Positions 1 through 35,365 of a DNA stretch of 35,365 nt are shown here, piece by piece. The DNA is from Bacteroidota bacterium (lineage in GTDB: Bacteria; Bacteroidota; Bacteroidia; B-17B0; Aurantibacillaceae). The notes under the pieces were generated by a model. That model was given only the letters and a program-made list of their open reading frames with translations, did not search any database and had not been told where the DNA came from. A program made the translations under genes and the position numbers. Numbering within the stretch: position 1 is the stretch's first letter; each line of letters opens with the position of its first letter. The stretch covers positions 1 to 35,365 of the forward strand of contig JANYEQ010000016.1 of assembly GCA_025363015.1 (NCBI GenBank), written 5' to 3'.

Positions 1-180
1 TACCAATAGCCTTGGTTTATTTAATACTCAAATTGGGGCATTTAACCCTTTAATTAGTATAAATTGGCAAGCTGGGCCTTATTTTTTAAAAATAGGAATG
101 GATGCAGCAGGCGGCACCAGTTATACCTTTTTAGGCACGCAGCAACTAGTAAGTGTGCCCTATGCCTTATTTGCCCAAAA
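1..180. repeat. Direct repeat, copy 1 (adhesin N-terminal module)
   Basis: This stretch aligns without gaps to 2061-2240. By eye, 113 of the first 120 bases are identical and about 49 of the next 60, after which the genes diverge. Many of the differences are synonymous. The near identity covers only the shared N-terminal module, which points to duplication followed by gene conversion or module exchange. The repeat may extend upstream of the window. Confidence 0.85.
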
Positions 181-1861
181 AGCTGGGTCGGCACCATCGC
201 CCACAGTAGCGTATGTTGGCAATGTGTTAAGTATAGGCGGCAATACTACTACTATTAATGCAAGTAATATACCCAATGGTGTGAGAGATGGGCAAACCCT
301 GCGTTGGGATAGTTTGGCGCAGGTTTGGAAAAACTCTAACAACCTTACTAACGATGATGTTAGAGTTGCGGTAGGTCTTTTTCCAAACGATATAAAAAGT
401 AAATTTCATGCCACTACTTCAAATCCTTTAGATAGTAGCGCTATTGCAGCCCTGCATGTAAACGCACAAAGTGGGCAAGCGGCTATAAAATCAGTAATAT
501 TAGGCAGTACGCCTAGTAACTCTGTTAACCCATATAGCACTTCTATATTTGGTACCCAAAGTTCAAGTAATAATAATGGTGGGGGTTTTGGTATAGGTAG
601 CTTTAATTATGGAGCCAGTAACAATACAGGTATTGGTGTGATAGGTATTGGTAATGGTAAAGCAAATACTGCTATTGCTATAGGTGTGTACGGCACAACC
701 GACCAAAATAGCTTAACCAACAGCCGCTATGCTGGCTTGTTTGATAAAGGGGGCGTGTTAATAAACGACTCGTTATTATTAGGCACTAGCACAAACCTTG
801 GTAGTGTTGGCGATATATTAACCCGTAGTAGTACTGGTAGAGCAAGATGGCAAAGCCCACCTGTTAATACTGGTCCGTTTACAAATAGTGCAAATTACAT
901 ACACGCAGCGCCATCGTTTACAACTAATAGAATTTTATTAGGAATTCCTTTTTCAGGAAGTATTGGATATAACAGTAGAGTAACCATAGTAAACCCAGGT
1001 AGTTTTTCTTCTGATACGGCTTTAATTATATTGCAAAAAAATGCTAACAAAGTAGCCCTATATAGCGAAAGTAATGGTAGTGGGTATGCTATTCATGGCA
1101 AAAACACAAATGGTAGTGTAGGTATTTATGGCAGTACTAATGCCACAGGCTCGTTTACAGCGCCTGCCATACATGGCGAGGCTTTAGGCACTTCTAATAA
1201 TAATGCAGGCGTTTACGGCTCAGGCAGTAATGCTAATGGTATAAAAGGTTTATCGCAAAGTAATAATGGGGTTTGGGGCGAAAGCAATACTGGAACTGGT
1301 GTTTTTGGTTTATCTACACAAACTGGACAAGCTGGTAAGTTTTTATTACAAGGAGCAACTTCTGGTTTTCCTTCTGTTTATATTGCAACAAACAGTAATC
1401 CACCTGCTTTAAAAGTTGAAACTTATGGCAACGGCGCTGCTATTGAGGCCATAAACTCAACAACAGTAGCGGGTGCTTCCCACAATGCTTTACGTTTAGT
1501 AGATGGGCATATTTCTACAACCCAAACAGTAACTGGTTTTGGAGTAGGAGCTTTAGGATATAATTTTTCTATTGGTTCTACTGGTTGTACCGATGTGGCA
1601 GGCACTTTACAATATGTTAATGGATCAAGTACCATTCCTGTCGCAGGTACGGGTACTATTAATGTTAGTTTTAGTAAATCATACCCCAGCAAACCAGTAG
1701 TGGTGGTAAGCCCTACCAGTAATGAATGGTCACAAACATCCTACTTCGTTCAATCTTCTGTTTCTGGATTTTCAATCATTTTTAAAAACAATACATCTGC
1801 TGCTATAAACCTAACCACCTTTACCGATGCGTTTTCGTATCATATAATAGGCGTAAATTAA
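2..1861 (+). CDS. Surface-adhesin-like protein, 5' end cut by window
   Basis: The reading frame is open from the first bases and matches, in frame, the interior of the next gene from base 2062, so the true start lies upstream of the window. The visible product is about 619 residues. It opens with an N-terminal module (motifs GLFNTQIGAFNP, PYFLKIGMDAAGGTSY, LVSVPYAL) shared with the next gene. A long Gly/Asn/Ser/Thr-rich middle follows, with recurring GVYG, GIYG, GVWGES and GVFG motifs of the kind seen in beta-rich, fibre-like surface proteins. The last 110 or so residues (from DGHISTTQT, about base 1501) form a beta-rich domain resembling the H-type lectin-like ends of phage and bacterial fibres. 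No T9SS sorting domain is visible at the end. The next gene begins two bases after its stop. A surface adhesin is inferred from architecture; the ligand is unknown. Confidence 0.8.
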   Translation, partial: TNSLGLFNTQIGAFNPLISINWQAGPYFLKIGMDAAGGTSYTFLGTQQLVSVPYALFAQKAGSAPSPTVAYVGNVLSIGGNTTTINASNIPNGVRDGQTLRWDSLAQVWKNSNNLTNDDVRVAVGLFPNDIKSKFHATTSNPLDSSAIAALHVNAQSGQAAIKSVILGSTPSNSVNPYSTSIFGTQSSSNNNGGGFGIGSFNYGASNNTGIGVIGIGNGKANTAIAIGVYGTTDQNSLTNSRYAGLFDKGGVLINDSLLLGTSTNLGSVGDILTRSSTGRARWQSPPVNTGPFTNSANYIHAAPSFTTNRILLGIPFSGSIGYNSRVTIVNPGSFSSDTALIILQKNANKVALYSESNGSGYAIHGKNTNGSVGIYGSTNATGSFTAPAIHGEALGTSNNNAGVYGSGSNANGIKGLSQSNNGVWGESNTGTGVFGLSTQTGQAGKFLLQGATSGFPSVYIATNSNPPALKVETYGNGAAIEAINSTTVAGASHNALRLVDGHISTTQTVTGFGVGALGYNFSIGSTGCTDVAGTLQYVNGSSTIPVAGTGTINVSFSKSYPSKPVVVVSPTSNEWSQTSYFVQSSVSGFSIIFKNNTSAAINLTTFTDAFSYHIIGVN

Positions 1862-1863
1862 TT

Positions 1864-3216
1864 ATGAAAAAAACAGTATTACTTTTTATATTATTATCTA
1901 TAAAGGCTTTTTCGCAAAGTCCTTATTTAATAAACTACCAAGGCTTAGCTCGCAATGTAGCGGGCACTCCCATTATTAATCAAGCTATTGGCATTAAGTT
2001 TGAGTTATTGCAGGGCTCCACATCTGGTTCGGTAGTTTATACCGAGCAACAAACAGTAAATACCAATAGCCTTGGTTTATTTAATACTCAAATTGGGGCA
2101 TTTAATCCTTTAAGTAGTATAAATTGGCAAAACGGCCCTTATTTTTTAAAAATAGGAATGGATGCAGCAGGCGGCACTAGTTATAGCTTTTTAGGCACAC
2201 AACAATTAGTAAGCGTACCTTATGCTTTGTATGCCGAAAAATCGGGTAATAATGGTTGGGGCCTAAGCGGTAATAGTGGCACAAACAATACTAATAACTT
2301 TATTGGTACAATTGATAATGTGCCCTTTACTATTAAAGTAAATAATAAATTAAGTGGTAAAATAGATAATATTAATACGAACACCTTTTTTGGTTATACG
2401 GCAGGTATTGCTAACACTAATGGTTTTAACAATACTGCTTTGGGTCATGCGGCTTTATCGTTTAATACCAGTGGCTTTAATAATGTTGCTAATGGCTTTG
2501 AAGCACTTTTAAACAACACAACTGGCACTTCAAATACGGCATTTGGCGTACAGGCATTGTATGCAAATATAACAGGTAGTAATAATACTGCCATTGGTAA
2601 TGCCGCACTTTACGATGCTATAGGGCAAAACAACACTGCTATTGGTTTTACGGCTGGTAAATTAGCTACTGGAGACCGAAACGTTTTTATTGGTCATGGT
2701 GCAGGTTATTACGAAACTGGCGATGATAAACTTATTATTGCAAATAGTAATTCTACCACGCCTATAATACAAGGCGATTTTAATACTGGTAATGTTGGTG
2801 TAGCAGGCAGCGTAGGTATTGGCACTAACGTTACTTCGCTAAATACCCGATTAACAGTTAATGATGGGCATATAAAAGCAAAACAAACAATTGCACCATT
2901 AATTACAGGGGCTAGCGGTACAAGCGCAATTTTTTGGGGTGGAAATTCAACCGATATTAGTGGCATTATTGAAATTACAATGGGTGCAACCACGGCTGCT
3001 GGCTCACAAGCTATTGTTACATTTAATAAACCCTATAACTCAATTCCCATGATAGTTATTACACCAGCAAATAATCAATATGCTGGGCAAGCCGTTTCGT
3101 TAAATGGAGTTTTTGTTGATGCAACAAACAGTGGCTTTAGAATAGCGTTTGATAGTGCTTATGCCAATCCAAATTTTACAATGTATTTTAATTATATAGT
3201 AATTGAAGGAAATTAA
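1864..3216 (+). CDS. Surface-adhesin-like protein with YadA-head-like repeats
   Basis: A 450-residue protein with a signal peptide (MKKTVLLFILLSIKAFSQ, likely cut before SPYL). Residues of about 22-125 form the same N-terminal module as the gene upstream. Residues of about 175-290 hold successive repeats of the type NNTALGHAAL, SNTAFGVQAL, NNTAIGNAAL and NNTAIGFTAG, which resemble the left-handed beta-roll repeats of YadA-like trimeric adhesin heads and Bacteroidota tail-fibre-like proteins. The C-terminal 115 or so residues (from DGHIKAKQT) form a domain related to the end of the previous gene, with a VTFNKPYNSIPMIVITP core. No S74 peptidase or T9SS sorting domain is seen. It starts two bases after the upstream stop, so the two genes are very probably cotranscribed. 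An adhesin role is an inference from architecture. Confidence 0.82.
   Translation: MKKTVLLFILLSIKAFSQSPYLINYQGLARNVAGTPIINQAIGIKFELLQGSTSGSVVYTEQQTVNTNSLGLFNTQIGAFNPLSSINWQNGPYFLKIGMDAAGGTSYSFLGTQQLVSVPYALYAEKSGNNGWGLSGNSGTNNTNNFIGTIDNVPFTIKVNNKLSGKIDNINTNTFFGYTAGIANTNGFNNTALGHAALSFNTSGFNNVANGFEALLNNTTGTSNTAFGVQALYANITGSNNTAIGNAALYDAIGQNNTAIGFTAGKLATGDRNVFIGHGAGYYETGDDKLIIANSNSTTPIIQGDFNTGNVGVAGSVGIGTNVTSLNTRLTVNDGHIKAKQTIAPLITGASGTSAIFWGGNSTDISGIIEITMGATTAAGSQAIVTFNKPYNSIPMIVITPANNQYAGQAVSLNGVFVDATNSGFRIAFDSAYANPNFTMYFNYIVIEGN
2061..2240. repeat. Direct repeat, copy 2 (adhesin N-terminal module)
   Basis: Partner of 1-180 at a constant offset of 2060 bases. It lies inside the second adhesin gene and encodes the end of the N-terminal module, through the LVSVPYAL motif. 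Similarity falls sharply after it, where the two proteins take up different central repeats. Confidence 0.85.
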
Positions 3217-3235
3217 TATTTTTTAAAAATTAAAA

Positions 3236-4033
3236 ATGATACCATTAAAAAAAATAAATCCACTAAACCTTAGTATAAAAATAGCTCTGCTTTTTTTATG
3301 TATTTCGTTTACCAAAATGATAGGGCAAACAATAACGCCACAAGTTATAAACTCGGCCGGTAGTCATCGCCAATTAGGTAGCACCGGTATTAGCATTACT
3401 GATAATGTGGGCGAACCCTTTACCCAAACCATTGGCGCTAATTTTTTAATTACGCAAGGTTTTTTACAACCCGATATAGTATCCATAGTGGGGCCAACAC
3501 TAAGTGTTATAAAAAGCGATGTTACCTGCACTGGTAAAAACAATGGTTTTATTTCAGCCGCAATTTCTAATGTATTACCAACCTATACTATTACTTATAA
3601 TTGGTTGCCCATAAGCCTATGCCCTGCAAGTGACTGTAGCATGGTGGATAGCTTAATGGCAGGCACTTATACCCTACAAGTTATTGTTGATACTGGCACA
3701 AAAACAGACACCTTACCTGTACAAATAATTACTATAAACGATATAAACGGCCCGTGTAAAATAAATATATTTAATGCCCTTACCCCTAATGGCGATGGCA
3801 CAAACGATGTATTTACAATTGAAAACATTAATGAGTTTCCTAAAAATACAGTCACTATTTATAACCGTTGGGGCCAACAAATTGCCGAAATTAAAAATTA
3901 CGATAACGTTACAAAGTATTGGCCAGCGCGCGAAGATGCTGCTAAACTTGTTTCAACTACCTATTTTTATATTATTAATTTAGGAGATGGAAGCAACTTA
4001 ATAAAAGGTTGGGTAGAAATTTTAAAAGATTAA
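3236..4033 (+). CDS. Small secreted protein with T9SS type B sorting domain
   Basis: A 265-residue protein with an N-terminal hydrophobic signal segment (residues 14-30, probably cut before QTIT). Residues of about 85-165 form one beta-domain that resembles the short repeats of SprB-like adhesins (DVTCTGKNNGFI, then MAGTYTLQV). Residues 177-265 are a gliding-motility-associated (CHU_C / type B) C-terminal domain, with ALTPNGDGTND at 181-191, then VTIYNRWGQ and a C-terminal KGWVEILKD strand. Type B domains direct export through the T9SS and in known cases work with a PorP/SprF partner. A PorP/SprF gene lies 30 bases downstream. The protein is much shorter than SprB. Its own function is unknown; secretion is well supported. 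Confidence 0.88.
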   Translation: MIPLKKINPLNLSIKIALLFLCISFTKMIGQTITPQVINSAGSHRQLGSTGISITDNVGEPFTQTIGANFLITQGFLQPDIVSIVGPTLSVIKSDVTCTGKNNGFISAAISNVLPTYTITYNWLPISLCPASDCSMVDSLMAGTYTLQVIVDTGTKTDTLPVQIITINDINGPCKINIFNALTPNGDGTNDVFTIENINEFPKNTVTIYNRWGQQIAEIKNYDNVTKYWPAREDAAKLVSTTYFYIINLGDGSNLIKGWVEILKD

Positions 4034-4063
4034 ATAAACAATAAAAACAAAACTGCATTAAAA

Positions 4064-4987
4064 ATGAAAAAACAATTACTTATACCCTTAGCCCTTGTCC
4101 TTTGCTTTATTGGCAATGCTCAGCAAGACCCTCAATATAACCTTTACCAATTTAACCAAATGGTTATTAACCCTGCATATGCTGGTGCCCGCGATGGTTT
4201 AAGCGTAATAGGTGCTGTACGTAACCAGTGGACAGGCTTTAATGGCGCACCCAAAACTACTTGCTTAAGTGTGCACGGTCCCATTTTAAATAAAAATGTA
4301 GGTGTAGGTTTAACGGTTGTAAACGATGTTATGGGCCCACGAAATATGTTTGGTATATATGGCAACTTTGCATACATTTTAAAATTATCTACTAAATGGA
4401 AACTATCATTAGGTGTAAACGCAGGTTACAATCGTTTTCAATTCGATTTTAATAAATTAAATTTTAAAACTACCGAAAACACACCTGTATTTTTACAAAA
4501 CCAAACTTACAATGCCTTAGATATAAATTCAGGCTTTTACCTACGCACCAATTCGTTTTTTATTGGCATAAGCGCTACACATATTGCGGCAAATGATGTG
4601 TTTAACATTTCACTTACTAATGGTCAAAATGTAGGCTACAGATTACGTACGCATACCTTTGTTAGCATAGGCAAATCATTTTCTATAAACAAAAATGTAG
4701 TGTTTGCCCCCACTCTTTTATTAAAAAATACCGATAACGCAGGCTTACTAGATATTAATTTAAACTTTTTTTTATACAAAAAATTATGGTTAGGCGCCTT
4801 TGTGAGAGGGGGCTATGGACCAGGTTTTTTATTACAATACTATGTAACTCCTAAATTTAGAGTAGCCTATAGTTACGATACAGGTGTAAACGATAGGCGC
4901 CGCTTAGGGCCCAGCCACGAAGTAATGCTTGGATTTGATTTTTCAGGAAGTAATAAATCAAAAATGATTAGCCCACGATTTTTATAA
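4064..4987 (+). CDS. PorP/SprF family T9SS outer-membrane protein
   Basis: A 307-residue protein with a signal peptide (MKKQLLIPLALVLCFIGNAQ) followed at once by the family hallmark QDPQYNLYQFNQMVINPAYAG and, a little later, VRNQWTGFNGAP. The rest is a succession of alternating hydrophobic strands expected for a beta-barrel, ending in an aromatic strand. PorP/SprF proteins sit in the outer membrane and are needed for export or surface attachment of type B T9SS cargo. Its position between a type B cargo gene (30 bases upstream) and a PorE-like gene (5 bases downstream) suggests it serves that cargo. PorP-like genes are usually present in several copies per genome, and a second one lies at 14494 in this window. 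Confidence 0.92.
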   Translation: MKKQLLIPLALVLCFIGNAQQDPQYNLYQFNQMVINPAYAGARDGLSVIGAVRNQWTGFNGAPKTTCLSVHGPILNKNVGVGLTVVNDVMGPRNMFGIYGNFAYILKLSTKWKLSLGVNAGYNRFQFDFNKLNFKTTENTPVFLQNQTYNALDINSGFYLRTNSFFIGISATHIAANDVFNISLTNGQNVGYRLRTHTFVSIGKSFSINKNVVFAPTLLLKNTDNAGLLDINLNFFLYKKLWLGAFVRGGYGPGFLLQYYVTPKFRVAYSYDTGVNDRRRLGPSHEVMLGFDFSGSNKSKMISPRFL

Positions 4988-4992
4988 AACTT

Positions 4993-7662
4993 ATGATTCA
5001 CAAACTAATTTATACTGTACTATTTACCGTTTACATAAACCCTCTTTTTTGCCAAGTAAGCAAAGGCGATAAGTATGTAGCAAAAGCACAATACATTAAA
5101 GCCATTAGCAAATACAAAAGCGCTACTAACGAAAAAAATTCGGCGGTAAAACAAGATGCTTTAATAAAACTTGCCGATTGTTACAAAAATATAAACGAAT
5201 ACGAAAATGCCGAATTAGCATACAAAAATGCATTAGCCATTAATACCAACGTAAATGCCGATGTGTTTTATAACTACGGGCAAGTACTAAAAGTGAATAA
5301 CAAATACCCTGAAGCCGTTGAACAATATAACAATTACATAAAACTAAAACCCAATGATGCCAATGCAAAAAAAGCATTAAAATTTTGTAAAGAAATAAAT
5401 TACTACACCAGTAAACCTATTGAGTATAAAGTAAAAAACTTAGAAAAAATAAATTCTGATAAATCTGAATTTTCGCCCTTTGTACAAAATAATAAATTAA
5501 TGTTTGTTGCCGAACGTGTTGAATTTAATTTTGTAGACTATAACGTAAACGATTATAATGGTGAACCTTACCTAAACATGTACGCCTCTGAATTAAAAGG
5601 CACCGAGGTAAAAAAATCAAAATCGTTTTCAAAAAAATTAAATACCGATTATCACGACGGCCCAGCAAGCCTTAGTGCCGATGGCAAAAACCTTTACTTT
5701 ACACGCGTTAATTACAAACAAAAAAAAGATTTTGTAAACCACGCAAAAATATTTATAGCCACCGGTAGCGATAGAAAATGGAGCAATACCCAGCCATTTG
5801 AATACAATAGCGATAGCTACTCTGTAGCCCACCCTAGCATTAGCCAAAATGGCAACTACTTATTTTTTACAAGTAATATGCCCAATGGCTTTGGCGGAAA
5901 AGATATTTACGTATGCACAAAAACCAATAACGGTTGGGGCAAACCCGTTAATTTAGGGCCAGATATTAATACCAGTGGCGATGAAATGTTTCCCTGCATT
6001 CGTAAAGATGGTGTTTTGTTTTTCTCATCCACAGGCCTGCCAGGCTTTGGCGGTTTAGATATTTATTCGGCAAAAACTGTAGATAATAAATGGCTTTTAG
6101 TGCGTAACGAAGGCCTAACGCTAAATAGTAGTTACGATGATTTTGGCATTACATTTTTAAACGATAGCGTTGGTTATTTTTCATCTAATAGGCTGGGTGG
6201 TAAAGGCAAAGACGATATTTATATGTACGAATTTAAAAATAAAGCCATGACACTTTCGGGTACTGTTTTACTAACCGAAAATACAAACAACCCTGCACAA
6301 AATGTAAAAGTAGTATTATTAGATGATAAGGGCATTGCCCTAGATAGCACTAAAACCAATGCTAATGGCGTATTTGAATTTAAAAATTTAGATGCAGAAA
6401 AAAAATACATGACCGTGATTGACGAAACCGACCCTAAGTTTACAGGCAAAGCACGTTATTATTTGGCCGATAAAAATGGCGTGATACAACGTGTAACCGC
6501 AAAAGTAGGAAATAATAAATTTGTATTTAAAAACTTACCCGTTGACCCCAACGGCTTACCCGATTTATTTACCGACGATAATTTAACCCTTGCCGGAAAT
6601 TTACTGTATGGCGAAAGCCCCAGTAAACCTATAAAAAACACACGCATAAAAATTGTAAACGATTATGGCGATGTGTTAGAAGAAACCACCACCAACGAGT
6701 TTGGCGCTTTTGCATTTCGAAATATACCCACCGATCAAAATTATTTAATTGCCATTGAAGAAACCGATATATCACTTCCCGAAAACACAAAAGTTACCTT
6801 AACTAATAAAAGTGGTAAAGAGTTAAAAACCTTTAGAACGGGAAAAGAAAATTTTAGATTTAAAATTTTAAGTTCAGATAAAACATTAATGGCCGATATG
6901 AATGCCGAAGACGAAAACTTAGTTATGGAAGTATATGGCTACATGTACGACCAAAATAAAAAACCAATAACCAATGCTAAACTTAAAATTAAAGAAGAGG
7001 GTAGCGCTTTTGAACCTCAACAAGTAAACACCAGTGATAAAGGAAAATTTAATTTTAAAAATCTTAAAGGCGATAAAAATTACCTATTTGAAGCCGATGA
7101 TAAAGACCCTGCCCTTAATGGCGTAAAACGTATTTACATTGCTGATGCCAAAGGTCGCATTTATAAAGTACTAGATAAAAATGGCGAAGGTAAATTTAAT
7201 TTTAAATTGTTAGAGGCCGATAAAGTTGCCATGGGCGAATTTGTCGTTGACGACCCTTGGTTACAAGTATTAGAAATGAAAAACAAAGCCAACCAACAAC
7301 TTACCATTGTTGAAAGTATTTATTACGCCAGTGGCGATTTTAAATTAGATGCGGCAGGAATTACCATATTAGATAAAGTAGTAGGTGTTTTAGGTACAAA
7401 CCCAAAATTAATGATTGAACTGAGTTCGCATACCGATAGCAAATCGAGTGATGTATTTAATTTAGCACTTTCAAAAAAACGTGCACAATTTGCGGTTGAT
7501 TATTTAATAAGCAAAGGCATTACCAAAACCCGTTTAAAAGCTGTAGGTTATGGCGAAACCAAACTATTAAACAAATGTGGTAATGGTGTAGATTGTACCG
7601 ACGAAGAACATAAAATTAACCGCCGTACCGAATTTAAAATTACCGAACAACCTAAAATGTAA
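4993..7662 (+). CDS. PorE-like OmpA-family T9SS accessory protein
   Basis: An 889-residue exported protein (signal peptide ending near FCQ at 19-21). The domains in order are TPR-like helices at about 23-135, a WD40-like (PD40) beta-propeller at about 145-412 with blades such as DGPASLSADGKNLYFTR and HPSISQNGNYLFFTS, three carboxypeptidase-regulatory-like domains at about 419-505, 531-620 and 645-735, and an OmpA C-terminal domain at about 770-885. Asp815 and Arg830, 15 residues apart as in OmpA domains that bind peptidoglycan, are both present. The order TPR, propeller, CRD, OmpA is that of PorE from Porphyromonas gingivalis, which links the T9SS to peptidoglycan. PorE is described with one CRD; three here is a variation. 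It starts 5 bases after the PorP/SprF gene, so the two are probably translated from one mRNA. Confidence 0.88.
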   Translation: MIHKLIYTVLFTVYINPLFCQVSKGDKYVAKAQYIKAISKYKSATNEKNSAVKQDALIKLADCYKNINEYENAELAYKNALAINTNVNADVFYNYGQVLKVNNKYPEAVEQYNNYIKLKPNDANAKKALKFCKEINYYTSKPIEYKVKNLEKINSDKSEFSPFVQNNKLMFVAERVEFNFVDYNVNDYNGEPYLNMYASELKGTEVKKSKSFSKKLNTDYHDGPASLSADGKNLYFTRVNYKQKKDFVNHAKIFIATGSDRKWSNTQPFEYNSDSYSVAHPSISQNGNYLFFTSNMPNGFGGKDIYVCTKTNNGWGKPVNLGPDINTSGDEMFPCIRKDGVLFFSSTGLPGFGGLDIYSAKTVDNKWLLVRNEGLTLNSSYDDFGITFLNDSVGYFSSNRLGGKGKDDIYMYEFKNKAMTLSGTVLLTENTNNPAQNVKVVLLDDKGIALDSTKTNANGVFEFKNLDAEKKYMTVIDETDPKFTGKARYYLADKNGVIQRVTAKVGNNKFVFKNLPVDPNGLPDLFTDDNLTLAGNLLYGESPSKPIKNTRIKIVNDYGDVLEETTTNEFGAFAFRNIPTDQNYLIAIEETDISLPENTKVTLTNKSGKELKTFRTGKENFRFKILSSDKTLMADMNAEDENLVMEVYGYMYDQNKKPITNAKLKIKEEGSAFEPQQVNTSDKGKFNFKNLKGDKNYLFEADDKDPALNGVKRIYIADAKGRIYKVLDKNGEGKFNFKLLEADKVAMGEFVVDDPWLQVLEMKNKANQQLTIVESIYYASGDFKLDAAGITILDKVVGVLGTNPKLMIELSSHTDSKSSDVFNLALSKKRAQFAVDYLISKGITKTRLKAVGYGETKLLNKCGNGVDCTDEEHKINRRTEFKITEQPKM

Positions 7663-7706
7663 ACCTATATTAAGGTTTTAAAAAAACATATAGATATATA
7701 GGTTTA
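7660..7706 (+). terminator. Possible stem-loop after the PorE-like gene
   Basis: An 11-bp perfect inverted repeat (TAAACCTATAT at 7660-7670, ATATAGGTTTA at 7696-7706) begins on the stop codon and encloses a 25-base loop. The right arm is followed by the T-rich stretch TTATTTAGTTTT. It could end transcription of the preceding operon, but the long loop and AT-rich stem make it weak. Confidence 0.3.
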
Positions 7707-7736
7707 TTTAGTTTTAATAATTTAAAATACATAGTA

Positions 7737-7757
7737 AATTAAAGTAAAACTTTAATT
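7737..7757. terminator. Short hairpin between convergent genes
   Basis: A 9-bp perfect stem (AATTAAAGT at 7737-7745, ACTTTAATT at 7749-7757) with an AAA loop lies in the 241-bp gap between the converging PorE-like gene and pdxA. It could serve either direction. It has only two G/C pairs and no long T-tract, so the terminator call is tentative. Confidence 0.3.
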
Positions 7758-7903
7758 CTACAAACTCAAAAGCGCCTTTCAAAAACTTAAAAATACGTTT
7801 AGCAAACTGGTACTCGTTTATTTAAACTATGTAGTAGAAGTACATTTAAAAAAGTACATAAATACAATTATTAAACAAATTGTAAAAAAATTAGGCTAAT
7901 TTT

Positions 7904-8959
7904 TTATCTCTCTTTTTTTATAACGCCAAAGGCTAAAGGGCTTTCGGTAATTTCGGCATACAGCATTCTATTTTTATAAATATCAATAGCGGCATATATT
8001 GCTTTTTTTAACGATTGTTCGCTGGCTATATTTTTACCTACCAAATCGTAAGCAGTACCATGATCTGGGCTTGTACGTACTGCATTTAAACCTGCTGTAA
8101 AGTTTACACCTTCGTTAAACGATAGTGTTTTAAAGGGTATTAGGCCTTGGTCGTGATACATGGCTAAAACTGCATCAAATTGTTTGTAGGTGCCGCTTCC
8201 AAAAAAACCATCGGCCGCATAAGGGCCATATACCAACCCGTTAGTATTTGCTTTTTGTATGGCGGGTGTTACCATATCCATATCTTCGTTACCAATGGCA
8301 CCATTATCGCTTGCATGAGGGTTTAAGCCCAGCACCGCAATTTTTGGTTTACGAATACCAAAATCTTTTTTTAAAGAATCGTGTAATTGTGTAATTTTTT
8401 TGGCTATTAAATCGGTAGTTATTTTTGATGTAATTTCTTTTACCGGAACGTGCCCTGTTACCACAGCTACTCGCAACCCATTATCGGTACACAATAGCAT
8501 TAAAGGATCGCCACCCAATTGCTCTCCTAAATATTCGGTATGGCCTACAAATTTAAAACCTTCGCTTTGTATATTACTTTTATTTATTGGTGCGGTAACC
8601 AAAGCGTTAATTTGATTTTGTTTTAACGCTTCGGTAGCTTTAGTTAACGAAATAAGCGCATACTTACCACCTACATCGGTACTTTTACCCATTTCAATAG
8701 CCACTTCTTCTTCGTAACACACAAATACATTTACTTTTTTGTGATTAAGTTGTGTAAAATCGCGCATGGGGTTAAAGTTAAAATCTTCCATGCCCAATAC
8801 TTTTTTGTAATACGAAACTGTTTTTTGCGAACTAAATAAAACAGGGGTACAAATTTCAACAATACCAGGTTCAGTTAATGTTTTTAAAATCAATTCAAGC
8901 CCTATCCCATTAATATCGCCTTGGCTAATGCCTATTATTATTTTTTGATTATCGCTCAT
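7904..8959 (-). CDS. pdxA: 4-hydroxythreonine-4-phosphate dehydrogenase
   Basis: A 351-residue protein that oxidises 4-phosphohydroxy-L-threonine with NAD in pyridoxal 5'-phosphate synthesis (deoxyxylulose-5-phosphate-dependent route). The start matches the family (IIIGISQGDINGIG at 7-20). The three metal-binding histidines are present: His170 in VTGHVP, His215 in GLNPHASD and His269 in MYHDQGLIP. Conserved GHTEYLG (139-145) and TSPDHGTAYDL (297-307) segments are also seen. The length is normal for PdxA. It lies 77 bases downstream of nrdA on the same strand and could be transcribed with it, though no functional link is obvious. No other pdx gene is in the window. Confidence 0.95.
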   Translation of the reverse strand: MSDNQKIIIGISQGDINGIGLELILKTLTEPGIVEICTPVLFSSQKTVSYYKKVLGMEDFNFNPMRDFTQLNHKKVNVFVCYEEEVAIEMGKSTDVGGKYALISLTKATEALKQNQINALVTAPINKSNIQSEGFKFVGHTEYLGEQLGGDPLMLLCTDNGLRVAVVTGHVPVKEITSKITTDLIAKKITQLHDSLKKDFGIRKPKIAVLGLNPHASDNGAIGNEDMDMVTPAIQKANTNGLVYGPYAADGFFGSGTYKQFDAVLAMYHDQGLIPFKTLSFNEGVNFTAGLNAVRTSPDHGTAYDLVGKNIASEQSLKKAIYAAIDIYKNRMLYAEITESPLAFGVIKKER

Positions 8960-9036
8960 AACTGTTTTACTTTATTTATCTATCTATATGTACTCTAAAT
9001 AAAGTGGTGCAAACTGCTTAGGTTAATACTTAGGTA

Positions 9037-11451
9037 TTAGCTGCCGCAGGCTTCGCAATCTTCAGGGTTATCTAAACTACAACTTAATTGTGCTTGTTGC
9101 TCTTCAAAGGTTAAGATATGTGCTTGACCGCGTTCTACCAACAATGCATCTTCGTTACCTAATATAGCAGGTTGTGCTAAAGCATCTTGGTCTACCGTAA
9201 ATTTAATAGCGTCGGCAGCAGCTTTGGTACGTAAATAATACATGCCTGTTTTTAAGCCTTTTTTCCAAGAATAAAAATGGGCGCTGCTCATTTTTGCAAA
9301 GTTAGCGTCTTGTATAAATAAGTTGAGTGATTGTGATTGATCAATATATGCACCACGGTCGGCAGCCATATCAATAATAGTACGTTGTTTAATTTCCCAA
9401 ACGGTTTTGTACAATTCTTTAATATTGGCAGGTATTTCGGCAATGCCTTGTACCGATCCATTGGCTGCAATAATTTTATTTTTTAAACCATCATTCCAAA
9501 TACCTAATTTAACTAAGTCGCGCAATAAATGTTTGTTTACTACCACAAATTCGCCACTTAGTACACGGCGTGTATAAATGTTGCTGGTGTAGGGCTCAAA
9601 ACATTCGTTATTACCTAATATTTGCGATGTGCTTGCCGTTGGCATTGGCGCTAATAATAAGCTATTACGTACACCGTACTTTAAAATTTCTTCTTTTAAA
9701 ATATCCCATTCCCAACGTGGGCTTGGCGTTACATTCCACATATCTTGCTGAAAAATACCTTTGCTTATTGGCGAGCCTGGGTAACTTTCGTAGTGCCCTT
9801 CCACTTTTGCTAAATCTTTACTGGCGGTTAAGGCGGCAAAATAAATAGTTTCAAAAATTTCGGCATTTAAACGTTTTGCTTCTTCGCTTTCAAAAGGGTA
9901 ACGCATTAAAATAAAAGCATCGGCCAAACCTTGCACCCCTAAGCCAATTGGGCGGTGACGCATGTTTGAATTACGTGCCTCTGGTATTGGGTAATAATTA
10001 CGATCAATAACTTTATTTAAATTTTTGGTAGCAACGTACGTTATTTCAAATAAACGATTATGATCAAACGTACCTGTTTTTTCATCTACAAAACGTGGTA
10101 AAGCGATAGAGGCTAAGTTACACACGGCCACTTCATCTTTACTGGTGTACTCAATAATTTCGGTACATAAGTTACTCGATTTAATGGTGCCTAAATTTTG
10201 TTGGTTAGATTTTGAATTCGCCGCATCTTTAAACAACATGTAAGGATTACCTGTTTCAATTTGAGCAGCAATAATCTCTGCCCATAATTCGCGCGCTTTT
10301 ATTTGTTTACGAAATTTACCTTCGCTTTCATATTTAGTATATAAGGCTTCAAACTCTGCGCTGTGGCAATCGCTTAAGCCAGGGCATTCGTTAGGACACA
10401 TTAAGCTCCAATCGCCTTCGGCTTCTACACGCTTCATAAATAAATCTGGTATCCAAAGTGCAGTAAATAAATCGCGTGCGCGCATTTCTTCTTTACCGTG
10501 GTTTTTACGAATGTCTAAAAACTCATAAATATCAGCATGCCAAGGCTCTAAATACACTGCTATAGAACCTTTGCGTTTGCCACCACCTTGGTCTACATAA
10601 CGCGCAGTTTCGTTATATACTTTTAACATTGGAATAATGCCATTTGATGTGCCATTAGTGCCTCTAATATAGGAGCCTGTAGCACGTACATTATGTATAT
10701 TTATACCAATACCACCAGCACTTTGCGAAATTTTAGCACATTGTTTTAAGGTATCGTAAATGCCATCAATGCTATCGTCTTTCATTTGTAATAAGAAACA
10801 ACTGCTCATTTGTGGTTTTGGCGTACCAGCATTAAATAAGGTTGGTGTAGCGTGTGTAAACCAACGCTCACTCATTAAATTATACGTTTGTATAGCACTT
10901 TCAATATCATTTTTATGAATGCCTACTGCCACACGCATAATCATATGTTGTGGGCGCTCAGCTACTTTGCCGTTCATTTTTAAAAGGTACGAACGTTCTA
11001 GGGTTTTAAAGCCAAAGTAATCGTAACCAAAATCACGATCGTATATAATTGATGAATCTAATGTATGGGCATTATCCATCACTATTTGGTGCACATCATC
11101 TGCAATTAGGGCGGCTTTTAAACCATTTTTTGGATCGATGTAATTAAATAAAGCATCAATCGTTTTTGAAAAGCTTTTAATGGTATTTTTATGTAAATTA
11201 CTCACGGCGATGCGAGATGCAAGTTGTGCATAATCAGGGTGGCGAGAGGTTAAACCCGCAGCAGTTTCGGCTGCTAAGTTATCTAACTCGCTTGTAGTTA
11301 CACCATCATACACGCCATCAATTACTTTTTTAGCAACCAATATAGGATCAACATGCGATGGATCTAAGCCATAGCTAAGTTTTTGTGTACGTGCAGTAAT
11401 TTTATCGAATTTTACTGATTCGTGAGTGCCGTCTCTTTTAATTACAAACAT
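9037..11451 (-). CDS. nrdA: Class Ia ribonucleoside-diphosphate reductase, alpha subunit
   Basis: An 804-residue catalytic subunit that reduces ribonucleoside diphosphates to deoxyribonucleotides. An N-terminal ATP-cone (about 1-90) suggests dATP/ATP activity control. Active-site residues are all present: Cys218, Asn427, Cys429, Glu431 and Cys444, with the same numbering as the eukaryotic large subunit. The paired tyrosines of the radical relay are in GMYYLRTK, and the C-terminal redox pair is Cys799/Cys802 (CEAC). No intein or insertion interrupts it. nrdB lies upstream on the same strand, 238 bases away, a larger gap than expected for a tight operon. Sequence and numbering place it in the eukaryote-like class Ia group that is common in Bacteroidota. 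Confidence 0.97.
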
Positions 11452-11621
11452 AGTTTTTAGTTTTTTGAGAATTGATTTATATTAGTTTTTGAGTTCTATT
11501 TCGGACTTACAAGTTACTATCACTTTAAGCCTTTAAATATTTTTATTTTATAATCTATTAACAATTGAGTGGTTAATTAAATTAGTTTAGTTTTGCTTAG
11601 TTTAGAGGCTAAAATTCCCAT

Positions 11622-11638
11622 ACAAGAGTTTTTCTTGT
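11622..11638 (-). other. Small hairpin in the nrdB-nrdA gap
   Basis: The gap of 238 bases between the two reductase genes holds a 6-bp perfect inverted repeat, ACAAGA (11622-11627) and TCTTGT (11633-11638), with a 5-base loop. It is about 50 bases downstream of nrdB in the direction of transcription and is not followed by a T-run. It may be a weak attenuating or processing hairpin that sets the ratio of the two subunits; this is conjecture. Confidence 0.22.
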
Positions 11639-11689
11639 TAAATTAAAGGTACAAATTTTAAGGAATTATTTTAACCAAAAAATACTAAA

Positions 11690-12661
11690 CTAAAAATCTG
11701 TGTCTAAATTAAACACATTATTTTCAGCATCTTTGCCCATAACACCCGCTTTTTGATACTCTGCTACGCGTTTTTCAAAAAAGTTAGTTTTACCTTGTAA
11801 CGAAATCATTTCCATAAAATCGAAAGGGTTAGCGGCATTGTAAAACTTAGGGCAACCTAAAGATTGTAATAATCTATCGGCACAAAATTCAATGTATAAG
11901 CACATTAAATCTGAATTCATTCCAATTAATTTTACTGGGATGGCATCTACTACAAATTTTTTCTCAATGTTTACCGCATCAACTATGATTTGAGTAACTT
12001 GTTCTTTTGGTAATTGATTTTTTACATGGTCTCTATAAAGCATGCAAGCGAAATCGCAATGTAAACCTTCATCGCGACTAATAAGTTCGTTACTAAAGGT
12101 TAAACCAGGCATTAAGCCGCGTTTTTTTAACCAAAAAATAGAGCAAAATGAACCTGAAAAGAAAATACCTTCAACGGCTGCAAAGGCAATTAGGCGTTCA
12201 GCAAAGCTACCATTGTTAATCCAACGGATGGCCCAATCGGCTTTTTCGCCTACGCAAGGTACGGTATCTACAGCGTGTAACAATCTGTCTTTTTCTACTG
12301 GATCTTTAATATAGGTATCAATTAACAAAGAGTAGGTTTCTGAATGGATGTTTTCCATCATAATTTGAAAACCATAAAAGCAACGTGCCTCAGGGTACTG
12401 AACCTCATTTAAAAAGTTAATGGCTAAGTTTTCGTTTACAATTCCATCACTTGCCGCAAAAAATGCCAATACGTGTTTTATAAAATGTTTTTCGTTATCA
12501 TTTAATTTATTATTCCAGTCAGCCATGTCAGAGGCAAGGTCAATTTCTTCGGCTGTCCAAAAACTAGCTTCTGATTTTTTATAGTATTCCCAAATATCTT
12601 TGTACTTGATAGGAAATAAGACGAATCTATCTTTATTTTCGACTAAAATTGGTTCTGTCAT
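11690..12661 (-). CDS. nrdB: Class Ia ribonucleoside-diphosphate reductase, beta subunit
   Basis: A 323-residue radical-generating subunit. All six metal ligands can be placed: Asp72, Glu103, His106, Glu164, Glu198 and His201. The first three sit exactly 12 positions before E. coli Asp84, Glu115 and His118. The radical tyrosine is Tyr110 (ENIHSETY), equivalent to E. coli Tyr122, so this is a tyrosyl-radical enzyme and not a class Ic type. The C-terminal tail NVFNLDTDF resembles the eukaryotic small-subunit tail that docks on the alpha subunit. The gene precedes nrdA, the reverse of the common nrdA-nrdB order. Its regulatory region is the 394-bp gap at 12662-13055. Confidence 0.97.
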
Positions 12662-13055
12662 AAATTGATAAGGTTTTATTATATAATGAGTTTAATTTTA
12701 AATGTGTCTGGACTACAAATAAATGCAAAAAAAAGCCCGTTTAAAAAGTAAATGAATTAACACTTAGCCTAAGTTTTAAACACTTGCAATTAACCGTGAG
12801 TAGTTGATAACCTTTAATTGTGTTGATTTACAGCAGTATAACAAATTACCCAAAAAATTACAAAAATTGATTTGTAAAATCAAAAAAAAATATTAAGATA
12901 AAGTATAAGAATTAAATAAACAAACCTACATATTTATTGAAATAGACCATTTTAAAGGGTTTTAAAAGCTATTTTGCTAATAACTTTTAGTTGTAGGCAA
13001 TTTTAAATGCAACTTTAAATTTATTTTTACGTTTAAAGAGTTAAATTTTATAATT
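12662..13055. other. 394-bp intergenic region between divergent nrdB and sigma-factor genes
   Basis: No gene is supported here. The stretch is very AT-rich and must hold the promoters for nrdB (leftward) and for the sigma-factor operon (rightward). An inverted repeat, CAATTAA (12787-12793) and TTAATTG (12814-12820) with a 20-base spacer, is the most regular structure. A 5-bp dyad ACTTA-GCC-TAAGT lies near 12760-12775. No convincing -33/-7 pair, NrdR box or DnaA box was found. Confidence 0.6.
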
Positions 13056-13640
13056 ATGTTTTCGGCAGAAACCTTATCCGCACTTTTTAAACACGATAAA
13101 ATTGCCCAAAAGCAAGTTTTTGAAACATTGTATCCAAAATTATCGGGCATTTGCAACCGTTATAGCAAAAACCAAATACAAGCTAACGAAATTTTAAATG
13201 CTGCCTTTAATAATTGTTTGCATAAATTACAGCAGCAACGTCATAATCAGCAATTAAATGTGGCTGAATTCATTGAAAAACAATTTATTATAGAGTGTGT
13301 AGACTTTATTAAATCTATCCGAAGCGAATATTATGTATCGAGCACTGTTTACGCCACAAGCACTAGCGATAAAACTTACGATTTGTTTGAGGACAGTGTT
13401 TTTGTAGATGTAAATACTGCCAATAACGAAATTATAATAAAATCGTTACAACAGTTAGTACCATCGCAACGTTTAATATTTAATTTGCATGTAGTGGATA
13501 GTTATACTTTAAAAGATGCTGCACAAATTTTAGAAGCCAGTGAAGAAACTGTAAAAAGTAATTTAGAAAAAGCACGTTTTAATTTGCAAAAAAATATTGA
13601 AAAAAACATAAAATCAATAAAAAATGAGCAGCCATTATAG
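13056..13640 (+). CDS. ECF-like RNA polymerase sigma factor
   Basis: A 194-residue sigma-70 family protein. Residues of about 16-92 fit region 2 (ends in FIKSIRSEYY) and residues of about 124-180 are a sigma region 4 helix-turn-helix, LVPSQRLIFNLHVVDSYTLKDAAQILEASEETVKSNL (134-170, given here by its end motifs). Region 3 is absent, as in ECF sigma factors. Region 2 is divergent, so promoter specificity cannot be guessed. The gene for a single-pass membrane protein starts 17 bases before this stop codon in another frame, implying translational coupling of the kind seen between sigma and anti-sigma genes. The third gene of the cluster encodes a PorP/SprF protein. Confidence 0.85.
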   Translation: MFSAETLSALFKHDKIAQKQVFETLYPKLSGICNRYSKNQIQANEILNAAFNNCLHKLQQQRHNQQLNVAEFIEKQFIIECVDFIKSIRSEYYVSSTVYATSTSDKTYDLFEDSVFVDVNTANNEIIIKSLQQLVPSQRLIFNLHVVDSYTLKDAAQILEASEETVKSNLEKARFNLQKNIEKNIKSIKNEQPL

Positions 13641-14469
13641 TTACGATATTGATGAGCGTAATTTGCGTTTAAAACTAAAAGGTAACGAAATGCCTTTTAC
13701 CGAAGACATTTGGTTAAAATTTGAAAGCTACCAGCAAACGCACCAAAAACAACAAAGTATTGATGATGTTGTTAAAAAATTTTCGTTTAAAATAAATCGT
13801 AATGTTGTTTTACCTATAGTTTTTGGCGCTGTAATTATTGCTTTTTCGTTACTGTTATTTAATTTTATTAATATAAAAGCAAAACCAAAAATAATTACAA
13901 ATATACCAAGTACAACAGTAGCCATAAAAAAAACAGAGCCTAAACCTGTACTAATTAAAAAAACTATTTTAACCGATTCTACACCTAGTATTAAAAAAGA
14001 TACTCTTGTTACTAAAACAACGTCTGTTATGGTAACACCAACTGTTACAATTATTACACCTACCCTTACCGCCATTATTAACACACCTGTTGCTACAAAT
14101 GAAACTGGCGAATTTTGGACAGCAACCGAAGATGGTACTATTTTTGAAGAACCAGATAAATCATCAAAAATAATTGGTAACGTACAAAAAAAACAAAGCT
14201 ATACCGCTATTAAAGAAACCAACTATTTTATTAAAGTGGCGTTTACTACTAATGGAAAACCAGAAGTTGGTTATATTAAAAAAATGATAGTTTTAAAAAC
14301 TGTACAAAAAAATACTAATATAGTAAGTACAAAAAATACAACATCAACAAAAGTAGAAACCAAAAAAACAAAAAAGAAAAAACTAAGAAAAGCCGAAAGT
14401 TTAGAACCTATAAAAGCACCAAATGTACTATCAACAGGTGCGGACAATAAAGAACCTGAGTTACGATAA
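13624..14469 (+). CDS. Single-pass membrane protein with SH3-like domain, candidate anti-sigma
   Basis: A 281-residue protein not assigned to a named family. Residues 1-58 are polar and would lie in the cytoplasm. One membrane helix spans about 61-83 (VVLPIVFGAVIIAFSLLLF). A Thr/Pro/Lys-rich linker follows, then a bacterial SH3-like domain at about 164-225 (EFWTATEDGTIFEEPDKSS, then VGYIKKMIV). A Lys-rich tail ends the protein. The start overlaps the sigma-factor gene by 17 bases. This arrangement suggests an anti-sigma factor or periplasmic sensor that holds the sigma factor at the membrane and reads the cell wall or a secreted partner through SH3. No anti-sigma zinc-binding motif is seen, so the role is inferred from position and topology. 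Confidence 0.75.
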   Translation: MSSHYSYDIDERNLRLKLKGNEMPFTEDIWLKFESYQQTHQKQQSIDDVVKKFSFKINRNVVLPIVFGAVIIAFSLLLFNFINIKAKPKIITNIPSTTVAIKKTEPKPVLIKKTILTDSTPSIKKDTLVTKTTSVMVTPTVTIITPTLTAIINTPVATNETGEFWTATEDGTIFEEPDKSSKIIGNVQKKQSYTAIKETNYFIKVAFTTNGKPEVGYIKKMIVLKTVQKNTNIVSTKNTTSTKVETKKTKKKKLRKAESLEPIKAPNVLSTGADNKEPELR

Positions 14470-14493
14470 TTGCATTTTAAATTTATTAAATTA

Positions 14494-15417
14494 ATGGTTT
14501 TTATAAAACGTTATTTGCTTATTTTTTTAATTGCATTTGTTTTTAAAACTCAGGCACAAGACCCTTTATTTACTAGTAACCAACAATCGTTATTGTACTT
14601 AAACCCATCATTTGCCGGTAGTAATGGGTTTATGCGCTACCAATCTGTTTACCGAAATCAGTGGCCAAGTTTATCATCTTCATATATTACATTTTATAAT
14701 AGTTTTGATGCTTACATAAAACGTATTAAAGGAGGTGTTGCACTTTGTTATTTAAACGATAACCAAGCCAATGGAACATTAATAACCCAACGATTAGATT
14801 TAACGTATGCACAGCATTTTGAGCTATTAGATAAAAAGTTAAAAATTGTGCCTTCAATTCAAATTACGTATTTGCAAAAAAATATAGACGCAACAAAACT
14901 TACATTTGGCAGCCAAATTTATCAGCAAAACCATATAGAAATAACAAGTTCTAAAAAAATTAATGTAGATTTCAGTTCAGGTTTATTACTAAATTACAAA
15001 CACTTTTATTTTGGCGCTTCAGTGTTTCATTTTAATCAACCCGATGAAGGACTTTTAGGATTTAGCAAATTACCCGCGCGTTTAAGCCTATTTGCATCCT
15101 ATAATTTATTACTTTCTGAAAAAACAGTATTACATTTTTATGGTAGATATGAAAAACAACAACAGTTTTGTTTTTATCAATTAGGCATAAATGCTGTTTT
15201 TTTTAAACATTTAATTGTAGGTGCTGGTTACAAATATAGTAACAGCGCCTTTACTAATTTAGGATATAAAAATAATTATTTTACATTACAAGCTGGTTAC
15301 GAATTATACTATAGCACTATAGGTAACGGCACGTTTTTTTCATACGAACTAACAGCAAGTTTTAATTTACGCTCAAAAGAGCAACGCAAAATACTTACTG
15401 ATTTTGAAAAATGGTAA
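14494..15417 (+). CDS. PorP/SprF family outer-membrane protein (second copy)
   Basis: A 307-residue protein. The ATG at 14494 was chosen over an in-frame TTG at 14470 because it directly precedes a normal signal peptide (MVFIKRYLLIFLIAFVFKTQAQ) and leaves a 24-base gap to the gene before. The mature protein starts QDPLFTSNQQSLLYLNPSFAGS and continues VYRNQWPSL, the PorP/SprF hallmarks, then alternating beta-strands. Unlike the copy at 4064 it has no type B cargo gene beside it; it follows a sigma factor and a membrane SH3 protein. It may be the outer-membrane component or output of that signalling unit. It ends 6 bases before the stop of the converging protease gene. Confidence 0.88.
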   Translation: MVFIKRYLLIFLIAFVFKTQAQDPLFTSNQQSLLYLNPSFAGSNGFMRYQSVYRNQWPSLSSSYITFYNSFDAYIKRIKGGVALCYLNDNQANGTLITQRLDLTYAQHFELLDKKLKIVPSIQITYLQKNIDATKLTFGSQIYQQNHIEITSSKKINVDFSSGLLLNYKHFYFGASVFHFNQPDEGLLGFSKLPARLSLFASYNLLLSEKTVLHFYGRYEKQQQFCFYQLGINAVFFKHLIVGAGYKYSNSAFTNLGYKNNYFTLQAGYELYYSTIGNGTFFSYELTASFNLRSKEQRKILTDFEKW

Positions 15418-15423
15418 TATTTT

Positions 15424-17556
15424 TTATTGTTTAACAAATTTACAATTATAAACACCTACACCGCCTTGCTTTAATTTTATAAAATAAACTCCTGCTTTTA
15501 AAGTAGTAGTAGTAATTACACTTGTATTTTCGCCTTCGGTAATTTTATCAATAGTTTGTGTACTACAAATTTTTCCCATTACATCTATCACTTCTAACTG
15601 AATGGCAGTTTTGTTTTTTAAAGTAAAGGCTACATTTAAAACATCGGCTGTTGGGTTTGGAAATAGTTTTATACCGCCACCAACATAATTAGTTTTTAAA
15701 CCTACCGAGTTTACACCATTGATATTTATATCATCAATAAAAATATTATTACCACCACCACTTGTAAACGAAAATTTGAATCGTACATCATCCGAAAGAT
15801 AAAAATCATCTACATTAATTTTTTCCTCTCGCCATTCGCTTGAGGCCATTGGAGGAATATAAGCACTTGTTTGAAAAGAGGCTATGGTTTGCAAATTACT
15901 TGCCGCTGATTTTGTGTACAGCTGAAACCAAGTTAAACCACAATCGGAAGAAATAGACACTTCTAATTTATCGCTATTGGTATTTGCAGTAGCTGCAAAA
16001 TGCATTCTAAAACTTAAGGTAGCATTTGTTACTGCTGCCATGTTATAAGGTGGTGTAATTAAATCGTCGGTTGATGGGGCAGGGTTTCCAAAATTATTTA
16101 CGGTGACACAATTATTACCCGAAAAATTTGTAGTATTTATTAATTGCCAATTAGCCGCATCGTTATTTTTATTTATAGTTACCCAATCGGCATTAAAGGC
16201 AAAAATATTTTCAAAACCATCGCTAAAAGGCACTACATAAAACGGGTTTGCAACATTATCAAACACATATACTTTATTTGTAAAGCTTGTAGTTTTGCTA
16301 CTTAATAAATAATTTTTTGTAAGTGCAACGGTATAAATACCCGCAGCATTGTATTTTACTTTTACAATACTATCCGTTAGGCTGGATGCATTTCCTGAAC
16401 CAAAATTCCATAAACGCGAAGTTGAATTTCCACTATAAGAATAATCAGTAAACTTTACCGAATCGGTAACGCAGGCTATAATTGGTCCGTAAGGAAGTAT
16501 TTCGGGTGTAGCCACACAGTTAGCTGGATATGTATAAGGATTGTTAGTGCCTGTAGCGTTTAAGTTGGTAGTAGACCATAAATTACTTCGTCCCGATATG
16601 GGGGAATTTATACACGCTGTCATACGTGCTACTTGACCAGCAGTAAACATATTTAAACAATTGCCATTTGTATAATCCATATAATTGGTAAACATTTCGC
16701 CATTGGCATCGGCACCACAGGTATTATTTGGATTGTGAGGAAACGACGGACAACCGCTATTATCAATTACTGCGGGTGGTGTATCTGAAACAAAATCGTT
16801 ACCACAATTTGCATCGCCCCATATATGGCGTAGGTTAAACCAATGCCCTAATTCGTGTATTAAATAACGTCCTTTAAAATTACCAAAGCTAGGGTTGGTA
16901 GCAGCTGTGCCAATACTTCCAATTAAATCACTTCTAATATTTATGCCATCTAATATTGCATTACCTCCCGGAAAAGTAGCATAACCACCGCCATTACAAG
17001 AACCTGCATAAGAGTAACGGATAACCTGCACTAACCAAATATTTAAATATTGATTACTAGGCCAATAGGATAAAGCTTTTACATCGTTAGGCGCTACTGC
17101 GCAATTGGCTAAAGAGTTGTAAACTCTATTAATACCATTAGTGCAATTTCCGCTAGGGTCAATAGTTGCTAAACGAAATTCTACATTAAATGGTGCCGTA
17201 AATGGTTTAAAAGGAGCGGGAGTTAAAATAGTATCGGGTTGCTGACGAGGAAATTCTTGATTTAAAATATTTATTTGATTAACGATTTGTGCATCAGAAA
17301 TATCCCCTGCACCGTTTGTATATATTACATGAAACACCACAGGAATAATATATGTAGCCGCAGTTGATTTATTTAAATTTTTATTTTTAATAAACTCCTC
17401 AGTAAATTTTTCGAGCTCTTGTTGATTATTTTTAAATTGAGGATTACTATTTAATTGTTCTTTATAGTAATTGTGACTTGAACAGTTAAATTGATTTTGT
17501 GAAAACGCTTTAGCTAAAAATAAATGTAAGCTTATTAAAAATATTATTTTTTTCAT
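15424..17556 (-). CDS. Secreted M43-type zinc metalloprotease with T9SS type A domain
   Basis: A 710-residue protein with a signal peptide (cut near FSQ at 18-20). The protease domain (about 70-320) resembles cytophagalysin/pappalysin (M43): zinc site HELGHWFNLRH at 234-244 and a Met-turn segment containing NYMDYTNGNC. The usual Gly of HExxHxxGxxH is Asn241 here. A PKD-like domain spans about 355-425 (FTDYSYSGNSTSRLWNFGSG), then a beta-sandwich of about 450-620, likely a MAM- or jelly-roll-like module. The C-terminal 80 residues are a T9SS type A sorting domain (LFPNPTADVLNV, then AGVYFIKLKQ). It would be exported by the T9SS and released or attached at the surface. It is the last gene of a same-strand run beginning at 20193. 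Confidence 0.9.
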   Translation of the reverse strand: MKKIIFLISLHLFLAKAFSQNQFNCSSHNYYKEQLNSNPQFKNNQQELEKFTEEFIKNKNLNKSTAATYIIPVVFHVIYTNGAGDISDAQIVNQINILNQEFPRQQPDTILTPAPFKPFTAPFNVEFRLATIDPSGNCTNGINRVYNSLANCAVAPNDVKALSYWPSNQYLNIWLVQVIRYSYAGSCNGGGYATFPGGNAILDGINIRSDLIGSIGTAATNPSFGNFKGRYLIHELGHWFNLRHIWGDANCGNDFVSDTPPAVIDNSGCPSFPHNPNNTCGADANGEMFTNYMDYTNGNCLNMFTAGQVARMTACINSPISGRSNLWSTTNLNATGTNNPYTYPANCVATPEILPYGPIIACVTDSVKFTDYSYSGNSTSRLWNFGSGNASSLTDSIVKVKYNAAGIYTVALTKNYLLSSKTTSFTNKVYVFDNVANPFYVVPFSDGFENIFAFNADWVTINKNNDAANWQLINTTNFSGNNCVTVNNFGNPAPSTDDLITPPYNMAAVTNATLSFRMHFAATANTNSDKLEVSISSDCGLTWFQLYTKSAASNLQTIASFQTSAYIPPMASSEWREEKINVDDFYLSDDVRFKFSFTSGGGNNIFIDDININGVNSVGLKTNYVGGGIKLFPNPTADVLNVAFTLKNKTAIQLEVIDVMGKICSTQTIDKITEGENTSVITTTTLKAGVYFIKLKQGGVGVYNCKFVKQ

Positions 17557-17575
17557 GCGTATGTGAAAATTTATT

Positions 17576-18238
17576 TTATTTACTAAATCCTATATTAATT
17601 GTTTCGGGGTAATAGCTGTGTAATAAAAAATATAAACCGTAACCTATTGCCAGGCCAATACTACCACCTACTACCGATTTTATTTTACGTTTTTGCCTAG
17701 CTACGCGCTCGTATCCTAATATATAAGCATCGCTTTCAACATACACAGGATTACTTATTGTATTTGCTCTAATTTTAATTTTTGTTAAACCACTTAAGGC
17801 CATAAAACCATAAGGTGCAATAGGCGCATAAAAAGTGCCCGTTAACCCACCAATTAAACCTGCAATACTAGCACCAATAAATGCACCTCGGGCTTTAAAA
17901 CCTTTACGTGCATCGTTTTCGCCTTTCATAAACATCCACATTTCGTCACGGGTAAAAAACTGGTATTTGGTGGTATCTTGTTGGTAATAATAGCGTTTGT
18001 AGCCATTTGCAAAGCGCACCATGTATAATTGCTCTAACTCATAATGTATTTTGCGTGTAATTTTTTGAGGGTTAACTATGGTGATGGCACCCAATACAGT
18101 ATCAATAATTTTTTCGCCTACCACTTGCCCATTCATTAAATAAATAGTATCCTGAACAGCACTTGTAGTTTGTGAAAAATACGTTTGTGAAAAAATTATT
18201 AAAATAAGTATAGTTAAAAATTTAGTAAGCATAACCAA
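17576..18238 (-). CDS. Conserved-looking exported or membrane protein, unknown function
   Basis: A 220-residue protein I do not recognise. It begins with a signal-like hydrophobic segment (TKFLTILILIIFSQTYFSQ). A beta-rich stretch follows (DTIYLMNGQVVGEKIIDTV, then ITIVNPQK), of the kind found before membrane-anchored tails in Bacteroidota lipid or surface proteins. Two Gly-rich hydrophobic segments come later, at about 117-150 (GAFIGASIAGLIGGLTGTFY) and 190-208 (VGGSIGLAIGYGLYFLL). The gene lies 19 bases upstream of the protease gene and 40 bases downstream of the SurA-like gene. An alternative ATG two codons in is equally plausible as start. Confidence 0.75.
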   Translation of the reverse strand: MVMLTKFLTILILIIFSQTYFSQTTSAVQDTIYLMNGQVVGEKIIDTVLGAITIVNPQKITRKIHYELEQLYMVRFANGYKRYYYQQDTTKYQFFTRDEMWMFMKGENDARKGFKARGAFIGASIAGLIGGLTGTFYAPIAPYGFMALSGLTKIKIRANTISNPVYVESDAYILGYERVARQKRKIKSVVGGSIGLAIGYGLYFLLHSYYPETINIGFSK

Positions 18239-18278
18239 ATGTATGAAAATTATAGGAAATGTAAAAGAGCCTTATACA

Positions 18279-19133
18279 TTAATATTTTAAAAAGGTTTTA
18301 TTGGCAACCGCTTTATCAAATAATTGTTTTTTATACTGTTTTATTAATACTGTTTTACGATTATTGATTATAAAATTTTTAATATTTTGTCGTTCAAAAT
18401 TTATAGGCGATAAGCCATTCTTAATTTTTTCGTCATTTACCTTTAAGTAATAATAGTAATATTCATCACTAAACTCTACCACTCTACCCACTCCTAAATC
18501 AAAATTAGGTTGAGTATTTAGTTTTGGAATTTCTTTTTTTATATCTTCTAAATACAACCAGGTGCTGTCATTTATAAAAAAATTTTCAGCATTTTGAATA
18601 CATAAATTTTTTAACAAGTCCTTATCTTTTGTAGTTTTAGCGTATAGCAGGCGCTTAATTTTATCTAAGGCGATTGATTTTAAAGCAATTTTTAAATAAT
18701 TAACTTTTACAATGTTATCTTTTAAAATAAAATTAGTGCGGTTATTAGCATAGTATTCTTCTACCTCTTGCTTGGTAACATTAGTATCTAAATTAGCCTC
18801 TATCAATTTTGTTTGATATATATAATTAATTAATTGTTGTTTGTAGGCTTGTACTTTTTGTTCAACATCTACCTCATCTGTATTTAATTTTGTTAGGGCT
18901 TCTTGGTAAAATAAAACTTCGGTAGCCCAATCTTCTATTTGTTTTTTTGCAAGGTAATTGCTGTCATTTACGTTACCCGTAGAAATAAAATTTTGAGTAA
19001 ACTCATTTAATTTTAATGTTTGATTACCAGCTGTAGCAATTGTTTTAGAGTTATCGTTTGTAGTGTTAGTTGTGTTTTTACAACCTGAAATTAACACACA
19101 ACACATAAATATATATTTTAAGGCTCTAAACAC
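18279..19133 (-). CDS. SurA-like periplasmic lipoprotein without a clear PPIase domain
   Basis: A 284-residue protein with a lipobox, ISGC, giving a lipidated Cys18. The residues after it (KNTTN) lack the acidic run of the Bacteroidota surface-lipoprotein signal, so it should face the periplasm. The region after Cys18 is helical and resembles the N-terminal chaperone part of SurA/PpiD-type proteins (TIATAGNQTLKLNEF, then a long helix around LAKKQIEDWATEVLFYQEAL). No parvulin motif could be identified in the second half, which appears too short and divergent. It lies between an arginase-family gene (19 bases upstream) and a gene for a membrane protein, and two genes before a T9SS protease; help with folding of exported proteins is a reasonable inference. 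Confidence 0.68.
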   Translation of the reverse strand: MFRALKYIFMCCVLISGCKNTTNTTNDNSKTIATAGNQTLKLNEFTQNFISTGNVNDSNYLAKKQIEDWATEVLFYQEALTKLNTDEVDVEQKVQAYKQQLINYIYQTKLIEANLDTNVTKQEVEEYYANNRTNFILKDNIVKVNYLKIALKSIALDKIKRLLYAKTTKDKDLLKNLCIQNAENFFINDSTWLYLEDIKKEIPKLNTQPNFDLGVGRVVEFSDEYYYYYLKVNDEKIKNGLSPINFERQNIKNFIINNRKTVLIKQYKKQLFDKAVANKTFLKY

Positions 19134-19152
19134 AAGTATAAATATAAACTTT

Positions 19153-20193
19153 TTAAAACAATTTTTTAGCCGAAATGGCTTTTATAAAATCACTTATTAA
19201 ATATGCAATTAATTTTCCGGTTTTGTTATCGGCTTTAATGTGCGATAAAATAGGAGCGCCTTCGGCAATATGCAAATAAGTACAATTTAATTGCACGGCA
19301 CATTGGTAAACGTATTGCCTTGCTTGTAGTGGCGAAATACCGCTACTTGTTTTAGCGCTGCTAGGCACATTGGTAATTGCATCTAAATCTAACTCAATAC
19401 CACAGCTATTATTTTTTACAAAGCCAATACTTTGATGAAGTGCTGTTTTAAAATCAATATCTTCGCGCACAAAAATACTTTCGTAAGTATTAAAATATAA
19501 TTGTGAGTTATTTTCTTTAAACTGTTGAATAGATTGTTGATTGTTATATTGTTCGTGCATAGCAAAAACCGAATATTTATCTAAATAATTTTCGGTAAAA
19601 GCATAACTAAAGCCATTGCCACTGTGTCTTCCTTCAGCTAAACGAAAATCTAAATGTGGGTCGCAATTAATTACGTTTATTTTTTTATTTAATGCTTGGC
19701 TAGTACCTTTAATATTGCCGTATGCGTTATTATGTCCTCCACCAATAATAATAGGGATTTTATTTACTGTAATAATTTGTTGTATAACTGTTGTCAACCT
19801 ATTATCAATTTCAGAAACTAAATTTCTTAAATGGGTAATGTCGTTTTTATTTTTTGTATTTAAGTGTTGGGCTTGTTCCATTATATCATCTACAAAAACT
19901 TCGCCTGCTACTAAAATTGTTTCTCCTTTTAAAAAATCGTTTTGTTGTAAATTTAAAAAACTTTCTAAAGCCGGTTTAAAGGCAGTATTTGCTCCGCCTC
20001 TACCATAATTAGCTCGTACTCCAATATCTTCAGGTATGCCAATAATTACAAATTGTGCTATACTATTTTTTAACTCATCTACAAAGTCATTAAGAACAGA
20101 ATTAACATTTTCGCCAATTTTTATTTCGTTTTGGCGTGTGCGAACTAAATTTTTTACTGTTTCTTTAGAGTATAGTTTTAATACTTTATTCAT
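19153..20193 (-). CDS. Arginase-family hydrolase (formimidoylglutamase-like)
   Basis: A 346-residue ureohydrolase. The ATG at 20193 (MNKVLKLYSKETV) was preferred to one eight codons upstream because the extra residues look like random coding. All six manganese ligands of the arginase fold are visible: His154 in GGGHNNAYG, Asp178, His180 and Asp182 in CDPHLDF, and Asp269 and Asp271 in ELDLDA. HIAEGAP near the C-terminus holds the conserved Glu. Many Bacteroidota proteins of this type are annotated as formimidoylglutamase (HutG, histidine breakdown), but no other hut gene is in the window. Arginase or agmatinase activity cannot be ruled out. It lies about 198 bases downstream of gldM on the same strand. 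Confidence 0.82.
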   Translation of the reverse strand: MNKVLKLYSKETVKNLVRTRQNEIKIGENVNSVLNDFVDELKNSIAQFVIIGIPEDIGVRANYGRGGANTAFKPALESFLNLQQNDFLKGETILVAGEVFVDDIMEQAQHLNTKNKNDITHLRNLVSEIDNRLTTVIQQIITVNKIPIIIGGGHNNAYGNIKGTSQALNKKINVINCDPHLDFRLAEGRHSGNGFSYAFTENYLDKYSVFAMHEQYNNQQSIQQFKENNSQLYFNTYESIFVREDIDFKTALHQSIGFVKNNSCGIELDLDAITNVPSSAKTSSGISPLQARQYVYQCAVQLNCTYLHIAEGAPILSHIKADNKTGKLIAYLISDFIKAISAKKLF

Positions 20194-20391
20194 AATATTC
20201 AAATATAATGCAAACATTATAAACCGCCTCTTTTTTTGTTACTGTTTTCAAAAAAAATGGTTTAACAAAAGTTATTATTAAAAATAATCAAATCATGAAC
20301 AGAAAAGCTATTTTAAAATTTTGTGATTTTGTTTTATCGATACATCCTTCTAAAAAATTATTTTATAGGTAATAGCATACACGCAACAAAT

Positions 20392-22062
20392 TTACTTTAT
20401 TATAATTTTAGTGTCTGGAAAATCGCGTGGTCCATCAGGCGCTTGCACAATAATATCTTCAAAATATACCTTACCACCTTTTTTTGCTTTAGTTAAAATT
20501 GCATCCTTTGCTTGTTGGCTAAGCGTATTGCCAGTGCATGTATAATCTTGTGAAATAGCACCATTACTGGCAACACTTACTTTAAATTTTATTACTTTAA
20601 ACGGAGCATTAAAATCAAAGCCTGAATTATCAGTACCAATACTGGTTATATTTTTCACATCGCTTAAAGGCATTTCAATATTACCAAACGAACTTTTACC
20701 ATTAATACGTAATGGTGGATTAGGAAATTTTTTAACTCTAAATATTATAGGTGCGCCTTGTTGTTTTAAACCTGTTGCTGTTTTTTGCATTACAGTTATA
20801 ACACATGTGCCAGCGCTAATTGCTTTTGCAATATACTTTCCATTACCATTATTGTTTAAGGTAGCACCACAACCCGTTACATTTATCACTAAATCGGTTG
20901 GTGCCACACCTGCTGCCGAAATGTTTACCGGGTTATCAATACCAATATAAAATACATTCATTTTCTCAGCACTCACAGCAACCGCACTATTAGCAACAAT
21001 GTATTCGTTAACATACTTATAATATTTATTAGTACCGTTTCCATCTTTAAATTTTATCCATCCATTTATTTCTTTATGCCCTGCGCCACTAGTTGGTATA
21101 TTTATTTTACCTGTTCCACTTTCAATGGGTAAAATGGTAGCTCCTTCGGCAATTTTTCCAGTAGTTGTATCTACATCGCCTAAAATAAACTGCATGTTTT
21201 CGTTTGTAAAATCGGTAGATGAAGCAGATAAAAAAACATCTGCAGTAAAAGCATTACCCGATTGTACATATTGGCTAACAGGTACAATACGGGCTTGTAA
21301 TTGATTAAATTTTACGGCTAATTTACCCGATGCTGAGGCAAAGGTAGTAACCATTTCAGCTTCAATATTTCTAATATCGCTTTGTATTTTTGAAAGATTG
21401 GTAACTACCGCAGCTAATGGCATATTATAAAAATTTTTTAGTTCCCAGGTAAGAGGCTTACCCTCTTTGTCTTTAAAATTATTGTGGGGCGTAAATAATT
21501 TAATTTTATCTTTTAAAATTAAATAATCTTTTTCGGGTAATTTTAATCCGTTTTTATCTTTCATATCATCAATTATTTTATTTAACTGATGGGTTAATGT
21601 TTCAATAGTTACACGTAATTCTGTTGCTGAATATTGGCTTGATTTTGGTTTTGTTTCATCGCTACCAATTAAAAAAAAGGTAGGTTTATCGTAATCGTCT
21701 AAACGTTCAATTTGTGCTAAATTCATAGTATCAGCACCTTTTACATCTTCGGTATATTGTTTTACTTGTTGTTTTAAAATAGCAATATAATCAAACGTTT
21801 TTTGTGTAAGTTGTGTCACTTCTTTTGCTTTTTGATAATAGGGCTTGGCGTCGTTATGTCCTTGTTTAATAGCTTCATCAAAGGCTTGCATCATTAATTT
21901 AGTATTTGCGTTAAAGTTAGAGTTTGTATTTTCAATACTATCGTTAATGGTAACAAAACCTTGTAATACTTCTTTACTAACGTTTAAAGCCAGCAAACAG
22001 GTTAGCACAAGGTACATCATACCTATCATTTTTTGGCGAGGGGTTTCTTTTGCGTTACTCAT
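20392..22062 (-). CDS. gldM: GldM/PorM, T9SS and gliding motor subunit
   Basis: A 556-residue protein beginning MSNAKETPRQKMIGMMYLVLTCLLALNVSKEVLQGF (family N-terminus, given by its start). One membrane helix at about 12-33 carries Arg9 just before it and Glu31 within its end, charged positions conserved in GldM. The rest is periplasmic: helical stalk followed by beta-domains, ending in the GldM C-terminal domain (about 440-556: ISPLRINGKSSFGNI-like segment and APDGPRDFPDTKIIIK tail). GldM pairs with GldL in the proton-driven motor that powers type IX secretion and gliding. The usual gldK-gldL-gldM-gldN neighbours are absent: downstream is an arginase-family gene and upstream a divergent secreted protein. 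It may be a relocated single copy or a paralog. Confidence 0.93.
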   Translation of the reverse strand: MSNAKETPRQKMIGMMYLVLTCLLALNVSKEVLQGFVTINDSIENTNSNFNANTKLMMQAFDEAIKQGHNDAKPYYQKAKEVTQLTQKTFDYIAILKQQVKQYTEDVKGADTMNLAQIERLDDYDKPTFFLIGSDETKPKSSQYSATELRVTIETLTHQLNKIIDDMKDKNGLKLPEKDYLILKDKIKLFTPHNNFKDKEGKPLTWELKNFYNMPLAAVVTNLSKIQSDIRNIEAEMVTTFASASGKLAVKFNQLQARIVPVSQYVQSGNAFTADVFLSASSTDFTNENMQFILGDVDTTTGKIAEGATILPIESGTGKINIPTSGAGHKEINGWIKFKDGNGTNKYYKYVNEYIVANSAVAVSAEKMNVFYIGIDNPVNISAAGVAPTDLVINVTGCGATLNNNGNGKYIAKAISAGTCVITVMQKTATGLKQQGAPIIFRVKKFPNPPLRINGKSSFGNIEMPLSDVKNITSIGTDNSGFDFNAPFKVIKFKVSVASNGAISQDYTCTGNTLSQQAKDAILTKAKKGGKVYFEDIIVQAPDGPRDFPDTKIIIK

Positions 22063-22114
22063 AGCAATTATTTATTTAGAGGTTAATAATTGCATAATGA
22101 TTGTATTAAAAAAA

Positions 22115-22193
22115 GTTACAAATTTTATTTTCGCTAATAAGCTGTAACCAATTTAAAATGATGGTTACAAAAATTTAATTTATTTTTTGTAAC
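22115..22193. promoter_or_regulatory. Four alternating GTTACA/TGTAAC half-sites, candidate operator
   Basis: In the 181-bp gap between gldM (leftward) and the pectate-lyase-like gene (rightward), the hexamer GTTACA occurs at 22115-22120 and 22164-22169, and its complement TGTAAC at 22143-22148 and 22188-22193, so orientation alternates. The middle pair extends to a perfect 8-bp inverted repeat, TGTAACCA (22143-22150) and TGGTTACA (22162-22169), with an 11-base spacer. Such an array suits a dimeric regulator bound to a shared divergent control region; the regulator is unknown. Confidence 0.4.
22119..22151 (-). promoter_or_regulatory. Candidate gldM promoter
   Basis: Read on the minus strand, a TTGG (complement of 22148-22151) is followed after about 21 bases by TAAAATTTG (complement of 22119-22127). 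This is near the Bacteroidota TTTG...TAnnTTTG form, with one base too many between TA and TTTG. It would start transcription about 50 bases before the gldM ATG. The match is imperfect. Confidence 0.3.
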
Positions 22194-22243
22194 TTTATTT
22201 TTATTAAACAGCTGTGCTCCAAAAAAAATAATACTACTTACCA

Positions 22244-24022
22244 ATGAAAAAAATTAGCTACACATTAATTATATTTTTTTTTACACTCGTTAATTTTGCT
22301 CAATCGTATTCTATTAAAACTTTTAACTGGCAAGATGCAGGTTTTAAGGGTCTTAAACCTGTATATAACCAAACTATAAATATTATGAGTTATGGTGGCA
22401 ACAATACAAACTCTAGCAATAACAATAGTGCATTAGCAAATGCCATGATAGCTTTAAATAATAAAGGGGGCGTTATTTATTTTCCAAAAGGGGTATATAG
22501 TTTTACAGGACAAGTTACTGTAAACCGCGATAGCATTACCTTTAAAGGCGATGGCTATGATAGTACACAATTACGTTTTAATTTAAATGGCGTATTAAAT
22601 AACTGTATTAATATTACAGGAAGCCAAGTAAATACAGATACTACAAGCTTTAGTTCTGCTGGTGTTAGAGATAGTAATTGGGTAAATGTTTTAAATGCGA
22701 GTGGGTTTAGCGTTGGGCAATGGGTGTATTTACAATGCACTGACAATGCTTATATGAATGATAGCTGGGCATATAAAAGCCTTGGACAAGTACTTCAGAT
22801 AAAAGCTATTGCAGGAAATAAAATTACATTTAATTCACCTTTTCGATTTTATTATAAATTAGCATTGCAACCAAAACTAACAAAAATAAATCCACGTAAA
22901 GCTATTGGTTTTGAATGTTTAAAAATTCAGCGATTAGATGCAACTACACAGCAAACTAGTTTATTTAGTTTTGATAGGGCTGTGCAATGTTGGATACATG
23001 GCATTGAAGGCGACTCTACTAATTATGCGCACGTTGAATTAAACCGAAGTTCAAATATTGATATTACAAATTCCTATTTTCATCATGCTTTTGCTTATGG
23101 CGGTAGCGGGCAAGGGTATGGTATTGCCCTGCAGTACAGCACTAACGAGTGTAAAATTGAAAATAATGTATTTCAAAATCTTCGTCATTCTATGTTATTT
23201 CAAGCTGGGGCAAATGGCAATGTGTGCGGCTATAATTATTCGTTTAATCCGTATTGGAATCAAAGTTTTTTTCCAACAAATAGTGCTGGCGATATTGTGT
23301 TTCACGGCAATTATCCTTTTGCCAATTTATGCGAAGGAAACATTAATCAAAATACAGTGATTGATAATTCACATGCAAAAAACGGACCTTACAATACTTT
23401 ATTTAGAAATCGATCAGAGTTGTTTGGTGTATTTATGAATACCGGCCCTGCTACTGACACTACTCAGTTTTTAGGATTAGAGGTAACAAATACAGGTAGT
23501 GGTTATGGCTTATATACTATTGTTGGTAATGGCAATTTAGAATACGGAAATAAAATTAATAATGTATTAACACCTACAAATACAAATAGTTTAACCGAAA
23601 AAAGCCTTTATTATACTGGCACTCAGCGTCCACAATGCTTTAATGCAAGTGTACATCATTGGAGCATATTGGGTATTCCAAACGCATACAATACCAACAC
23701 CAATGCTGCAAAAGATAGAGCCATGCAAAACCATTGGGCAGACTGTGTGTGCAGTTATTATACACCAACTAGTATTAAATACCAACAACATTTAAACGCT
23801 GCAAATTATATTTACCCAAATCCGGCACTAAACGAATTAAACTTTGAAAGCGATTTTACAATTAATGAAGTGAGTATTTATGATATGGAAGGGAAACAAA
23901 TATTAAACAAGCATGCTAAACATATTGAAAGTATTGATGTTAGCACCTTACAAAAAGGAATTTATTTGGTATGCCTAAAACATAAAAATGGAATTAAAAA
24001 TTATAAGCTCATTAAGGAGTAG
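22244..24022 (+). CDS. Secreted pectate-lyase-like beta-helix protein with T9SS type A domain
   Basis: A 592-residue protein with a signal peptide (MKKISYTLIIFFFTLVNFAQ). The start of the mature part resembles the pectate-lyase superfamily 3 N-terminus (VYNQTINIMSYGG, later NNKGGVIYFPKGVYSFTGQV), and the body (about 85-480) shows the short repeated strands of a right-handed parallel beta-helix (VELNRSSNIDITNSYFHHAF, KIENNVFQNLRHSM). Residues of about 520-592 are a type A sorting domain (YIYPNPALNELNFES, VSIYDMEGKQIL, KGIYLVCLK). It should be exported by the T9SS and may cleave or bind a polysaccharide; substrate and catalytic residues are not evident. It is transcribed away from gldM and ends at a strong terminator. 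Confidence 0.85.
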   Translation: MKKISYTLIIFFFTLVNFAQSYSIKTFNWQDAGFKGLKPVYNQTINIMSYGGNNTNSSNNNSALANAMIALNNKGGVIYFPKGVYSFTGQVTVNRDSITFKGDGYDSTQLRFNLNGVLNNCINITGSQVNTDTTSFSSAGVRDSNWVNVLNASGFSVGQWVYLQCTDNAYMNDSWAYKSLGQVLQIKAIAGNKITFNSPFRFYYKLALQPKLTKINPRKAIGFECLKIQRLDATTQQTSLFSFDRAVQCWIHGIEGDSTNYAHVELNRSSNIDITNSYFHHAFAYGGSGQGYGIALQYSTNECKIENNVFQNLRHSMLFQAGANGNVCGYNYSFNPYWNQSFFPTNSAGDIVFHGNYPFANLCEGNINQNTVIDNSHAKNGPYNTLFRNRSELFGVFMNTGPATDTTQFLGLEVTNTGSGYGLYTIVGNGNLEYGNKINNVLTPTNTNSLTEKSLYYTGTQRPQCFNASVHHWSILGIPNAYNTNTNAAKDRAMQNHWADCVCSYYTPTSIKYQQHLNAANYIYPNPALNELNFESDFTINEVSIYDMEGKQILNKHAKHIESIDVSTLQKGIYLVCLKHKNGIKNYKLIKE

Positions 24023-24031
24023 AAATGTACT

Positions 24032-24078
24032 AAAACAAAAAAAGCGTTTTGGTTAAACCAAAACGCTTTTTTTGTTTT
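24032..24078. terminator. Strong bidirectional intrinsic terminator
   Basis: A perfect 23-bp inverted repeat (24032-24054 and 24056-24078) turns on a single central base and is built around AAAGCGTTTTGGTT and AACCAAAACGCTTT, with runs of A before and T after the GC-containing core. It lies between the converging pectate-lyase-like and secG genes and gives each strand a GC stem followed by a T-run, so it can end transcription from both sides. Confidence 0.92.
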
Positions 24079-24088
24079 TATAAACGTA

Positions 24089-24409
24089 TTATTTAGTAGC
24101 TGTGTTTACGGCAGGCGCTTGTTGTTGTGTACTTACTGCATTTTGCGCTTTCTTTTTAGCTATAGAACCGCTATCAGTATCAGTAGTTTGCGTAATACTG
24201 CTTTTTGGAGCCATTAATACACTTAATACTATTAAGGTAATAGCTAAACCCCAAGTTGCTTTTTCAATAAACTCGGTACCACGTTTTACACCCATTATTT
24301 GGGTAGCTGCGCCAAACTGACTTTGAATACCGCCGCCTTTACTATTTTGTACTAATACTACTAATATTAATAAAATACATACTAAAATTATCAAAATCGA
24401 AAAAATCAT
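24089..24409 (-). CDS. secG: Preprotein translocase subunit SecG
   Basis: A 106-residue inner-membrane protein with the SecG plan: a first membrane helix (IFSILIILVCILLILVVLVQ, residues 2-21), a short loop with the family sequence NSKGGGIQSQFGAATQIMGV at 22-41, and a second helix at about 51-67 (WGLAITLIVLSVLMAP). A Gln/Ala/Thr-rich tail follows. SecG assists SecYEA in moving proteins across the inner membrane. It starts 11 bases after the stop of the TPR-like gene and is probably cotranscribed with it. Confidence 0.95.
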   Translation of the reverse strand: MIFSILIILVCILLILVVLVQNSKGGGIQSQFGAATQIMGVKRGTEFIEKATWGLAITLIVLSVLMAPKSSITQTTDTDSGSIAKKKAQNAVSTQQQAPAVNTATK

Positions 24410-24420
24410 ATTTATTGGTT

Positions 24421-25377
24421 TTATTGGTTTTCTTTTAAATTTTTAATTAGGGTTGCAAAGTAAGCACTTTTTTGTGGAAATTTCAAACTTAATATTTCAT
24501 AAGCCCTAACTGCCTTATTTACACTACCTTGCATTGCATAAATTTTGGCCAAAGTCTCAGTAATAAGGTGTTCGTTTTCAATTAAGCTCTCTTTTGCCTG
24601 AGTAATAGGCACAAAAAACTTCTTTTCTTCTTTATTTTTTATAGCGCCAGGGTTGGCTTCAATTATCTTATCAATTAGTGCTTTTTGCTTTTGCTTTTTA
24701 ACTTCTACAAAAGTTTGTTCGCTTTGTAATTGCTTATTTGTTTTAAGAGTGACTGTATTTTTTTCGGCAAAAGGCTGACCATTATTTTTCTTTAATAATT
24801 GTAACCAATCCGTAAAATTTTCCGGTTGGGGTTTTACCGTTTCTGCATTATTAAGTTCAGCCGTTGCAATTATTTCCTTTTCAATATAAGCATTCACTAC
24901 TGCTTTTTCAATTTCTTTCTCTAAATTTTCGGGCACTAATTCTTCATTAATAATTGGTTTTTCCTCTGTTAAAACCAAATTTTCAATTACAACTTCAGTA
25001 GCTTTTAAAATATCTAACTCGTGTTTTATATCTTCTAACGATGTTTTTAAGGCTTCTATTTCAGTTACAATAGTCTCAGTTTTTTCTTTATTTATGATGG
25101 TTTGCTCTGTTTCAACAGTAGTAATACTTGTTATACTTTCTTCTTGTAAACCATTAATTAAATTAAATAAATGTGCTCTATTACTGATTACAATAGCTGT
25201 TTTTTTAAGTGATTGTTGATACACCGAAGCATCCCACCTTTTACTTGCCAAACTCAGTAAAATATGAGCACCTTGAAAGTATGGAAAATCTTGTACCAAT
25301 TTTTGTAGTTGAGGCACACTTTCTTTATCCAATAAAACAGGATTTTTAATATAATTTATAAGCGTTTGTGCTTGCAT
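24421..25377 (-). CDS. TPR-like protein of unknown function
   Basis: A 318-residue protein without signal peptide or membrane helix. The first 75 or so residues are helical with a conserved feel (LQKLVQDFPYFQGAHILLSLASKRW). The middle, about 100-185, is strongly acidic and Glu/Lys-rich, probably coiled coil or disordered. The end (about 267-318: ETLAKIYAMQGSVNKAVRAY, then FPQKSAYFATLI) is a TPR-like pair of helices. Proteins of this plan commonly precede secG in Bacteroidota and have no assigned role. A link with secretion is suggested only by its place in the same operon. Confidence 0.8.
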   Translation of the reverse strand: MQAQTLINYIKNPVLLDKESVPQLQKLVQDFPYFQGAHILLSLASKRWDASVYQQSLKKTAIVISNRAHLFNLINGLQEESITSITTVETEQTIINKEKTETIVTEIEALKTSLEDIKHELDILKATEVVIENLVLTEEKPIINEELVPENLEKEIEKAVVNAYIEKEIIATAELNNAETVKPQPENFTDWLQLLKKNNGQPFAEKNTVTLKTNKQLQSEQTFVEVKKQKQKALIDKIIEANPGAIKNKEEKKFFVPITQAKESLIENEHLITETLAKIYAMQGSVNKAVRAYEILSLKFPQKSAYFATLIKNLKENQ

Positions 25378-25481
25378 TTATACAAATTTAGTTATTTTTT
25401 AAGATTGTAGATTTAAATATGTTTCTTAATTTTATCCTAATAAAATATAGCTGCCTCAAAAAAGGGTTAAAACAAAAAAAT

Positions 25482-26966
25482 ATGCAAAAAATTTTAATAG
25501 CCAACCGTGGCGAAATTGCTTTACGTGTTATGCGCAGTGCCCGCGAAATGGGCATAAAAACAGTCGCTATTTTTTCGGAAGCCGACCGCCATGCACCCTT
25601 TGTGAAATACGCCGATGAGGCGGTTTGCGTGGGCCCGCCACCAAGTTCGCAATCGTATTTACAAGGCGAAAAAATTATTGAAATTTGTAAACAATTAAAA
25701 GTAGATGGCATTCATCCAGGATATGGATTTTTAAGTGAGAATGCTGATTTTGCTCGCAAAGTAAAAAAAGCGGGGCTTATTTTTATTGGCCCAAGTGCCG
25801 AAAGTATGGATATGATGGGCGATAAATTAAGCGCCAAAGCCACAGCTAAAAAAATGAACGTGCCTATGATTGAAGGATCGGACGGTGCTATTAGTGACGT
25901 AGCCGAAGCTATTAAAATTGCGAAACAAATTGGGTTTCCTTTATTAATTAAAGCCAGTGCCGGTGGTGGTGGTAAAGGTATGCGCTTGGTTGAAAAAGAA
26001 AGCGACGTTGAAGAACAAATGAAATTTGCTGTAAGTGAAGCCATCTCTTCGTTTGGTAATGGTGCCGTTTTTATCGAACGCTATGCCAGTTGCCCGCGCC
26101 ATATAGAAATACAATTGTTGGCCGATAATTATGGTAATTGTGTGTACTTATTTGAGCGAGAATGTAGCATTCAGCGTCGTCATCAAAAAGTTGTAGAAGA
26201 AGCGCCAAGCAGTGTTTTAACTCCACAACTTCGTGAAAAAATGGGCAAATGTGCGGTTGATGTAGCAAAGGCTTGTAATTACAGTGGTGCTGGAACAGTT
26301 GAATTTTTACTAGACGATAAATTAAATTTTTATTTTTTAGAAATGAATACCCGCTTGCAAGTAGAGCATACTGTAAGCGAAATGATTACAGGAATAGATT
26401 TAGTAAAAGAGCAAATTAAAGTAGCCCGTGGCGAAAAATTATCATTTACCCAAGATGATTTAAAAATAAACGGACACGCTATTGAAATACGCGTGTGCGC
26501 CGAAGATCCTTTAAATAATTTTTTACCAGAGGTTGGGAATTTGTCTATTTACAAAACGCCAACAGGCAATGGTGTGCGGGTTGATGACGGTTTTGAACAA
26601 GGTATGAATATACCTATTTATTACGATAGCATGATTGCTAAATTAATTACGCATGGAAAAGATAGAACCGAAGCTATTGAAAAAATGCTGCGTGCCATTA
26701 ACGACTATAAAATAGTAGGGGTTGAAACTACTTTAGATTTTTGCACCTTTGTTTTAAAGCACGATGCTTTTGTAAGTGGTAATTTTGATACGGGTTTTAT
26801 ACAAAATTATTTTACCCCCGAAGTTTTAACAATTAAAAATACTGAATTAGAAGAAATTTCGGCCTTGGCGGGTGCTTTGATTTTTGATAACAAAAAAAAT
26901 ACAAACGTTGTAGAAACCGTTAATTCTGTTAAAAAAAGCCAATGGAAGACAAATAGATTAAATTAG
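25482..26966 (+). CDS. accC: Biotin carboxylase subunit of acetyl/propionyl-CoA carboxylase
   Basis: A 494-residue ATP-grasp enzyme that carboxylates biotin on a carrier protein with ATP and bicarbonate. The ATG at 25482 starts the classic MQKILIANRGEIALRVMRS; an earlier in-frame ATG at 25419 only adds an unrelated leader. Visible elements are HPGYGFLSEN (78-87), the glycine-rich ATP loop GGGGKGM (161-167), the RRHQKVVEEAPS segment, and metal and active-site residues Glu274, Glu287, Asn289, Arg291 and Glu295. The final 30 residues are unusual and Lys/Asn-rich. No biotin carrier or carboxyltransferase gene is adjacent, so its complex (acetyl- or propionyl-CoA carboxylase) cannot be decided here. 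Confidence 0.9.
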   Translation: MQKILIANRGEIALRVMRSAREMGIKTVAIFSEADRHAPFVKYADEAVCVGPPPSSQSYLQGEKIIEICKQLKVDGIHPGYGFLSENADFARKVKKAGLIFIGPSAESMDMMGDKLSAKATAKKMNVPMIEGSDGAISDVAEAIKIAKQIGFPLLIKASAGGGGKGMRLVEKESDVEEQMKFAVSEAISSFGNGAVFIERYASCPRHIEIQLLADNYGNCVYLFERECSIQRRHQKVVEEAPSSVLTPQLREKMGKCAVDVAKACNYSGAGTVEFLLDDKLNFYFLEMNTRLQVEHTVSEMITGIDLVKEQIKVARGEKLSFTQDDLKINGHAIEIRVCAEDPLNNFLPEVGNLSIYKTPTGNGVRVDDGFEQGMNIPIYYDSMIAKLITHGKDRTEAIEKMLRAINDYKIVGVETTLDFCTFVLKHDAFVSGNFDTGFIQNYFTPEVLTIKNTELEEISALAGALIFDNKKNTNVVETVNSVKKSQWKTNRLN

Positions 26967-27096
26967 CTGCAACTTATAGGTTACCTTTTGCGTATAATAT
27001 TCTAAATGGATAGAAGGCTATTGTGTTAAATGTTTAATAATTTTATATTATTTCAATTAAAACAATCTGTGTCATCTTAATTCCATAAAATAATAA

Positions 27097-27735
27097 ATGA
27101 AAAATTGTATTTACATATTTAAAAACAATTTATTTAAAAAAACAATTTTTGTTTTATTTGTATTTACGCCAGTTTTTTTTATTTCTCAAACAACATTTGT
27201 TGACTTAACGGTACCACCCGAAAAGGGCTTTAGGTGCCGTGCCGAAATTGTAAATGGCGATACCATACCCGTAATAGATTTATTTACAGTGGATGTAATT
27301 ACTGATTTTGTATTTAAAACACCCCGCCAATATGAATTATGGACACGTACCAAATACAATGTAAAAGTGGTTTACCCTTATGCAATTTTAGCTGCAGCTA
27401 AATTAAAAGAGTATGATAAAGTATTAGCTATACTCACAGATGAAAAGCAAAAAAAGGCGTATTTAAAATTATGCGAAAAAGATTTACGCCATGAGTTTGA
27501 AGATGAGTTAAAAGCCCTAACTGTAAGTCAAGGTAAGGTATTAATGAAATTAATTGACCGCGAAACGGGCAAGACAACTTACGAGATTGTAAAACAAATG
27601 CGTGGCAATTTTCAAGCTTATTTTTGGCAAGCCTTAGCCAGTTTATTTGGAAACAGTATGAAAGTTAATTACAATTCCGAAGAAGATATTATGATTGAGC
27701 GCGCTGTAAAGTTAGTAGAAACAGGGCAGTTTTAA
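27097..27735 (+). CDS. DUF4294-type exported protein
   Basis: A 212-residue protein with a hydrophobic N-terminal segment (TIFVLFVFTPVFFISQ, cleavage likely after the SQ). The mature part has the features of the Bacteroidota family DUF4294: VNGDTIPVIDLFTVDVI, the charged helix KLCEKDLRHEFEDELKALTVSQGKVLMKLIDRETG (named here by its parts) and the YFWQALASLFGNSMKVNY-like motif. No catalytic function is known. The gene stands alone 130 bases after accC and converges on asd with 4 bases between the two stop codons. Confidence 0.85.
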   Translation: MKNCIYIFKNNLFKKTIFVLFVFTPVFFISQTTFVDLTVPPEKGFRCRAEIVNGDTIPVIDLFTVDVITDFVFKTPRQYELWTRTKYNVKVVYPYAILAAAKLKEYDKVLAILTDEKQKKAYLKLCEKDLRHEFEDELKALTVSQGKVLMKLIDRETGKTTYEIVKQMRGNFQAYFWQALASLFGNSMKVNYNSEEDIMIERAVKLVETGQF

Positions 27736-27739
27736 AAAC

Positions 27740-28729
27740 TTACACTAACTTATGCAGTACTAAATATTCTGCAATTTGCACGGCATTTGTAGCTGCGCCT
27801 TTGCGCAAGTTATCAGCTACTATCCAAAGGTTTAGTGTTTTTGCTTGCGATTCATCTCTTCTTATTCTCCCTACAAAAACCTCATCTTTGTTATGCGAGT
27901 TAATTGGCATAGGGTAAACTTGGTTCGCTAAATCGTCTTGTACAATAATACCTTGTGTATTTTTTAGTAAAGTTTTAATATCGTTTACATCAAAATCATT
28001 TTCAAATTCAATATTAACACTTTCGCTATGCCCACCCATTACTGGTATTCTAACAGTAGTAGCTGTTAAGGCAATAGTATCATCGCTCATTATTTTTTTA
28101 GTTTCATTTACTAATTTCATTTCTTCTTTAGTATACCCATTCTCTAAAAAAACATCAATTTGAGGTATGGCATTCATATCAATTTTATATTTATAGGCCA
28201 TTTCCCCATCAATGCCATTACGTTCGTTAGTTAACTGAGTAACGGCTTTAACACCAGTACCTGTAACGCTTTGGTAGGTTGAAATAACTATCCGTTTAAT
28301 TTTATATTTATGATGTAATGGGTTTAATACTACTACCAATTGTATGGTGGAACAATTAGGGTTAGCAATTATTTTATCGGTATTTGCTAATTGATTTGCA
28401 TTTACTTCGGGTACAATTAATTTTTTTGTTGTATCCATGCGCCATGCACTTGAGTTATCAATAACGGTAGTGCCAACAGCTGCAAATTTTTCGGCAAACT
28501 CTAGCGAGGTTGTGCCACCCGCACTAAACAAGGCAATATGTGGTTTAGCATCTATAGCTTGTTGCATACTGTGTACAGTATATTTTTTGCCTTTAAAATT
28601 AATTTGTTTCCCTACCGATTTTTCGGAAGCAACAGGTATTAATTCTGTTATTACAAAGTTTCGTTCTGCTAACACTTCTAACATTTTTGTGCCTACTAAA
28701 CCAGTAGCACCAACAACTGCAATTTTCAT
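27740..28729 (-). CDS. asd: Aspartate-semialdehyde dehydrogenase
   Basis: A 329-residue enzyme that reduces beta-aspartyl phosphate to aspartate semialdehyde with NADPH, the branch point to lysine, threonine, methionine and meso-diaminopimelate. The nucleotide-binding motif GATGLVG is at 7-13, the catalytic cysteine is Cys126 (NPNCSTIQ), and the catalytic Arg227 and His234 lie in RIPVMGGHSESV. Length and order are typical. It lies 76 bases downstream of uvrA on the same strand; the two are functionally unrelated. Confidence 0.96.
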   Translation of the reverse strand: MKIAVVGATGLVGTKMLEVLAERNFVITELIPVASEKSVGKQINFKGKKYTVHSMQQAIDAKPHIALFSAGGTTSLEFAEKFAAVGTTVIDNSSAWRMDTTKKLIVPEVNANQLANTDKIIANPNCSTIQLVVVLNPLHHKYKIKRIVISTYQSVTGTGVKAVTQLTNERNGIDGEMAYKYKIDMNAIPQIDVFLENGYTKEEMKLVNETKKIMSDDTIALTATTVRIPVMGGHSESVNIEFENDFDVNDIKTLLKNTQGIIVQDDLANQVYPMPINSHNKDEVFVGRIRRDESQAKTLNLWIVADNLRKGAATNAVQIAEYLVLHKLV

Positions 28730-28805
28730 TTTTAAATTATTTTTTGTTTGTCAAAAGTACAAATTGTAAAACATTTATTTTAATTTTAGAAACACAAATC
28801 TCTTG

Positions 28806-31676
28806 CTATTTCAATTCTTTATTTAAAAACGGAGCGGTGTAACTATCTTTTACTTTTACTAAATCTTCTGGTGTGCCTGCAAATAGTATTTCTCCACCAG
28901 CTTTACCGCCTTCGGGACCAATATCTATAATATAATCAGCTACTTTTATAATATCCATATTGTGTTCAATTACCAAAACAGTATTTCCGCTATCAACTAA
29001 CTTATTTAATACTTCTAATAAAATCCGTATGTCTTCAAAATGTAAACCCGTTGTGGGTTCATCTAAAATATAAAAGGTGTTACCTGTATTGCGTTTACTT
29101 AATTCGGTAGCTAGTTTTACGCGTTGTGCCTCACCACCACTAAGCGTTGTGGCTTGTTGCCCCAAAGTAATATAACCTAAGCCTACATTTTGTAGTGTGC
29201 TTATTTGACGGTAAATATTTGGATTGTTTTCAAAAAATTCACAGGCTTGGTCAATAGTCATGTTTAACACATCGCTAATAGACTTGCCTTTAAAGCGAAC
29301 TTCCAAGGTTTCGCGGTTATAGCGCTTGCCATTACAGGTGTCGCAATGCACATATACATCAGGTAAAAAATTCATTTCAATGGTTCTAACACCTGCGCCA
29401 CCGCAAGTTTCGCAACGCCCACCTTTTACGTTAAAAGAAAAACGTCCGGGTTTATAACCTCGTATTTTTGCTTCGGGTATTTCGGCAAATAAGTTACGAA
29501 TATCGCCAAACACATTTGTATAAGTGGCTGGGTTACTTCGTGGTGTACGTCCTATAGGGCTTTGGTCGATATCAATGATCTTGTCTATATGTTCTAAACC
29601 TACAATACTTTTATAAGGCAATGGCTTTTTTTCGGAATTATAAAAATGTGCGGCTAAAATGGGATAAAGTGTTCCGTTAACTAAACTACTTTTACCACTG
29701 CCACTAACACCTGTAACGCATATAAATTTCCCTAATGGAAAATCGGCACTCACGTTTTTTAAATTATGCCCTGTACAATTTTTTAAGGTTATTTTTTTTC
29801 CATTTCCTTTTCTACGTGTTTTTGGAACTTCAATTTTAAACTTACCGTTAATGTAATTAGCCGTAACGGTATTTAATTTTAGCATTTGTTTAGGCGTGCC
29901 ACTTGCCACAATTTTTCCGCCATGCACGCCAGCTCCTGGACCAATATCAATCACATAATCGCTTTCTACAATCATATCTTTATCGTGTTCAACTACAATA
30001 ATACTGTTACCAATATCTCGTAAATTTTTTAAGGCGGTAATTAAACGTACGTTATCGCGTTGATGTAAGCCAATACTGGGCTCATCTAAAATATACAATA
30101 CGCCTACTAGTTGTGAACCAATTTGTGTAGCTAAACGAATGCGCTGCGCCTCTCCCCCACTAAGGGTTTTACTCGAACGGTTAAGAGTAACATAATCTAA
30201 ACCCACATCCATTAAAAATTGTATACGACTTCTAATTTCTTTTAAAACTTCTTTAGCAATAATATTTTGTTTTTTATCTAAACGTTTTTCAACATCGCTA
30301 AACCAAGTTTGTAAAATAGAAATATCTAAATCGGCTAATTCCGAAATATTTTTATCGGCAATTTTAAAATATAAACTTTCTTTTTTTAAACGCGTGCCGT
30401 TACAACTAGGGCAATTTTTTTTATTGGTAAAGCCTTGTACCCAGCGCAGCATAGCAGGGCTTGGATCGTCTTCGGCTTGCTTGGTAATAAAAGTGGCTAT
30501 GCCTTCAAAAGTAGTGTTATACATGCCTCCATCGGTTTCAACTTTAAATAATTCATCGCTACCATACAATAAAATATTTATAGCATCATCGTTAATTTCG
30601 TCAAAAGGCGTATCTAAATTAAAATCGTATGCCTTACCAATAGCTTCTATTTGTTTAAACACCCAACTGCTTTTATGAGCGCTAATAGCTGCAAATGCTC
30701 CTTTGGCAATACTTAATTTTGTATTAGGCACAATTTTGGCAATATCAATTTCAGATATTTCTCCAAGTCCATTACATTGTGAGCAAGCGCCATAAGGGGT
30801 GTTAAACGAAAATAAATTTGGTGCGGGTTCATCGTAACTAATACCTGTTGTTGGGCACATCAGTAATCTACTAAAAAATTTAGCGCTATTTGTATCTTCT
30901 TTTTGTGTAAAGTTTTTCTTTTTTAATTTAGTAATATCTTCGCTATGTGGAAATACCATAATGGTTCCCTTACCATGTTTCATAGCAGTTTGTAGGGATT
31001 GATTAAGACGTATTTTTATATCGGCAGTAATTTCTAATCTATCAATTACAATTTCAATATCATGAATTTTGTAACGATCAACTTGCATTTTTGGTGTAAT
31101 ATCAACAATAACGCCATCAATACGTACTTTGTTAAAACCACGTTTGCGAATATCTTCAAACAATTCGCGGTAATGCCCTTTGCGTCCTTTAACAATAGGG
31201 GCTAATAAATTTATTTTTTGCGAGGCGTATTTTTGTAAAATTAAATCTATAATTTGCTCATCGCTATATCGCACCATTTTTTCGCCGGTATTGTAGCTGT
31301 AGGCTTGGCCGGCACGCGCAAATAGCAAGCGCATAAAATCATAAATTTCGGTAATGGTGCCAACCGTAGAGCGAGGATTTTTATTTACCGTTTTTTGTTC
31401 GATAGAAATAACAGGACTGAGACCTGATATTTTATCAACATCGGGTCGCTCTAAATTGCCTAAAAACTGGCGAGCATAACTCGAAAAGCTCTCTACGTAA
31501 CGGCGCTGGCCTTCGGCATAAATTGTATCAAATGCCAATGATGATTTACCACTACCGCTTAAGCCAGTAATAACAACTAATTGGTTGCGTGGAATGGTAA
31601 GCGAAATATCTTTTAAGTTATGCGAACGCGCACCAATTACTTCAATATTTTCGTCTTCAATAAATTGAGGTTTCAT
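28806..31676 (-). CDS. uvrA: Excinuclease ABC subunit A
   Basis: A 956-residue DNA damage sensor of nucleotide excision repair. Two ABC ATPase halves are clear: Walker A GLSGSGKS at 38-45 and GVSGSGKS near 655-662, with signature LSGGEAQR near 509 and again near 849, and Walker B motifs YILDEPSIGLH and YILDEPTTGLH. The C-terminal zinc module is intact (CETCGGAGV, then HCDTCNGKRYNR, around 750-780). In the first zinc module the segment reads CPTTGISY, lacking the second cysteine seen in E. coli, while CSQCNG is present; this variant is frequent in Bacteroidota. Length is normal. Confidence 0.97.
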   Translation of the reverse strand: MKPQFIEDENIEVIGARSHNLKDISLTIPRNQLVVITGLSGSGKSSLAFDTIYAEGQRRYVESFSSYARQFLGNLERPDVDKISGLSPVISIEQKTVNKNPRSTVGTITEIYDFMRLLFARAGQAYSYNTGEKMVRYSDEQIIDLILQKYASQKINLLAPIVKGRKGHYRELFEDIRKRGFNKVRIDGVIVDITPKMQVDRYKIHDIEIVIDRLEITADIKIRLNQSLQTAMKHGKGTIMVFPHSEDITKLKKKNFTQKEDTNSAKFFSRLLMCPTTGISYDEPAPNLFSFNTPYGACSQCNGLGEISEIDIAKIVPNTKLSIAKGAFAAISAHKSSWVFKQIEAIGKAYDFNLDTPFDEINDDAINILLYGSDELFKVETDGGMYNTTFEGIATFITKQAEDDPSPAMLRWVQGFTNKKNCPSCNGTRLKKESLYFKIADKNISELADLDISILQTWFSDVEKRLDKKQNIIAKEVLKEIRSRIQFLMDVGLDYVTLNRSSKTLSGGEAQRIRLATQIGSQLVGVLYILDEPSIGLHQRDNVRLITALKNLRDIGNSIIVVEHDKDMIVESDYVIDIGPGAGVHGGKIVASGTPKQMLKLNTVTANYINGKFKIEVPKTRRKGNGKKITLKNCTGHNLKNVSADFPLGKFICVTGVSGSGKSSLVNGTLYPILAAHFYNSEKKPLPYKSIVGLEHIDKIIDIDQSPIGRTPRSNPATYTNVFGDIRNLFAEIPEAKIRGYKPGRFSFNVKGGRCETCGGAGVRTIEMNFLPDVYVHCDTCNGKRYNRETLEVRFKGKSISDVLNMTIDQACEFFENNPNIYRQISTLQNVGLGYITLGQQATTLSGGEAQRVKLATELSKRNTGNTFYILDEPTTGLHFEDIRILLEVLNKLVDSGNTVLVIEHNMDIIKVADYIIDIGPEGGKAGGEILFAGTPEDLVKVKDSYTAPFLNKELK

Positions 31677-31750
31677 TTTTAATATAGAACAAATAGTAGT
31701 TGTAAATGTTTTTTAAAGTAAACTAAAAAAAGTGTGTATTAACGTTAATT

Positions 31751-32497
31751 TTATAATAATTTATTATAGGTATAAACCAATTTTAAATTGCCAAAATTTT
31801 GTGTTAAATAAAATTGGCTTTTATCAAAATCAACCTCTTTATTTTTTATTAAAATACGTTCAAATGTTTTTTTATTAACTAAAAAATAATTGGGCGACGT
31901 TTCGCTATGTAATGTAAACCCTGCCGATATAAATGATTGGCCGTTGCCAATTTGTTTATCGATATAAGTCATTACATCGCCCGGATTTTTTTGAATACAA
32001 AAATGATTTAATAATTTGGTTAATCCACCTGTAACTGTTATACCACCTTTGCTGCAAAAACGTATTAACTCAAAGCTTCGTTGGTTTGGCTCTAAACGAT
32101 TCATTTTACGCCCATTACTAAAACTTGCTACACATAGTAATTCACTTTTATAAAATAAACCATAATGGTGCACACAGTTTACCCAATTTAAAAGATGATA
32201 CTTATTTATAAAATTGGCAGCGGTAGGTTTATCAATTTTTTGTACGGTACATAACCGTGCGTAAATAGTTTTATTGAGTTTAAGTTTTGATTGAATGAAC
32301 CAAATAATCTTATCAAATTGTGTTACTAAATAATCTATTGGTATTGATATCTTATTTTTCGATAAAAAACAAGATTCACAAAAAACAACAGTAATATGCT
32401 GTTCTTTTTGTAAAAAAATAATTTCGTTGCTATTAATTTTAGTAGTAACCGAAAAACTTTCTATAGTTTTTTTTAAATTATTAAAATATTCTTCCAA
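31751..32497 (-). CDS. Protein related to the C-terminal module of Hef-like homing endonucleases
   Basis: A 248-residue protein. From IYAR at 78-81 it follows, motif by motif, the C-terminal part of phage Hef-like homing endonucleases: a helix ending NKYHL (98-102), HYGLFYKSELLCVASF (111-126), FELIRFCSK (142-150), GGLTKLL (157-163), MTYIDKQIGNG (176-186, for the phage ADRRWSNG type) and SPNYFLV, ending GNLKLVYTYN. The N-terminal third (about 1-77) has the spacing of the nuclease part (ITVVFCESCFLSK) but the catalytic Glu and His of the phage enzymes are not evident. It lies 33 bases downstream of an aminotransferase gene and 74 bases upstream of uvrA. It may be a domesticated, nuclease-dead version. 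Similarity is recalled from the phage family, not computed. Confidence 0.65.
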   Translation of the reverse strand: MEEYFNNLKKTIESFSVTTKINSNEIIFLQKEQHITVVFCESCFLSKNKISIPIDYLVTQFDKIIWFIQSKLKLNKTIYARLCTVQKIDKPTAANFINKYHLLNWVNCVHHYGLFYKSELLCVASFSNGRKMNRLEPNQRSFELIRFCSKGGITVTGGLTKLLNHFCIQKNPGDVMTYIDKQIGNGQSFISAGFTLHSETSPNYFLVNKKTFERILIKNKEVDFDKSQFYLTQNFGNLKLVYTYNKLL

Positions 32498-32530
32498 TGT
32501 ATTAGAAATAAAATTTATTTCTAATGCAAA

Positions 32531-33739
32531 TTATGCATTAACGGGCTTTATGGCTTTTTGAATACACATTCCAATATTATCAGCTAACTTGCTCAACTCT
32601 TCTTCTGTCCATGTGCAACGAATACCAAAAGAAATTAATCGCCCCACTACTTCTTGTGTTTTTGGCAAATGCAAATTATTATAATCTTGTGGTGCACCTA
32701 ATACTTGTATTGGTAGTTTACTGGCGGTTTTTAAATTTTTAATATGTTCCCATTGGTTAATAAAATGGTACATATTTGTAAACCAATAATTAAATCCACC
32801 AACGCCTGCTTTATTAAATTCATCCACGCTACGTTTCGCAGTTTCTGTATCTGGCATTAAAATATTTAAAAATGTACCGCTATCACCCTCAGTATCGCCT
32901 AGTGTAGCAAAACTTACGCCTTCAATTTTTGAAAGTTGGTGTTGTAAAAATGCTTTATTTTTTAAGTTAGCTTTACGAATAGCTGGTACTTTGCGCGTTT
33001 GTGCAGCACCAACTGCCGCATGTAATTCGCTAATACGGTAATTAAACCCAATAATTGGGTGATTTTCCATTCCACGATTACTGCCTTGATGGTCGTGCCC
33101 ATGATCGCAATAGCTATCGGCAAACTTATAAGTTGCTTCATCGTTTGTTACCAAAATACCGCCTTCGCCAGCGGTTGCAATTTTAAAAAAATCAAAGCTA
33201 TAAGCCCCTGCATTACCAAATAAACCTGTTGATGTTCCTTTATACGATGCTGCAAATGCCTGACCAGCATCTTCTACTAAAATTAAATTATGCTGCTTTA
33301 CAACTGCCATAATCTCGTCCATATTAGCATTGCCACCGCACATGTGGACTAAGCAAACTGCTTTAGTTTTTGGAGTAATAGCTTTTTTAATACCGTTGGC
33401 ACTTAGGCATAAGGTTTCGTCAATTTCGGCAAACACTGGCAAGGCACCAAGCATTAATACAGCTTCAATGGTGGCAATGTATGTAAATGGAGGGCAAATT
33501 ACCTCATCGCCAGTACCAATACCACTGGCAGCTAAAGCTGCTAAAATTGCAGCCGAACCATTTGATACTGCTAGTGCATATTTTGCGCCCGTAATTTTTT
33601 TTGCTTCGGTTTCAAAATCTTTTGCTTTCCAAAAATTATTACGTTGTGCATCGTGGTTAAAACGGAACATAATTCCGGTACTTAATACATCTTCAATCTC
33701 TTTGCGCTCTTCTGCGCCAAATAATTCGGTTCCAGGCAT
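32531..33739 (-). CDS. DegT/DnrJ/EryC1/StrS family PLP aminotransferase
   Basis: A 402-residue aminotransferase of the family that forms amino sugars. The PLP lysine is Lys186 in SFDFFKIATAGEGG, and Asp157 in LVEDAGQAF would bind the pyridine nitrogen; GSAAILAAL and PPFTYIATIEAVL hold the substrate and phosphate-binding parts. The residue usually His before the lysine (SFHxxK) is Asp183. Products in this family go to O-antigen, capsule or nucleotide-sugar routes, but no sugar-nucleotide gene is beside it, so the substrate cannot be named. It sits 34 bases downstream of a small unknown gene and 33 bases upstream of the Hef-related gene, suggesting one transcript. Confidence 0.9.
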   Translation of the reverse strand: MPGTELFGAEERKEIEDVLSTGIMFRFNHDAQRNNFWKAKDFETEAKKITGAKYALAVSNGSAAILAALAASGIGTGDEVICPPFTYIATIEAVLMLGALPVFAEIDETLCLSANGIKKAITPKTKAVCLVHMCGGNANMDEIMAVVKQHNLILVEDAGQAFAASYKGTSTGLFGNAGAYSFDFFKIATAGEGGILVTNDEATYKFADSYCDHGHDHQGSNRGMENHPIIGFNYRISELHAAVGAAQTRKVPAIRKANLKNKAFLQHQLSKIEGVSFATLGDTEGDSGTFLNILMPDTETAKRSVDEFNKAGVGGFNYWFTNMYHFINQWEHIKNLKTASKLPIQVLGAPQDYNNLHLPKTQEVVGRLISFGIRCTWTEEELSKLADNIGMCIQKAIKPVNA

Positions 33740-33773
33740 GGTTTAATTTTTTTTACGTTTTACAAAGTTACGA

Positions 33774-34241
33774 TTAATTAGGAAAATAATAGAAGTTTTC
33801 GCCTGTATCAATAATGCCAAAGTTTACTGATACTAATTTTTGATTTTCGAAATAACAATCTAAACCCGCCTCATCAAAACTTAGGCGTTTTTCGCCCCAT
33901 TCATGGGTTTCAGTATCACTTAATTTAAAACCATTCACTTTTAAAAGTTGTATTATTTCTTTTTCTTTTAAGTTAAACAGTTTGGTATTAAACAATACGG
34001 CTTCTTTGTTATCTAATTCTACACTACAAAACGTATTGTTTTTTGTGGTGTCAAAAAAAAGCGAATAGCCCAAATCCCAATAATGGTAAACGGTTGACGA
34101 GGTATTTAGTAGTTCGTTGGTTAATTGTTGTATTTCTTCGGGTGGGCCTACAATTTTTTTTACGTTTTCAATCGTTTCGCCAAAGGTTATTGAGCAAAAA
34201 CCTGTAAGAAGCTTTATTTCGGGGGTTTCAAACATAAACAA
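33774..34241 (-). CDS. Small cytoplasmic protein of unknown function
   Basis: A 155-residue protein without signal peptide or membrane helix. It opens FGETIENVKKIVGPPEE, a pattern like the helix-loop of small beta-rich proteins that start with FGxxxxxVxxxxGxP, followed by alternating strands (YHYWDLGYSLFFD, RLSFDEAGLDCYFE, NFGIIDTGENFYYF). I cannot assign a family. It is the first gene of the minus-strand run towards the aminotransferase, 34 bases before it. An ATG two codons downstream is an equal start candidate. The tRNA-Lys promoter lies just beyond its start, pointing the other way. Confidence 0.68.
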   Translation of the reverse strand: MFMFETPEIKLLTGFCSITFGETIENVKKIVGPPEEIQQLTNELLNTSSTVYHYWDLGYSLFFDTTKNNTFCSVELDNKEAVLFNTKLFNLKEKEIIQLLKVNGFKLSDTETHEWGEKRLSFDEAGLDCYFENQKLVSVNFGIIDTGENFYYFPN

Positions 34242-34305
34242 GAAAATTGTTTTTTAAAGGTAAATAATGCTAAGGCAATAATAAGTAAAAAAAGAATAAA
34301 AAATA

Positions 34306-34337
34306 TTTTGCGTTTAATAAAAATGCTACTATATTTG
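34306..34337 (+). promoter_or_regulatory. Bacteroidota-type promoter for tRNA-Lys
   Basis: TTTTG at 34306-34310 is followed by exactly 19 bases and then TATATTTG at 34330-34337. This is a full match to the Bacteroidota -33/-7 pattern TTTG-N19-TAnnTTTG. It points at the tRNA-Lys gene, with transcription expected to begin near 34343, giving a leader of about 80 bases. Confidence 0.7.
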
Positions 34338-34341
34338 CAAC

Positions 34342-34401
34342 CTGTTTTAAACATAACACTTAAAACAGACCCGCACACGAAATGTTTTAGTTTACTAAAA
34401 C
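34342..34401 (+). other. Two hairpins in the tRNA-Lys leader
   Basis: The leader contains a perfect 9-bp inverted repeat, CTGTTTTAA (34342-34350) and TTAAAACAG (34360-34368) with a 9-base loop. It is followed by a perfect 8-bp repeat, GTTTTAGT (34384-34391) and ACTAAAAC (34394-34401). Neither is followed by a T-run. They may guide 5' processing of the transcript or act as a leader structure. Confidence 0.4.
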
Positions 34402-34423
34402 GGTTCCTGCGATAAAATGTAAT

Positions 34424-34496
34424 GATTCCGTAGCTCAGCTGGTAGAGCATTACACTTTTAATGTAGGGGTCCTGGGTTCGAATCCCAGCGGGATCA
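34424..34496 (+). tRNA. tRNA-Lys (anticodon TTT)
   Basis: A 73-base cloverleaf. The acceptor stem pairs GATTCCG with CGGGATC (one G-T pair), the D stem is GCTC/GAGC, the anticodon loop reads CTTTTAA with anticodon TTT, and the T arm is CTGGG-TTCGAAT-CCCAG. The discriminator base is A34496. CCA is not encoded. A consensus promoter precedes it and a strong terminator follows 12 bases after the end. Confidence 0.97.
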
Positions 34497-34508
34497 CTTA
34501 AAATTGGC

Positions 34509-34541
34509 AACAGCCCCTATAAATAGGGGCTGTTTTGTTTT
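34509..34541 (+). terminator. Intrinsic terminator after tRNA-Lys
   Basis: A perfect 12-bp stem (AACAGCCCCTAT at 34509-34520 and ATAGGGGCTGTT at 34523-34534) with a GC-rich core and a very tight loop, followed by TTGTTTT. It ends the tRNA transcript. Confidence 0.92.
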
Positions 34542-34560
34542 ACATACATTTTTACATACA
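34538..34560. repeat. Short direct repeat beside the tRNA terminator
   Basis: TTTTACATACA occurs at 34538-34548 and again at 34550-34560, separated by one T. Its position just past a tRNA 3' end is noted because integrated elements often leave short repeats there, but nothing else supports an attachment site. Confidence 0.4.
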
Positions 34561-34666
34561 GTATAGATGCTGTGGAAGTGCAATGTTGGGGCTTACGAAG
34601 TTCGCTGATTGTATAGATTAATAATAAGGAAAATGAAGATATTGGGTTATGCTACAATTTTGGTAT

Positions 34667-34702
34667 TTTAATTCAAACCGTCAATTGACGGTTTGAGTTA
34701 AA
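34667..34702. repeat. 36-bp near-perfect palindrome
   Basis: The two 18-base halves (34667-34684 and 34685-34702) are reverse complements except for one pair (T34672/G34697, which could still pair in RNA). The inner 24 bases (34673-34696) are a perfect palindrome with core CCGTCAATTGACGG. It lies 24 bases downstream of the stop of the minus-strand gene at 34726, so it may be its terminator; it could also be a protein-binding or recombination site. Confidence 0.8.
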
Positions 34703-34725
34703 CTAACTGCTTAAAATTAACCCAT

Positions 34726-35109
34726 TTATTTCACTACTTTGCTTAATATCTTATTTTCATAAACACTTAAAACAAATTCAATATCAATTTCACTATAAAT
34801 TCGTATTTTTTCTACGTTAAAAAAAATATTTGTAAAAGTTGTTTGAGTATTGAACTCTCCAGTTTTAAAACCTTTGTTGGTATTAAAATCAATTCTTATT
34901 AATTTAGATAAACCCTCGCCCAATAATTCTGTAAAAACAGTTTTGTTTTTATTCATTTCGTTGAAATGGACTGCATAAAACAACTTATCGCACTCAATTT
35001 TATCAGTCAAAATATAAACCCAATCCTGTCTGGCTATAAGAGAAATACTTTCGTCTTTAATTAATGGCTTCATTTTTGAATTAAAACCTAAATGTAGTAA
35101 AATATTCAA
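34726..35109 (-). CDS. Hypothetical protein
   Basis: A protein of 127 residues, or 115 if it starts at the ATG at 35073 (MKPLIKDESISL), which I favour slightly because the first 12 residues look unlike a normal N-terminus. It has no signal peptide or membrane helix and appears to be a mix of strands and helices (LIARQDWVYILTDKIECDKL, then VEKIRIYSEIDIEFVLSVYE). No family is recognised. It lies past the tRNA-Lys in a stretch that looks accessory and is divergent from the partial gene at 35173. Confidence 0.55.
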   Translation of the reverse strand: MNILLHLGFNSKMKPLIKDESISLIARQDWVYILTDKIECDKLFYAVHFNEMNKNKTVFTELLGEGLSKLIRIDFNTNKGFKTGEFNTQTTFTNIFFNVEKIRIYSEIDIEFVLSVYENKILSKVVK

Positions 35110-35172
35110 TCTCTGTAAATCAATAGATTTTTAAATTACAAAAAAGTAAATTAGAATACTTAATTTTAATGA

Positions 35173-35365
35173 GTGAACAATAAACTGCCTCAAAAAATAG
35201 AAGATTATATTAACTATGCTGGCATAGCTAATAGGCATTTTAGGAATAAACTATATTCCGACTCAGCTATTAATTGCCGTAAAGCCTGCGAAGTAGCCTG
35301 TAAAATCATTTTGTTTAATCACTATTCCGAGCGAGTTGCGGAAACAAAAATCGGCACAAATTCAT
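35173..35365 (+). CDS. Partial gene running off the window, possibly HEPN-like N-terminus
   Basis: A frame with coding character stays open from the GTG at 35173 to the window end (64 codons); an in-frame stop just precedes it and there is no ATG, so GTG is the likely start. The product begins VNNKLPQKIEDYINYAGIAN and continues with SAINCRKACEVACKIILFNHY. The helical SxxxCRKACExxCKxIL pattern resembles the DUF4145/HEPN-like helices found at the start of some restriction and defence ATPases. This resemblance is weak. The rest of the gene is outside the window. Confidence 0.5.
   Translation, partial: MNNKLPQKIEDYINYAGIANRHFRNKLYSDSAINCRKACEVACKIILFNHYSERVAETKIGTNS

Follow-up and report, generated by a model that had tools for sequence, protein, structure and literature searches.

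A putative ECF sigma/anti-sigma pair preceding a PorP/SprF gene in a Bacteroidota genome, with a possible link to type IX secretion

What connects an ECF-type sigma factor, a single-pass membrane protein and an outer-membrane barrel of the PorP/SprF family in one operon? The question is raised by a locus in the window, the stretch of 35,365 nucleotides of Bacteroidota DNA analyzed here (contig JANYEQ010000016.1; its genome is referred to as G000). A preliminary description had given the gene order as sigma factor, SH3-containing membrane protein and PorP/SprF, with a 17-base overlap and a 24-base gap, and the arrangement was recovered when we re-read the open reading frames (ORFs) and profile matches. 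The overlap between the first two ORFs comprises bases 13624–13640 (17 nt), and the ATG of the PorP gene at 14494 lies 24 bases past the stop codon of the membrane-protein gene. The ORF caller puts the PorP start at a TTG at 14470; the ATG is preferred for its normal-looking signal peptide (judged by eye). Two genes diverge from the operon, one that resembles ribonucleotide reductase beta (below model cut-offs) and nrdA (over cut-off), and a T9SS-sorted M43 protease is encoded on the opposite strand behind PorP. The parts of the locus are:

13009..13036, + strand: promoter of ECF type driving the sigma operon (predicted), GCAACTTT-N13-CGTTTAA, 19 nt upstream of the sigma start codon (motif match)
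13056..13640, + strand: ECF-type sigma factor, 194 aa (TIGR02937 over cut-off; Pfam region 4)
13624..14469, + strand: single-pass membrane protein, predicted anti-sigma factor, 281 aa (overlap with the sigma ORF; N-terminal profile; one membrane helix)
13624..13797, + strand: membrane protein residues 1-58, predicted cytoplasmic sigma-binding region (profile matches and AlphaFold2 helices; membrane side and binding inferred)
13798..13869, + strand: membrane protein residues 59-82, membrane helix (AlphaFold2 helix, pLDDT about 93 mid-helix; hydropathy)
13870..14103, + strand: membrane protein residues 83-160, disordered tether, taken as periplasmic (AlphaFold2)
14113..14301, + strand: membrane protein residues 164-226, SH3-like barrel of bacterial type, shared by some of the relatives (sub-threshold Pfam match, AlphaFold2, Foldseek, alignment)
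14371..14466, + strand: membrane protein residues 250-281, basic stretch and acidic C-terminal tail, ..AExLExI..P..L...EPELR (alignment, by eye)
14494..15417, + strand: PorP/SprF-family outer-membrane barrel, 307 aa (PF11751 and TIGR03519 over cut-offs)

We propose, with moderate confidence, that the locus encodes a switch of ECF sigma factor and anti-sigma factor that regulates its own expression and is tied to the type IX secretion system (T9SS) on the outer-membrane side, with PorP/SprF newly placed under its promoter. The first gene product scores 50.5 bits with the sigma70-ECF model TIGR02937 (curated cut-off 42.9; residues 17-180), which makes it an ECF sigma factor by that model, and 38.2 bits with Pfam sigma region 4 (cut-off 25.7). 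Pfam sigma region 2 gave no match in the window protein at E values up to 1 and is matched, at an E value of 0.01, by 10 of 21 aligned members of the sigma family; judged by this profile, the region is diverged. Six further ECF-like matches occur in G000, one of them with an in-frame stop. The third gene belongs to the PorP/SprF family, with 147.5 bits for TIGR03519 (cut-off 90.55) and 122 bits for PF11751 (cut-off 22.3).

The membrane protein was modelled with AlphaFold2 using 40 alignment rows. Its N-terminal part is predicted to form helices at residues 11-19, 27-43 and 46-51, followed by a helix at 59-82 that we take as the membrane helix; the preliminary description had singled out residues 1-58 for a test of sigma binding, and the model places them before the membrane helix. 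Residues 83-160 are almost without secondary structure (pLDDT blocks of about 45-64), residues 164-226 form a barrel at pLDDT of about 90-96, and the charged C-terminal tail (250-281) is modelled at low confidence. The Pfam SH3_3 profile reaches 23.8 bits on this protein, under the cut-off of 27, and bacterial SH3 domains rank at the top when the barrel is compared with the PDB by Foldseek, a single match having an E value below 0.001. In the 40-row partner alignment, from which the partner at locus L082 was omitted, the SH3 domain occurs in 10 rows. The N-terminus, the membrane helix and the charged tail (the latter by eye) recur in most of the aligned partners, with or without SH3. The preliminary description had suggested a unit that could sense the wall or the outer-membrane secretion status; with the domain in 10 of 40 rows we rejected SH3 as the defining sensor part, and on this alignment it is an optional one. 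On these predictions the partner begins with a short stretch of helices, continues with a single membrane helix and a disordered tether, and carries a charged tail that recurs in relatives, with SH3 as an optional module.

The association of the first two genes is well-conserved. Sixty loci were retrieved from related genomes, each centred on a top-scoring homologue of the sigma factor, and in 58 of these the next same-strand ORF is a candidate partner (the exceptions are L112 and L115). A single hydrophobic segment starting at residue 49-82 is found in 58 of 59 partners, the window's included; the partner at L102 has none. Sigma and partner ORFs overlap in all 42 of the nearest loci (the window and L061-L101), 28 of them by 17 bases, 12 by 4, one by 8 and one by 1. 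Among 17 more distant loci the overlap is present in 15, with L102 and L117 lacking it. By gene order and architecture, beyond what chance would give, the two genes are a conserved pair of the sigma/anti-sigma type.

In 34 of 42 loci the sigma gene is preceded by the pattern G[ACT]AAC[CT]TT-N13/14-CGT[AT]NAA (GHAACYTT-N13/14-CGTWNAA), which has the usual form of ECF promoters, compared with 0.9% in shuffled sequences. The count includes L070 and L100, where the annotated ORFs begin too early: the sites fall at -10 and +1 of these starts, some 50 nt ahead of the start given by the alignment. For L077 the start used in the scan is misplaced. The site is mostly 45-58 nt before the start. Within the window, 13009..13036 is the sole strict match. 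Since an ECF-type promoter precedes the sigma gene, autoregulation of the operon is likely, and we consider it highly probable that the two genes form an autoregulated sigma/anti-sigma pair. Of the signalling unit suggested in the preliminary description, the part made up of sigma factor and membrane protein is supported, as a sigma/anti-sigma-type pair, by the 58 of 60 loci that keep it, the overlap throughout the nearest loci and the promoter ahead of it. The gap of 24 bases before PorP is too small for a separate promoter, so the window PorP would be read from 13009-13036 unless a promoter hides inside the membrane-protein gene.

Adjacency of PorP to the pair is less consistent. PorP follows the pair in none of the 53 other loci of the family, some of which end at contig ends, and is found behind it in L103 (G080) and L119 (G097), which come from two other families. 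Because G000 carries 16 PorP genes, adjacency alone is weak evidence; we estimate a chance rate of about 0.5% per given gene, taking the genome to have about 2,900 genes. Ten of these 16 PorP genes come directly after a CHU_C match. The window PorP does not; a type B (CHU_C) cargo gene in that place is common for such shuttles and not required. In a FastTree phylogeny the window PorP is placed among unlinked paralogues from the same genus, far from the PorPs of the trio loci described below: it pairs with L124 of G015 (support 0.94, distance 0.82), and the trio PorPs are at distances of 2.48 or more, with the deeper nodes weakly supported. The tree and the 53 family loci led us to reject the view that the trio has been retained from an ancestor shared with the clade of those trio loci. 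As the window PorP falls with genus paralogues and not with the trio PorPs, the linkage in the window probably arose independently. The preliminary description had asked for the trio to be sought in related genomes; the search was run, and in the window's own lineage it does not support the trio as a conserved unit.

A conserved trio does exist in a distant clade. Scanning genome contigs with a profile of the sigma alignment gave 80 loci, some on contigs already sampled, and in 21 of them one of the two following ORFs on the same strand, counting those of 100 aa or more, encodes PorP. All 21 fall in one clade of 26 loci from uncultured Bacteroidetes (L190-L213, L215 and L216; grouped by us from tables and sequences). 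PorP thus follows the pair in 21 of 26 loci of this clade. The sigma factors of the 21 trio loci are 55-98% identical and their PorPs 52-95%. Their flanks vary: upstream neighbours sort into 8 groups, the neighbour being of one shared group in 10 of the 21 loci (in L193 it is an M16 peptidase), and for 20 loci the downstream neighbours sort into 10. Because the flanking genes fall into so many groups, the linkage between pair and PorP outlasts changes around it.

Promoters in this clade point in the same direction. Upstream of the sigma gene the pattern GCAAC-N15-18-CGT[CT] is present in 24 of 26 loci. PorP has its own copy in 20 of 21 (0.1% in shuffled sequences), a count that missed L197, where a site is visible by eye, and in which the sigma site of L190 is doubtful as it overlaps the start codon. 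The copy lies 50-57 nt before the PorP start, except in L190 (68 nt), and the promoter form may also be given as GGCAACC-N-CGTCT. By eye, the PorP promoter often comes after a hairpin-like stretch followed by T. Because it carries its own copy of the sigma promoter, PorP in the distant clade is a predicted direct target of the clade's sigma factor. A regulon scan of six genomes in the family of G080 gave 24 sites compared with 18 in the control, and by profile only sigma and PorP recur. A PorP of G000 itself (C81) is closer to the barrels of the distant clade (about 61% identity) and has a promoter site 197 nt upstream. This site is also found in G014 and G023, and none was detected upstream of L145, L146, L147 and L149; it is a weak candidate, since it sits inside the start of a divergent ORF in G000, G014 and G023.

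Across 40 genomes of the window's genus the promoter pattern gave 188 sites compared with 84 in the reversed control, among the matches listed, and single sites accordingly mean little. Eight pattern matches of one cluster were set aside because they lie inside a conserved coding region. The largest recurrent group among 67 non-sigma sites of 13 genomes (again among the matches listed) precedes gldK, a gene of the T9SS core, in all 13 genomes and 89-96 nt from motif end to ATG. Several of the 13 genomes had been chosen after sites near PorP genes were noticed, so gldK was examined directly across the genus. Of the 32 genomes in which the gldK start could be read, 30 have a strict window-type promoter 114-124 nt before the start codon; the count leaves aside G027, G031, G003, G004 and G024, whose starts were not parsed. 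No gldK match passed the threshold in G025, G022 or G038, and gldK is split in G010. The site is also present in G004, G024 and G027 by coordinates or eye. GldK was recognized by TIGR03525, and in L290 a PorP gene precedes gldK. The sigma operon and gldKLMN are, by these motifs, under the same type of promoter.

We do not accept gldK as a proven target of the window sigma factor, since the site persists where this factor is missing: it is strict in G007, which is without a close sigma orthologue, and a near match precedes gldK in G035, also without this sigma factor. The site is present as well in G032 (60% complete). In other families it is strict in G089, and in G080 it resembles the window type by eye, though the sigma promoter of that clade differs. 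In the genus, freed sigma factor may act on gldKLMN, or a second sigma factor may be responsible instead.

The partners elsewhere give a further connection to the T9SS. We drew five partner groups from tables and sequences, and their N-terminal profiles match each other. In hhalign comparisons, the genus profile of the N-terminus including the membrane helix matched the clade with PorP at a probability of 96.5, a group named for CHU_C at 96.1 and a barrel group at 81.6 over 95 residues; for these barrel-ended relatives, which were compared in place of Dma1 and Dma2 themselves, the probability was 91.6 without the membrane helix. Among eight partners scanned in the CHU_C group, two have a C-terminal type B secretion domain that scores over cut-off with CHU_C, namely L230 and L244 (Salibacter halophilus). 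The CHU_C matches of L219 and L239 stay under the cut-off, and L217, L223, L229 and L238 gave no CHU_C match in the profile scan. Foldseek with L244 returned Ig/PKD-like matches and nothing specific for the type B domain. L224, L225, L234, L235 and L237 show outer-membrane barrel matches, all below cut-off. The PorP/T9SS link of the preliminary description is supported by the distant-clade PorP promoters, the gldK promoters and the two partners with a type B domain, and we judge it somewhat better than even that the switch is linked to PorP and the T9SS. Promoters in related genomes hint that such switches may tune type IX secretion, a system peculiar to these bacteria.

Several other explanations account for part of these observations. 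The pair could be a general envelope-stress switch and PorP a functionally unrelated passenger in one lineage. The empty record of the 53 family loci is as expected for a passenger, as is the slot after the pair, which in many loci of the genus is occupied by a globin-like protein of 118 aa (judged by eye; without a Pfam match in L074) and a kynureninase (tested in L074). Moreover, with 16 PorP genes and 54 family loci a chance case would arise in about one survey in four by our estimate. However, a separate clade ties the same kind of pair to PorP by both place and promoter, and other genera of the family hold T9SS-sorted proteins in the slot (two genes in L087 and one in L183, among the loci scanned), leaving the passenger explanation rather unlikely. 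A cell-wall stress switch, in which SH3 senses peptidoglycan and PorP is a mere product, would suit the best structural matches of the barrel, which include SH3 domains of putative dipeptidyl-peptidases VI (4r0k, 3npf), that is, cell-wall enzymes. Considering that just 10 of 40 partners carry SH3, while most of the others still share the N-terminus, the membrane helix and the charged tail, we regard this as very improbable.

The sigma operon might instead be a target within a T9SS regulon, the promoters of both the pair and gldKLMN being read by another ECF factor of the SigP kind. Such a factor would explain why the gldK promoter type is found in G007 and G035 and in other families, and candidates are available in the six further ECF-like matches of G000 and in the ECF gene C32 of G007, which has GCAACCTTT and CGT upstream. 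However, the sigma promoters of other clades are uniform within each clade (GCAAC..CGT, by eye; 24 of 26 loci in the distant clade), as autoregulation expects, and where a site could be read before paralogous sigma genes of the genus, it is CCAAC..CGTA instead. Six paralogues show it (G000:C71, G015:C13, G018:C5, G001, G007:C122 and G035:C11), and several further paralogous sigma genes gave no readable site upstream. Control of the operon by another factor is thus, in our view, unlikely.

We therefore retain the autoregulated switch as the preferred reading and suggest how it might operate. Residues 1-58 would hold the sigma factor. The tether would span the periplasm, and the tail, helped here by binding of SH3 to the wall, would report on the outer membrane, most likely on PorP-type barrels. 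We propose that the tail talks to PorP mainly because the anti-sigma-like gene occupies the place of the cargo gene before PorP and some sister anti-sigma factors carry a cargo domain. When the tail disengages, the anti-sigma factor would be cleaved and the sigma factor freed to transcribe its own operon, here including PorP, so that barrel supply could feed back on the switch. That PorP is itself the ligand sensed is a tentative suggestion that we think doubtful. Equally speculative is a wider proposal, namely a family of anti-sigma factors that span the periplasm and read the state of T9SS shuttle barrels; some would end in a type B domain, others would work with a separate PorP/SprF barrel under the sigma promoter, and free or loaded barrels would set both sigma activity and their own supply.

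The closest known architecture is that described for the Dma1/Dma2 anti-sigma factors, with an N-terminal sigma-binding domain, a membrane helix, a disordered tether and a C-terminal barrel (PMC13088901). As there, the sigma gene in the window is beside a gene whose product is predicted to bind the sigma factor through its N-terminus, to cross the membrane once and to continue in a long disordered tether. In contrast to the Dma proteins as described, the window partner has no C-terminal beta-barrel; it has SH3 and the charged tail, and a separate barrel gene, PorP, is next to it. The five partners with sub-threshold barrel matches are reminiscent of the Dma proteins in that description (PMC13088901). 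The best reading of the window locus is a predicted barrel-less relative of Dma systems with a T9SS link.

ECF control of T9SS genes has precedents. In Porphyromonas gingivalis, SigP of the PorXY-SigP system is likewise an ECF factor tied to T9SS genes (PMC4800418, PMC7712824), and was reported to bind the upstream region of porP and not that of porK (PMC4800418). By these descriptions SigP works with the response regulator PorX, whereas the window sigma gene overlaps that of its own membrane partner (PMC4800418, PMC7712824). In Flavobacterium psychrophilum, CGT-box ECF promoters (SM6) were reported before T9SS genes (gldN, porU) and one sigma-ECF/anti-sigma operon, much as CGT-box promoters occur here at T9SS genes and a sigma/anti-sigma operon; however, PorP is absent from that operon in the paper's table, the pairs being compared by description (PMC9723704). 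PorP-like proteins are reported to bind type B domains, with their genes often following the cargo gene, and the window resembles such shuttle pairs in having porP/sprF directly downstream of the gene for its likely partner (PMC9143113, PMC12618676). In the window, however, the upstream gene encodes an anti-sigma-like protein without a recognizable type B domain.

In the open-licence literature, at the level of titles and abstract openings, we found no description of PorP/SprF in an operon with a sigma/anti-sigma pair, nor of a type B domain on an anti-sigma factor. Anti-sigma factors of the Dma type are already known, as is the control of T9SS genes by ECF factors; the present work connects the recently described Dma anti-sigma factors with the T9SS. 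To our knowledge, the matching of T9SS parts to demand in Bacteroidota is known mainly from PorXY-SigP in one species (PMC4800418). The defined promoters, the candidate sigma-binding stretch and the candidate tail make the idea directly testable. Should such pairs report on barrels of the PorP type, the setting of T9SS supply in other lineages could be explained by a link of one chain or two genes that runs from the outer membrane to a sigma factor, with no need for a two-component system.

Between the sigma regions of the ECF factor encoded at 13056-13640, the sequence EYYVSSTV shows unusually high conservation. Region 2 was not detected in a Pfam search of this factor, because it is strongly diverged.

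Most of the membrane partners in the distant PorP clade (L190-L216) share the motif GNEPxFGDMLDSSKGIIGETKEKE after the membrane helix. Among the other relatives, four loci (L217, L219, L230 and L244) encode anti-sigma-like membrane proteins with C-terminal PKD and CHU_C-like domains. The CHU_C score is above the cut-off for L230 and L244 and below it for L219, and a search for this domain in the L217 partner gave no match. At three further loci (L151, L152 and L160), PorP genes occur in tandem and adjoin a gene for an Xaa-Pro aminopeptidase-like protein, the peptidase having been identified by eye.

Elsewhere in the window we identified the following features:

98-3216, plus strand: two ORFs of 587 and 450 amino acids, directly upstream of the T9SS cassette
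3236-7662, plus strand: T9SS cassette encoding a CHU_C protein, a PorP/SprF and a PorE-like OmpA protein
20392-22062, minus strand: second GldM/PorM (TIGR03517, 287.7 bits, over the cut-off)
34424-34496, plus strand: tRNA gene, the sole Rfam match at gathering score within the window

The two ORFs have no Pfam matches at an E-value of 0.001. Within the cassette, the CHU_C protein has a weak SprB repeat match, the PorP/SprF is additional to that of the sigma factor operon (14494-15417), and the PorE-like protein, which contains TPR and PD40 repeats, scores below the cut-off of the PorE model. The GldM/PorM gene stands apart from the gldK operon of its genome, in which gldK is divided between two contigs (C69 and C71). 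There are three GldM_1st matches in this genome, one with an internal stop.

The genus relative G007 is without a close orthologue of the window sigma factor. An ECF gene on its contig C32 (L455) is preceded by GCAACCTTT together with CGT, and the factor that it encodes is a candidate that could read the gldK promoter of G007.
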